From: a virus
DNA length: 42,346 nt
Strand: one strand, 5' to 3'
Virus record (IMG/VR): IMGVR_UViG_3300007734_000690
Coordinates: 1 to 42,346 of that record
Shown: positions 1-42,346 of the stretch, piece by piece
Layout: each line of letters starts with the position of its first letter
Numbering within the stretch: position 1 is the stretch's first letter
Translations under genes and position numbers: made by a program
Notes under the pieces: model-generated
What the model saw: the letters and a program-made list of their open reading frames with translations, nothing else
Databases searched by the model: none
Told to the model about the DNA's origin: nothing

Positions 1-22
1 GCAAGTTCGGTTGAGCGAGCAT
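1..22 (-). CDS. 5' end of early regulator gene (first prophage copy, cut by window edge)
   Basis: Only the ATG and six further codons (MLAQPNL) are present. They match the first residues of the gene at 40060-40404 exactly, and the flanking DNA is nearly identical. This is therefore the start of the first prophage's copy of that leftward early-operon gene. Its start abuts the divergent gene at 21-272. Nothing more can be said about the product here. Confidence 0.45.
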
Positions 23-227
23 GGGTGACATGATGAATACCGACCTATTCGGAATCCCGCTCACCGACCGCGACCGAGAGCGGCGTGACACGCGCCCGAT
101 CCGTCGAGAACTGATCCGGGTCCGCGACGAACCGCCGACGATGGGCGATCAACGAGGGGATCGCATACAGACGCTCATTGCGGCTGTTGAGGACACCCGC
201 GCCCAGCTCGCCACGCTCACGGCGCAA
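1..227. repeat. Long direct repeat, copy A (copy B at 40383-40609)
   Basis: Positions 1-227 match 40383-40609 with two mismatches that I can see, both silent in the plus-strand gene. Copy B lies about 40.4 kb away. Similarity resumes at 284-493 / 41160-41369 and again at the integrase start (1442 / 42294). The spacing equals one phage genome, so the window spans the joint of two related phage units. Confidence 0.9.
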
Positions 228-272
228 CTCAAAGACGCGATAGCTGAGATCGCTAGCCACGGGTCGATCTAA
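21..272 (+). CDS. Conserved small phage protein (83 aa), copy A
   Basis: This is an 83-residue hydrophilic protein, very rich in Arg and Asp in the first half, with a short predicted coiled coil near the C-terminus (ATLTAQLKDAIAEI). No known family is recognised. Codons show strong G/C preference at third positions. The two differences from the copy at 40403-40651 before the divergent tail are synonymous in this frame, which supports real coding. ATGs occur at 21, 30 and 33, and none has a clear Shine-Dalgarno sequence. The gene is divergent from the leftward gene at 1-22 and convergent with the excisionase-like gene at 284-493. Confidence 0.55.
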   Translation: MGDMMNTDLFGIPLTDRDRERRDTRPIRRELIRVRDEPPTMGDQRGDRIQTLIAAVEDTRAQLATLTAQLKDAIAEIASHGSI

Positions 273-283
273 GGGATGCTGAT

Positions 284-493
284 TCATGCGGCCAACCTTT
301 CGTAGTGGCGTTTCACATCGTCCCGGCGGAACACAAACGGGCGCGTGCCGCAGGGCGTCGGAATCTTGGGACTGCGCGCCGCCGCCATGTTGCGGATCGA
401 GCGGAGGGTGTAGGGATAGATCGCCGTGAGGTCGTCACAGGTCAGCAGGGGCTTGTAGGCCAGCCAGTTGATCGTGGAAGACGCGAGCTGCAT
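284..493 (-). CDS. Excisionase-like small DNA-binding protein, copy A
   Basis: A 69-residue protein starting at the ATG that overlaps the TAA of the upstream gene (TAATG at 491-495). The sequence LLTCDDLTAIYPYTLRSIR followed by PTPCGTRPFVFRRDDVKRHY resembles the MerR/excisionase-type winged helix (HTH_17): a helix that reads a site, then a wing that carries the FRRDDV element. It differs from the copy at 41160-41369 at only a handful of residues. Lying between a Cro-like gene and the convergent small gene, and near an integrase, it is a good candidate for the directionality factor; this is inference from fold and position. Confidence 0.55.
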   Translation of the reverse strand: MQLASSTINWLAYKPLLTCDDLTAIYPYTLRSIRNMAAARSPKIPTPCGTRPFVFRRDDVKRHYERLAA

Positions 494-696
494 TACGCCG
501 CATCCTTCAGGAGCGCATCCGGCGCGACCTTGAAAAACTTGGCGAGTCGCGCCGTGGCATCCACCGAGGGTTGAATCAGCCCGCGCTCGGCCCGCGAAAT
601 GGTCGAGACGTTGACGCCCGTCTTCAGGCTCACGAAGTCCAGGCTCCACTCGCGGTCGCGTCGAAGTTTGCGTAAAAGCGTTTTTTGTTGCGTCAC
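493..696 (-). CDS. XRE-family Cro-like regulator, copy A
   Basis: A 67-residue single-domain helix-turn-helix protein. The HTH spans about residues 18-45 (FVSLKTGVNVSTISRAERG), the typical XRE/lambda-repressor form, and there is no C-terminal dimer domain. The start is GTG at 696. It sits only about 9 bases from the -10 box of a good sigma70-type promoter (705-733), so the mRNA may be leaderless. It is divergent from the repressor at 823-1161, as Cro is from CI. The second prophage carries an unrelated protein of the same length in this position (41369-41572). Confidence 0.75.
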   Translation of the reverse strand: MTQQKTLLRKLRRDREWSLDFVSLKTGVNVSTISRAERGLIQPSVDATARLAKFFKVAPDALLKDAA

Positions 697-704
697 AAGA
701 CGAG

Positions 705-733
705 ACTATAGACCCGTCGAAATCGAAATGCAA
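705..733 (-). promoter_or_regulatory. Leftward sigma70-type promoter for the Cro-like gene
   Basis: On the minus strand the -35 TTGCAT (728-733) and -10 TATAGT (705-710) are separated by 17 bases. The expected start of transcription is near 698, practically at the GTG start codon at 696. The AT-rich stretch 734-788 between the divergent genes probably carries repressor operators, although no clean repeated operator is visible. Confidence 0.6.
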
Positions 734-788
734 GCAATATTTAACGCTTACGAGCGATTTTTATAACACGTTGCCGAATAAGGATTTA

Positions 789-800
789 CAGACGCGTCTG
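789..800. promoter_or_regulatory. Perfect 12-base palindrome upstream of repressor gene
   Basis: CAGACGCGTCTG is a perfect dyad 22 bases before the repressor ATG at 823, in the divergent control region. Its position suggests an operator for autoregulation of the repressor. No second copy is seen nearby, so this remains a candidate. Confidence 0.4.
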
Positions 801-822
801 GACTCTGATAGGAAACAGGTGG

Positions 823-1161
823 ATGGCCGAGACGTTTTGGACGGTGGGGGATGTCGTGCGGAAGTTGCGCGAGCGGCGCGGCTGGACGCAGGTCGATCTC
901 GCCGATGCCGCGCAGATCGATAAGAGCACCATTGTGCGCCTGGAAGAGGGCGGCGATCAGACGAAGCCCACCACGCTGAAGGTGGTCGCCACCGCGCTCG
1001 GCGTCACGGTGGCTCGGATTCATCAAATCGCGGAAGGGGTGCCCGAGCACGTCGCACCGCTGGTGACGGCTGCGAAGGGCCAGCCGCCAACGACGACGAA
1101 GGCGGTAACGAATCTGATGAAAGCGCCACCGTTAAAACCCGCTCGGAAGGACCACCATTAG
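823..1161 (+). CDS. XRE-family repressor-like protein, copy A
   Basis: A 112-residue protein with an N-terminal XRE helix-turn-helix at about residues 10-62 (LRERRGWTQVDLADAAQIDK, then STIVRLEEG), and a Thr/Pro/Lys-rich tail without a recognisable peptidase domain. It is divergent from the Cro-like gene and upstream of the integrase, so it is probably the immunity repressor of the first prophage. Its last 158 bases are overlapped on the other strand by the gene at 1004-1276. The matching gene in the second prophage (41632-41985) is unrelated beyond the HTH fold, so the two prophages should be heteroimmune. Confidence 0.7.
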   Translation: MAETFWTVGDVVRKLRERRGWTQVDLADAAQIDKSTIVRLEEGGDQTKPTTLKVVATALGVTVARIHQIAEGVPEHVAPLVTAAKGQPPTTTKAVTNLMKAPPLKPARKDHH

Positions 1162-1276
1162 CCACGGCCAGCGCAATAATTAGCTGCTGCATCGCGTTCT
1201 GTTGCTCGACCGATAGCCAATCCTTCCACAGTTCATGCACGAAATACTCATCATCCGTGTACGACACGACAGGCAT
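1004..1276 (-). CDS. Small protein encoded antisense to repressor 3' end, copy A
   Basis: A 90-residue ORF with a well-placed Shine-Dalgarno (GGAG, 8 bases before the ATG at 1276). The N-terminal half is acidic and helical (YTDDEYFVHELWKDW, QNAMQQLIIALAV); the C-terminal half, which overlaps the repressor gene, is low in complexity (Ser/Pro/Arg), as expected for a tail read through another gene's antisense. A gene with the same position and orientation occurs in the second prophage (41867-42088). No family is recognised. The transcript would be antisense to the repressor mRNA. Confidence 0.5.
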   Translation of the reverse strand: MPVVSYTDDEYFVHELWKDWLSVEQQNAMQQLIIALAVANGGPSERVLTVALSSDSLPPSSSLAAGPSQPSPAVRRARAPLPRFDESEPP

Positions 1277-1295
1277 TGCCACGACTCCATATCAA

Positions 1296-1365
1296 CAGGG
1301 GCAAGAGGGGGACTTGCACACAACAGAGAGACACTCTTTTACAACGGGTTCAGGTGAGGCTGCAA
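1296..1365 (-). promoter_or_regulatory. Promoter and conserved leader block for antisense small gene, copy A
   Basis: The minus strand has TTGCAG (1360-1365), an 18-base spacer and TAAAAG (1336-1341). The region that would become the leader RNA includes a 23-base block (1296-1318) that differs at one base from 42109-42131 of the second prophage, although the surrounding sequence differs. Plus-strand direct repeats TCAGGTGAG at 1350-1358 and 1410-1418, exactly 60 bases apart, could instead be integrase arm-binding sites. Confidence 0.45.
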
Positions 1366-1441
1366 GGTGAATTGTGTTGGAGTGTAACGACACACGGTGA
1401 CAGCCGAGGTCAGGTGAGAGGATCGAGATTCGTGGCCGTCT

Positions 1442-2563
1442 ATGATCAACCGTAAACGCGACCGCCTCACGACTGGCGTCTACAAAGATCGCTTCGGTGT
1501 GGCGATTATTGTCTCCGTCGAGGGAAAACCCCGAGAGTTCCGGCACGATGCCGAAGGCCGACGCTACGATCCGACGCGTGGCGCCGCCTGGTATCGGGAA
1601 GAGCGTAAGCGTGTGCAAGCGCGTGAACACAACCGCGCCGCCGCCACGCTCGACCCCACCGATAGCTTCGCCGCCGACATCCGCCGCTACCTCAAGACCA
1701 TCAACAGTCCGACCCACCGCCGCAACGCCGAAGGCTATCTGGCCCACTGGGAGCGCGTCTTCGCCGCCCGCGCCCGCAACACGATCACCGATGTGGAAGT
1801 GAAGGAAGTCTTCGCCCAGATCGACAAAGCACCCTCCACGAAAAACCACATCCGGCGCGAGTTGTTCGCGTTCTATCAGACGATGAACGGGAAGACTGGC
1901 TACAACCCCGTCCTGTCGCTCCGGGCCGTCCGAGAACACTATCCAGAAGCCCGTGCGCTGCCCTACGACGTGATTGAAGCCATCTTCAAGGCCCTGCAGC
2001 CGTCCCTCTCTAAAGTCCGCCTCCAGGTCATGGCCTACACCGGCCTGCCCCAAACCCTGATCGCCAAGTTGCGGCCTGCCGATCTCCACCTGGCAAAAGG
2101 CATCATCTACGTCCGACCCCGACGCAAGGGCGCGGGCGTGGAAGGCCGCGAGCTACCCTTATCGAACGCCGGGATTGCGGTTCTCAAAGAGTTCCAACGC
2201 TTGAACGCCTTCGGCCCGTTTCAGAATCGCCAACTGGTCAACACGCTCAACCACGGCATCAAGGCGGCCGGCGTGACTGTACCTGAAGGGACGCGCCCCT
2301 ACGATCTGCGACACTCATTTCTGACCGAGGTCTACCGGCAAACCGGCGATCTAAAAGCCGTGTCGGAATTAGGTATGCACGCGACCCTTGAGCAGACCGC
2401 CCGCTATGCGAAAGGGGCGGTGTCGGAGCGTGCCACGAAAACCATCAAGGCCGTGCCACGATTCCGTGCCATGACGATTCACGCGAAACGCGGTAATTCA
2501 GGGGAAAAGACGGGAACGGCAGTACAATCACTTCAGCGTGGGAAAACACCACGGAAACAGTGA
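1442..2563 (+). CDS. int: Phage tyrosine-recombinase integrase
   Basis: A 373-residue site-specific recombinase for integration and excision. An N-terminal arm/core-binding region (about 75-170) precedes the catalytic domain (about 175-335). Visible box II residues are Arg290 and His291 (YDLRHSF), His313 (LGMHATLEQTARY) and the nucleophile Tyr322; a beta-hairpin lysine lies in RPRRKGAG (225-232). The first catalytic Arg, expected after TG in the box I motif, appears as Pro203 (TGLPQTLIAKL), which is unusual. The gene points at the tRNA-Arg fragment 15 bases downstream, the usual layout for int next to its att site. A second integrase begins at 42294 with nearly the same N-terminus. Confidence 0.93.
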   Translation: MINRKRDRLTTGVYKDRFGVAIIVSVEGKPREFRHDAEGRRYDPTRGAAWYREERKRVQAREHNRAAATLDPTDSFAADIRRYLKTINSPTHRRNAEGYLAHWERVFAARARNTITDVEVKEVFAQIDKAPSTKNHIRRELFAFYQTMNGKTGYNPVLSLRAVREHYPEARALPYDVIEAIFKALQPSLSKVRLQVMAYTGLPQTLIAKLRPADLHLAKGIIYVRPRRKGAGVEGRELPLSNAGIAVLKEFQRLNAFGPFQNRQLVNTLNHGIKAAGVTVPEGTRPYDLRHSFLTEVYRQTGDLKAVSELGMHATLEQTARYAKGAVSERATKTIKAVPRFRAMTIHAKRGNSGEKTGTAVQSLQRGKTPRKQ

Positions 2564-2577
2564 TTCCCGCTCGACAT

Positions 2578-2621
2578 GCGGTCGTAGCTCAGTTGGATAG
2601 AGCATCAGCCTTCGAAGCTGA
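2578..2621 (+). other. attP: Attachment-site candidate: 5' half of a tRNA-Arg(UCG) gene
   Basis: The sequence folds as the 5' acceptor strand (GCGGTCG), a D arm (GCTC...GAGC) and a complete anticodon arm (TCAGC-CTTCGAA-GCTGA, anticodon UCG), then breaks off. No T arm, 3' acceptor strand or CCA follows; the next bases are the ribosome binding site and ATG of the lipoprotein gene. A tRNA half directly after an integrase gene is a classic phage attachment core. With the 5' half on the phage, integration would restore a full tRNA at the integrase end of the prophage. Here, between two prophage units, the site has attP form. Confidence 0.75.
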
Positions 2622-2634
2622 ATCAGGAGCGAAA

Positions 2635-3402
2635 ATGCGCGTATTTCTTGCCTGTGCCACGATCTGCGCCACGATCTTTGCCGGTTGCTCCAGCCCTCCT
2701 ACCACACCCACCCCCGCCCCCGTCGTCGTGAATCAACCGCCTCCAGTGACGGTCACGCCGCCCGTGGTGACACCGCCTGTCGTGGTGACGCCTCCCGCGC
2801 CGACGCCCACCACAACATTTCCGCCGAACGATCCGCGGTTTGATCTGACGTTCTATCGGCAGTTGGTGCATAACGCCTTCGAAGGCCCGGTCTATGCCCT
2901 GAGTCGGTTTTCACAAGCACCACGTATCTACCTGCGCACGATCGATGAGGATGGCAAAGCGATCGACACGCGGATGCTCGATGACACCGCCCGCGCACTG
3001 GAAGAATCGGCCGGCGAGATGACCGGCAAATTCGGGTTGGCCGGACTGGAGCGCGGCACCGGCTCACACTTGCGTGAGCGCGGATGGCTAACCGTGCGCT
3101 GGCTCCCGCAAGCCCTCAATGATCGTCGTCTCTGCGGGCAGGCGAACGTGGGCGTCGAGGGCGGCTCGCTTGATCTCTTTCCCTACCAAGCGAATTGCGG
3201 CTGTGAACGCTACGGCATGGCGCCGCGGATCGTGCGCCATGAGCTGGGCCACGCGCTTGGATTCTGGCATACCGACCGCGGGGATGATCTGATGTACGGC
3301 CAGGCATGGGACATCAAATTCTGCAACGCCGGGATGAGCGCGCGCGAGAAGTATCACGCCGCCGTCGCCTACGATCAGCCTATCGGGACACGCGCGCCGT
3401 AG
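2635..3402 (+). CDS. Lipoprotein with matrixin-type zinc metalloprotease motif
   Basis: A 255-residue predicted secreted lipoprotein. A short signal peptide ends in the lipobox IFAGC (Cys18); a Pro/Thr/Val linker (20-65) follows, then a globular domain. The zinc-protease signature HELGHALGFWH (202-212) has all three His ligands and the catalytic Glu203, and a DDLMYG Met-turn candidate lies at 217-222, both typical of metzincins (M10-like). ATG 2635 is chosen because it has a GGAG site and starts the signal peptide; upstream in-frame codons read through the tRNA fragment. The gene lies at the attachment end, on the opposite strand to the virion genes, and ends one base before the convergent neighbour's stop. 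A lysogenic-conversion role is inferred; the substrate is unknown. Confidence 0.8.
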   Translation: MRVFLACATICATIFAGCSSPPTTPTPAPVVVNQPPPVTVTPPVVTPPVVVTPPAPTPTTTFPPNDPRFDLTFYRQLVHNAFEGPVYALSRFSQAPRIYLRTIDEDGKAIDTRMLDDTARALEESAGEMTGKFGLAGLERGTGSHLRERGWLTVRWLPQALNDRRLCGQANVGVEGGSLDLFPYQANCGCERYGMAPRIVRHELGHALGFWHTDRGDDLMYGQAWDIKFCNAGMSAREKYHAAVAYDQPIGTRAP

Positions 3403-3403
3403 C

Positions 3404-3643
3404 CTACAAGAGGCACCGTGACAGGAACATGCCCGCCACGGTGCCCAGCGCGGCTCCCAGCGTATACACGCCACGGCTCCACGCATCTTCGGCTCGGCCC
3501 GCCGACTTGGCGTTGCCGAACCACATCCAACTGATCGCGCCACCCACCAGGAACGCGCCGACATAATGACCGGCTGCGATCTGGGACACGTTGACGGCCA
3601 CCAGAAACACTTGCGCGAACGCCCGCAGGAATAACACGGCCAT
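3404..3643 (-). CDS. Small membrane protein (79 aa)
   Basis: Two or three predicted membrane segments are visible (about residues 5-20, 24-40 and 58-75), separated by a charged loop (NAKSAGRAEDAWSRG). The ATG at 3643 follows the upstream stop by one base. Proteins with this layout are common and uncharacterised in tailed phages. It is the last gene of the leftward late transcription unit. A holin or superinfection role cannot be told from sequence. Confidence 0.65.
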   Translation of the reverse strand: MAVLFLRAFAQVFLVAVNVSQIAAGHYVGAFLVGGAISWMWFGNAKSAGRAEDAWSRGVYTLGAALGTVAGMFLSRCLL

Positions 3644-3644
3644 G

Positions 3645-3992
3645 TTAGACAGGCTCCGCACCAGCGAATGTCTCGCCGGAGTCGCCATCACCCTGCGGCC
3701 GTGGTGCGCGCAACGCTTCCAGCCGCGCCAACATGCAGGCGTTCGCGATTATCGCGCCGAGATGGTCGGTGGATCGATCGCCGTGGGCGTAGAGCATCGC
3801 GTGTTCGATCAGATGATTCTTGCGATCGGTGATAAACGTCTGGTCGTTCGCGCCCTTCTCGAAGTTGCGATCACCGTGGGTCGCTGCGCCTTCGCCCATG
3901 CGGATGGCCCCGCGCGTGACGCCTTCCACCGGCAACAGGTGATAGGCGGGCTTGCGTTCGCTGCTCTTTGCGCCTGACTCAAATTCCTTCAT
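3645..3992 (-). CDS. dATP/dGTP diphosphohydrolase-like protein (DUF5664-type)
   Basis: A 115-residue protein. The N-terminal part (MKEFESGAKSSERKPAYHLL, then RMGEGAATHGDRNFEKG and a helical HLIEHAMLYAHGD) has the look of the phage DUF5664 / dGTP_diPhyd_N family, whose MazZ-type members hydrolyse dATP or dGTP. The assignment rests on remembered family appearance, not on a search. No adenylosuccinate-synthetase-like purZ is present in the window, so a role in 2-aminoadenine DNA is not supported. The ATG at 3992 overlaps the previous gene's stop by four bases. Confidence 0.5.
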   Translation of the reverse strand: MKEFESGAKSSERKPAYHLLPVEGVTRGAIRMGEGAATHGDRNFEKGANDQTFITDRKNHLIEHAMLYAHGDRSTDHLGAIIANACMLARLEALRAPRPQGDGDSGETFAGAEPV

Positions 3993-4141
3993 CGTTCACC
4001 ATCCCCAATGTTTGCCAGCCACTCGACCGCCGGCAGTAACGCCGCGACGAGCTGGATCAACAGCCCGCCAACAAACCCCAACACGGCCACAATCGACAAT
4101 GCGACCGCCCACGCCACCGTTGCAAGGGCGCGCGCGATCAT
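3989..4141 (-). CDS. Small membrane protein (50 aa), holin-like
   Basis: A 50-residue protein that is nearly all hydrophobic from residue 6 to 45 (one long or two short membrane segments) with an acidic, charged C-terminus (NIGDGER). The start is ATG 4141, which overlaps the stop of the C39-like gene by four bases (ATGA), so translation is probably coupled. Size and topology fit a small holin, but the hydrolase gene lies 4 kb upstream, so this is only a possibility. Confidence 0.6.
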   Translation of the reverse strand: MIARALATVAWAVALSIVAVLGFVGGLLIQLVAALLPAVEWLANIGDGER

Positions 4142-4527
4142 TCGACCGCCACCACCAGCGTCTTCGGCTGATACTCGTACGTCGTCAGATACGACAACGC
4201 ACTGAGCCAGCATTCCCCGTTGCCTTCAATGATGCGACCCGCCCACAGGAAGACTAGGTGCTCATCCTTGCCGCTGACGTGGAGGATGCCGGTGTCTTCT
4301 TCGATGTCGAATCGCTTGCGGAGCCTCGTCCGAATCCCGAAGGTCTTAGCCGCTGATTGCAGTTCGGTGAGATAGGCGCCGACCCTGATCACGCGGTGCG
4401 GTTTCGGAAACGCGGCCAACGCCTCGCCGTAGCCCACACCACAGAACATCGCCAACGAGGCCACCGCGCAATCGGGCGACTCCCCGTCTTGACGCACCAC
4501 GCGCACCAGTTCCGGCACCGCGCGCAT
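4138..4527 (-). CDS. C39-like cysteine peptidase domain protein
   Basis: A 129-residue single-domain protein. The motif DCAVASLAMFCGVGYGEAL (19-37) places the candidate nucleophile Cys20 at the start of a helix; His90 lies in a beta strand (DEHLVFLW), and an Asn/Asp pair candidate follows at Asn103. This is the order of the papain-like C39/bacteriocin-processing peptidase fold. ATG 4527 overlaps the upstream stop (TGATG). There is no signal peptide and no attached ABC transporter, so this is a free cytoplasmic domain. The target is unknown; processing of a phage or host peptide is inference. Confidence 0.65.
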   Translation of the reverse strand: MRAVPELVRVVRQDGESPDCAVASLAMFCGVGYGEALAAFPKPHRVIRVGAYLTELQSAAKTFGIRTRLRKRFDIEEDTGILHVSGKDEHLVFLWAGRIIEGNGECWLSALSYLTTYEYQPKTLVVAVE

Positions 4528-4913
4528 CAGAACCCCCTGAAGACCGTCAGCCGTTGCGAGGCCAGCAGCCGATGATTCACATCGAAGGCCATCGCCGTCA
4601 GCAACATCGTGCCGCCCGGAAGATCGCGCCACACGATCAGGTATTGCTTGCGGCCTTGAATCTCTTGGGTGCTTTCGCGCTCGAAGTCGCCCGTGCAAAA
4701 TGCGCCTGATTCCGTCACCGCCGCCGCGCACCCATGCACGCTCAACCAGCGATAGCGATCATCCACATCGGGCAGGCCGACGATCACCGTGAGCAAGCGC
4801 GGTTCCTTCACGACATTCAGCACCATGCGCCCCTTGGCATCGGAGGCGATCAAGCCACCAAAGACGAGCAGCGCACCGCCGACGATGGCCCAGAACGCGA
4901 GGACGTATTTCAT
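4527..4913 (-). CDS. Membrane-anchored or secreted hypothetical protein (128 aa)
   Basis: One N-terminal hydrophobic segment (residues 3-24, VLAFWAIVGGALLVFGGLIA) serves as signal or anchor. The outer part is mostly beta, with two cysteines (in HGCAA and AFCTG) that could form a disulfide. The start is ATG 4913, overlapping the phosphoesterase stop by four bases. No family is recognised. Its coupling with the C39-like gene just downstream suggests the two act together. Confidence 0.65.
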   Translation of the reverse strand: MKYVLAFWAIVGGALLVFGGLIASDAKGRMVLNVVKEPRLLTVIVGLPDVDDRYRWLSVHGCAAAVTESGAFCTGDFERESTQEIQGRKQYLIVWRDLPGGTMLLTAMAFDVNHRLLASQRLTVFRGF

Positions 4914-6235
4914 GCGGCACTCTCGATCGGCACCGTGTAATACGCCGTTCCGACCAGTCCTTCGGTCGCGTTCCAGATGAACGCCTCGGCCGCGCGAAGG
5001 TTGCCCACGTAGCCGTTCTCCGCGTGCCAGGCATCCGCCCCGGCTAGTGACGGCAGAATCCGCACACGGACGCCGTGCCACTCTTGCACTTGGGTCTGGT
5101 GTAGATGGCCGGTGTGCGCTTCCCTGAATCGTGTGCGCCCGAACATGTCGGGCTGCTCAGTCGCCATCAGCAACGGATAGTCCGGCCGCTTCCCCTTGTC
5201 GCCGTGGGTCAGCATCAGCATCACGCGCCCGAACTCGATGTATTTCCGTTGCGTGGGTGCGTTGTCCACGGTCACGTCTTCGCACTTCTCGTAGACGCAC
5301 GACAGCGAGTCGCCGAGATGCCACACGGAATCTCGATCGTGATTGCCCGGCACCATCACCACGCGCACCGCCGCCTTCTCGCGGCACCGTTCGATGGTTC
5401 GCTGGATCATCCGGCGCGTTGAGAGGAACATCTTGTGGTAGCGCGAATCGGTATCCTGTGGGGTGCCAGCCGTGGTCGTGTTCGACCGCGAATCAACGTG
5501 GAGTAAGTCATTCCCAACCACGAGCACGATCTGATCGAACCGATACGCGCTCGTGCGTTGCAGCAACGCTTCGACGGCGGCATCGTGGATCGCCTCGGCG
5601 ATCTTCGCGTCGTAATTGCCGTGCCCGCCCGTCTCCGCGTTCCATGCCAGCTTGCCGTTGTGCAGGTCGGCGATGTTGAGCTCGAGCAGATAGCCGGACT
5701 TCGGCGCCTTCGGGGCGAGACGCTTAACCACCGGGGCCAGCTTCTTCGCATCCGCCAGCAACGTCTCGATCTCTGCGCGGGCCGCGACGATGTGAACCTT
5801 GCGCTTGAGCCACGCCTTGACCTGGAACAGCGGTGTGACCTTGACTTCGGCGGTGTCTTGCGGGCCGACCTTCGCGCCCACTTCCCACTTGTTGCAGATG
5901 TAGCGTTCGACTTCCCATTCGGTCGTGTCGATCTCGCACACGCGAATCAGGTCGGCCAAGCTCTTGACCCGCTCGGGCGTCATGCGGCTGACTTCCGCCG
6001 CGTTGCCCTTCACGGCGAAGCCATCAGGCGGCAACTTCTCGACCACGCCCGTCTCCGCGAGGGCGGGCAATTTGATCCCGTTGGCTTGCGCGTATTGCTT
6101 GGCGCGGTTCCACCGGGCGTCCATCGTCCCGCGTGGCAGGCCCAAGGCGCGCGCCGCCGCAGCAATCGAGCCGTGGTTCCGCACGGCCGCGATCACGGCT
6201 TTTAACTGATCAGGCGAGAGGGGCTTGGCGGCCAT
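4910..6235 (-). CDS. Calcineurin-like metallophosphoesterase with N-terminal HTH
   Basis: A 441-residue protein. Residues 8-45 look like a helix-turn-helix (GSIAAAARALGLPRGTM). The C-terminal 260 residues carry the complete dimetal phosphoesterase signature in order: D190-x-H192, GND 241-243, GNHD 297-300, His344 (LTHGD) and GHLH 376-379. The enzyme should cleave phosphoester bonds in nucleic acid or a nucleotide; the substrate is not readable from sequence. Such HTH-phosphoesterase proteins occur in tailed phages, often among late or lysis-proximal genes as here. DNA binding through the N-terminus would point to a nuclease role. Confidence 0.85.
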   Translation of the reverse strand: MAAKPLSPDQLKAVIAAVRNHGSIAAAARALGLPRGTMDARWNRAKQYAQANGIKLPALAETGVVEKLPPDGFAVKGNAAEVSRMTPERVKSLADLIRVCEIDTTEWEVERYICNKWEVGAKVGPQDTAEVKVTPLFQVKAWLKRKVHIVAARAEIETLLADAKKLAPVVKRLAPKAPKSGYLLELNIADLHNGKLAWNAETGGHGNYDAKIAEAIHDAAVEALLQRTSAYRFDQIVLVVGNDLLHVDSRSNTTTAGTPQDTDSRYHKMFLSTRRMIQRTIERCREKAAVRVVMVPGNHDRDSVWHLGDSLSCVYEKCEDVTVDNAPTQRKYIEFGRVMLMLTHGDKGKRPDYPLLMATEQPDMFGRTRFREAHTGHLHQTQVQEWHGVRVRILPSLAGADAWHAENGYVGNLRAAEAFIWNATEGLVGTAYYTVPIESAA

Positions 6236-6241
6236 GCGCCA

Positions 6242-6424
6242 CTAGTTCCGCCGACGCTTCACCGGCATACGCTTGGCCGCTGCACGAACCGCTGGTGTCA
6301 ATGGGCAGACGATCGCCTGCACGTTCGGGTGCAGGTCTTCGGTCTTGTGCTGGACGATCTTCTGGTAGCCCCACAGGAATGCTTGCTCCGCGGCCCACTT
6401 ACCGATCTTTTGCCAGAGATTCAT
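6242..6424 (-). CDS. Small hypothetical protein (60 aa)
   Basis: A basic, amphipathic protein (MNLWQKIGKWAAEQAFLWGY start; VRAAAKRMPVKRRRN end). ATG 6424 has an AGGA site nine bases upstream and overlaps the end of the DUF1353-type gene by 26 bases. No family is recognised. The aromatic amphipathic N-terminus and Arg-rich tail suggest membrane or nucleic-acid contact, without further support. Confidence 0.5.
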   Translation of the reverse strand: MNLWQKIGKWAAEQAFLWGYQKIVQHKTEDLHPNVQAIVCPLTPAVRAAAKRMPVKRRRN

Positions 6425-6827
6425 CAGGATTGATCCTTTTACGTGCGAAGCCACCGAACAGCCGAACGGCGCGGTAAATCATCTGGCGCGTGAACCAGGA
6501 CACGCCCAACACCTGCATCGCTTCCATGAGAATCTGATCGCACACCTTGCGATCCAGCAGCGTGCAGCGGTAGAGATAATCGTGGATGACTGCCGCTTTG
6601 CCGTATTCCCCCGTGGGCGGCATGAGGTTCCACAAGCCGCGAGGGATCGAGGCGAAGTCCGTCAGGAAGCCCGCCGGGACACGGATGCACCCCAACTGCT
6701 CCACGTCCGTCACGTAATCAAATCCCGACAGCAGGCGATACTCGCGGCCATCGAGGTATTCGATCAGGAGGGGCGTAGTGAAGCTGCTCACGAGCGCGAT
6801 CCCAACTTGCGACGGAAACTGCCGCAT
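6399..6827 (-). CDS. DUF1353-type phage protein
   Basis: A 142-residue protein with features remembered for DUF1353: the YLDGREYRLLSGFDYV strands, then VPAGFLTDFASIPRGLW and AAVIHDYLYR. DUF1353 proteins are frequent near phage lysis genes and have no proven function; a peptidase-like fold has been discussed because of the conserved Asp and His residues. The start at ATG 6827 is chosen because codons upstream of it are in another gene's frame and lack conservation-like features. It overlaps the small gene 6788-6895 by 40 bases. Confidence 0.75.
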   Translation of the reverse strand: MRQFPSQVGIALVSSFTTPLLIEYLDGREYRLLSGFDYVTDVEQLGCIRVPAGFLTDFASIPRGLWNLMPPTGEYGKAAVIHDYLYRCTLLDRKVCDQILMEAMQVLGVSWFTRQMIYRAVRLFGGFARKRINPDESLAKDR

Positions 6828-6895
6828 CGTTCGCAATCCACCACGCGCGGGTGATTGTCGTTTTCCTTGTGCCCAAAGAGCGCGCAGCACAGCAT
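6788..6895 (-). CDS. Micro-protein with zinc-knuckle-like motif (35 aa)
   Basis: A 35-residue ORF (MLCCALFGHK... then VVDCERCGSFRRKLG) with the CxxC and Cys-His arrangement of short phage DUF1660-like zinc-binding proteins. It begins 47 bases after the previous gene and overlaps the next. There is no strong ribosome binding site, so the exact start is uncertain. Confidence 0.4.
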   Translation of the reverse strand: MLCCALFGHKENDNHPRVVDCERCGSFRRKLGSRS

Positions 6896-6942
6896 CGCCC
6901 ACAGGGATGGCTCGAAACCGCTGTGTTCCCACGGCCCGAGCT

Positions 6943-7581
6943 TCACAGGGGCGGCAAGCCGAGCGCGGCTCTCCACTCGTTGCGGTGCTTCTGCACCGAC
7001 GCCTCAGGCGACAGCCCCTCTTTGGCGATGTCCCAGATCGTGCGGGCCAACCACGTCGCGCTGCCGGCGTTCATCAACTGCCCCGCCTGCGAGTAATCCG
7101 CATGGAGCGGGATGCCGACCTTCTCGGTGAAGAACACATCACCGGGATACGGAATCACCGGCGCGGGTGGCGGCACCGGAATCGGCGCGGGGCCATCGTT
7201 CACCAGTGGCGGATTCTGCGGACGCCAATATTGTTGCGGGATCGGGTTCCACACCGGCTGCCCCGGCATACCGATCGGATCGGGCGAGTCGTTGCCCTGC
7301 GCCACCGTATCGAACTGCAAGCCGTCACACCAGAGCGCATCATGCGATACGCCGGTAATCATGTAGTCCTTGCCGTCCAGCCCCTTGACGAGGCGCGGGA
7401 CAAAGCCTGGGGGCGTATACTGCCCTTCGCCCGCGGTCTTGCCGACACGATAGGCGACGTGGCCAGCCGCCCTCAGTTCAACAATCAGGTAATCGACAAA
7501 CTGCGAACACGTCGCGGCGATGTTCGTCAGCAATAACTGCGGGTGAGCCGCGTTGACTTTCCGTGCCAGTTCAAGACTCAT
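6943..7581 (-). CDS. Hypothetical protein with possible Cys/His hydrolase centre (212 aa)
   Basis: A helical N-terminal region has Cys25 at the head of a helix (ATCSQFVDYLIVELR), then a glycine-rich strand region and His80 in GVSHDALW. This order recalls NlpC/P60-like or other papain-fold hydrolases, but a third catalytic residue is not clear. A Pro-rich linker (about 125-145, PIPVPPPAPVIPYPG) separates a C-terminal helical domain that could bind cell wall. Lying within the lysis-side cluster, it could be a second peptidoglycan enzyme or an internal virion protein. The call is tentative. Confidence 0.55.
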   Translation of the reverse strand: MSLELARKVNAAHPQLLLTNIAATCSQFVDYLIVELRAAGHVAYRVGKTAGEGQYTPPGFVPRLVKGLDGKDYMITGVSHDALWCDGLQFDTVAQGNDSPDPIGMPGQPVWNPIPQQYWRPQNPPLVNDGPAPIPVPPPAPVIPYPGDVFFTEKVGIPLHADYSQAGQLMNAGSATWLARTIWDIAKEGLSPEASVQKHRNEWRAALGLPPL

Positions 7582-7796
7582 GCGCCATCCTCTTCATCTG
7601 TGTGTTTGCGTTTGACTTTGACACCCGCCGCCAACGTCACTTCGCCCGTGTCGATGTTGGCGCTGATGCGTATCCACGGCTTGCGCTCAAAGGCGCTTGA
7701 CGCCTCCGCGCGGGTGATCCGCACGGCCATTTCGTAGACGCGCTGATCGTCAGTCGGGGCGGTGATCAACATGGGACCGAGTGAGCGGCCTTCCAT
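7578..7796 (-). CDS. Hypothetical protein (72 aa)
   Basis: A small mixed alpha/beta protein (about residues 7-60) with a highly charged, acidic tail (KRKHTDEEDGA). The next gene's ATG lies within its last codons (four-base overlap at 7578-7581). No family is recognised. The gene order is membrane protein, this gene, 212-aa protein. Confidence 0.6.
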   Translation of the reverse strand: MEGRSLGPMLITAPTDDQRVYEMAVRITRAEASSAFERKPWIRISANIDTGEVTLAAGVKVKRKHTDEEDGA

Positions 7797-7799
7797 GAC

Positions 7800-7997
7800 T
7801 CACTTCCCGTGATCGCGGCCGATCAGTTGGTTGAGGTTCTTGGAGATTTCATCCAGGGAATGCGTCACGGTTTCCCGCCAACGCTGATCGGAGTCCCGGT
7901 CTTTCTCCAACTGCGTGACGCGGTTTTCCATCCGCACCAAAAGGATCAGCCCCGTCATTGACGGCATTCCGATACCAAGCACCAGCGACCAATCCAT
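7800..7997 (-). CDS. Holin-like membrane/coiled-coil protein (65 aa)
   Basis: Residues 2-22 form a single membrane segment (DWSLVLGIGMPSMTGLILLV); a charged coiled coil follows (RMENRVTQLEKDRDSDQRW). ATG 7997 has a GGAG site nine bases upstream, so the longer in-frame extension is not used. Phage proteins of this shape are common beside endolysins and are often annotated as putative holins or spanin-like. The hydrolase gene is 170 bases upstream. Confidence 0.65.
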   Translation of the reverse strand: MDWSLVLGIGMPSMTGLILLVRMENRVTQLEKDRDSDQRWRETVTHSLDEISKNLNQLIGRDHGK

Positions 7998-8010
7998 TGT
8001 GTCTGTCTCC

Positions 8011-8163
8011 CTATCGCCGTCCCGTGTCGCGCCGATAGAGATCGCGGTGGGTATGGGCATCGTGTTTGCTCATATCTGCAAGGGCCGCGTCCTTGGTGAC
8101 ACAGGGGCGCGGTCCGCTTCGTCGTCTATAGAAATAGACGGCCGTACGCGTGGTTTCTCTCAT
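8011..8163 (-). CDS. Small basic hypothetical protein (50 aa)
   Basis: The ATG at 8163 shares a base with the hydrolase stop (TGATG), and the ORF fills the gap up to the ribosome binding site of the holin-like gene. The product is Arg-rich (AVYFYRRRSGPRP; HRDLYRRDTGRR). There is no hydrophobic segment, so it is not a classic spanin. Evidence is overlap and position only. Confidence 0.4.
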   Translation of the reverse strand: MRETTRTAVYFYRRRSGPRPCVTKDAALADMSKHDAHTHRDLYRRDTGRR

Positions 8164-8663
8164 CACTTCACGGTGTTGTAGAACACATGACCGCCGTGTT
8201 GTGCGACAGGTGTTTTCCCCATCGCCCACGCGGGACGAGGGGTCAGATTCACCGTGTGGTAGTGCGTTGATCCCTGCACGTTATCGATCACGAAATCCCC
8301 AATGATGCCGTGCGCCACCCAGACGCACTGCCGCTCACGTTCGTTCGTGATCTGGGTGCCGCCAGCCAGCTTCTCCGCGAACGTCACCACCCGCTTGTAG
8401 TTGCCTGCCCCACCGTTTGGGAACAGGCAGCTAAACTGCTGCTTCGCCAGGCACACGCCTTTAAAGTCGTGGCCCCACCAGCCGGGCTTCCGCACGCGAT
8501 TGCGAATCACGCACCCCACGGCCACGATTCCCTGCACCGGCTCCGAGCGGGCTTCCCCGTAGAGGATGAGCGACACGGTTTGGGCGTCGTTCAGTTTCTC
8601 CACGAGCGGGCGCATCTCGAGCGGGAGCCAGTCGAGATTGAGCGTGGTGAGGGTGGCGGTCAT
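8163..8663 (-). CDS. SleB/CwlJ-like cell-wall hydrolase (endolysin)
   Basis: A 166-residue protein of the Hydrolase_2 fold. LILYGEARSEPVQGIVAVGC (33-51) contains the catalytic-type Glu37, followed by VIRNRV, the KGV(C) loop, QFSC (76-79) and ST-HYH near the C-terminus. Members cleave glycan strands of peptidoglycan (lytic transglycosylase or amidase activity reported in spore enzymes). There is no signal peptide, so release needs a holin. The start overlaps the upstream ejection-protein gene by four bases; membrane-protein candidates lie downstream at 7800-7997 and 3989-4141. Confidence 0.85.
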   Translation of the reverse strand: MTATLTTLNLDWLPLEMRPLVEKLNDAQTVSLILYGEARSEPVQGIVAVGCVIRNRVRKPGWWGHDFKGVCLAKQQFSCLFPNGGAGNYKRVVTFAEKLAGGTQITNERERQCVWVAHGIIGDFVIDNVQGSTHYHTVNLTPRPAWAMGKTPVAQHGGHVFYNTVK

Positions 8664-9781
8664 TGCTGGTGTGATCCTTGCGACAGTGCCACCAGTAACG
8701 CGCGCTGCACCGCGTCATCCAGTCCCAACTTGCTGGCCTCATTCATGCCGATCGCGATCCGGCTGCCCGTGGACGGTGTCGCAAGCGCACGCATCCCGCC
8801 CGCGGCCATGGCGCCACCGATTGGGCTACCGGCAGCCGTTCCGGTGATGCCAGCCAGCAATGCGGCCCAGTCACGGCCACCGCCAAGCATGTTGTTGTTG
8901 GCTTCTCGTTCCACGGCATCTTCCAGCGCGCGAGTCCCGCCGAGGAGTTTCTGGGTGCGGGCGTTCTGCACCTGCACGCCGGGCACCTTGCGTTCAATGC
9001 CTTGCTTGAGGCCCCGCGCGACCGCGGTGTCGAGCAGGTCATCAGCGGAGAGTTGCTTCTGTCCGCCGCGCTCCATCGCTCGATAGGCCCCGCTTGAGGC
9101 TTCCTGGGCGGTTTCCTTGAGGGCTTGCGCCTTCGTCAGTGGAATGTCGCCACCTGTCCGCGCCGTCGTCGCCAGGATGCGTCTGCCGCGGGCGCCGACT
9201 TGGCCCAGTTCATTCGCCTGCCCAATGTCCACGCGCTTGCGAAGCTCTGAGACGACCGGCTTAAACTCACCCAGCACGTCTTTGGCGACGACACCCTGCG
9301 TGCCGGCCGCTTCCGCGTCTCGGACGAGTCCCATCGCCGCCGTGCGGGAATCCTTCATGCGGCCAGCGACCTTCTCGAGTCCACCACGGCTGATCGGCGC
9401 TCGTTCCTCAAGTAACGTGGTCGCGATCTGCTTGGCATCGCCAAACGAATCCTTGAGAGCCTGTTTCGGCTTCAGCAGTCCGCCATACAGGCGACGGGCG
9501 AGTCCTTGAATGATCTTCCCGCCTTCCATTGCTACCGCTGGCGCCGCGGTGACGATGCCACCACCGGCCGCGCCTTCGGCCATGCGGTTGCTCATCTCGC
9601 GGGCTTCAGGGGTGCGCGTGATGCCCTTGGACTGCAACGCGGCATCCATCAGGTCGGACATGGTTTCCGGCCGCTTGGGCGGTTCCGTGGCGGAGAGACG
9701 CTGAATGACAGCGGCAATGTCCGCCTCAGACTCCCCAGCCGCCACCATCCGGCTCACGATCTCGCGCAGTTGATCAGCCAT
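8660..9781 (-). CDS. Internal virion / ejection protein candidate (373 aa)
   Basis: A long, mostly helical, Ala/Gly/Arg-rich protein with an acidic helical N-terminus (ESEADIAAVIQRLS), a Gly-Ala-rich segment (about 70-92) and a C-terminal Gly/Ala-rich hydrophobic stretch (about 310-335, ALLAGITGTAAGSPIGGAMA) that could insert into a membrane. That composition and its place after the tail hub fit proteins ejected with the DNA by podoviruses (P22 gp7/gp16/gp20 role). No sequence family is recognised. Confidence 0.6.
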   Translation of the reverse strand: MADQLREIVSRMVAAGESEADIAAVIQRLSATEPPKRPETMSDLMDAALQSKGITRTPEAREMSNRMAEGAAGGGIVTAAPAVAMEGGKIIQGLARRLYGGLLKPKQALKDSFGDAKQIATTLLEERAPISRGGLEKVAGRMKDSRTAAMGLVRDAEAAGTQGVVAKDVLGEFKPVVSELRKRVDIGQANELGQVGARGRRILATTARTGGDIPLTKAQALKETAQEASSGAYRAMERGGQKQLSADDLLDTAVARGLKQGIERKVPGVQVQNARTQKLLGGTRALEDAVEREANNNMLGGGRDWAALLAGITGTAAGSPIGGAMAAGGMRALATPSTGSRIAIGMNEASKLGLDDAVQRALLVALSQGSHQQ

Positions 9782-10807
9782 TTAGGGCTTCTTCCGGTAT
9801 TTAGCGATCAGCGCATCGATCTGATCGGCAGCTCCCGCATCGTGCGACGTTTCGAGGTTGATCGCCGGCATACCGCTGCCCACGCGATCCATCACCTGTG
9901 TCAGCCGCTCCAGTTCGTCGGCGGCGGCCTTCGGCGACATGCGCGCATTCAGCGACGTGCTGGCCTGCCGGATGATCTTCATGTCCGAATCCGACAGCAC
10001 GCCTTTCATCTTGCCCATGTTTTCCAACGTGAGCAGCGACGTGAGTTTGTCTCGTAGTGACTCGGCATCTGCCGTGTCCTGCCGAATCGTGGGCACCTGT
10101 GAGTTCATCAGGCCGAAGGCGCCGTTGAATCCAGCGTGATTCTTCAGAAGCCCCGCCACGCGCTTGACTTCCTGCGCCGTCTCCGCTGCTTCCTGCGGAT
10201 TCACGGCACTACCACCAGTCGCCGCGGTAGGCTTCTCGTAGGGACGATCTCCCGCCTGCGCGGTGCCCTTACGAATCTGCATGGGCTGATTGCCGCGCAC
10301 GATCCATTCAAATTCGGCTTGCGGACCTGTCTTCGGTTCCCGATACTCCGGAACACCTGCCAGTAGCTCGTCTTCGGTGACGCTTTTCTTGATCGGCTCC
10401 CCGCGCTTGCCGATGGTCGTCACCACCTGTCGTTGCGGCTTGGGCTCCGTCAGGAGCGACATATCCGGCAGATCACCCGCTTCCACCTGCAGGGCTGCGA
10501 TGTCGCGTCGATCAGCTGGTCCCATCGGGGCTGAGCCACGCTGAACCAGGGACTCGCCGATCATCCGACGAATGCCCTTAATGTTGTTCTTCTCGCGGTC
10601 CTGCGCGGCCATGCGATCATCCATGGCCGACTGGCGCTTGTTCGTGATGTCGTTCTGACGCAGCGTTTCATTCAGGCGCGTCTGCTCCATCGCCTGTTGC
10701 GCGGCTTGCTGCTTCGCCTGCTGCTCAAGCTGCGCGCGGACCATTTGATCCTTGAGGATTTCTTCCAGTGAGTTCGCCGCGCCGAAGGCGGCCCCCGTCA
10801 GGCCCAT
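9782..10807 (-). CDS. Internal virion / ejection protein candidate (341 aa)
   Basis: The N-terminal 80 residues are a Gln-rich coiled coil (EQQAKQQAAQQAMEQTRL); the middle is Pro/Glu-rich and the C-terminal 130 residues are helical. No enzyme motif or membrane segment is visible. It is packed stop-to-start with both neighbours, which have similar composition, suggesting a three- or four-protein ejectosome-like set. Confidence 0.6.
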   Translation of the reverse strand: MGLTGAAFGAANSLEEILKDQMVRAQLEQQAKQQAAQQAMEQTRLNETLRQNDITNKRQSAMDDRMAAQDREKNNIKGIRRMIGESLVQRGSAPMGPADRRDIAALQVEAGDLPDMSLLTEPKPQRQVVTTIGKRGEPIKKSVTEDELLAGVPEYREPKTGPQAEFEWIVRGNQPMQIRKGTAQAGDRPYEKPTAATGGSAVNPQEAAETAQEVKRVAGLLKNHAGFNGAFGLMNSQVPTIRQDTADAESLRDKLTSLLTLENMGKMKGVLSDSDMKIIRQASTSLNARMSPKAAADELERLTQVMDRVGSGMPAINLETSHDAGAADQIDALIAKYRKKP

Positions 10808-11581
10808 TTATCCGCCTCCGTAGCCGAAGTAATCGGCGTTGAGATTGGGATTCAGTTCAGGCCGCGGCAATTGGAACGTCCCGGCGTTGCCGTATCGATC
10901 CATGCCTGTGTAGGGGGAGGGCATGCCGTTAGCAAACTGCGACGGTTCTCCTCCGCCACTGACCGACTTCAGATCGCCCAGCGCACCCACCACCGACGCG
11001 CCCAGCCCAATCCCGCCCATGATCTTTTCGAGCAAGCCCGACTTCTGCATCGCCGCGAGCTGCGCGGGCGGCAGATTCAGCACATCCGGCAAGCTCACCT
11101 TCGGCATCGGGTCAAACTGCGTCGGCCCGCTCTGGAGTCCAGACAGGCCACGCTGCGCGAGTAACTGCCCCGCCTGCCGCGCCTCCGGCCCAAGCGAGTC
11201 GATGATCGAGTTCATCTTCGGCATCGACTGCTGCACGCGCTCCGACAGCCCCGACAACTGCAACGGTTGAATCTTCTCCAGCAGGTTACCGATGAGGGCC
11301 TGACGCGCCTGCATGCCGGGCTCGGCTTGCAGGTATTTCTTGCGCTCCATATCCAGTCCCGCATTGAACTGGTTATAGGCGTTCTCCATGCCCGCGCGCG
11401 TGGTGGCGTTCTGGTTCATTAGAGACGCACGATTCAACGCATTGGCGTTGTTCGCGTTGGTGACGGCGAGGTTCTGATTCGTCTCGCCGTACCGCTGATC
11501 CGCCGAGCCCTTCGCGGCGCCGCCGAAGATTTTCGAGATCGCGGGCGCCGCCGCCATGATGAGCGGGAGAAGCGGACCCAT
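10808..11581 (-). CDS. Internal virion protein candidate (257 aa)
   Basis: The N-terminus is hydrophobic (LLPLIMAAAPAISKIFGGAA), as in DNA-transfer proteins such as P22 gp7. An Asn/Ala-rich helical region follows (NANNANALNRASLMNQN), then amphipathic helices and a Gly/Tyr/Pro-rich C-terminus. A second hydrophobic helix lies at about 190-205 (IMGGIGLGASVVGALG). The start overlaps the previous gene's stop. Role by composition and position. Confidence 0.6.
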   Translation of the reverse strand: MGPLLPLIMAAAPAISKIFGGAAKGSADQRYGETNQNLAVTNANNANALNRASLMNQNATTRAGMENAYNQFNAGLDMERKKYLQAEPGMQARQALIGNLLEKIQPLQLSGLSERVQQSMPKMNSIIDSLGPEARQAGQLLAQRGLSGLQSGPTQFDPMPKVSLPDVLNLPPAQLAAMQKSGLLEKIMGGIGLGASVVGALGDLKSVSGGGEPSQFANGMPSPYTGMDRYGNAGTFQLPRPELNPNLNADYFGYGGG

Positions 11582-12552
11582 TAGCCGAGCCCCGCAAGAA
11601 TCTTCTGCAACGCGCTCTGGTTCAGGTTCTCCAGATTCAGTGCCGTGTTCGTACCCAGTTGGTCGTAGAACTGGTTGTTGCCCAACTGCGTCTGCAACTG
11701 CCGAAGGGCGAGATCACCGGCGCCGAGTTGGCCTTGAAGATTCAAGCCCTGCTGCTGCATCGCCGCGCTCACCTGCGCGAGTCGCGCCTGGAGTTCGCGG
11801 GTCGCTTCCTGATTGCCTGTCGCCTGCGCCAGTTGCAGACCCGCCTGCAATTCTTCTCGGCGCTTGTTCAGCTCGCCCCCGAGCAGGTTGGCGTTGAACT
11901 GGGCGTTGTTAAAGCCCTGTTTCTGCACGCCTTCGTTGATCAGGTTATCGACGTAGCCGCTTTGGTTCTGGCCCTGCGCGGACGCCCGTTCGACGGCGGT
12001 TCGGCGTTGCCGTTCGGTGTTGCGCTGATTGGCGGCGCGGAACACTTCCGTCTGTGGCCCGAGGATCGAGTCATCCAGCGTCGGCGTTTCCTGGGCCTTC
12101 CCCATGTATTTGAGGAGCGCATCCTGATACGCCTGCTGAATCGGCGTCATCTCTGGCTTCTTGTTGAACAGGTCGAGAATGTCCTGCGGCAACGTCGCCG
12201 AAGGGACGTTGATCCCGCTGTTCGGCATTGAGACGTTGATGGAGCGCACACCGCCGCCGGTTGGAGCGGGCGGCGGACCGACGACCGGACCCGGATCGCG
12301 TTGAATCCGATCGACGCTCGTCTGTTCTTTCTTCAGACCCACCAACGGATCGTAATCGTTGGTGTTCATGTTCCAGATGTCGCCGGGGTTCCCCGTGTTG
12401 ATGCCGTTGTTCCAGTTGTCGCCGGGGTTGTAGTCGTTCGCCCACGGCGCCATCCGGTAGCCAGGATCGCCCGGCTTCAGCGGCTCGGGTTCAGGCGGCG
12501 TCTCGTAATACGGGTGATCGTTATTGGGATCTTCCCATCCGTCATACATCAT
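11581..12552 (-). CDS. Internal virion or tail-associated protein (323 aa)
   Basis: An Asp/Asn/Pro/Trp-rich, probably unfolded N-terminal 130 residues (repeated NPGD, NDYDP, PGDNWNN) precedes a Gln/Asn/Leu-rich helical C-terminus (about 190-323) with long coiled coils. It starts just after a short gap from the 160-aa gene and overlaps the next gene by one base. The mix of flexible arm and coiled coil fits a virion protein in the head-to-cell DNA path; no family is recognised. Confidence 0.6.
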   Translation of the reverse strand: MMYDGWEDPNNDHPYYETPPEPEPLKPGDPGYRMAPWANDYNPGDNWNNGINTGNPGDIWNMNTNDYDPLVGLKKEQTSVDRIQRDPGPVVGPPPAPTGGGVRSINVSMPNSGINVPSATLPQDILDLFNKKPEMTPIQQAYQDALLKYMGKAQETPTLDDSILGPQTEVFRAANQRNTERQRRTAVERASAQGQNQSGYVDNLINEGVQKQGFNNAQFNANLLGGELNKRREELQAGLQLAQATGNQEATRELQARLAQVSAAMQQQGLNLQGQLGAGDLALRQLQTQLGNNQFYDQLGTNTALNLENLNQSALQKILAGLG

Positions 12553-12557
12553 CGGCG

Positions 12558-13040
12558 TTATCTCAACTGCTGCAGCAACAGCTCTTGTGGATCAAGCTGC
12601 TCTTGCTGGGCCTGAAGACTCTCCAAAATCTGCGTCATCAGGTCCGACTGCCCCGGCATCACCGGAGCCATTTTGTGATTCACAGGCGCGCCACTTGCGG
12701 ACGACTGAGGGTTGCCGTAGCGCGCACGTGTGGCGTCATCCGCACCCGTCGCCTGCCACGCCAACGCGCCACCAGGTGCGCCTGCCCCACGGCCGTAATC
12801 CACGGTGAACTTGCCTTCGTGGTTGCCGTAGGTGAACGAGTCGCCATTCACCGATTCGACCTTGTGGCCGCGCTCGTTCATGCCGCCTTGGATGTATTGC
12901 TGGAACCACTGGCCCAGCGCGTTCTTGTCGCCAATCGGCGCATCGGGCGCACGTTTCGCCAGTTCCGCAAACGAGTCCTTTGCGGACTTGTTCACATCCT
13001 GGTCGCGGTCAAAGTTGAAGCCTTCAAAGGTCTGTGGCAT
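12558..13040 (-). CDS. Virion-associated hypothetical protein (160 aa)
   Basis: The N-terminal part is helical and charged (RDQDVNKSAKDSFAELAKRA), the middle has a small beta region (KVESVNGDSFTYGNHEGKF), and the C-terminus is Gln/Leu-rich coiled coil (LQAQQEQLDPQELLLQQL). No catalytic motif is seen. It lies between the tail-hub genes and the ejection-protein candidates. Confidence 0.6.
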   Translation of the reverse strand: MPQTFEGFNFDRDQDVNKSAKDSFAELAKRAPDAPIGDKNALGQWFQQYIQGGMNERGHKVESVNGDSFTYGNHEGKFTVDYGRGAGAPGGALAWQATGADDATRARYGNPQSSASGAPVNHKMAPVMPGQSDLMTQILESLQAQQEQLDPQELLLQQLR

Positions 13041-13042
13041 CG

Positions 13043-13321
13043 CTACACAATGTTTCCCGTCGTGCCGTCAGGCTTGACGTATTTCAGGTTGGTGCCGTCC
13101 CAGTAGAGGGAAATCCGGCCCACGGTGGCCTCAGCCGCCGCGGTCGTGCCGCCGATGCGCACCGTGTTGTGCGTCCCGTCGTCGTTGTGATCCTTCTGCG
13201 CCCACGTATTCGCCGCGAACACAATCTCTTGAAACTGCGAGACGAGCGCCGCCGCCACCGAGGGCAAGTTATCCACGGTGATCCGCCGGAACTGATCAAT
13301 CCATGTGAGGAGCAGTCTCAT
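13043..13321 (-). CDS. Small tail protein candidate (92 aa)
   Basis: The helical N-terminus is followed by WAQKDHNDDGTHNTV, a His-Asn-Asp-Gly-Thr-His pattern often seen in phage fibre and tail proteins, and a short beta C-terminus (ISLYWDGTNLKYVKPDG). The start overlaps the hub gene's stop by four bases. It may attach to the hub; the function is inferred only from motif and place. Confidence 0.55.
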   Translation of the reverse strand: MRLLLTWIDQFRRITVDNLPSVAAALVSQFQEIVFAANTWAQKDHNDDGTHNTVRIGGTTAAAEATVGRISLYWDGTNLKYVKPDGTTGNIV

Positions 13322-15330
13322 CGGCCCACCGTCTCCTGCACCTTGTAGGGCACAATCAGCGCGTCAATCGTCGGCGTGGTCACGGAGTCATAGCCCACAC
13401 CGGCCACGGTCGGCGTCCACGTCAGCGAGGTCACGACATCCAGCACGGACACATCAGCCATCTCGACCGACTCAAAGACTTTCTCTTTGACCGTGATGCC
13501 GTTGTCGTCCTGTGTCGATTCCAGCGTGAAGGTCTGCGAGATCGTCTCCACGTCGTAGTTGCGAATGAAACTCACGGTGCAACTGAGCGTGCCTGACGTA
13601 TCGCCTTGCGGGTTCCGGTAGTACATGACCGGATTCCAGACGGTGGCTTTCTTGCCAGGCCCAAACGACTTGCGCGCGCGAATCTTTGTGGTGAAGGCAA
13701 TCGAGCCGTCGAGGCCATTGCGTTTACCCCACGAGCGCAGCGACGACGCCCCGCTGTTGTCCTGTCCGCCGACATACAACCGTAGCGTCCCGTCTGAGGC
13801 TTGCGCGACGACGGCCGCTTTGTTCGTGGCGTTGCCGCCCGCGAGAATCGCGCTCGTCCCGAGCATGGACGACCCGATCGTCCAGCCAGAGGTCTGCCCA
13901 CCGAGCGAAAACCCGCTCCAGCGTTTCTTGACGGCATCCGAGGTAAACGCGGAATAGCTGCCGAGAATGCCGGTCGCGGAATTGGAAATCTGCGGCAGCA
14001 GCACCCGCCGATACGGGTCATACGCGACCAGTGAGCCGTCCGCCGTGATCGGCTGCGACCGCATATCGCGGCCCACGGGTTCCGAGTAGGGGATCACGGC
14101 GCCGTAGGCCAACCGATAGACCGCGTGATCGTCCGCAAAGAAGATCGCGCCGAAGCCTTCTTCGGTTTCACCGTTCGTGATGCACCGCTGCCCGACCGCG
14201 CCGAAGTTCTCCGAAATCAACACCCGCGAGAACGGGCCATCGGGGTCCTGCGTCGGCACGAGCTTGTGGACGCTGCCCAACTTGAAGGCATACACGTCCG
14301 TGTAGATGGTGCCCAGTCCCGTCACCGGCCCGGCGTCTCCGATGTTCAGCCACAGACCCGAAGGCACCGATTCATCGTCGCCCACGTCCGTCGCTGCCAA
14401 GGGCCGCGAGAACCAGACGCGGTTATTCGCGGGGGCGGTCTGCCCCGTCGTGCTCGTGGTCTCCCACGCGCCCGCCATAATCAAGCGCGTGGAATCCGTT
14501 GCCAGGGATTTCGCCGAGGGCGGGGGGATGTTGCTATTCAGTTCGGGCGGGGCGTCCCCGCTGTAACTGGCCGGCGCGGTCGAGTCGTCATACGTCGCGC
14601 CAATCGCCGTCTCCGCGAGTTCTTCATAGAGGTCGTAGACATCGCCCGCGCTCGAGATCAAGCCGTAGAGCACCCAATGGGTCGCGCTATCGACCGCCGT
14701 GGGGCCGGTGACTCTCGCCGCCGTGCCCGCACCAGAGGGCGTAAACGAAATCGCCGCCGACAACTCCGACTCCGCGACGATGTTGACGCCGTCCTTGATC
14801 CGCTGTGAAAAACGATACCGCCGCGCCGTCGCCGCGTAGGCACCCGCGCCGGTATTCGCCGCGCTGCCCACGCCTGAGACAATCAAGCCGACCCGTCGAA
14901 CACTCGTCCCGTCCCAGACGTGCAAGCGGTTCTCGGCGTTGTCGTAGGCCAAAAACAATTTGCCGTTGAACGAGACGCTGTGCATCTCGGTCAGCGATCC
15001 GGCCACCGGAGTATCCGTCAGGGTGACGGCACTCCACACGCCACTTACGCGACGGGCGCACGCGACCGTGCCAGAGTTATTCGCCGCCGCCCACAATTCC
15101 TCGACGCCCGCGTTTGTCGTGTGACGCCCAAGCCACTGAATCTCTCCGGTGAAGCCCGCCGAGGTCAGGTCTTCATCGGTGAACGCATTCCGCATCGCGC
15201 AGAACGCATCAGTCAGGAAGCCGAGGTTGTCCGCTTCCAAGACAGACGACTGGCTATCGAGCGCGAACCCGCGCTGATTCAGCCCCTGGTTGGTGCCGAG
15301 GTTCCAGGTCTGCACGGAGGGACTAGCCAC
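13318..15330 (-). CDS. Large tail hub / nozzle-like protein (670 aa)
   Basis: The largest tail gene, 670 residues, almost entirely beta with repeated short motifs of the type SFNGKLFLAYDN, DGTSVRRVG, GSVHKLVPT, ADDHAVYRL and SDGTLRLYVGG, consistent with a beta-propeller. Podovirus tail nozzles (P22 gp10, T7 gp12) have this size and architecture, and the gene lies between the adaptor-type genes and the ejection proteins, as in that group. No receptor-binding or enzymatic tailspike motif is seen. A tail-tube or baseplate hub is the alternative. Confidence 0.65.
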   Translation of the reverse strand: MASPSVQTWNLGTNQGLNQRGFALDSQSSVLEADNLGFLTDAFCAMRNAFTDEDLTSAGFTGEIQWLGRHTTNAGVEELWAAANNSGTVACARRVSGVWSAVTLTDTPVAGSLTEMHSVSFNGKLFLAYDNAENRLHVWDGTSVRRVGLIVSGVGSAANTGAGAYAATARRYRFSQRIKDGVNIVAESELSAAISFTPSGAGTAARVTGPTAVDSATHWVLYGLISSAGDVYDLYEELAETAIGATYDDSTAPASYSGDAPPELNSNIPPPSAKSLATDSTRLIMAGAWETTSTTGQTAPANNRVWFSRPLAATDVGDDESVPSGLWLNIGDAGPVTGLGTIYTDVYAFKLGSVHKLVPTQDPDGPFSRVLISENFGAVGQRCITNGETEEGFGAIFFADDHAVYRLAYGAVIPYSEPVGRDMRSQPITADGSLVAYDPYRRVLLPQISNSATGILGSYSAFTSDAVKKRWSGFSLGGQTSGWTIGSSMLGTSAILAGGNATNKAAVVAQASDGTLRLYVGGQDNSGASSLRSWGKRNGLDGSIAFTTKIRARKSFGPGKKATVWNPVMYYRNPQGDTSGTLSCTVSFIRNYDVETISQTFTLESTQDDNGITVKEKVFESVEMADVSVLDVVTSLTWTPTVAGVGYDSVTTPTIDALIVPYKVQETVGR

Positions 15331-15583
15331 GGATCATGACTCCATCCGGGCCAGCAATAGCGATCGCGTCGGCCATTTTCAGCGTCGAGCGGACGGCGGC
15401 CTGTGTGTCGGCATCGGCCGAGAGATATGCCTGCGCCAGCTCGACTTGCGCCTGATGTTCGGCCGCCTTCACGAGCGGATACAGCCAGGTATCGACGTGC
15501 AACTGCACGATCTCCGCGGCGGACCTCTTGGGGTCCAGTTGCGCGATCACAGCGAGTTGGGCGTCTGTGAGGATGATCTCCAC
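15323..15583 (-). CDS. Small hypothetical protein (86 aa)
   Basis: A helical, Ala/Gln-rich protein (VEIILTDAQLAVIAQLDPKR; QVELAQAYLSADADTQ) without aromatic core motifs. I place the start at GTG 15583, with a GGAG element upstream; another GTG four codons earlier (15595) is possible. The end overlaps the hub gene by eight bases. It may be a chaperone or connector; there is no family evidence. Confidence 0.5.
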   Translation of the reverse strand: MEIILTDAQLAVIAQLDPKRSAAEIVQLHVDTWLYPLVKAAEHQAQVELAQAYLSADADTQAAVRSTLKMADAIAIAGPDGVMIRG

Positions 15584-15585
15584 AA

Positions 15586-16155
15586 CTAGAACCACTCCAC
15601 GGCTTGAAACCCAACCGTGGCGTTGACCGCCACCACATTTGTGGCCGTGACCGTTGTGCTATTCGTCAGCACGAGATACGGGATCACGCCGTTATTGTTG
15701 GATGTGTCCGTATCGGAGAACCCGAGGTAATCGAGTTCCGTCTTCGCGGTATTCACTCCCGTAATCGTGGCTGTCGCGCCCGCGCCTGCCGGCGTGATCG
15801 TGCCCCGTTGAATGCTTTTGATCACACCGGGCCAGTATTCCGTCACCTCCACGCTCACGGTCAGCGTGTTGGCACCAGGGGAGGTGTTCACAGTCGCCGT
15901 CACCGTCGTGGTATTAGTGAGATCGACACGCGCGAAATACTTGGTGCCATCAACCACATTGAGACTCGCCGTGCAGCCCAAAAATCGCAGCCGCGCGTAA
16001 TTGGTGTCCACCGACGTGATCGTCAACGTGCCCGTGGTGCCCCCTGTGACGGCGATCGTGCCGCGCTGGATGGACTTCACCAGTGACGACGCCCCCCAGA
16101 GGGCCACCATGCCCCCCGCCCCCTGCGGCCCGACGAATGTGCGTTGGCGGCGCAT
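15586..16155 (-). CDS. Beta-rich virion protein with internal duplication (189 aa)
   Basis: Two halves of about 80 residues align with each other: each begins with KSIQRGTI (about residues 27-34 and 112-119) and contains LTNTTTVTATV or LTNSTTVTAT near its end. Each half is Thr/Val/Gly-rich beta structure. Such tandem beta modules occur in head fibres and tail decorations. It sits in the string of small beta-rich genes between adaptor and hub. Confidence 0.6.
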   Translation of the reverse strand: MRRQRTFVGPQGAGGMVALWGASSLVKSIQRGTIAVTGGTTGTLTITSVDTNYARLRFLGCTASLNVVDGTKYFARVDLTNTTTVTATVNTSPGANTLTVSVEVTEYWPGVIKSIQRGTITPAGAGATATITGVNTAKTELDYLGFSDTDTSNNNGVIPYLVLTNSTTVTATNVVAVNATVGFQAVEWF

Positions 16156-16160
16156 CAGGG

Positions 16161-16505
16161 TTAGGTGATCCGGTTTACGAACCCGTTAACCAACAGCACA
16201 TTGGTCGTCCCTGCGAACGCCTTTACGACGAGCGAATTGGTCAACACAAACCCAGGCACCACGAGCATGTGCCCGCTCTCACCGGGGATCGTGACCTCAA
16301 TGTTGCCGTCAGGAGCGGTCGCTTCTCCCCATTCCACAGTCAACTTGACCGGCGACGTGCTGGAATTCACGCACCACAACCAAATTTCATCTTTCGATGT
16401 GGCATGGGCCGTGTGGATAGTCGTGCCGGGTGTGGACGTGGCCGCTACCTTGATCTGCTTGCCGTCCGTGCTACCACTGAGAAGCTGTTTACTGAACGTG
16501 GCCAT
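16161..16505 (-). CDS. Beta-rich virion protein (114 aa)
   Basis: Short strands alternate with turns (KQIKVAATSTPGTTIHTA; VKLTVEWGEA; NIEVTIPGESGHMLVVPGF), a jelly-roll-like pattern similar to the 122-aa protein at 26495-26863. No enzyme residues are evident. The start overlaps the previous stop by one base (TAATG). It is probably a decoration or tail-surface protein. Confidence 0.55.
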   Translation of the reverse strand: MATFSKQLLSGSTDGKQIKVAATSTPGTTIHTAHATSKDEIWLWCVNSSTSPVKLTVEWGEATAPDGNIEVTIPGESGHMLVVPGFVLTNSLVVKAFAGTTNVLLVNGFVNRIT

Positions 16506-16798
16506 TAGGAAAACACCTGCGTCCCGAGGACAATTTGATCGTTATCGCCGCTGCCGGCGTCGGCCCAGATCGGCGCAGATCCCGCGCCCTGCGTTGTGAG
16601 GACTTGCCCAGATGTGCCCGCTGCGAGACGCGCCAATTGGGTCGCGGAAGACGCATACAACACATCATTCGCCGCCTGCGAGGCAATCGCGATGCCACCC
16701 GCGCGGAGCGCAATCGGGTTATCGACCGTGTTTTTATTCCACTCACTCGCGTTGACGACATAGCCGTCTGAACGAGAGGTCGGAGCGACGTACGCCAT
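16505..16798 (-). CDS. Small fibre-like protein (97 aa)
   Basis: It carries the sequence LAAGTSGQVLTTQGAGSAP followed by IWA, which matches the Gly-Gln-Val-Leu-x-(S/T)-x-Gly-x-x-x-Pro-x-Trp element that recurs in phage tail-fibre N-termini and shafts. The rest is Ala/Ser/Asn-rich. Its length is far below that of a full fibre, so it may be an adaptor piece or fibre base. Confidence 0.55.
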   Translation of the reverse strand: MAYVAPTSRSDGYVVNASEWNKNTVDNPIALRAGGIAIASQAANDVLYASSATQLARLAAGTSGQVLTTQGAGSAPIWADAGSGDNDQIVLGTQVFS

Positions 16799-17491
16799 TT
16801 ACGACCCTGCCGGAAACCAGGCGCCTAATTGCGACGGCAGCAGCCGCCCCATATCTCCCACCGCGGTCGCGCCCGACGCGGTTTCGTGCATCCAATAGCG
16901 AAATTGTTTTTCTCGATCGTCGTACTGCCGCTGCACCACGGTCAGTCGCGAATCATCGAGATGCCGGTATTCATCCACCAGCGGCCCGAGGAATAACAGG
17001 TCGTGAAAGTCCACCGGCAGAATCGGCACGTCCGCATCCGCCGACAGCGCCGTCAGCACGCTCGTGACATCACATGTGTAGGTGATGGCCGACGCCGGGG
17101 TCTGGTAGAGATACAGATCGAACGTCGGAGACGCCCCACCCGTATACCCGCGCCACACCCAGAACAACGGCGTCCCTTGGTTGTCCGCCACCGCCTGCGG
17201 GGAAAACTGGCGATACTGCTGCATCGACAGCGGCTCGAGATACCGCTGATTGGTCGTGTCCCAGATGCGGAGGATTTTCGCCACGCTCGCAATCTGGTAC
17301 AGGGCCGTGCCGCCCACGCTCGCAAACGTGGTCGTGGTGTCGCGGAGATGCTGCAAACCGGGCAACGACGCGAGGCGGCGATAGTGGCGATTGATCGCCG
17401 CTAAGAAGCGCGCCTTCACCGTCGTATCCAGCGTGGTCGCGTTTTTGTTCAGTTCGCGCGCCAGCTCGGTTTCAATCTCCAGCAGCGTCAT
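16799..17491 (-). CDS. Head-tail adaptor-like protein (230 aa)
   Basis: A helical N-terminus (LLEIETELARELNK; VKARFLAAINRHYRRLASL) is followed by a beta sandwich and a C-terminal helix (YDDREKQFRYWM). The order, length and the 'adaptor' look (TYTCDVTSVLTALSADADV, PILPVDFHDLLFLGPLVDEY) resemble the phage adaptor family that sits under the portal in podoviruses and short siphoviruses (SU10/P22 gp4 type). It follows the capsid block in gene order, which suits that role. Confidence 0.65.
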   Translation of the reverse strand: MTLLEIETELARELNKNATTLDTTVKARFLAAINRHYRRLASLPGLQHLRDTTTTFASVGGTALYQIASVAKILRIWDTTNQRYLEPLSMQQYRQFSPQAVADNQGTPLFWVWRGYTGGASPTFDLYLYQTPASAITYTCDVTSVLTALSADADVPILPVDFHDLLFLGPLVDEYRHLDDSRLTVVQRQYDDREKQFRYWMHETASGATAVGDMGRLLPSQLGAWFPAGS

Positions 17492-18235
17492 TTAGGCCGC
17501 CACAGGTTCGCGGGTCGAGACATACCGCTTGGCGCGGTGTTCCGCCATGAACCACGCCAACTCCTCGCCCTTGAGCTTCGAGAAGTCGTGGCCGGTGATC
17601 TGCGCGACGATGTTGCACGGACCCGGCAGCATGTTCCGGTGCGCCGATTTCTTCTCCGTCACGAACGTGGGCACCACCAGCACCAGGCGGCGCAGCGCAT
17701 CGGTCGCGCCGTCCAACTCGGGCACCACCGATACCTTGATCTGGGTGTCGTCGTGCAGGTGAATCTGGTAGTGACCGGGTTCCAGAATGTTCAGCGCGAG
17801 GATTTCACGCACGGTCAGATCGCCCTGCTCGTACGGATAGGTGCGGGCAATCTTGCCGTCCACATCCTGCGTCCCGAGGAAGAAGTCGCACTTCAGGAGC
17901 GGGCGCGGATGATCGCGGTCGCCCAGTGGGTTCGCGTCACTGATGCGCGGGTTGCTCTGGTCGGTGCCTTCCGGGATGGGCTTGCGCGCCTGCGCGATGC
18001 CCTGCGTCACGATCTCGGCAATCGCCTGATTGCCCGACTGCGCGGCCTGCACGGCGGTCTGCACGATCGCCTGAATGTCAGCCACGCTCATCGTGATCGG
18101 CTGCGCGACGGGCGCCGAGGGCGCAGGCACTGGTGCGGGCGCCATGATCGTCGCCGCGTCCATCGCTTCGTCTTCGGTCACGTCCACGTCCTCACCCATT
18201 TCCGCCGCGAGATCGAGATTCTTTTTCTTCGGCAT
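17492..18235 (-). CDS. Virion structural protein of unknown role (247 aa)
   Basis: The N-terminus is acidic then Ala/Pro-rich (about residues 15-45), followed by a coiled-coil segment (SVADIQAIVQTAVQAAQSGN) and a mixed C-terminal domain (about 100-240, with LKCDFFLGTQDVDGKIART and GHYQIHLHDDTQIKVSV). It is packed directly against both neighbours. No family is recognised; a head-completion or minor capsid role is plausible from position. Confidence 0.55.
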   Translation of the reverse strand: MPKKKNLDLAAEMGEDVDVTEDEAMDAATIMAPAPVPAPSAPVAQPITMSVADIQAIVQTAVQAAQSGNQAIAEIVTQGIAQARKPIPEGTDQSNPRISDANPLGDRDHPRPLLKCDFFLGTQDVDGKIARTYPYEQGDLTVREILALNILEPGHYQIHLHDDTQIKVSVVPELDGATDALRRLVLVVPTFVTEKKSAHRNMLPGPCNIVAQITGHDFSKLKGEELAWFMAEHRAKRYVSTREPVAA

Positions 18236-18700
18236 CTAGTCCTTCTTCTCAGCGTGTCGTTCTAAATACGAGATGGCCTTTCGCATCGTCTCTACGTCGT
18301 GCTTTAGGCCACCGATTCCGGTGTTGCATCCGTTGCACAGAAGGCCACGCACCTTACCGGTGGCGTGGTCGTGATCCACATGCAGCCGATAGCCGTGCGC
18401 GTGTTTCTCTAATCCGCAGATGTGACACTTTCCACCCAACGCCGCGTATTGCTCTTCCGTCAGCCCGTACCGCTTAATGAGATTCGTAAGCGGCTTACTT
18501 GCGAGAATTCGCTCACGATTCCTCCAGTAGTAGGCGCGAGATTTTGCGCGGAGCGCCTCAGCATTCGATTCGTAGTACTTGCGATACGCCTCGCTTGCTG
18601 CCTTCGGGTCGCCAGCCACGCGCGCTCGTCGCCATTCGCGCTCGTACCGCTTTCTCGCTTCAAGTTGTTCCGCCGTCGCCGTTTTTCGATTCAGAGGCAT
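18236..18700 (-). CDS. HNH endonuclease, recombination endonuclease VII type
   Basis: A 154-residue nuclease. The C-terminal half has the Endo VII zinc/HNH core: C92-x2-C95, VDHDH 108-112, then VRGLLCNGCN with C122-x2-C125. The N-terminal half is a long basic helix that would hold DNA. Freestanding nucleases of this type inserted between virion genes are usually homing endonucleases. It lies exactly between the decoration gene and the 247-aa gene. Its ribosome binding site is partly buried in a strong hairpin (18709-18746). A similar nuclease occurs at 26863-27267. Confidence 0.85.
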   Translation of the reverse strand: MPLNRKTATAEQLEARKRYEREWRRARVAGDPKAASEAYRKYYESNAEALRAKSRAYYWRNRERILASKPLTNLIKRYGLTEEQYAALGGKCHICGLEKHAHGYRLHVDHDHATGKVRGLLCNGCNTGIGGLKHDVETMRKAISYLERHAEKKD

Positions 18701-18708
18701 TCACCACA

Positions 18709-18746
18709 CTCCAGAGTTGATGGCGATATTTTACCATCGACTCTGG
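18709..18746 (-). promoter_or_regulatory. Stem-loop covering the ribosome binding site of the HNH gene
   Basis: Arms 18711-18723 and 18734-18746 pair over 13 positions with a single mismatch around a 10-base AT-rich loop. On the minus-strand mRNA the 3' arm ends in the first two bases of the GGAG (18709-18712) that lies 8 bases before the HNH ATG. No U-run follows, so it is not a normal terminator. Hairpins that mask the ribosome site are known for T4 homing endonuclease genes; the same role is inferred. Confidence 0.65.
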
Positions 18747-18776
18747 CTATGTGGTTTATTTACTGCTGTTTAGTCG

Positions 18777-19505
18777 CTATTCCAAGAGCAACATAACAGC
18801 GTTATTCTTGCCGTCCACGCCCGTGCTCATCATCACGCCCACCACGGGCGTTTCTGAGGCCGCACCATCGACGACGACCGCGCCGGCCGCGGTGCCGGGG
18901 CATACCACCGCGAGGCCCACGCCAGGCGTGCCCTTCACCAGACACGCGGCCGGGCCGCGGGTCTGAATCCAGCCGTATTCCGTGGCTGCGATGATGTAGG
19001 GCGCATTGCCCACCACCGCGCCCGTGAGCGTGGTGATCGGGGTCTGGATGACGCCGTTGTAGGGATTGGCCTGCAAGTCCACGCGCGAAGACGTGGTGAG
19101 CGCCACCAGCAACGGCTGCGCCAGCGTCACCGTCAGCGACCCCGACGACGACGCCGCCGGGTTGCCGAGGATCGGGTAGGCATAGCCATTCCCAGGCGTG
19201 GTCGAGATGATCGCCCAGCCGCCGGCATACTGGCCTGCGGTGGCCGCCGTCGCGCCGAGCGTGACGGTGATCGAGGTATCGCCAATCGCCGCCGCGGTGG
19301 GGGTCAAGGCGAGATGGTTGGCGACTTGCGCGGGAGCCTGAATCATGTTGCCCGCGACGAGATCCACGGCGCCCGCACGGGCGTAGCGGAACACGCGACC
19401 ATCCGAGGTCACCATGCGTTCGCCGAAGTTGTGGTTGCGCGTCGAGGACGAGACGTAGAGCGCCTGTCCTGCGACTTCCGGATCAGCTCCGAGTTGTCCA
19501 GCCAT
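18777..19505 (-). CDS. Capsid decoration / head protein candidate (242 aa)
   Basis: A Gly/Ala/Thr/Val-rich beta protein with no charged motifs or enzyme residues, located directly after the major capsid gene and preceded by an excellent ribosome binding site (GGGAGG, 6 bases before ATG 19505), so it should be made in large amounts. That profile fits a capsid-stabilising (cement) protein. The N-terminus (residues 1-50) mentions GERMVTSDGRVFRYARAG, as in several uncharacterised head proteins. Confidence 0.65.
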   Translation of the reverse strand: MAGQLGADPEVAGQALYVSSSTRNHNFGERMVTSDGRVFRYARAGAVDLVAGNMIQAPAQVANHLALTPTAAAIGDTSITVTLGATAATAGQYAGGWAIISTTPGNGYAYPILGNPAASSSGSLTVTLAQPLLVALTTSSRVDLQANPYNGVIQTPITTLTGAVVGNAPYIIAATEYGWIQTRGPAACLVKGTPGVGLAVVCPGTAAGAVVVDGAASETPVVGVMMSTGVDGKNNAVMLLLE

Positions 19506-19517
19506 TGGTGTCCTCCC

Positions 19518-20489
19518 TTAGCTGATTGAGGTGATGACGCCGAGGTGGCGTCGGTTGTTGGAAATCAACTGGCACTGCGTCTCCGCTTTGAAGACATCGA
19601 GCAGCTGATTGGCGGGGTTCACCGCCGGGTAGCCCTTGAACCAGTAGCCGGTCTGGTAGGCCATTTGCAGGTTGTCGTAGTTCAGGGCATACATGCGCGC
19701 GTCGGCGCAGCTCACATCCCAGAACACCTTGGCATCGCCGAAGTAGTAGACGTTGCCCGAGAACGCGCCATTGGCGTCCGAATCCTTCTTGTCCGCGATG
19801 CGCTCGTTGGCAATCAGCAACGACTCGTAGCCGTTGGCGGTGCCCGAGCCGGTCACGTAGTAGGTCGGGAAGTACTCGCCCTGACCCGAGCTGCATGACA
19901 CCCGGATGGACCGCATCGAGGAACGCAGGTTGTCGTAGGCGCTGGCGGTCTGCGCACCCGAGGTCTGCTTCGAGCGCCAGAACGTGTAGGTGCCGGCGTT
20001 GATCGTTTCCACGGTGCCGCTCGAGGGCGAATCCGGCACGAGCGACTGGAGGCCGCTCAGGTCGGTCGCATTCGCGGTCGCGCCGAAGATGTCTTCGTTG
20101 ATGCGCTTGCGCATCGACTTCCGCAGGTTCTTCAGCTTCGCCTTTTCGAGGTTGAACTTTTCCGAGTCGCCGCGGTTCACGGCTTCCTCGAACGAGGTCA
20201 TCGAGAAGGTGCCGGCGTACTGCTTCCAGTTCGCTTCCCACTCGTCGAACACGTCCACGATGGTCGTGTCGATGGTCTGCGTCGGGGTGATCGAGGCGAC
20301 GGTGCTGTTGATCGCGTATTCAATCGTGCCGATCAGCGAACGGCCGCCGGTGAAGGCGCGGAATGCCTTGCCCTCTTCGAGTCGCTTGAGCTGGGAATAC
20401 TCCAGGAAGATGTTGTCTTCCGGTTTCCCGTCATTGGTCAGCTTCTGCCACGCCTGCGCGACAAGCTGGCCTACGTTAGGATTTGCCAT
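19518..20489 (-). CDS. Major capsid protein (HK97-fold type)
   Basis: A 323-residue protein with the layout of podovirus/siphovirus coat proteins: an N-terminal helical arm (NVGQLVAQAWQKLTNDGK), an E-loop-like region with GGRSLIGTIEYAINS, a long helix with EKAKLKNLRKSMRKRINED (spine-helix type), and a C-terminal A-domain with DAKVFWDVSCADARMYALN and GYWFKGYPAVNPANQLLD. The gene lies right after the scaffold gene and has a GGAG site 8 bases before ATG 20489. Identification rests on size, position and the spine-helix region. Confidence 0.85.
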   Translation of the reverse strand: MANPNVGQLVAQAWQKLTNDGKPEDNIFLEYSQLKRLEEGKAFRAFTGGRSLIGTIEYAINSTVASITPTQTIDTTIVDVFDEWEANWKQYAGTFSMTSFEEAVNRGDSEKFNLEKAKLKNLRKSMRKRINEDIFGATANATDLSGLQSLVPDSPSSGTVETINAGTYTFWRSKQTSGAQTASAYDNLRSSMRSIRVSCSSGQGEYFPTYYVTGSGTANGYESLLIANERIADKKDSDANGAFSGNVYYFGDAKVFWDVSCADARMYALNYDNLQMAYQTGYWFKGYPAVNPANQLLDVFKAETQCQLISNNRRHLGVITSIS

Positions 20490-20503
20490 CTATCTGTCTC
20501 CGG

Positions 20504-21505
20504 TTACGCGCCCACGCTGCCGAACACTTGGTCGAGTGCTTCGTCAGGCGTGCGCGGTCTGCGTGGCTGCGCCGGGGCCGAGGCCGCCGGATCGCCGCTG
20601 GAGGCCGCACGTTTGCGGGCCGCCTGCGCCACTAAACTGTCGGTCTGCTGCGATTGGAGTTTCGGGACCGCGTGGGTGCGGACGACTTCCGCGTAGGCCT
20701 GCTGCAACGCCATCCACGGGGTGTTGACCGGATCGAACCGACCTTCCCCACGCTTCGACGCCGCTTCGGCTTCGGCGTAAATCTCCTGTTGACGGGTGAG
20801 AATCGCGGCCTTGTTCTCGTCGAAGAACGGCATCGACTTCCACGTCGCGCCGCGCTCCTCTGCGATCGATGCCGCTTCGCGCGTCAACTGCTGCACGTGC
20901 TGGTGCTGCACAAACTGCTGCTGCAATTGCTGCAACGGTTTGAACTGCTCGGTCAGCTTCGCGGTGGTTTGGTTCTGGTTCCACTGGTGCCACTTGCGGA
21001 GTTGATCCGCCGAATAGACCAGTGCGCCGTCCGCCGTCTGCAAATCGGGCTCGGGCTCTGCGTTCGCCTTGGCCTGTTGCTTCCGACTGTTCAGCAACGC
21101 CGCCGCGCGGGCGGTGACCGTCTCGGAGTACTGCGGGTTCGCCGCCGCCTCTTCGAGCAATCGCGCCAACGTGCCGGGGAAATCGCGTTTGAGCTCCGCG
21201 ACGACTTCGAGATGATCTCGATGGGCCGCCAGGGCTTCATCCGCGGCTTTCTTCCGCGCGTTCGCCAGAATCGAGTCCCACCGTTCCTTCGGCGGTTCTC
21301 CCTTCACTCCACCCTCGGGTGTCGCCGGCGCCTGTGGCTGCGCTATCGCGGCAGCGGGCTCGTTCGCAGGTTCGGATGCACCAGACGGTTCGACCGCACC
21401 AGACGGCTCCGCGAAGGCGGCATCCAATACCGCATCCGGGGTCGCTGATTCGGTCTGGGGTTCGTTGGCTGTCGCCGCTAAACCCGACGCGAGTTCTTCA
21501 CTCAT
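20504..21505 (-). CDS. Scaffolding protein
   Basis: A 333-residue, highly charged protein: an acidic, Ala/Glu/Pro-rich N-terminus (about 1-75), long coiled coils in the middle (EALAAHRDHLEVVAELKRD; EQFKPLQQLQQQFVQHQHV), and a basic C-terminal tip (RKRAASSGDPAASAPAQPRR) that would bind coat protein. This is the standard design of phage internal scaffolds (P22 gp8, 303 aa). ATG 21505 with AGGAG upstream is preferred to the longer frame. It is the first gene after a promoter-plus-terminator leader (21562-21772). Confidence 0.8.
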   Translation of the reverse strand: MSEELASGLAATANEPQTESATPDAVLDAAFAEPSGAVEPSGASEPANEPAAAIAQPQAPATPEGGVKGEPPKERWDSILANARKKAADEALAAHRDHLEVVAELKRDFPGTLARLLEEAAANPQYSETVTARAAALLNSRKQQAKANAEPEPDLQTADGALVYSADQLRKWHQWNQNQTTAKLTEQFKPLQQLQQQFVQHQHVQQLTREAASIAEERGATWKSMPFFDENKAAILTRQQEIYAEAEAASKRGEGRFDPVNTPWMALQQAYAEVVRTHAVPKLQSQQTDSLVAQAARKRAASSGDPAASAPAQPRRPRTPDEALDQVFGSVGA

Positions 21506-21561
21506 GCGTGTACTGCTCCTGTGGCTGTGTCGCGCGCCACGCTCGAAAAACGCCGCAGGGA

Positions 21562-21616
21562 CAAACAAAAAGGGCCGTGCAATCCGCGCTTGGGGAAGCG
21601 CAAATCACACGGCCCT
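21562..21616 (-). terminator. Intrinsic-terminator-like hairpin upstream of scaffold gene
   Basis: On the minus strand AGGGCCGTG (21608-21616) pairs with CACGGCCCT (21571-21579), with a nested GCGCTT/AAGCGC stem, followed by TTTTT and T-rich bases (21562-21571). It ends transcripts arriving from the portal operon, but it also lies downstream of the promoter at 21731-21772 and 56 bases before the scaffold ATG, so scaffold and capsid expression must read through it. Confidence 0.7.
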
Positions 21617-21730
21617 AATCCGTATGTCCCTGTTGTCCGGTAGCCTGCTCAGGGAACAGTCGTCACCGCGGGAGCTACCCGCGATCGAGCTAGCCGGTCA
21701 AACCGTGTACCGAGTTACCCCGGTACCTAT
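21617..21730 (-). other. Structured leader between head promoter and terminator
   Basis: No gene fits here. Several perfect short dyads follow one another: GTACCG/CGGTAC (21707-21712 with 21721-21726), CGCGGG/CCCGCG (21667-21672 with 21678-21683), and CCCTG/CAGGG (21628-21632 with 21650-21654). As RNA this would be a chain of hairpins leading to the terminator. It may be a put- or nut-like antitermination region or an attenuator; this is inference. Confidence 0.5.
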
Positions 21731-21772
21731 CTAGGTGTATACCTAGTATGCAATCCGTAAAAACTACCGCAA
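21731..21772 (-). promoter_or_regulatory. Head-operon promoter with dyad at the start site
   Basis: The minus strand reads TTGCGG (21767-21772), 16 bases, then CATACT (21745-21750), immediately followed by the 16-base dyad CTAGGTGTATACCTAG (plus strand 21731-21746). About three quarters of the 49 bases 21731-21779 match 27766-27814, which precede the other head operon. Two matching elements upstream of structural operons suggest common late control; the dyad may be an operator or a 5' RNA hairpin. Confidence 0.6.
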
Positions 21773-21774
21773 GC

Positions 21775-21927
21775 CTAAAATCTCGGTTCGGGATCGACCT
21801 GCACCCAGACCATCCCGTGGCAGTTCATGCAGATGCGCGCGCCACTGGGCCGATGAAACGGTGTCGTGTCGCCGCACGGGCACGTTAGCCGCCCGCGCGC
21901 TGGAACACCATCCGGCGGCAGTCGCAC
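21775..21927 (-). CDS. Small zinc-ribbon protein (about 50 aa, start uncertain)
   Basis: The C-terminal 35 residues carry TCPCGDTTPFHRPSGARICM and NCHGMVWVQ, a compact CxC/CxxC zinc ribbon. GTG 21927 is a possible start, overlapping the 83-aa gene by about 40 bases; a shorter form is possible. It is the third zinc-binding ORF in a row here and the last gene before the head promoter. Confidence 0.4.
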   Translation of the reverse strand: MRLPPDGVPARGRLTCPCGDTTPFHRPSGARICMNCHGMVWVQVDPEPRF

Positions 21928-22136
21928 GTCACGGAGAGTGTCTGATCCTGCTCGTCGTTCCCGCCCCGCAGGATCGCCCCGCTCCGACTGCCGTTCCTGA
22001 GACAGTTCGGGCAGGCGATCGTCAGATTCAACTTGCGGCACATATGCTCCCCTTGCGCCAACCAATTCATTTCCTCGAAGGTCAGGTTCTCGAGCTTCTT
22101 AGGGCTCAGGCCATTGGGTAGAACCAGCACGCTCAC
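21885..22136 (-). CDS. Zinc-binding hypothetical protein (83 aa)
   Basis: The helical N-terminus (LSPKKLENLTFEEMNWL) is followed by IACPNCLRNG and SVTCDCRRM, giving CxxC plus CxC zinc ligands. GTG 22136 overlaps the preceding stop by four bases. Similar small zinc proteins sit between portal and scaffold genes in related phages; the function is unknown. Confidence 0.6.
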   Translation of the reverse strand: MSVLVLPNGLSPKKLENLTFEEMNWLAQGEHMCRKLNLTIACPNCLRNGSRSGAILRGGNDEQDQTLSVTCDCRRMVFQRAGG

Positions 22137-22507
22137 GCTTCCTCCGCGAAGGTCACATCACTGACCGTAATCGGAAACTCTTCAGACAGCGCGTCATGCG
22201 CGGCCCGTTCGGCTCTCGCCTGCATCCCGCGCATCGTGAGCGCGGCCGCGCCTTCCAGATCGACCGAATCCCAGCGCGTCAAATGCTTGTCACCAGGCAC
22301 CCATTTGGGTTGCGGTTCCCGCCCGAGGGCCGCCAGCGCCTTGCGATGCTCCGAATGGCTGTAAAACTTTTGGGGCGTCCGAAACCCATTCTCGAACCAC
22401 TGGCCGCCGGGAATCTCGTCACTCACGACGGTCTGTGATCCGCTCCCGTGCGGGCAGAACGGATAATCGCCCACCTGCAACGTGTGACCGCACCTGTCAC
22501 ACGTCAC
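22133..22507 (-). CDS. Zinc-ribbon hypothetical phage protein (124 aa)
   Basis: Starting at GTG 22507, which overlaps the stop of the 38-aa ORF (GTGA), the protein begins directly with a zinc ribbon (VTCDRCGHTLQVGDYPFCPH), a family often seen near portal genes. The middle has ENGFRTPQKFYSHSEHRKAL, a DNA- or protein-contact element typical of these proteins; the C-terminus is helical and acidic. The longer frame upstream is rejected because it overlaps two other coupled genes. Confidence 0.6.
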   Translation of the reverse strand: MTCDRCGHTLQVGDYPFCPHGSGSQTVVSDEIPGGQWFENGFRTPQKFYSHSEHRKALAALGREPQPKWVPGDKHLTRWDSVDLEGAAALTMRGMQARAERAAHDALSEEFPITVSDVTFAEEA

Positions 22508-22620
22508 ATCTGCACCGCTTTCGGCTGCGCCACCGGCGACAGCACGAGAAACGGTTTCGGATTCGGTTCCGGTGGACGGCCTTGCTTCCACGGCTTTTTC
22601 GGACAGGTGACGACTCTCAT
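22504..22620 (-). CDS. Micro-ORF (38 aa) linking two coupled genes
   Basis: ATG 22620 overlaps the stop of the 65-aa gene (ATGA), and its own stop overlaps the next start (GTGA). The product (MRVVTCPKKPWKQGRPPE start, then PKPFLVLSPVAQPKAVQM) is basic and Pro-rich. The paired overlaps are the only evidence, but both are of the type used throughout this operon. Confidence 0.45.
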   Translation of the reverse strand: MRVVTCPKKPWKQGRPPEPNPKPFLVLSPVAQPKAVQM

Positions 22621-22814
22621 GCGCCCTCCGTATACACCCACTGACCGTTGCCAATCTCGCGGGTGTGCCGATAGATGCGGCCGCCCACGGTGATCGTGTC
22701 CTCGCCGGGAGTCGCGGCGGTGATCTGCCGAATACCCCGCGCATCTTCAATCCACACCGCATGCCGCGGGTTGTCTGGATGTTGCGGCGGTCGATCGATC
22801 GACTCCACGCTCAC
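22617..22814 (-). CDS. Small hypothetical protein (65 aa)
   Basis: A compact beta protein (HAVWIEDARGIRQITAATPG; TITVGGRIYRHTREIGNG) whose ATG overlaps the portal gene's stop by four bases. The conserved-looking pattern of short strands suggests a small domain that binds another virion protein; no family is recognised. Confidence 0.6.
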   Translation of the reverse strand: MSVESIDRPPQHPDNPRHAVWIEDARGIRQITAATPGEDTITVGGRIYRHTREIGNGQWVYTEGA

Positions 22815-24961
22815 ATCACCCCGACTTTCGGACCCGGCTGCTCGCCCGATTCATCCGCCAGGTGCTGATTCAGTGTCGGGGCCTTCGGCGCCCCGCCGGG
22901 ATGCGCGGGATTGGCTCGCACGCTCGGATCAGGGCCGACCCCGGCGATCGGGATCATGCCGCCGGTCTGCGCTAAGGCCTGCTGCTGGGCGAGCTTCACG
23001 CTGTCCTCAGTGATCTTCCAGCCACCCTGCCGGAGCAAGTCGATATAGATCGGGAACTGCGGCAGCGAGGGATCGAGCAATTCGCCCTTGATCGTGACAC
23101 TGGCCTTCAACTGCTGTTGCGGCGGTTGCGGATCGACAATCAGTTCCGCGGGATCGAGCCCGAAGAGCCCCACCAGTTTCTTGAGGATCGGTTTCGCGTT
23201 GATGTGCGGATCGGGACGGACTTGGTTGTAGAGCTGCAACCACTGCCGGCGCTCGGCTTCCACATCCAGGTATTTGCCCGAGTCGATTTGCAGATCGTAC
23301 TGATAGCCACCCGCGAGGAACGACTTGAACTGCGCCCACAGCTTCCCGCGCGTCTCACCGAGAATCTGCACGGCGATGCGTTCATCCGCATAGCGAATGA
23401 CGAGCGTATCGAACGCCCCGACCAGATCGAGGTACCACGTCAGCACCCGCTGGCGTTCCTGTTCAAACCGGGCTTCGGAGTTCCGCTGCACGATGGAATT
23501 TTCCGTCGCCGTGCGGCGGCCCTTCGACGGGACGCCCGTCTGATTGGCCGCGATGCCCAGAATCTGCTCACGGTCGCGGTCGATCACGTCCATGCCCATG
23601 TAGGACTCACGGCCAAGCGTGGGCTGGGCGACCTGCACCATGATCTGATCTTTGCCCTGCGCGAGAGCGTTGCCTTCGAGCGGCACCCAGATCACGCCGT
23701 TGGCTTTCTTGATCTTGTCGGTGGCGGTGGGGTCCATCTTCGACGAATCGAAGGCGATCACCATCTTGTTGCCGTCGCGCTGCTCGATGATCTGGGAGCG
23801 GTACTTCTCGCCCTCCTTTGTCAACTGCGCGGTGACGGCACAATCCGAGGGAATCCACGCGCTATCGGAGAGATCGCGCAACACCAGCGGCCGATCGACA
23901 AACCCGATCAGTGAATCCTTGGACAACTCGCCGTTCTCGAGAAAATCCTGATGCGGGGAATCTCGATAGACGACGGGTTCCGCCTTCCCATCCACCAGCA
24001 CTAACTGGCGCATGGCTTCGGGATGCACTTCTGTCTCCGAACGCAGCGAGGTTCTAAAGTAGATTTCCACGCCCGACAGGAACGGATCGCCCGCGTCGGC
24101 GTCGGTGTCCTGAATCTGATCCGGCCCCTCGAAATAGGGCTTCTCCTGCGCGTCGTCTTTGCCGGCCGTCCAGTCTTTCGGCAGGTTGTATTCGCGCTTG
24201 ACCTGTGACGTGGGCTTACGCCATTCCTTTCCGAGCCACGGCGCCCGCTGGAAGTTCGTATCGCGCCAGGAGGCGGGTAGCAGCAACGCCTTGGGGGAGG
24301 AATGCGACACAAACCAGCGTTCGTAAATCGGTTCTTCGACGGGCACCATCGCCATCAGCGGTTCCGGCGGCGGCGGGGGTGTCAATCCGAGCGCCGCGCC
24401 AACCTGGGCCATCGCCGGGACCGGCTTCATCACCGGCTGACCGAAATCATCCAAGACCGGCGTGGGCCGCTCCACCGTCCGCATCGTGACCTGGTAGCCC
24501 ACCGACACCGGACCCACCCCAGACGGGCAGAGGCAATCAAAAATGGCTTGGGAGACTGACAGCTTGACATTCGCATGCTGGGGTCCCAAGAGGGCATTCA
24601 GCAATTCCTGATGCCACACCACAAGCGTCGAGAGATTCAGGGGTGACGTGACGCCCGGCGGCATCGGCAACTCCCGATCCTGCAACACCGTCAAGCCGAC
24701 TTCGGGGGTGTCATAAAACAGCGCGGCTTTTTTGCGCTCCACGTCCCGGAAATCCGCGCCGATATTGACTTCGGTGTTCAGCGCCCCTTGTGCGTTCTTC
24801 GTCGGCTTGGGGATGTACCGCTTGAGGTTTTCTTCCCACCCGAACGTGTCCGCGACTTCCTTGCGCTTCTGGCGTGAGGCTTTGATCTCCTGCGACCAAA
24901 ACGTCCGGTCCTTCTCGGTCCACTCCAGTGTGACGAGCGGATTCACAACAGCATCACTCAC
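22811..24961 (-). CDS. Portal protein
   Basis: About 716 residues from GTG 24961, which overlaps the large-terminase stop by four bases and has GGGAG upstream; the ATG 57 bases earlier would read into the terminase gene. Size and order (terminase, portal, scaffold, coat) match P22-like portals (725 aa). The N-terminal part has helices with FWSQEIKASRQKRKEVADTF; central beta wing and stem regions follow, with IAANQTGVPSKGRRTATENS and a long helix FEQERQRVLTWYLDLVGAFD near the crown/stem. The portal forms the dodecameric DNA gate of the procapsid. Confidence 0.82.
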   Translation of the reverse strand: MSDAVVNPLVTLEWTEKDRTFWSQEIKASRQKRKEVADTFGWEENLKRYIPKPTKNAQGALNTEVNIGADFRDVERKKAALFYDTPEVGLTVLQDRELPMPPGVTSPLNLSTLVVWHQELLNALLGPQHANVKLSVSQAIFDCLCPSGVGPVSVGYQVTMRTVERPTPVLDDFGQPVMKPVPAMAQVGAALGLTPPPPPEPLMAMVPVEEPIYERWFVSHSSPKALLLPASWRDTNFQRAPWLGKEWRKPTSQVKREYNLPKDWTAGKDDAQEKPYFEGPDQIQDTDADAGDPFLSGVEIYFRTSLRSETEVHPEAMRQLVLVDGKAEPVVYRDSPHQDFLENGELSKDSLIGFVDRPLVLRDLSDSAWIPSDCAVTAQLTKEGEKYRSQIIEQRDGNKMVIAFDSSKMDPTATDKIKKANGVIWVPLEGNALAQGKDQIMVQVAQPTLGRESYMGMDVIDRDREQILGIAANQTGVPSKGRRTATENSIVQRNSEARFEQERQRVLTWYLDLVGAFDTLVIRYADERIAVQILGETRGKLWAQFKSFLAGGYQYDLQIDSGKYLDVEAERRQWLQLYNQVRPDPHINAKPILKKLVGLFGLDPAELIVDPQPPQQQLKASVTIKGELLDPSLPQFPIYIDLLRQGGWKITEDSVKLAQQQALAQTGGMIPIAGVGPDPSVRANPAHPGGAPKAPTLNQHLADESGEQPGPKVGVM

Positions 24962-26475
24962 GCCAGCACTCCCGTGGATTGTTCCTGTGAGGCATGCCAG
25001 TTCCGCCAGAACGCCCATGAATTGGGCGGCGGCGGGGCCTCGGTTGTCTTGGGTTTCGTAAACACCGGCCGCGACATCACGAAATACCGATCCGTATCGG
25101 CCGCGTGATCATCGAGCTTGGTATCCACGTCTTCCGGGTTGGTCTTATCCGCGAGCAACGCCGGGATCGAGCGGATCGAATACGTGCAGGTCGGGCTGTA
25201 GGTCAGCCACGGCACGCCATCCGGCGCCGGCTGATACGCCGCCACCAGTCGCATCCACCCCAATTCGCGCTCGTTGTTCGCCGGGATCACCGTCACCCCG
25301 TGCGTGGCCATCGTCATCGCAATGGAGTCGCCCTGGTGCTTCGAGAACATCGCCGGATCGGCCACGGTGTAGCGCACGGAGCCAATCCCGAGCTCCTTCC
25401 GGCGCTCGAGAATCCCCTCGGCCACCAACTGCGGATGTAACCCGCGGAATTTCCATTCCCCGATCACATGCCAGTGGTTCTCCCCGAGCGGGGCATAGGC
25501 TTTCCAGCACCCCGGCGAGGTATAGCCCCAATCCATCGCTTCAATCACGCCGTGGATCGGCTGATGGAGCTCCACCGCGCGCACGTGCGAGGACTTTTGG
25601 AATATCTCGAAGAACGTGCCTTCGGCCGCGTCCCAGTCACCATGCCGCAACTGCTCGTAGCGGGCTTTGCGCAGCCCCGACAGCGACAACTGCTCGTAAT
25701 CGGGATCGATGTAGGGGTTGTCGTCGAGCGTGGCGTGGGTGTAGCCCCACTGGTCGGGCCGGTAACTCTTCGCCATCGCCGGATACGTCTCGGTGTCCGG
25801 CGCCTTGTCGATGAAAAACGATTTCAACAGGTGATGACTCGGTCCGCCGGGATTGGTCGGCAGCCAGACCCACGGGCCGCCCATCGCTTTCACCTGCTCA
25901 TTCGAGGTGCGCGCGCGCGACATCAGCTCCATGAGCGGATCGGGCTGGTACTGCACCGCTTCTTCGGGAATGATCAGGTCATACTCCGATGAAAGATACT
26001 TTTGCACCGCGGCCTCGTCTTCCATGTGGCCGCACTCAATCACCGACCCGTTGGTGAAGCGGCATTCCTTCGCCTGCTCCATCCACGTGAACCCCAGATC
26101 GTGCTGTTCCCGCCGCATCGCCCGAATATGCGTGCGTTCCAACTCCGGGCGCGTCTTTCTGAGCAACAACACGCTGAGATTCGGCACCGTCAAGCACAAC
26201 CGATACGCGCCGTAGCGCGCGACGTGCGACTTGCCAGGGCCCGCCGCCCCGCCGAGCAACTTGCGCTTGCCCGGCATCTCCAAAAACGCCACCTGCTTCG
26301 GCAGCGGCACAAACCACCGCTTCCACGCAAAGCCCTGCATCCCGCCCTTGCCGACGACCGGGACGTGCAACGCAATCGCCCACTGCAACTGCTTCGTCCG
26401 GCACGGCTTCTCCGGACACCACCAATGCCCGTCGAGCTTCACCAGCTTCGACTGGCACCAGCAACAGGCCGCCAC
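24958..26475 (-). CDS. terL: Terminase large subunit
   Basis: A 505-residue packaging ATPase-nuclease. An unusual N-terminal zinc ribbon (C4/C7 ... C20/C25) precedes the ATPase: Walker A GGAAGPGKS (75-83), Walker B YDLIIPEE (165-172) and a coupling motif region with WVWLPTNPGG. The RNase-H-like nuclease domain starts at VIEAMDWGYTSPGCW and ends with TKLDDHAADTDRYFV, whose Asp residues bind metal. The start is GTG 26475. It acts with the small terminase (28166-28624) at the portal vertex. Confidence 0.93.
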   Translation of the reverse strand: MAACCWCQSKLVKLDGHWWCPEKPCRTKQLQWAIALHVPVVGKGGMQGFAWKRWFVPLPKQVAFLEMPGKRKLLGGAAGPGKSHVARYGAYRLCLTVPNLSVLLLRKTRPELERTHIRAMRREQHDLGFTWMEQAKECRFTNGSVIECGHMEDEAAVQKYLSSEYDLIIPEEAVQYQPDPLMELMSRARTSNEQVKAMGGPWVWLPTNPGGPSHHLLKSFFIDKAPDTETYPAMAKSYRPDQWGYTHATLDDNPYIDPDYEQLSLSGLRKARYEQLRHGDWDAAEGTFFEIFQKSSHVRAVELHQPIHGVIEAMDWGYTSPGCWKAYAPLGENHWHVIGEWKFRGLHPQLVAEGILERRKELGIGSVRYTVADPAMFSKHQGDSIAMTMATHGVTVIPANNERELGWMRLVAAYQPAPDGVPWLTYSPTCTYSIRSIPALLADKTNPEDVDTKLDDHAADTDRYFVMSRPVFTKPKTTEAPPPPNSWAFWRNWHASQEQSTGVLA

Positions 26476-26494
26476 CGGGTGTGTCTCGATGGCG

Positions 26495-26863
26495 CTAGAC
26501 CTCGATGTAGACCAGACTGCCCGTGACCGACTGCGCGCCCGACAACGACAGATTCAGGAGCGTGGACGCCGCTGTCTCGAAATGCCCCACCGGAGAGAAC
26601 GGCCAGGTCACCGTCACGCCCTGCGCGATCGGCCCCATCGTGCCCGTCAACGCCGTGCCACCCGCCCCCGACTCCACCGCCCACGTCACCGTCGTGCCGC
26701 TCATCGTCAAGTGCATCGACAGGACGCGGATCTTCTTCCCCGTCACCGCCGCCACCAACGTGTTGTTGCCGCTCGAGGCCGCCGAGATCGACGCAAACTT
26801 CGGGATCAGTGGCGTCGTGTCGTTCGCATACACCGCCGATGTGGCAATCCCGACCGCCTGCAT
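26495..26863 (-). CDS. Beta-sandwich virion protein candidate (122 aa)
   Basis: The protein shows strands such as KIRVLSMHLTMSGTTVTWAV, GVTVTWPFSP and LLNLSLSGAQSVTGSLVYIE, a jelly-roll-like pattern frequent in small phage head-decoration proteins. ATG 26863 overlaps the HNH stop (TAATG). It is encoded between the small and large terminase genes, as are the other two genes here. Confidence 0.55.
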   Translation of the reverse strand: MQAVGIATSAVYANDTTPLIPKFASISAASSGNNTLVAAVTGKKIRVLSMHLTMSGTTVTWAVESGAGGTALTGTMGPIAQGVTVTWPFSPVGHFETAASTLLNLSLSGAQSVTGSLVYIEV

Positions 26864-27267
26864 TACGCGCTCACCGCTTTGATTGAACGGGCGTTTTTGA
26901 GATAAGCCACAGCTTGCTCCAATGATTCAACGGTGTCTCCGAGCGCGCCCAATCCAACGTTGCAGCGAGCACACAGAAGACCGCGCACTTCTCCCGTGTC
27001 GTGATCGTGATCGACTTGAGGCTTCGTCATATAGTTCTTACAAACTCCGCACAGATTGCCTTGGGCGCTCAGTATGCGTTCGTAGTCGCTTTGTGTTAAT
27101 CCGTAGACACAAAGTCGCCAATAGGCACGTTGCTTCTCTGGATCGCGTTTTCTGAGCGCAGCCTGAAACTCTCGGCTGCGCTCACGAACCAGTTTTGGGT
27201 GCCTTTCACGATAACGACGCTGCGCAGCAGCGTTTTGAGCGCGCCGCTTCTCAAGGAGAGCATCCAC
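26863..27267 (-). CDS. HNH endonuclease, recombination endonuclease VII type (second copy of family)
   Basis: A 134-residue protein with a basic N-terminal helix (RRYRERHPKLVRERSREF) and the core C73-x2-C76, VDHDH 85-89, C99-x2-C102, ending in a helix (ESLEQAVAYLKNARS). It is clearly related to the nuclease at 18236-18700 but not a recent copy. It is fitted without gaps between two virion-type genes (27268 upstream, TAATG overlap downstream), the usual mark of a homing insertion. Confidence 0.83.
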   Translation of the reverse strand: MDALLEKRRAQNAAAQRRYRERHPKLVRERSREFQAALRKRDPEKQRAYWRLCVYGLTQSDYERILSAQGNLCGVCKNYMTKPQVDHDHDTGEVRGLLCARCNVGLGALGDTVESLEQAVAYLKNARSIKAVSA

Positions 27268-27678
27268 CTACGCCGAAACCGCCTTCAACACCGCGAAATT
27301 AATCAGAATCGCCCCGGTTTCCGCCGTGCCCGCCGCCGCGTTGTTGTTCGCCACCTTGATGTTGAACGACCCCGCCGCCACCGCGCTCACGAACACATCC
27401 GTGTTGCCGCCGTTCGACCCCGACTGCTGACTCACCACCACCACATCGCCAATCGCCACCTGCGAATTGGTCACAGTGAACTCCGCCGCCGCTTCCGCCG
27501 CCAACGAGGCGTTATTCGTCGTAATCGTGCCCGCCAGCGTGTTCACCGTGACCCCCGTGGTCCGGTTCGTCGCCTGCGTCACCGCCCCACCCGTCCCGGT
27601 CGGGTAGCCAATCTTGCCCGTCGCGTTCAACGTCCCGTTCACCGCCACCGGCTGATAAAATCTGCGTGTCTCTGCCAT
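27268..27678 (-). CDS. Phage beta-rich virion protein (136 aa)
   Basis: A Thr/Asn/Ala-rich protein (GTLNATGKIGYPTGTGGAVT; NTLAGTITTNNASLAAEAAA; FTVTNSQVAIGDVVVVSQQS; GSFNIKVANNNAAAGTAETG). Proteins with this AAGSFNIKVxNxxxA...IxINFAVxKA pattern are widespread near capsid or terminase genes in phages and are mostly unnamed; a head-fibre or decoration role is usual. It is the first gene after the promoter at 27766-27807. Confidence 0.6.
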   Translation of the reverse strand: MAETRRFYQPVAVNGTLNATGKIGYPTGTGGAVTQATNRTTGVTVNTLAGTITTNNASLAAEAAAEFTVTNSQVAIGDVVVVSQQSGSNGGNTDVFVSAVAAGSFNIKVANNNAAAGTAETGAILINFAVLKAVSA

Positions 27679-27765
27679 CGTGCTACCCCGTACGTGACCC
27701 GTCTGCGCCCCGCGCCCCGTTCACGTGCCCGCCGCCACTGGATAGCTCGTATCCAGCTCCACTGT

Positions 27766-27807
27766 CTTGTTGGATACCAAGTATGCACTCCCCAGAAACT
27801 ACTTCAA
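27766..27807 (-). promoter_or_regulatory. Head-operon promoter with dyad at the start site (second copy)
   Basis: On the minus strand TTGAAG (27802-27807), 16 bases, CATACT (27780-27785), then the dyad whose plus-strand form is CTTGTTGGATACCAAG (27766-27781). It matches the element at 21731-21772. At one dyad position the arms differ between copies by a compensating T-A to A-T change, which keeps the symmetry. A further hairpin (CTGGATA...TATCCAG) follows in the leader before the ATG at 27678. Confidence 0.6.
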
Positions 27808-27811
27808 GCAC

Positions 27812-28165
27812 AAACCACCATAAGGCGCGTACACCAGCGAAGGCAGACGCAAGAGGATTCGCCTGACGATCGCTCGACATTACGATTTTGGAAATCTATT
27901 CACGCAGGTATAGCGGGAGCCGGGCCGGGATGGGACCCGTCGATTCGCCCCCAGAGAATCGGATCGGTTTTCGCCTCACCCGCGCTCGGCTAGATGCGAG
28001 GATTTAGGCCTGATTATGCGATTCGCCACGCGGTGGATACCCGCGTGATGTAAGGCGAAAGCGAAAGTGTTTTGACGGGATAAAGCGAAAGCCTACGGAT
28101 ATAGGCCTGTATGGTGGGTGTGTCTGATAATCTATCTTATGGTGCGTGGGTAACTACCTGCATTA
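27812..28165. other. Noncoding region beside the small terminase gene
   Basis: About 350 bases without a credible gene. It contains a perfect hairpin CACGCGG/CCGCGTG, a CGATTC/GAATCG dyad, TAGGCCTG twice, and three GCGAAAG units in a 45-base AT-richer stretch. A packaging (cos or pac) site is often next to the small terminase, so this is a candidate region; the recognition sequence cannot be pinned down. Confidence 0.45.
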
Positions 28166-28624
28166 TCAATCACTTACAGGTGTAGAGTTTACCACAACAT
28201 CAAAGGGGTCGGGACCGGCCGGTTGCGCCTGCGTCCCCACAATCACCTGGACGCCGACCTGCACAGGCGCTGAACCCTCCTGCACGCCAGCAAGGGCTAC
28301 GAGCGCCTTCGCCGCGCCCTGGCTCACGCGAGGATCAGCGTGATCGACCTGCTCCTCGAGCTTCATTACGCCACGTAACGCCTGTGATTTCGCCAGTTTA
28401 CGGGCTTCTGGCACCGTGTCGGTGTCGAGCAGCTTCAACCAGCGCGACACTGTAGAGGGCGCTACGCCAACGAGCGCGGCGATTTCTTGGCCTTGAATAT
28501 CAGGCTTGGCGCGTCGTAATCTGATGATTTCAAGGGCTTTATCGTGGGTGACTCTACTGTACCCCGGAGAGTCGCCTGATTCTGCTGGCTGCAGGGCTGC
28601 CTCGCTCACTGTTTGGCGTTCCAT
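28166..28624 (-). CDS. terS: Terminase small subunit (probable)
   Basis: A 152-residue protein. The N-terminal region has an HTH (DIQGQEIAALVGVAPSTVSR at about 43-62), the central part is helical (AQAL-type RGVMKLEEQVDHADPRVSQG) for oligomer assembly, and the C-terminus is Pro/Val-rich. Size and HTH-plus-helix layout fit DNA-recognition subunits of terminases, and it lies upstream of the large subunit in the same direction, though three small genes and a promoter lie between. A transcription regulator is the alternative. Confidence 0.65.
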   Translation of the reverse strand: MERQTVSEAALQPAESGDSPGYSRVTHDKALEIIRLRRAKPDIQGQEIAALVGVAPSTVSRWLKLLDTDTVPEARKLAKSQALRGVMKLEEQVDHADPRVSQGAAKALVALAGVQEGSAPVQVGVQVIVGTQAQPAGPDPFDVVVNSTPVSD

Positions 28625-28899
28625 GCCTGAGTGCCAATAGCGGCAAGGCGCTCTCTCTGTGCGGCCTCTTCCACGGCGGCTCTAATGGCGTCTCGAAGGT
28701 CGAGCCCGTAGACATGTTGCGATGCGCAGGTGAAGAGCTGCACGCGCATGCCCTCTCTGAACGCCTTGGAGTTGCCATCAGCGGCGTATGGCAGTGTGGG
28801 GCCACTGTCCCTGAGTAACTGGAATGAGGCCTCGTTCCGTTTCATCCAGTCTAGGCGCTCGGTATCTGTGGTGGGCTGGAGTGCCTGGGCTTCTGGCAT
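28606..28899 (-). CDS. Hypothetical protein (97 aa)
   Basis: The protein begins with TDTERLDWMKRNEASFQLLR, a pattern common in Ead/Ea22-like phage early proteins (ERLDWL near the N-terminus), and ends with DLRDAIRAAVEEAAQRERLA, which is typical of the same group. It overlaps the small-terminase start by 19 bases. The function is unknown. Confidence 0.6.
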   Translation of the reverse strand: MPEAQALQPTTDTERLDWMKRNEASFQLLRDSGPTLPYAADGNSKAFREGMRVQLFTCASQHVYGLDLRDAIRAAVEEAAQRERLAAIGTQAWNAKQ

Positions 28900-28900
28900 G

Positions 28901-29107
28901 TTATGGCTCTGGAAGCTCGAGGCCGCGGGCTACTCGCTCGACGAACGCGCGGTGCTCGGCTCTGATTTCTACGCTCTTGGCGCAATCATCACACCCGGCG
29001 GTGCGTCCGAGGGAATCCGAGTTGCGCTCAGGGCCGTCCGTCCCGAATTGCTCATCGAATGCGTTAAGAATGCGCTCGACCGTCTCGGGGTGAGGCTGAG
29101 AGGACAT
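28901..29107 (-). CDS. Hypothetical protein (68 aa)
   Basis: A helical, acidic small protein from ATG 29107 (PETVERILNAFDEQFGTDGP; CDDCAKSVEIRAEHRAFVER). One CxxC is present. It begins two bases after the stop of the Tat-signal gene. No family is recognised. Confidence 0.55.
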   Translation of the reverse strand: MSSQPHPETVERILNAFDEQFGTDGPERNSDSLGRTAGCDDCAKSVEIRAEHRAFVERVARGLELPEP

Positions 29108-29109
29108 GG

Positions 29110-29343
29110 CTAGGACTGCTCCGCGCTGAACCAAATCGCTTGCGAATAAGGCTTGGTCGGCCCGCCCACCTGAGTCCAACGCGTGCCGTCGAACTGCCAG
29201 ATGCCGGCGTCCGAGAAGTAGTAATGGGCGACGAATGGGTCGCGTTCAGCGCGCGATTCAACCTTCGCCTCACCCACCCGCGCGAACCCCAACACCCCAA
29301 GGGCCGCGGCCAACGCGCCGAAGAATCCACGTCTGGATAACAT
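29110..29343 (-). CDS. Small exported protein with Tat-type signal (77 aa)
   Basis: The N-terminus MLSRRGFFGALAAALGVLGF has the twin-arginine consensus (S-R-R-x-F-F) with a hydrophobic core and an Ala-x-Ala-like cleavage region (GEA, about residue 26). The mature part of about 50 residues contains HYYFSDAGIWQFDGTRWTQV, a small beta domain with several aromatic residues. The ribosome site AGAGAGG lies 7 bases before ATG 29343. Export across the host inner membrane in folded form is expected; the role is unknown, and superinfection exclusion is one option. Confidence 0.6.
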   Translation of the reverse strand: MLSRRGFFGALAAALGVLGFARVGEAKVESRAERDPFVAHYYFSDAGIWQFDGTRWTQVGGPTKPYSQAIWFSAEQS

Positions 29344-29361
29344 CGAATCGCCTCTCTGTAA

Positions 29362-29389
29362 ATGGTACTCAATTGGTATCTAAGTGCAA
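29362..29389 (-). promoter_or_regulatory. Leftward promoter candidate for the Tat-signal gene
   Basis: On the minus strand TTGCAC (29384-29389), 16 bases, TACCAT (29362-29367). The expected start near 29355 leaves room for the AGAGAGG ribosome site. The spacing is slightly short, so this is a moderate call. Confidence 0.4.
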
Positions 29390-29437
29390 GCGGAATCAAC
29401 AGGTTACAGACTATTTTCGTGGGCGTGCATTTTCCTG

Positions 29438-29468
29438 TTGACTAGAGTAATAACTTAACGGTAAGTTA
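29438..29468 (+). promoter_or_regulatory. Rightward promoter with operator-like dyad
   Basis: TTGACT (29438-29443), 18 bases, TAAGTT (29462-29467). A perfect dyad TAACTTA-ACGG-TAAGTTA (29451-29468) covers the spacer and -10 box, so a repressor bound there would block the promoter. The predicted start of transcription coincides with ATG 29474, so the mRNA may be leaderless. Confidence 0.55.
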
Positions 29469-29473
29469 TACGC

Positions 29474-29680
29474 ATGATGAATCACACGACGGCCAACACC
29501 ACGAAGGCAACCCGCAAGCCCGCTAAGTATCCCGGTTATCGCACGATGACCGGCGCGCAACGCTACAACGCCCGCATGCACGGGATTTTCGAGGATGCCT
29601 ACGCCATCGCCCGCGCCGAAGGGAAATCTTCACCTTGGGACAAAACCGAAACCAGCACCACGTCACAGGAAGGGAAATAA
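29474..29680 (+). CDS. Hypothetical protein (68 aa)
   Basis: The first gene of a short rightward operon. The N-terminus is Thr/Lys/Asn-rich and unstructured; RTMTGAQRYNARMHGIFEDA is the likely folded helix pair. It has two adjacent ATGs (29474, 29477) and no Shine-Dalgarno, in line with a leaderless start. No family is recognised. Confidence 0.55.
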   Translation: MMNHTTANTTKATRKPAKYPGYRTMTGAQRYNARMHGIFEDAYAIARAEGKSSPWDKTETSTTSQEGK

Positions 29681-29682
29681 CC

Positions 29683-30186
29683 ATGAGCGCCTTTATCGTT
29701 TCAACCGACACCATCAATCTGATCGTCACCGCGTGCGACCGCTACGGAGTGAGTGTGTATATCCCGCGCACGATGGAAACTGTGCCGGATGGCCTGACCC
29801 GCGATAACTCCTACAGCGCGCGCACGAATCAGCGCATCTTTGGTCAAATCCTCATCGACGAAAACGCTAAGAGCGTGAATCACCGCTACCGCCAGTCCGA
29901 CGCTCCCGAACGCTACACGCACAAGCACATCGATCTCGATTGGGCCTCGGCCGGCGTCCCGGTCGCGCATCTGATTCTCGGCTCGCTGCGCTGCTACGAC
30001 TACCAGGCGTGCGAAACGGACGATTACAGCGACTCACTCGCTAAGCAGATCATTGAGCGTTTACAGAGCGCCGTCATTCGCGGTCTGACCGAAGATGCGC
30101 CGTGGGGCTGGACGAAGGATTGGACGCTCGAGCGCCGCGCCGAAGTTCGGGCGAAGATTGCGTCGGATATGGCGGGGGTGCGCTAA
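29683..30186 (+). CDS. Conserved phage/plasmid-type hypothetical protein (167 aa)
   Basis: ATG 29683 follows an AGGAAGGGAAA ribosome site. The sequence has MSAFIVSTDTINLIVTACD at the start, NQRIFGQILIDENAKSVNHR and LILGSLRCYDYQACETDDYS, an arrangement I recognise from small proteins in phages and mobile elements annotated only as hypothetical. It has no catalytic signature. Its stop overlaps the next ATG (TAATG). Confidence 0.7.
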   Translation: MSAFIVSTDTINLIVTACDRYGVSVYIPRTMETVPDGLTRDNSYSARTNQRIFGQILIDENAKSVNHRYRQSDAPERYTHKHIDLDWASAGVPVAHLILGSLRCYDYQACETDDYSDSLAKQIIERLQSAVIRGLTEDAPWGWTKDWTLERRAEVRAKIASDMAGVR

Positions 30187-30368
30187 TGAACATTCCCGCA
30201 CACGTGAACGGATGGGATGCCTACCTGGTGACCATTCAGCACGGCCGCAAGGTTTACACTTGGACGCGATTCGCGCCGGATGCCATCGCCCTGATCGTGG
30301 GTGTACAAGAGGCGTGCAGGGCTGAGGGATGGGAAACCGCGAAGATAACCGACTGGAGGCGCCTGTAA
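30186..30368 (+). CDS. Small hypothetical protein (60 aa)
   Basis: A one-domain alpha/beta protein (AYLVTIQHGRKVYTWTRFAP; ALIVGVQEACRAEGWETAKI). Coupled by TAATG overlaps to genes on both sides, so the three genes 29683-30529 are one translational unit. Confidence 0.6.
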   Translation: MNIPAHVNGWDAYLVTIQHGRKVYTWTRFAPDAIALIVGVQEACRAEGWETAKITDWRRL

Positions 30369-30529
30369 TGCCCAAGAATCCTCACGCACAAGCCCTGGGT
30401 AAGCTTGGGGGCACGGCTCGAGCCGTTGCCCTCACGCCTGAAGAGCGGGCCGCTATCGCCTCCAAAGCGGGTAAGGCGGGCGGATGGCCCAAGGGTAAGA
30501 AGCGCGGACCACGGAAGCCCAAGCCGTAA
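30368..30529 (+). CDS. Small basic protein (53 aa)
   Basis: An Ala/Gly/Lys-rich protein: QALGKLGGTARAVALTPEER, AAIASKAGKAGG, then a strongly basic tail GKKRGPRKPKP. The repeated Lys-Ala-Gly helices and basic tail suggest nucleic-acid binding, as in many short phage proteins. It is the last gene of the rightward operon, convergent with 30545-30955. Confidence 0.6.
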   Translation: MPKNPHAQALGKLGGTARAVALTPEERAAIASKAGKAGGWPKGKKRGPRKPKP

Positions 30530-30544
30530 TCCTGCCGGCGCTGG

Positions 30545-30955
30545 TCAGGCGTCATGGTCTGAGACGGGGACGACCGCTGAGAGATCAGCCCCGAATTGTC
30601 GGTTCTCTTTTGCGCTGCGCTCTGTGCCGACCGGCTCGCTATCGCTGAGAGGCTGGTTACCGTGAGAGCCGACCCGAGTAGGCCATTTAAACCAGCTACC
30701 ATGTTCGTGGCCCTTTGGGCAGGCGAACCAATACGAGCCGAAATTAGGATTGCCTCGCGTGTGGTGCCTATAGCCGCACTGCGCGCACCAGTCGCGGCCA
30801 CGCAGAAACACAAGGTAGTCGCAGCCGAGCTCGTGGCATCCGAGCGTGAGCTTGCCGCCGTCGTCGTAATAGAGGCCAGCCTTGCATCCGCATTGCGGGA
30901 TGGATCGCAACCGCGCTATCGCCTGTTTTCGTTGTCGAACAAACCTGCCAGCCAT
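30545..30955 (-). CDS. Zinc-finger-like hypothetical protein (136 aa)
   Basis: It starts at ATG 30955 with GGAG 8 bases upstream. The sequence has four or more Cys pairs (CGC; CHELGC; CAQCGYRHH; CPKGHEHG), giving a double zinc-ribbon look, with a low-complexity acidic C-terminus. It is the distal end of the leftward early region. The function is unknown; nucleic-acid binding is plausible. Confidence 0.5.
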   Translation of the reverse strand: MAGRFVRQRKQAIARLRSIPQCGCKAGLYYDDGGKLTLGCHELGCDYLVFLRGRDWCAQCGYRHHTRGNPNFGSYWFACPKGHEHGSWFKWPTRVGSHGNQPLSDSEPVGTERSAKENRQFGADLSAVVPVSDHDA

Positions 30956-31070
30956 GTTCTTCTCTCCCAAGCTCGTCTAACTGGTTCGACGGAACAATCA
31001 GGCCGCGACCGCCGCGAGCGATAGCGCCATCGTACTCACTCTCAATTCTGTCGGGCGATCTCAGTGAGCG

Positions 31071-31268
31071 TCATCGCCGTCTATCTCCTCTGTTGACTTC
31101 CTCGAATAACTCATCGGCCATGTCAAACAATTTGTCTGCGCCTTCCCAAATGGCGGCGATCTTGCGTTCCTCGCAAGGCGTCAGATTGCGCGTCGTCTGC
31201 CATTCGCGGCGATAACCCCACACCTTTGGATCGGGCTGAAGCAGCCAGCGAAAGAATCGACGGATCAT
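31071..31268 (-). CDS. Small hypothetical protein (65 aa)
   Basis: A basic, Trp-containing N-terminus (MIRRFFRWLLQPDPKVWGY) and an acidic helical C-terminus (GADKLFDMADELFEEVNRG). The first helix could lie on a membrane. It follows the stop of the upstream gene directly. About 100 bases without a gene separate it from 30955. Confidence 0.55.
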   Translation of the reverse strand: MIRRFFRWLLQPDPKVWGYRREWQTTRNLTPCEERKIAAIWEGADKLFDMADELFEEVNRGDRRR

Positions 31269-31586
31269 CTAGGTCGTCTCCTTGATCGACGGGGGTGATT
31301 CGATCAGCTTGCGAATGCGGTCGTGTTTGTCGTGGCCTAGTCCGCCTTGCACGTCGAGCCACTTCAAGACCTTCAAAGCATCCTGTTGCCAGTCCGCATC
31401 GTTCTTCTGTTCTTCTCGTCGTCCTGAGACTCGCAGAAGGGCGTCTAATTCAGCCACGTAACCGCGAATGATCTCCGCGTAGAACGGTGCCTCAACATCT
31501 AATCGACCCTCGCACAACGCACGGGCGTATTGCAGCGCCTTAATCTGCGCCTCACTCAATTGTCTCAGCGGTGGGAGGTTCGTCAT
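31269..31586 (-). CDS. Hypothetical protein (105 aa)
   Basis: A helical protein (LSEAQIKALQYARALCEGRL; YAEIIRGYVAELDALLRVSG; DALKVLKWLDVQGGLGHDKH). ATG 31586 overlaps the stop of the 59-aa gene by four bases. No family is recognised; typical accessory early gene. Confidence 0.6.
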   Translation of the reverse strand: MTNLPPLRQLSEAQIKALQYARALCEGRLDVEAPFYAEIIRGYVAELDALLRVSGRREEQKNDADWQQDALKVLKWLDVQGGLGHDKHDRIRKLIESPPSIKETT

Positions 31587-31762
31587 CGGCGAGAATCCTT
31601 GATGGACACGCGCACGATTTCCGCGTTGACCAGACCACGCATGGCCGCCTCGGACGCCGCGACTCTCCGCAACCAATACACGGGGCATCGGGCATCGAAG
31701 ACCATGATCTTGCCGCCGTCTTTAATGGCCCACGCTTTCACTGGCAGATTCTTGTATTTCAT
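31583..31762 (-). CDS. Small hypothetical protein (59 aa)
   Basis: The translation (MKYKNLPVKAWAIKDGGKIM, VFDARCPVYWLRRVAASEAA, then MRGLVNAEIVRVSIKDSRR) is a compact alpha/beta domain. ATGA overlaps join it to both neighbours (31759-31762 and 31583-31586), so it fills an apparent gap in the operon perfectly. Confidence 0.6.
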   Translation of the reverse strand: MKYKNLPVKAWAIKDGGKIMVFDARCPVYWLRRVAASEAAMRGLVNAEIVRVSIKDSRR

Positions 31763-32082
31763 TTGGTCACCCCGGCTTGCTGAAGGGCGGCACGGGCCTT
31801 GATAACGTCAGGCTCATCTTCGGGATTCCAGTTACCCGCGTCCCCGCTATTCACAAGCCCCGTGTATCGATCCAACATCCCTTGCAGCGCCTCCACTAGC
31901 GCCTCATGGCTATTCACGCAACGGACGATTAATTCCGCGTCGGAATCGTTGATAGTCATCTGCGAATCAGGGCAATGAATCACGGCCCTGTTAGCCGCGC
32001 ACAACAGTTTTCTGCCGTCTGGATAGTGAAACCACTTCCACGGTCTCGGGGTCGGCGTCGTCTCGTCCGTCTTGATCGTCAT
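31759..32082 (-). CDS. Ead/Ea22-like early phage protein (107 aa)
   Basis: TPTPRPWKWFHYPDGRKLLC at the start and DSDAELIVRCVNSHEALVEA in the middle are the hallmark pattern (PW-x-x...A-L-I-V-x-x-V-N-x-x-x-x-L) of small early proteins found in many temperate phages. The function is unknown. It is coupled to both neighbours by four-base overlaps. Confidence 0.65.
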   Translation of the reverse strand: MTIKTDETTPTPRPWKWFHYPDGRKLLCAANRAVIHCPDSQMTINDSDAELIVRCVNSHEALVEALQGMLDRYTGLVNSGDAGNWNPEDEPDVIKARAALQQAGVTK

Positions 32083-32312
32083 CGCGCACCTTTCCGTTCG
32101 AACCGAGCGACATTGGCCGGTTGATGTTTCTTTGCCGCCTGCGCCTCCCAGAAGGCCCTGCGCCGCATCGTGGCCACATCCGAGATCACCGCGCCCTGTT
32201 GCAGTTGGCGCATCGTGTAGCGCGTGTATTCGCGGACGCGTGGGCCTTCCAGCCAGTCCTTCGGCAGGTAGAGTTCATCGGAGCCTTGCAGGAGGTAGCG
32301 CCAGAACGTCAT
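32079..32312 (-). CDS. Hypothetical protein (77 aa)
   Basis: A basic helical protein (MTFWRYLLQGSDELYLPKDW; EYTRYTMRQLQQGAVISDVA; MRRRAFWEAQAAKKHQPANV). The start overlaps the stop of a 34-aa ORF. No family is recognised. Confidence 0.55.
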   Translation of the reverse strand: MTFWRYLLQGSDELYLPKDWLEGPRVREYTRYTMRQLQQGAVISDVATMRRRAFWEAQAAKKHQPANVARFERKGAR

Positions 32313-32413
32313 TTAGTTGACTCCTCGATCAATCTCCCGCGGTCATCTCGGCCGTGGTGGAGATCATGGGAGGATGATCCGAAGCGCAATAAGTGGGCGA
32401 TTTGGGAGATCAT
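32309..32413 (-). CDS. Micro-ORF (34 aa)
   Basis: ATG 32413 overlaps the stop of the 103-aa gene, and its stop overlaps ATG 32312, both as ATGA. The product is His/Arg/Asp-rich (MISQIAHLLRFGSSSHDLHH start; RDDRGRLIEESTK end). Support is the double overlap within an operon in which nearly all junctions are of this type. Confidence 0.4.
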   Translation of the reverse strand: MISQIAHLLRFGSSSHDLHHGRDDRGRLIEESTK

Positions 32414-32721
32414 TTCTGCGCTGCGCTCCGAAGCGATCCGCTTGTTTCAGACGATACTCGGTTGCCGGTCGCGGGCTTCTGTCCATGTGTGCATTCGGGA
32501 CAGCAGGCCACGTAGCCGTGCATCTTCCAGTAGACGCACATCGCCATCGCTGCATCACAGCCGCCACACAGCATCGGCTCGTCGTGCGTGAGCTGCGGTG
32601 TAGGCACTACGGTGGTATCGTTACCGACCGCCGCGAGCCCTGCGCTATCAGTCAGCAGCGCATCGAATCCACAGTCGCACTCGTGCCCCTGTCGTGACGC
32701 ACAGCTTTGTAAGTGACCCAT
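32410..32721 (-). CDS. Cys-rich hypothetical protein (103 aa)
   Basis: It contains HECDCGFDALL near the N-terminus and MLCGGCDAAMAMCVY with CCPECTHG later, enough cysteines for two zinc sites. No family is recognised. It starts immediately after the membrane protein's stop (TAGATG). Confidence 0.55.
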   Translation of the reverse strand: MGHLQSCASRQGHECDCGFDALLTDSAGLAAVGNDTTVVPTPQLTHDEPMLCGGCDAAMAMCVYWKMHGYVACCPECTHGQKPATGNRVSSETSGSLRSAAQK

Positions 32722-32880
32722 CTATTTCGACTCCCTATTCGCCTGCATGTATCGCTGCATCCGTCGTACTTGCGCTTGACTTTCTTGGGCGCCCCAATAG
32801 GAGAGGAAGCGCAGACCGCCGTAGATCACCAGGAGGATCAGGAAGAAGACGGAGATACCGACGACTTGGGATTCATTCAT
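32722..32880 (-). CDS. Single-pass membrane protein (52 aa)
   Basis: Residues 6-26 (VVGISVFFLILLVIYGGLRF) form one membrane helix; the C-terminus is a short, charged helix (QAQVRRMQRYMQANRESK). ATG 32880 overlaps the methyltransferase stop by four bases. No partner is apparent. Confidence 0.6.
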   Translation of the reverse strand: MNESQVVGISVFFLILLVIYGGLRFLSYWGAQESQAQVRRMQRYMQANRESK

Positions 32881-33701
32881 GCGGTTAACCCTTCCGCTTC
32901 TTTGATGCGGTGCGCGATCCATTCTGGGATTTGCGGGACGACCGCGTTGCCGAGTCCTCTAAGTCTGTCCACCCGAGCGGGTACCCCATGAGCCACTCGA
33001 CCCACGTTGGGTTCAACGCTCCAGGGATCGTCTCGTTGAGGTATCCCGTCGTCCGATTTGTCGCCGCCCTCGATGGCCGCATCCCGACCTTGACCGCGCT
33101 GTCCGATGCGGTTGGTGTAGGCCAGAGGTGAACGACTCGGCCCAATAACCCGTTCGCCGGCACGTTCGCGCAACTCTTCGCGCTGCCATCCTTGTGATCC
33201 CGAGCCGTTGGCGTCGGCCACGATCCAGACCCGATCTCTTTGGTGAGGGGCGCCAACGGCGGATGCTGGAATACAATCCCATTCGACACGGAACCCGCTC
33301 TCGGCCAGGTCTCGGAGAATGCCTCCAAAGAACCGCCCATCGTCACTTGAGAGAAGCCCTGCGACGTTTTCACCCACAACCCATCGGAGTCCCCTCGGCT
33401 TAAGCGCGCGAATGCAACGGAGGTATTCGGGCCACAGGTCGCGCTCGTCGGCGCTCGCCATTCGTCGACCAGCGGTCGAATGCGGCTGACAGGGAAAGCC
33501 TCCGCAAACAACGTCAACTGGCTCAACGGTTGACCAGTCGATGACTCTGATGTCTCCGTATCGCTTGACGTTCGGCCAGTGCTTGGCGAGGACTCGGTTT
33601 GCATAGTCGTCAATCTCTACCTGCCACTTGATCTCAAAGCCGGCCCGCTTAAACCCCAGGTCAAAGCCTCCGATGCCGGCAAAGAGGCTCCCGACCGTCA
33701 C
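32877..33701 (-). CDS. DNA (cytosine-5) methyltransferase
   Basis: 274 residues from GTG 33701, which overlaps the preceding stop (GTGA). Motifs in order: I SLFAGIGGFDLG (5-16, AdoMet binding), IV GGFPCQP with catalytic Cys71, VI ENV (111-113), VIII HQRDRVW (153-159), and X RLRGLGNAVVPQ (246-257). The target-recognition region (about 165-230) is short. It methylates cytosine at C5 in a specific site, probably to protect phage DNA from host restriction or as an orphan marker; no cognate nuclease is seen. A second long frame is nested within it (32885-33604). Confidence 0.93.
   Translation of the reverse strand: MTVGSLFAGIGGFDLGFKRAGFEIKWQVEIDDYANRVLAKHWPNVKRYGDIRVIDWSTVEPVDVVCGGFPCQPHSTAGRRMASADERDLWPEYLRCIRALKPRGLRWVVGENVAGLLSSDDGRFFGGILRDLAESGFRVEWDCIPASAVGAPHQRDRVWIVADANGSGSQGWQREELRERAGERVIGPSRSPLAYTNRIGQRGQGRDAAIEGGDKSDDGIPQRDDPWSVEPNVGRVAHGVPARVDRLRGLGNAVVPQIPEWIAHRIKEAEGLTA
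32885..33604 (-). CDS. Nested alternative-frame ORF inside the methyltransferase gene (239 aa)
   Basis: On the same strand as the methyltransferase but in another frame there is an open frame of about 240 codons. Its product carries SQLTLFAEAFP, two WPTPTA(R/S)D repeats and LNPTWVEWLMGYPLGWTDLE, which match sequence patterns I recall as recurrent in phage hypothetical proteins. WPTPTARD is the alternative reading of the methyltransferase's VADANGSG, and LNPTWVEWLMG of its VEPNVGRVAHG, so the database family may itself derive from this overlap. ATG 33604 is the first ATG; the ribosome site is weak. Whether it is translated is open. Confidence 0.35.
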   Translation of the reverse strand: MQTESSPSTGRTSSDTETSESSTGQPLSQLTLFAEAFPVSRIRPLVDEWRAPTSATCGPNTSVAFARLSRGDSDGLWVKTSQGFSQVTMGGSLEAFSETWPRAGSVSNGIVFQHPPLAPLTKEIGSGSWPTPTARDHKDGSAKSCANVPANGLLGRVVHLWPTPTASDSAVKVGMRPSRAATNRTTGYLNETIPGALNPTWVEWLMGYPLGWTDLEDSATRSSRKSQNGSRTASKKRKG

Positions 33702-33829
33702 TTCCCCCCTCCGCGTCTCATCCCTCGCCGTTGATTGGTGCAACGACTACATCTACCTGTTCTCGAGGCCAGCTTGCGCGGACGGATCAAGCATTCCAGA
33801 CAGGCGTTGGATTGAGCGTAGGGGCTCAC
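33698..33829 (-). CDS. Small zinc-binding protein (43 aa)
   Basis: GTG 33829 overlaps the nuclease gene's stop, and the stop overlaps the methyltransferase's GTG, both GTGA. The protein has NACLECLIRP and RCSRCTNQRR, a CxxC pair set for one zinc, and a basic Gly/Arg tail. It would be co-translated with the methyltransferase and may bind DNA. Confidence 0.5.
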   Translation of the reverse strand: MSPYAQSNACLECLIRPRKLASRTGRCSRCTNQRRGMRRGGGK

Positions 33830-34098
33830 GCGGCCCTCAGCAATTCCGCTTTTAAGGCGTCTAGCTGCGTCGGCGTGGTGATGAACCTCACAGGGCATCC
33901 ACGCGCTAAAAGCTTCGCCTGAGCCTCCGTGAGCGATCCGCCGGGGCTTTTAAAGTCCACGAGTCGAACGTGCTGCCCTAGCCAGATGAAGCCGTCGAGC
34001 TTCCCGCCGATGGGATCAAACTCAAGCCCGATACTCTTGGCGTAGGCCACCAGTTCTTTCGCGGTGTTATCCACGCGGTTGGCGAAGGCGCGTCTCAT
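33826..34098 (-). CDS. VRR-NUC-like nuclease (PD-(D/E)xK superfamily)
   Basis: A 90-residue protein with the core GGKLDGFIWLGQHVRLVDFK (31-50): Asp35 and Asp48-x-Lys50 are the expected metal and catalytic residues, followed by SPGGSLTEAQAKLLARG and PVRFI. VRR-NUC phage proteins act on branched DNA (Holliday-junction type) or as replication nucleases. ATG 34098 overlaps the upstream gene by four bases. Confidence 0.75.
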   Translation of the reverse strand: MRRAFANRVDNTAKELVAYAKSIGLEFDPIGGKLDGFIWLGQHVRLVDFKSPGGSLTEAQAKLLARGCPVRFITTPTQLDALKAELLRAA

Positions 34099-34271
34099 TT
34101 CTCGACCGGCTCAATCCGCACGCGCACCACGCGGCAATGGGGATACTCCCGCTGCACGATCGCGGCGGCTCGCTTGGTCTGGTAGATCGCGTAGACAAAC
34201 TGGCCCATGTCCAAGCTCGCCGCGACAATCCCTTGGCGATGGACTAAGGCGTACCCGTAACGTGGCTTCAT
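34095..34271 (-). CDS. Small hypothetical protein (58 aa)
   Basis: A compact alpha/beta protein (PRYGYALVHRQGIVAASLDM; VYAIYQTKRAAAIVQREYPH; CRVVRVRIEPVEK), coupled by ATGA overlaps to the winged-helix gene and the nuclease gene. No family is recognised. Confidence 0.55.
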   Translation of the reverse strand: MKPRYGYALVHRQGIVAASLDMGQFVYAIYQTKRAAAIVQREYPHCRVVRVRIEPVEK

Positions 34272-34597
34272 GCCGCCCTCCCGCCCTGATTCCGACACCG
34301 CCGAATTTCCGTCGCCCGCTCCGTCATCTTCCGCGCCTGGCTCAGTAACCGCCGCTCCGCGTGATCCACTTCTTCCACCGTCGCAAAGGCCGTGAGCTTG
34401 TAACCGCGGTCGCTCGATATGACCGATCCACGGCTCTGATCGGCAATCTTCCGAATCGTGCGCTCGTCCGTTCCTAGCAACGCGCACAGTTCCCGGCCCT
34501 TATGCCAGCCACCATCGTGTAATGCGCTCAGGAAGGCTCCCGTGAGCTTCTGGGCGGCATCGTGGACCGCGAGCAGGATCAAGGGCTGTTGGGTCAT
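34268..34597 (-). CDS. Winged-helix DNA-binding protein (109 aa)
   Basis: The HTH core lies at about 33-60 (GRELCALLGTDERTIRKIAD), followed by a wing (GSVISSDRGYKLTAF) and a basic C-terminal helix (RRLLSQARKMTERATEIRRC). This layout is used by phage replication-control proteins and Lrp/Fis-like regulators. It lies downstream of the Thg1-like gene in the early operon. Confidence 0.65.
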   Translation of the reverse strand: MTQQPLILLAVHDAAQKLTGAFLSALHDGGWHKGRELCALLGTDERTIRKIADQSRGSVISSDRGYKLTAFATVEEVDHAERRLLSQARKMTERATEIRRCRNQGGRAA

Positions 34598-34920
34598 CGC
34601 GTGAACCTATAGCGTTGGCAGACGCCCCACCGATTCGACCGGCTCACCAATTCCCGCTCTCGCACCACATCCCCAGACTTGGCCAGGTTGGTTAGCGCCG
34701 AGTTCGTCTGTTGACCATCAAAACCTGTCGCCGCTTTCACGTCCGCGATGGTGAACCAGTCCTGAAACTTCGGATCAGTTCTCAACGCTCTGACTCTTGC
34801 CGTGGTCATCCCGTAGTGACGAGAGACAGGCTGAGGATCGACTGGGGCATGTTTCGGGGCGAAGAGGAAACGCCCCCATGCGCCTTGATCGGTGCCGTCG
34901 AAAATCACGCGGTAGGTCAT
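34594..34920 (-). CDS. Winged-helix hypothetical protein (108 aa)
   Basis: The C-terminal half has a winged-helix arrangement (WFTIADVKAATGFDGQQTNS; ALTNLAKSGDVVRERELVSR; WGVCQRYRFT). The N-terminal half carries a second short HTH-like region (RHYGMTTARVRALRTD). It is linked by ATGA overlaps to the Thg1-like gene and the next winged-helix gene, so the two regulators are co-expressed with it. Confidence 0.6.
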   Translation of the reverse strand: MTYRVIFDGTDQGAWGRFLFAPKHAPVDPQPVSRHYGMTTARVRALRTDPKFQDWFTIADVKAATGFDGQQTNSALTNLAKSGDVVRERELVSRSNRWGVCQRYRFTR

Positions 34921-35633
34921 GCCGGAATCCTTGGAATCCGCGAGGACAGATACGCACGATCCGCCGTGAACACCGGGATCTCACGATCAACGCGCCATGC
35001 TTCGTTGTCATAGATCGCGCACCGTCCGCGCTTTTCTTCGGCGGGTCGGTCGTTCCAGTTGATGCCCTTTTGAAGCATCAACATGTCCTGCATCCCGCTG
35101 TTATTGACGCCGTGTAATTGCTTCGCGGAGAAGTGCGCTTGCGCCAGTCCGCTGATGCTGTTGCGCGTGGCGTCCTGTTGCCGCCAGATGAAGTAGTTTT
35201 CGACTTCGACCGGATCGGGGATTGTGAATACCCTCGCATCGAAGTGAGCGGGACTCGCGCCCTGACTTCCGCCGTAGTTGGCGTTGAAAGCTGCCGTTGC
35301 CACAGATGCGGCGACAGATGCGATCTTCTGCACGTTCCCATCGAACCAGGCGCACGTTTGAATCGTGGCGAAGTCCGTCAGTAGCACGGAGATTTCATCG
35401 CTCTGCACGTAGGCCAGCGCGACCCCTTGTGCCTCTTTGACAAGCGCGAGCATGGCCGCATCCATCGCCAGCACCAGATTCATGTCGTAGGGCTTTTGGC
35501 AGTGGCGCGTGAACGTGTGGAACGCCTTCCCATCGCACCGGATGATCGTGTAGGTGCGACGAGGCAGCGAGAACCGCGCACGGTTCTCATACTGGCCCTT
35601 CATCCGATCGCCAAGTGAATCGCCTTTAGTCAT
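34917..35633 (-). CDS. Thg1-like 3'-5' nucleotidyltransferase
   Basis: A 238-residue protein of the tRNA(His) guanylyltransferase superfamily. Motifs are clear: RCDGKAFHTFTR (32-43; Asp34 metal ligand), YVQSDEISVLL (75-85; Asp79 and Glu80), FDARVFTIP (131-139) and NYFIWRQQDATRNSI (146-160). Family members add nucleotides to the 5' end of tRNA in the reverse direction; bacterial and phage Thg1-like proteins repair truncated tRNA 5' ends using a template. It would act on host or phage tRNA in the cytoplasm during early infection. No tRNA gene other than the half at the attachment site is in the window. Confidence 0.88.
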   Translation of the reverse strand: MTKGDSLGDRMKGQYENRARFSLPRRTYTIIRCDGKAFHTFTRHCQKPYDMNLVLAMDAAMLALVKEAQGVALAYVQSDEISVLLTDFATIQTCAWFDGNVQKIASVAASVATAAFNANYGGSQGASPAHFDARVFTIPDPVEVENYFIWRQQDATRNSISGLAQAHFSAKQLHGVNNSGMQDMLMLQKGINWNDRPAEEKRGRCAIYDNEAWRVDREIPVFTADRAYLSSRIPRIPA

Positions 35634-35674
35634 CGGCCTCTGCGCTCCGCAAGACGACGATCAAACTTCTGCAT
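35630..35674 (-). CDS. 14-codon coupling ORF
   Basis: ATG 35674 shares a base with the stop of the loader-like gene (TGATG), and its stop overlaps the Thg1-like start (ATGA). The peptide MQKFDRRLAERRGR is basic. It may serve only to carry ribosomes across the junction. Confidence 0.35.
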   Translation of the reverse strand: MQKFDRRLAERRGR

Positions 35675-36213
35675 CACTTCTCCGCTTCCCGCGAATACTT
35701 CGCCGTGCGTTGACGATCCGCGATCAACTTCGGATTCGTCGGGCGGCATTTGCAACGCGAGAAATAGCTCTTGCGTTCGACTTCGATCACGCGCCGTTCG
35801 ATCTTGTCGTGCTGACCAACCGCCACCGGCATCGTGTAAGGAGGCTTCACGGCGCGGACTTCTTCCACCCATCCGGTATCGCGGCACATCGAGCAGTAGC
35901 GCCACAGGATCGGATCGTTGTCTTCGACCGGCGCGACTTCACCCGCGAGATAATGTTTCGCGGTCAACGTGCCTTCCGGCAGCGCGGGCACTTCGGGCCG
36001 GAACCGATCCGCATACGTGCGAATCCTGGCAACGGTCGGCATGAACGCTTCGCCCTGAATCGCGGCGTCGACGGCCTTCACCAGCACGTCATCGGGAATG
36101 TCCGCAAGTTCGTCTTTGTAGGCGCGGGCCGTCTCTTCGGAAGGCACGGCGCGATAGGCGGCGAACGCCTTTTTGAGGGCAGCGATGCGCGGCGGATCAA
36201 TCACGCCAATCAT
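35674..36213 (-). CDS. Helicase-loader-like / replication accessory protein (179 aa)
   Basis: The N-terminal half is helical (KKAFAAYRAVPSEETARAYK; VLVKAVDAAIQGEAFMPTVA, then RIRTYADR), matching the small helical replisome-loader type (FxPTxxEI-like motif) found next to phage initiators. The C-terminal half has a zinc site from CSMCRDTGW and RCKC. It is coupled to the initiator-like gene by an ATGA overlap. A loader of host DnaB is the most likely role; this is inference from context. Confidence 0.6.
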   Translation of the reverse strand: MIGVIDPPRIAALKKAFAAYRAVPSEETARAYKDELADIPDDVLVKAVDAAIQGEAFMPTVARIRTYADRFRPEVPALPEGTLTAKHYLAGEVAPVEDNDPILWRYCSMCRDTGWVEEVRAVKPPYTMPVAVGQHDKIERRVIEVERKSYFSRCKCRPTNPKLIADRQRTAKYSREAEK

Positions 36214-37037
36214 CGGAACGCCTCATCGATCGCGTTGGCGCCTTGGGTGGCTTTCAGCGCACCAGTCGAGGGCCGTGAGCCGCCGTGCGTCTCCGTCCAC
36301 CGATTACGCCAGAAGTCGAAATGCGAGCCGTCCGGCACGATCCGATCCGACCACTGGCGGCGGATGTCGAGCGCCCATTCCTTGACTTGCCGGAGCTTGA
36401 GCGCGTGATCGTCACCGGGCACCTTGCCCGCAAACTCCAGTGCCTGCGCCTCATCGAAACAGACCCAATCACAGAACCCGCTCAGGTGCTGACCGTGGCG
36501 ACGATCCCACTTCACGTTTTCATTTCGAGCGATGAGCGTTGGCGTGGTGGGGGCCAGCGCCGAAGGCGCGCCTTCGTTCCCTTCCCTTCCCTTCCCTTCC
36601 TGAAACTCCTTCCCTTCCCTTCCATTCCTATGGGGACTCGACGGGTTCTCGACGGGAAGGATGACAACCTTTTCAGGGCTAGCCGTTTTCAGGTGTGGTT
36701 TTTCCCTGTCTTGACCATCGGCGGGAAGGATGGACGCGGCCTCTTTCGGGTGCGGCTTCTGATGCTTCTGAAACCCCGAAACCTGGATGATGGCCTGTCC
36801 GTTGGCCTCGTAGCGGCGGATCAACCCGCCGTCTACGAGGGTCCAGAGGAGCGCGTCCAGATCGCACTCGTCCTCTGGGAGTAACCGCATCTTGAGCGTT
36901 CTGGGGCGATCCTCGACACGCCCGTCACGGTCACATTCCGTGAACAGGCCGACGAATAGGAGCCGGGCCAGAGGCTCTAACGCGGTGACATCTTCTGACG
37001 TGAAAAACTGAGGCTTGATCGTCCGGATGCGGGCCAT
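36210..37037 (-). CDS. Phage replication initiator / replisome organiser-like protein (275 aa)
   Basis: From ATG 37037: MARIRTIKPQFFTSEDVTAL followed by LARLLFVGLFTECDRDGRVE, the standard N-terminal winged-helix domain of phage replication proteins (origin binding). A linker (about 130-170) rich in Gly/Glu/Lys is encoded by a TTCCC pentanucleotide repeat. The C-terminal domain (about 180-270) contains WALDIRRQWSDRIVP and FDFWRNRWTE, a DnaD/loader-contact type helical region. It precedes the helicase-loader-like gene. It would bind the phage origin and recruit the loader. Confidence 0.8.
   Translation of the reverse strand: MARIRTIKPQFFTSEDVTALEPLARLLFVGLFTECDRDGRVEDRPRTLKMRLLPEDECDLDALLWTLVDGGLIRRYEANGQAIIQVSGFQKHQKPHPKEAASILPADGQDREKPHLKTASPEKVVILPVENPSSPHRNGREGKEFQEGKGREGNEGAPSALAPTTPTLIARNENVKWDRRHGQHLSGFCDWVCFDEAQALEFAGKVPGDDHALKLRQVKEWALDIRRQWSDRIVPDGSHFDFWRNRWTETHGGSRPSTGALKATQGANAIDEAFR
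36577..36623. repeat. Pentanucleotide TTCCC microsatellite in the initiator gene
   Basis: TTCCC is repeated four times plus a partial unit at 36577-36600, and again about three times at 36608-36623, in the linker coding region. Five is not a multiple of three, so slippage would shift the reading frame after the N-terminal domain. Confidence 0.75.
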
Positions 37038-37186
37038 TAGACAGACCCCACGGACGAATAGATAGAATACGAGCGGCGGGCAACGAAGATCATCGCAGCT
37101 ACCTCTGCTTTGGTTGACGGGAACGCGGGCGCTGCTAACGTCCGTGTTCTGCTCGCCAACATACCATACGCCGCAAGTGTTTTCAT
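37037..37186 (-). CDS. Small ORF (49 aa) between structured RNA and initiator
   Basis: ATG 37186 to TAA 37037, whose last base is the first base of the initiator ATG (TAATG). The peptide (MKTLAAYGMLASRTRTLAAP; STKAEVAAMIFVARRSYSIY) is basic and Ala-rich. There is no visible Shine-Dalgarno. It could be a leader peptide that couples the RNA element to initiator translation. Confidence 0.35.
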   Translation of the reverse strand: MKTLAAYGMLASRTRTLAAPAFPSTKAEVAAMIFVARRSYSIYSSVGSV

Positions 37187-37198
37187 AGTGAAATCTGC

Positions 37199-37456
37199 TT
37201 AAAAACTTGCACCGAAGTAGCCCGGCTCGGTGCCACACCGTTCAGCCGCCAGGTAGGGCGGCTAACTTCGACTAGCGCGAGGTCTTCGCCCTCACCCGTT
37301 AATGGATTCGGCCCTCGCGCCAGTCAAACTCCTTACGTTCTCAACGCCCGAGAGCTACACACTCCCCACCGACCCCCAAAGCCTTAGAAGCTTCTACATC
37401 GGTGCCGTGCCTTCAGTAACTGCCTCCCGGCTTGGCTCGGAGGCGTTGAGAAACTT
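37199..37456 (-). ncRNA. Candidate structured noncoding RNA
   Basis: About 260 bases with no credible reading frame but many helices. An 11-bp outer pair (37338-37348 with 37442-37452), a 12-base palindrome TAGAAGCTTCTA (37385-37396), a 13-bp stem with one G-U on the minus-strand RNA (37270-37282 with 37313-37325), a 7-bp hairpin (37244-37250/37257-37263), and a last 7-bp hairpin (37209-37215/37227-37233) followed on the minus strand by a run of five Ts, as in an intrinsic terminator. GCCTCC/GGAGGC (37422-37427 with 37439-37444) can compete with the outer pair, so alternative folds are possible. It separates the 111-aa gene from the replication initiator. Origin of replication is the alternative. 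Confidence 0.55.
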
Positions 37457-37792
37457 CTAGCGGCTCAGCCGCATTTCTTCATCCAGCGATCGCAGATACG
37501 ACTTACAACTGCGGATCATCTCCACCACCAGGGCCGCGGTATCCTTCGCTTCTCGCGCCCGTTGATACTGGGGCGTCACTTCCGCTCGAATCCGCGCCCG
37601 GTTCGCCGCTTCGTCGCCCTGTAAGCACCCGAGCAGCACCAGCTTGTATTCGTGGTCTGCGGCCCGCTGTTCGTCGTTCACGTTCCCCATGAGGGCTGTG
37701 AGCGTCACGAGGCTTTCCCGCGCCATGTCGGGCGTGAGGGCGCCGTCGCGGAGCTTGGACTGGATTTCCTTGATGCGCTCACGCACACTCAC
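37457..37792 (-). CDS. Hypothetical helical protein (111 aa)
   Basis: An all-helical protein (RERIKEIQSKLRDGALTPDM; EVTPQYQRAREAKDTAALVV; MIRSCKSYLRSLDEEMRLSR). The start GTG 37792 overlaps the HNH stop by four bases. No family is recognised; it lies next to recombination genes and directly upstream of the structured RNA. Confidence 0.6.
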   Translation of the reverse strand: MSVRERIKEIQSKLRDGALTPDMARESLVTLTALMGNVNDEQRAADHEYKLVLLGCLQGDEAANRARIRAEVTPQYQRAREAKDTAALVVEMIRSCKSYLRSLDEEMRLSR

Positions 37793-38184
37793 CGCCAGCC
37801 CTCGACCTTCCAGCCGGCATCGGTGCCGCGCTCGAGCTTCACGCCATTGAGGACACCAATCGCGCTCCGTTGATCCGCATTCCCCGAGAGCCGAATCTCC
37901 CCGTTATGCACCGCGTGGTGGCACTTCACGCACAAGCTCAGGACGTTGCCGGTGTCGTGATCGCCGCCCTTGGAGCGATACACCAAGTGGTGATGGTGGA
38001 CCGCTTGCAGCATCCCGATCCCGCCCACACGGGCTCGGCAGACGCGGCAGCAGTTGGAATCCCGCCGATCCACCTGGGCGTAGCATTCGCGCTCGGCCTT
38101 CTTCGCGTCGGCCACCTTCTTGGCCTTTTCCATCCAGCGCGGGGCCGGTTTGGGATTGGGCTTAAAGGACATGGGGCTCGGCAT
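37789..38184 (-). CDS. HNH endonuclease (131 aa)
   Basis: From ATG 38184: a basic N-terminus (PNPKPAPRWMEKAKKVADAK), then zinc/HNH elements CRVCRA, VHHHHLVYRSKGGDHD, TGNVLSLCVKCHHAVHNGEI. The HH...N...H order is the ββα-metal nuclease fold. It is unlike the Endo VII-type pair in the virion genes. In the recombination cluster it may process replication intermediates (as RusA/Rap replacements do) or be a homing enzyme. Confidence 0.8.
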   Translation of the reverse strand: MPSPMSFKPNPKPAPRWMEKAKKVADAKKAERECYAQVDRRDSNCCRVCRARVGGIGMLQAVHHHHLVYRSKGGDHDTGNVLSLCVKCHHAVHNGEIRLSGNADQRSAIGVLNGVKLERGTDAGWKVEGWR

Positions 38185-38186
38185 GA

Positions 38187-38459
38187 CTAGAACGGCACGT
38201 CCTGATCGCTGATGTCCGCCACCGGGCCGGTCGGTACCGGCGCCGCGTCCTTCGGTTTCGACTTCAAGATGCGCCAGTCGGGTTGATTGCCCGTCTTCTT
38301 GTCGTTGCGAAACACGACCACGGCCAACTTGCCGCCATTGGCCTGCAACTCCGCGATCTGCTCCGGCTTCAATTCGATGTTGCCGGTGAAGAATTCGCCG
38401 CGGCTGGATGACTTCGACCACAACGCCCCGACCTTTTCGTCCTGTTTCTGCTCGCTCAC
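38187..38459 (-). CDS. SSB-like protein with acidic tail (90 aa)
   Basis: Starting at GTG 38459 (GTGA overlap with the exonuclease stop). A small beta barrel-like core (VGALWSKSSSRGEFFTGNIE; GGKLAVVVFRNDKKTGNQP) and the extreme C-terminus DISDQDVPF, which copies the bacterial SSB tail (acidic residues ending in PF) that binds DNA-repair partners. It resembles DUF736-type proteins in its core. Its place after ERF and exonuclease genes supports a single-strand-DNA role. Confidence 0.6.
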   Translation of the reverse strand: MSEQKQDEKVGALWSKSSSRGEFFTGNIELKPEQIAELQANGGKLAVVVFRNDKKTGNQPDWRILKSKPKDAAPVPTGPVADISDQDVPF

Positions 38460-39127
38460 GCTGCCCCCTCGAAAACCTTCCACCCCTGTAACGACTTCAC
38501 TTCCAGGTCTACCTCCGCGAGAAACGTCAACGCCTGGTCCACGTAGGCGTCGAGCGCCTTCTCGTCACGTTCGTAGCGAACGATAAACATCCGCATCGAC
38601 TCGGGGAGGCGATCGTCAAAACTCACGAAGTCACACCACGCCGCGCCAGAAATCCACAGGTTGTGCAGAATCTGCGGGAGATAGTTCTTCGGGACGACAC
38701 CCTCCCGTAGATAGCGAAGGTGGGTCGAGGTCTTGGGACACTTTCCTTCGATGATCCCGTCGAAGTTGCCCACGTGCCCGTCCAGGCTGCACCCGGCCAT
38801 ATACAACGAATGCGACAGGAAGCCGGTCGTCTGCGCGACGTTGCCGGTTACGGCCTCATAGGACCGCCGCAGATCGGGTTCCTTCACGATGCCACGCTGC
38901 ATCGCCTCACTGACAAAGCCGTCGCCGTCCTCTTCAGGGCATCCGCTCAGACGCTCGGCCACAAGCTGGAAGCGGTAATCTCTGCGTTTAGCCGATTCGC
39001 CCTTCGATCCGGTCTTGAGGAAATCGATCGCGTCGGCGGCTTTTGATCCAGTCAATCGCCCCGCTCGCGCGGCGAACCATGCCGCACTCCGCTGCTCGGC
39101 GTCGATAATCTGGATGTTCGGGTTCAC
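38456..39127 (-). CDS. YqaJ-like phage recombination exonuclease
   Basis: 223 residues from GTG 39127. The pattern AAWFAARAGRLTGS (15-28), SLDGHV with Asp116, IIEGKCPKT with Glu127-x-Lys129, and KNYLPQILHNLWISG (148-161; Gln152) is that of the YqaJ/lambda-exo PD-(D/E)xK family. It resects one strand of a double-strand break to feed the annealing protein encoded just upstream (39124-39735). Together with the SSB-like protein it forms a complete annealing recombination set. Confidence 0.88.
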   Translation of the reverse strand: MNPNIQIIDAEQRSAAWFAARAGRLTGSKAADAIDFLKTGSKGESAKRRDYRFQLVAERLSGCPEEDGDGFVSEAMQRGIVKEPDLRRSYEAVTGNVAQTTGFLSHSLYMAGCSLDGHVGNFDGIIEGKCPKTSTHLRYLREGVVPKNYLPQILHNLWISGAAWCDFVSFDDRLPESMRMFIVRYERDEKALDAYVDQALTFLAEVDLEVKSLQGWKVFEGAA

Positions 39128-39735
39128 GCGGCCACCGCTTTCACCTTCGCGGCTTTCGCCTTCATCGCTTCCCATCCGGGATTGTTCGTCGTCGTGAGAT
39201 ACGTCCGGTATTCGGCCTTGGACTTCTTCCACGCGGCTTCCAGAGAGGGCGTCCCTTCCTCGGCCACGGCTTCCAGGTCGATCAGCCAGTCATCGAACCC
39301 GCCCGGCTTCACCGGCTTCGCGGCCACGGCCTTCGTGTCCTTCCGGCCTTCCGCGGCTTCGGCGTCGTCATCTTCCGGCGCCACACCCGCGAACGCCGCC
39401 AGCGCATAGCGGCGCAGGTAGGTAATCATCGAGCCGAGGGCTTGCGGCCCGTCGTCCTTCGGCTTGCCGGTCACGGTTTCGCTCATCCACTGGCCGGATG
39501 CATGGAGGAACATCGTCTCGACGGACACCGCCCCATCGGGCGACGTGGAGGGCGCCTGCACCACCGCAATCCCGTTCTCGTTCAACTGGTCGAGACACGC
39601 GCCGGCCACGCTGGACAGGTCCGCATACTTCGACTTAAAGAACGGGTTCGCGGAATCCTTTTTCGCGCCCTTCATCACCAGTTGCGCCTTCGCCAGGGCC
39701 GCGCCGATTTCGTTGATTGCTTCGCTGTGCTTCAT
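39124..39735 (-). CDS. ERF-family single-strand annealing protein
   Basis: A 203-residue recombinase. EINEIGAALAKAQLVMKGAK, then ANPFFKSKYADLSSVAGACL, VQAPSTSPDGAVSVETMFLH and MITYLRRYALAAFAGVAPED show the ERF core (NPxFKxKYA; S-x-x-T-Y-x-x-R-Y). It pairs complementary single strands during phage recombination. The C-terminus is Lys/Ala-rich and may bind DNA. ATG 39735 shares a base with the stop of the 27-aa membrane ORF. Confidence 0.9.
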   Translation of the reverse strand: MKHSEAINEIGAALAKAQLVMKGAKKDSANPFFKSKYADLSSVAGACLDQLNENGIAVVQAPSTSPDGAVSVETMFLHASGQWMSETVTGKPKDDGPQALGSMITYLRRYALAAFAGVAPEDDDAEAAEGRKDTKAVAAKPVKPGGFDDWLIDLEAVAEEGTPSLEAAWKKSKAEYRTYLTTTNNPGWEAMKAKAAKVKAVAA

Positions 39736-39818
39736 CACTTCATCTCCATGTAAATACGGCCAGCGGTCACACAGACCCACGACCACGCGACCAGCAAGGC
39801 GAGAAGGATGACGATCAT
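39735..39818 (-). CDS. 27-residue membrane micro-protein
   Basis: MIVILLALLVAWSWVCVTAG is a complete membrane helix, followed by a charged RIYMEMK tail. ATG 39818 overlaps the 82-aa gene's stop (ATGA), and the stop shares a base with the ERF start (TGATG). Too short for most gene finders, but junctions and hydrophobic design support it. Confidence 0.5.
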   Translation of the reverse strand: MIVILLALLVAWSWVCVTAGRIYMEMK

Positions 39819-40063
39819 CGGTCGTCCCTCCGTTCATCCCGCCGCGCTTCCGCCACGCGACCGCTGACGATCTGATCCAGTTGATTCCCCATCGGGCATT
39901 CCGACGCGTACCACGCCTTGCCGATCTTGATGAGCGCCGGGCCGTCGCTGTAGTAGCCGACGCAATCGGGATCACCACAGGCGCAGGGGAAGGTGGATTC
40001 GTCCTCGAGCGGCGATTCATCCACCGGGGCATCGAGACGATGATCAAAATTGGGGATGCTCAT
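39815..40063 (-). CDS. Small Cys-containing hypothetical protein (82 aa)
   Basis: An acidic protein with TFPCACGDPDCVGYYSDGPA, a CxC...C cluster that could bind one metal, then KIGKAWYASECPMGNQLDQI. ATG 40063 overlaps the upstream gene by four bases. Proteins with this cluster occur beside phage recombination genes; the role is unknown. Confidence 0.6.
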   Translation of the reverse strand: MSIPNFDHRLDAPVDESPLEDESTFPCACGDPDCVGYYSDGPALIKIGKAWYASECPMGNQLDQIVSGRVAEARRDERRDDR

Positions 40064-40404
40064 GCCGTTCTCCTGACGTGAATCACCGTGTCCACTTCGA
40101 CGCCGGCCGCGAGTCGCGCCAGCGCAATCACCAGTGGCCCCTGAAAGCGATCCACGGCAAACACTGCTTCGATCTGCGGCCGTTCCTTGCCTTCGATCTG
40201 CCGCTTCACCTGGCGCTCGTCCTTCCCCAATGCCGCCGCGAACTCCTGCAACGACAGCCGAAACGCGCAGCGCACTTCATCGAAACAGCCGCCAATCTGC
40301 GCGTAGAGCGGATTGATCTCCGATAACCGGATGTCGGCTTTCGCGTTTCGTGCGCCCTTCTCCGTTACTAGGAGAGGCGTCGGCAAGTTCGGTTGAGCGA
40401 GCAT
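40060..40404 (-). CDS. Early regulator with HTH-like region (114 aa)
   Basis: The first gene of the leftward early operon. Residues about 45-75 (VRCAFRLSLQEFAAALGKDE, RQVKRQIEGKERPQ) look like a helix-turn-helix of the XRE/sigma-70-region type. ATG 40404 is chosen; a longer version from 40413 is possible. It is divergent from, and practically touches, the plus-strand gene at 40403-40651. The same start is visible at 1-22. Confidence 0.6.
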   Translation of the reverse strand: MLAQPNLPTPLLVTEKGARNAKADIRLSEINPLYAQIGGCFDEVRCAFRLSLQEFAAALGKDERQVKRQIEGKERPQIEAVFAVDRFQGPLVIALARLAAGVEVDTVIHVRRTA

Positions 40405-40609
40405 GGGTGACATGATGAATACCGACCTATTCGGAATCCCGCTCACCGACCGCGACCGAGAGCGGCGTGACACGCGCCCGATCCGTCGAGAACTGATCCG
40501 GGTCCGCGATGAACCGCCGACGATGGGCGATCAACGAGGGGATCGCATACAGACGCTCATTGCGGCTGTTGAGGACACCCGCGCCCAACTCGCCACGCTC
40601 ACGGCGCTT
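40383..40609. repeat. Long direct repeat, copy B (copy A at 1-227)
   Basis: Matches 1-227 almost perfectly. Directly after it the two copies diverge in the last 15 codons of the small gene, and copy B alone carries an HNH gene before similarity resumes at 41160. Confidence 0.9.
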
Positions 40610-40651
40610 TTGAAGGACGAGATAGGACAAATCGGAAGCGATGGGTTCTGA
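40403..40651 (+). CDS. Conserved small phage protein (82 aa), copy B
   Basis: Nearly identical to the protein at 21-272 except for the last 15 residues, where the pattern Leu-Lys-Asp-x-Ile-x-x-Ile-x-Ser-x-Gly is kept although the DNA differs. Keeping the pattern over divergent DNA supports this reading frame over the antisense ones. It ends two bases before the convergent HNH gene's stop. Confidence 0.55.
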   Translation: MGDMMNTDLFGIPLTDRDRERRDTRPIRRELIRVRDEPPTMGDQRGDRIQTLIAAVEDTRAQLATLTALLKDEIGQIGSDGF

Positions 40652-40653
40652 GT

Positions 40654-41163
40654 TCATGCGCTTATCCTTTCGGGAAATTGGCGTTTAAGACCTTGCCGAA
40701 TCAGGCCAACATGAGTTGCAGACACGCCCATGCGCTCTGCCAAGGCGCGATGGCTTTCTTTCGACGATCTGATTTCGTCTACCTGCGCTTGAGTCAGTCG
40801 CTGCTTCTTGGGATGAGAGACATGGAACCGCCCCTTACGCATGGCGTCCGAGACGTTCTCGGCTTGACTACCAAGACCCAGATGCGAAACACGGACACAA
40901 GTAGGCGTGTCGCACGAATGCATTACGACTACGCCGGAAGGCAAGTAGCCATGCGCCAGAGCGAAGGCTACGCGGTGCGCGGCGAGATACTTGCGGCCCA
41001 TCTTGAAACGGCCGTAGCCGTTTTCAAATCGGCCGGCATTCCACAACCAGCAGCCATCACCACCGACCTGGAACTTCAGCCAGAAGCGGCGAATGTCGGC
41101 CAAAGAGAAGTCCGTAGAAGCCAACTGATTCCCGCATTCGGGGCCGCGAAGGATGGCGCTCAT
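40654..41163 (-). CDS. HNH endonuclease with C-terminal HTH, present only in copy B
   Basis: A 169-residue protein: GCWLWNAGRFENGYGRFKMG, AAHRVAFALAHGYLPSGVVV, MHSCDTPTCVRVSHLGLGSQ, the HNH_3-type core with paired Cys/His ligands; then residues 120-160 (LTQAQVDEIRSSKESHRALA; ERMGVSATHVGLIRQG) form a DNA-reading HTH, as in homing endonucleases. It begins with an ATGA overlap on the excisionase-like gene. The first prophage lacks it at the same place, direct evidence of a recent insertion or loss. Confidence 0.85.
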   Translation of the reverse strand: MSAILRGPECGNQLASTDFSLADIRRFWLKFQVGGDGCWLWNAGRFENGYGRFKMGRKYLAAHRVAFALAHGYLPSGVVVMHSCDTPTCVRVSHLGLGSQAENVSDAMRKGRFHVSHPKKQRLTQAQVDEIRSSKESHRALAERMGVSATHVGLIRQGLKRQFPERISA

Positions 41164-41369
41164 GCTGAAAGACGCTCGTAATGTCTCTTCACATCGTCCC
41201 GGCGGAACACGAACGGGCGCGTCCCGCAGGGGGTGGGAATCTTGGGACTGCGCGCCGCCGCCATGTTGCGGATGGTGCGCAGGGTGTACGGATAAATCGC
41301 CGTGAGGTCTTCACAGGTCAGCAGGGGCTTGTAGGCCAGCCAGTTGATCGTGGAGGAGGCCAGCAACAT
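41160..41369 (-). CDS. Excisionase-like small DNA-binding protein, copy B
   Basis: 69 residues, nearly identical to the product at 284-493 (LLTCEDLTAIYPYTLRTIRN; PCGTRPFVFRRDDVKRHYER), with a few conservative changes. The start shares TAATG with the Cro-like gene; the stop overlaps the HNH start. That this protein is conserved while the neighbouring regulators are swapped fits a shared integrase and attachment site. Confidence 0.6.
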   Translation of the reverse strand: MLLASSTINWLAYKPLLTCEDLTAIYPYTLRTIRNMAAARSPKIPTPCGTRPFVFRRDDVKRHYERLSA

Positions 41370-41572
41370 TACGCGGCATCCTTTCGGTCGAACGACTCAA
41401 GGGGGAAGTTGCCAGCCTTGGCGAGTGCTTTCAGGAGCTTGTAACTGCCGACGCCGTAATTGGCGGCACGAGAAATGACTGATTGCGAGACGCCCAAACG
41501 CGCGGCTAGTTGCTCCTGCGTCTCGGGGCCGCGCGCCAAGTAGTCGGCCAACGAAGTGAATCGGCGTTTCAT
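41369..41572 (-). CDS. Cro-like HTH regulator, copy B (different immunity type)
   Basis: 67 residues from ATG 41572 (MKRRFTSLADYLARGPETQE, QLAARLGVSQSVISRAANYG), a short HTH of the Cro/YdaS kind. It is unrelated to the protein at 493-696. Its promoter (41581-41610) would start RNA within a few bases of the ATG, again suggesting a leaderless message. The longer frame from GTG 41614 would overlap the promoter. Confidence 0.7.
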   Translation of the reverse strand: MKRRFTSLADYLARGPETQEQLAARLGVSQSVISRAANYGVGSYKLLKALAKAGNFPLESFDRKDAA

Positions 41573-41580
41573 GTGAGATA

Positions 41581-41610
41581 AACATATGTCAAACCAACAT
41601 AGCTTGTCAA
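41581..41610 (-). promoter_or_regulatory. Leftward promoter for Cro-like gene, copy B
   Basis: On the minus strand TTGACA (41605-41610) is followed after 17-18 bases by ATATGT or TATGTT (41581-41587). TTGACA occurs twice in the 59-base control region, and the palindrome ACATATGT lies on the -10 box, so repressor and Cro sites probably overlap it. Confidence 0.55.
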
Positions 41611-41631
41611 GCACCCTAGAATCGGCCTGAA

Positions 41632-41985
41632 ATGAGGCGATTAGCTGATTTAGCGCGTCAGCGGATTACGGGCTGGATGGAGGCCAATCCGAAGATCACC
41701 CAAACGACCGTGGCTAAGGCCGTGGGGGTGACACAGGGATGGGTGAGCCGGTACAAATCCGGCGAGCAGGAAGCCGATCTCGATCAGCTGGCGGCGATGG
41801 CCGGGGCGTTCGATCACACGCTGAACGAACTGCTCGATTTACGCCCCGACCCCAAAGAGCAGGCGCTTATCGAGGCGTACCGATCGCTACGGCCCGAAGC
41901 CCGCATCCTCGCCGTGCAGATGCTCCAGGCGATGCTCCCTCCGTCTTCCGCGCGCGCCACACCTCGGAAACGAAACGGCGGATAA
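41632..41985 (+). CDS. XRE-family repressor-like protein, copy B
   Basis: 117 residues: HTH at about 20-45 (ITQTTVAKAVGVTQGWVSRY), then a helical C-terminal part (DPKEQALIEAYRSLRPEARI) of the kind used for dimer contacts, and a basic tail (ATPRKRNGG). It is divergent from the Cro-like gene and upstream of the integrase. Unrelated to 823-1161 outside the HTH fold, so it should give different immunity. The last 119 bases overlap the gene on the other strand (41867-42088). Confidence 0.7.
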   Translation: MRRLADLARQRITGWMEANPKITQTTVAKAVGVTQGWVSRYKSGEQEADLDQLAAMAGAFDHTLNELLDLRPDPKEQALIEAYRSLRPEARILAVQMLQAMLPPSSARATPRKRNGG

Positions 41986-42088
41986 GACGCTGCAAAGGAA
42001 CGGCGAGCGAATGATACCGCGTGTACGCCACATACTCTTCATGCGTTAAGACAACACGACGCGAACGACGCCGACCAGACGACGACAT
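41867..42088 (-). CDS. Small basic protein antisense to repressor 3' end, copy B
   Basis: 73 residues from ATG 42088 with AGGAG seven bases upstream and a strong promoter at 42147-42175. The N-terminus is very basic (SSSGRRRSRRVVLTHEEYVA), the middle helical (RYHSLAVPLQRLIRRFVSEV). Layout equals that of 1004-1276, though residue similarity is slight (a Thr-x-Glu-Tyr helix start). Transcription would run against the repressor message. Confidence 0.5.
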   Translation of the reverse strand: MSSSGRRRSRRVVLTHEEYVAYTRYHSLAVPLQRLIRRFVSEVWRARKTEGASPGASARRGCGLRAVAIGTPR

Positions 42089-42108
42089 GTACCAACTCCT
42101 GTCTGACT

Positions 42109-42175
42109 CAGGGGCACGAGGGGGACTTGCAACAACAGACGCACGGTTTATATAAGGCCGAGCTACGAACGTCAA
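42109..42175 (-). promoter_or_regulatory. Strong leftward promoter and conserved leader block, copy B
   Basis: On the minus strand TTGACG (42170-42175), 17 bases, TATAAA (42147-42152), close to the sigma70 optimum. The leader then contains the 23-base block (42109-42131) shared with 1296-1318 before the AGGAG of the small gene. The block is kept although DNA on both sides has diverged, so it has its own function (leader RNA or protein site). Confidence 0.6.
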
Positions 42176-42293
42176 CGCCCAACATCGTGCATAGGATCAC
42201 AATTTCACACCATCGTGACAGCCCAGTTCACGCCCGCTCATCCGTAGTCACTCGCGTCGTCACCGATGAGAATTTTCCGCGCCCTGTCCGTCT

Positions 42294-42346
42294 ATGATCA
42301 GCCGCACCCGTGAACGGATCACCACAGGCGTCTACAAAGATCGCTT
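42294..42346 (+). CDS. int: Integrase of second prophage (5' end only)
   Basis: The first 17 codons (MISRTRERITTGVYKDR) match the integrase at 1442 (MINRKRDRLTTGVYKDR) closely; the window ends inside the gene. Its presence one genome length after the first integrase shows that a second complete phage unit occupies most of the window. Confidence 0.85.
   Translation, partial: MISRTRERITTGVYKDR

What the first reader, a model, noticed from the sequence alone, without database searches (positions are those of the whole stretch)
37199..37456. Undescribed structured RNA candidate before the initiator gene
In an operon where genes otherwise overlap, 260 bases stay open and are filled with helices: a long-range 11-bp pair, a 13-bp stem, several hairpins and a terminal hairpin with a T-run. 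Competing pairings suggest a switch. It may be a trans-acting RNA, an attenuator for initiator expression or a structured origin. It matches no RNA family that I know.
Basis: partly seen in the sequence, partly recalled or inferred. Interest (0 to 1): 0.72.

Follow-up and report, generated by a model that had tools for sequence, protein, structure and literature searches.

The report
Conserved structured RNA before phage initiator
In the gap before a soil-type phage's DNA-replication starter gene lies a folded RNA whose main hairpin is kept, with matching base changes on both sides, in two related uncultivated phages, so it is a real and unnamed RNA element that most likely controls that gene.

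Summary
37199-37456, read on the minus (operon) strand, is non-coding and folds far better than shuffled sequence (z -4.2). It contains the long-range helix, a 16-bp hairpin and a terminator-like 3' hairpin, and it matches no Rfam family. A covariance model built from the window alone has one clear relative in 755 kb: L011, E 0.0021, in the gap just after the orthologous 111-aa gene. It also weakly finds L010, in the gap directly before that phage's initiator-type gene. The three hairpins share the strand GGCGAAGAC beside a 14-16-bp stem in which 45 of 45 cells pair (one bulged base in L010), 7 pairs change on both sides, and wobbles are G-U on the operon strand. The rest of the RNA varies, and domain order differs in L010. 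In the window the order is RNA, terminator-like hairpin, 49-codon ORF, initiator (TAATG overlap). The best reading is a structured leader or attenuator of the initiator, possibly also released as a small RNA. Covariation is shown; function is inferred. A structured origin is less likely. Only three members are known, and no transcript has been observed.

The parts
37457..37792 (-). Upstream 111-aa gene of unknown function; its orthologues mark the locus in related phages
37338..37452 (-). 5' multibranched domain closed by the long-range 11-bp helix (37442-37452 with 37338-37348)
   Evidence: no relative found with its model
37267..37328 (-). Hairpin B, the conserved core: 16-bp stem (arms 37313-37328 and 37267-37282), short inner stem and apical loop
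   Evidence: covariation with L010 and L011
37282..37290 (-). Invariant strand GGCGAAGAC; GAAGA (37283-37287) is predicted as a bulge between outer and inner stem
   Evidence: identical in window, L010 and L011
37242..37265 (-). Hairpin C, 9 bp
37201..37233 (-). Terminator-like hairpin (8 bp including one G-U) followed by AAG and five T
   Evidence: alternative pairings of nearly equal energy
37037..37186 (-). Possible 49-codon ORF whose stop overlaps the initiator start (TAATG)
   Evidence: no homologue or ribosome-binding evidence
36210..37037 (-). Replication initiator gene (phrog_16167)
36580..36629 (-). Iteron-like GGGAAGG repeats inside the initiator gene, a likelier origin site
   Evidence: sequence; 106-base match at 80% identity in L002/L003

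Best explanation
It is a structured, non-coding RNA region transcribed with the early operon, forming the leader between the 111-aa gene and the replication initiator in a small group of uncultivated phages. Its conserved core is hairpin B with the invariant GGCGAAGAC strand. The most likely mechanism is control of initiator expression in cis: transcripts fold into the multibranched domain and hairpin B, then either stop at the weak terminator-like hairpin at 37201-37233 or read through it into the initiator, possibly via translation of the 49-codon ORF coupled to it by TAATG. A protein, another RNA or the state of folding would set the ratio. Stopped or processed transcripts would be a small RNA of about 260 bases. 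Shown: non-coding gap, excess folding, conserved and covarying hairpin B on the operon strand, position before initiator-type genes. Inferred: transcription through it, termination, the signal that hairpin B senses, and the role of the ORF.
For: Fold z -4.2; relatives' gaps also fold in excess, L010 z -5.3 and L011 z -3.1. A window-only covariance model finds L011 at E 0.0021 in 755 kb as best non-self hit, inside the syntenic gap, and L010 directly before its initiator-type gene. Correcting the stem register raised the L011 score from 13.5 to 18.4 bits. In the stem 45 of 45 cells pair, 7 pairs change on both sides, and 4 cells are G-U on the operon strand, which would be A-C on the other. Stems this strong occur at 0.05-0.25% of random sites. 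Terminator-like hairpin with near-equal alternatives. Order of parts resembles the IsrK locus and the P4 leader (PMC4825925).
Against: Only three members, aligned by hand around the motif. L010 is a weak model hit (11.2 bits). The terminator has a 3-base spacer before the T-run and is not found in L010; in L011 only a weak T-rich hairpin is seen. L010 has a promoter-like site between RNA and initiator, which does not fit simple attenuation. In L011 two genes lie between RNA and initiator. No transcript data. Domain order differs in L010.
Confidence: 0.45

Rival explanations
1. A trans-acting phage RNA of about 260 bases, released by processing behind the 111-aa stop codon and by the terminator, acting on host or phage RNAs or binding a protein. 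Its position before the initiator would only be where it is carried.
For: Compact RNA with a 3' hairpin and T-run; in L011 other genes separate it from the initiator; L010 has a promoter-like site behind it.
Against: No promoter-like site found before it in the window; no stretch of 12 or more bases complementary or identical elsewhere in the phage; always in the same gap between the 111-aa gene and an initiator-type gene.
Confidence: 0.28
2. A single-strand DNA element: a replication origin or priming hairpin used when the phage replicates.
For: Location next to the initiator; paired structure would also form in single-stranded DNA.
Against: G-U rather than A-C exceptions on the operon strand; no direct repeats in the region; iteron-like repeats that recur in relatives lie inside the initiator gene.
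Confidence: 0.12
3. No function as an RNA: GC-rich intergenic filler or a decayed insert in a place where genes come and go, with similarity of L010 and L011 by chance or plain descent.
For: Another gap of this genome folds even more strongly (21569-21774, z -6.8), as does a partly coding stretch at 18690-18960 (z -5.4). Most phages with the 111-aa gene lack the RNA there. Plain sequence comparison of the gaps is not significant.
Against: Seven double-sided changes without a broken pair are hard to get without selection on pairing; motif, stem and position coincide in two other phages.
Confidence: 0.15

Closest known systems
P4 CI RNA / immunity leader of P4-like satellite phages
   Same: Untranslated structured leader upstream of replication genes; premature transcription termination holds back replication genes (described in PMC4825925)
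   Different: No seqA/seqC-type complementary pair was found in the window; no Rfam match; different phage type; termination here untested
IsrK RNA of prophage Gifsy-1
   Same: Order of parts: structured RNA, terminator, small ORF (45 codons there, 49 here), downstream phage gene (PMC4825925)
   Different: Downstream gene is an anti-repressor there and an initiator here; no sequence relation tested or seen; trans pairing unknown here
Transcription attenuation of plasmid rep mRNAs (pIP501, pT181 type)
   Same: Alternative hairpins and a terminator in the leader of a replication initiator gene (own knowledge; literature leads)
   Different: Those need a counter-transcript from the opposite strand; no promoter-like site on either strand was found here
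Ornate phage-associated RNAs (GOLLD, ROOL) and HEARO
   Same: Large structured non-coding RNAs carried by phages or mobile elements
   Different: No match to any of 4227 Rfam families for the window, L010 or L011 gaps

Membership tests
Any Rfam 15 family | Score at or above the family's gathering threshold | tested here: not met
   no match over the element or its relatives; only chance-level matches at E up to 10
Conserved structured RNA (any) | Base pairs kept through changes on both sides in relatives | tested here: met
   Hairpin B only: 7 of 16 pairs with double-sided change, 45/45 cells paired, three sequences, hand alignment; not met for the 5' domain
Transcription attenuator | Terminator and mutually exclusive alternative pairing | tested here: inconclusive
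   Terminator-like hairpin with 3-base spacer; forced alternatives within 1-3 kcal/mol of the minimum; no termination assay; not conserved in L010
P4 CI-type leader | Antisense pairing of a processed RNA with flanking sequences in the leader | tested here: inconclusive
   GGCACCGA occurs twice and could pair with UUCGGUGC, but an 8-base repeat in 258 bases is expected about 0.5 times (arithmetic) and that pairing has probability near 0
Kink-turn (Kt-7 type) | Tandem G-A pairs, GA on both strands, next to a 3-base bulge | tested here: not met
   GGCGAAGA resembles the bulged Kt-7 strand (own knowledge), but the opposite strands GAGG-GCC, GUGG-CGC and GUGG-ACGCC do not offer the GA partner in register in all three (by inspection)
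Lambda-type boxB | GAAGA or GAAAA pentaloop closed by a 5-bp hairpin | tested here: not met
   GAAGA is predicted in a bulge or a longer loop, not in a 5-bp pentaloop hairpin
Iteron or structured origin at 37199-37456 | Direct repeats (iterons) in the element | tested here: not met
   No direct repeats in 36900-37800; GGGAAGG repeats lie inside the initiator gene instead

The most novel reading that the evidence does not exclude
A new family of phage RNA with an invariant GGCGAAGAC bulge strand that binds a phage or host protein (or another ligand) and couples that signal to the dose of the replication initiator, carried by phages whose initiators belong to different families.
Probability: 0.2. 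Interest if true: 0.7.

Novelty: new variant of a known kind. Interest (0 to 1): 0.5.

Why it matters
RNA leaders that set the dose of a replication initiator decide between lysogeny, lysis and copy number in the few phages and plasmids where they are known. This one belongs to uncultivated phages whose neighbouring gene has no match among isolate phages, is absent from Rfam, and gives a defined hairpin with a fixed 9-base strand that can be used to find more members and to test binding and attenuation directly.

Tried and rejected
Plain sequence search for the RNA: nothing meaningful in phages or plasmids or in related phage records. Gap-to-gap alignments are not significant. A first covariance model (R1) had its stems shifted by one or two positions through my counting error; it is superseded by R3. 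Model R2 for the 5' domain found no relative. Two DNA-pattern scans for the hairpin core returned only L011 plus chance hits, mostly in open frames. L001 and L003 also carry CGAAGAC in the gap before their initiator, and L001 folds with a long-range helix, but neither has the hairpin B stem, so they are not counted as members. The R3 hit in L058 lies in a coding frame; the L059 hits are weak and were left aside. Searches around initiators of phage and bacterial loci, and loci with the other initiator type, gave no further member. A search of 396 Acidobacteriota and 301 Chloroflexota genomes for the 111-aa protein gave one distant homologue in an Acidobacteriota genome, without the RNA. Kink-turn and boxB identity rejected (see membership test). 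No long antisense target inside the phage. A forced-pairing test used a wrong register for the terminator and is replaced.

Full report
Setting. The window is a whole IMG/VR virus record of 42346 bases. It is a temperate-type phage with integrase, terminase, major head protein, YqaJ exonuclease and ERF annealing protein. In the early operon on the minus strand the genes overlap by a few bases, except between the 111-aa gene (37457-37792) and the initiator (phrog_16167), whose ATG lies at 37037.

The observation. The 258 bases fold with z -4.2 on the operon strand. 2 of 140 sampled segments of the genome have a larger excess. The 3' end carries a hairpin followed by AAGUUUUU with alternatives of nearly equal energy. 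No Rfam family matches.

Conservation. Orthologues of the 111-aa gene were collected from viral contigs. In most of them another gene (HNH or other) follows directly, and there is no RNA at this place. The exceptions are two of the closest relatives, L010 (79% identical) and L011 (77%). A covariance model of the window's 3' part alone, with the correct stem register (R3), has L011 6507-6587 as its best hit apart from the window itself in 755 kb: 18.4 bits, E 0.0021. An earlier model with a shifted structure gave 13.5 bits at the same place, so correct pairing adds 5 bits. That hit lies in the gap just behind the 111-aa orthologue. R3 also hits L010 7280-7416 weakly. That place is the non-coding gap directly in front of the initiator-type gene of L010, and the gap folds with z -5.3; the L011 gap has z -3.1.

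The three hairpins. Stems, inner to outer, pair in all 45 cells (L010 with one bulged A). Seven pairs change on both sides between members. Four cells are G-U on the operon strand. The 3' strand before the stem reads GGCGAAGAC in all three. Its GAAGA forms a predicted bulge opposite no or few bases, between the outer stem and a short GC inner stem. Stems as strong as these are rare at random positions (0.05%, 0.075% and 0.25% of 4000 sites for window, L011 and L010). Other viral sites found by a close motif pattern have no comparable stem. I take this as good evidence that hairpin B is selected as a pairing structure of the transcript. The alignment of the three stems was made by hand from the shared motif, and the sample is three sequences.

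What is not conserved. The 5' domain closed by the long-range helix has no recognisable relative. L010 has a long-range-closed domain too, but behind hairpin B instead of before it. Hairpin C and the terminator are not found in L010. The element is therefore a variable structured leader around one fixed hairpin.

How it may work. In the window the order is RNA, terminator-like hairpin, ORF of 49 codons ending in TAATG with the initiator start, then initiator. This resembles the IsrK locus of Gifsy-1 in order of parts, and the principle of the P4 leader, where premature termination holds back replication genes (PMC4825925). I infer cis control of the initiator, with release of a small RNA as a possible by-product or partner. 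L010 has a promoter-like site (TTGACT-17-GATAGT) between RNA and initiator, and in L011 two genes separate the RNA from the initiator. Both weaken a pure attenuation model for those phages and keep the trans-acting reading alive.

Origin reading. GGGAAGG repeats inside the initiator gene (36580-36629) recur in L001 and lie within a 106-base match of 80% identity in L002/L003, as in lambda-type phages (own knowledge). No direct repeats lie in the RNA region. Together with the G-U polarity this makes a DNA origin element the less likely reading.

Verdict. The feature is real and belongs to a small, unnamed RNA group of a known kind (phage leader or regulatory RNA). Function is inferred. Confidence that hairpin B is a conserved RNA structure is about 0.8; in the cis-control mechanism, 0.45.

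Noticed in passing
window 21569-21774, - strand: A second, even more strongly folded non-coding gap (z -6.8) in the head-gene module, with several hairpins and a 21-bp GC-rich hairpin followed by TTTTTG; no Rfam family at gathering threshold.
   Followed up: partly
window 18690-18960, - strand: Folded stretch (z -5.4), partly coding, including a long hairpin at the boundary between two genes.
   Followed up: no
L062:11855-11995: Related phage: non-coding RNA-like stretch closed by a long (about 20-bp) helix and followed by GTTTTT (z -3.0).
   Followed up: no
window 34917-35633, - strand: Phage-encoded tRNA-His guanylyltransferase (Thg1) homologue in the early operon.
   Followed up: no
window 2578-2656, + strand: Weak tRNA match (30.3 bits, cut-off 29; not called by ARAGORN) directly behind the integrase gene, perhaps a tRNA-derived attachment site.
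   Followed up: no
L010 6345-6827, L012 6328 onward, L207 3327 onward: In several relatives HNH-type endonuclease genes sit directly behind the 111-aa gene, so this place looks like an insertion spot.
   Followed up: partly
L001:5788-6000: The gap before the closest initiator relative also folds into a multibranched structure closed by a 10-bp helix (z -2.5), without sequence relation to the window's RNA.
   Followed up: partly
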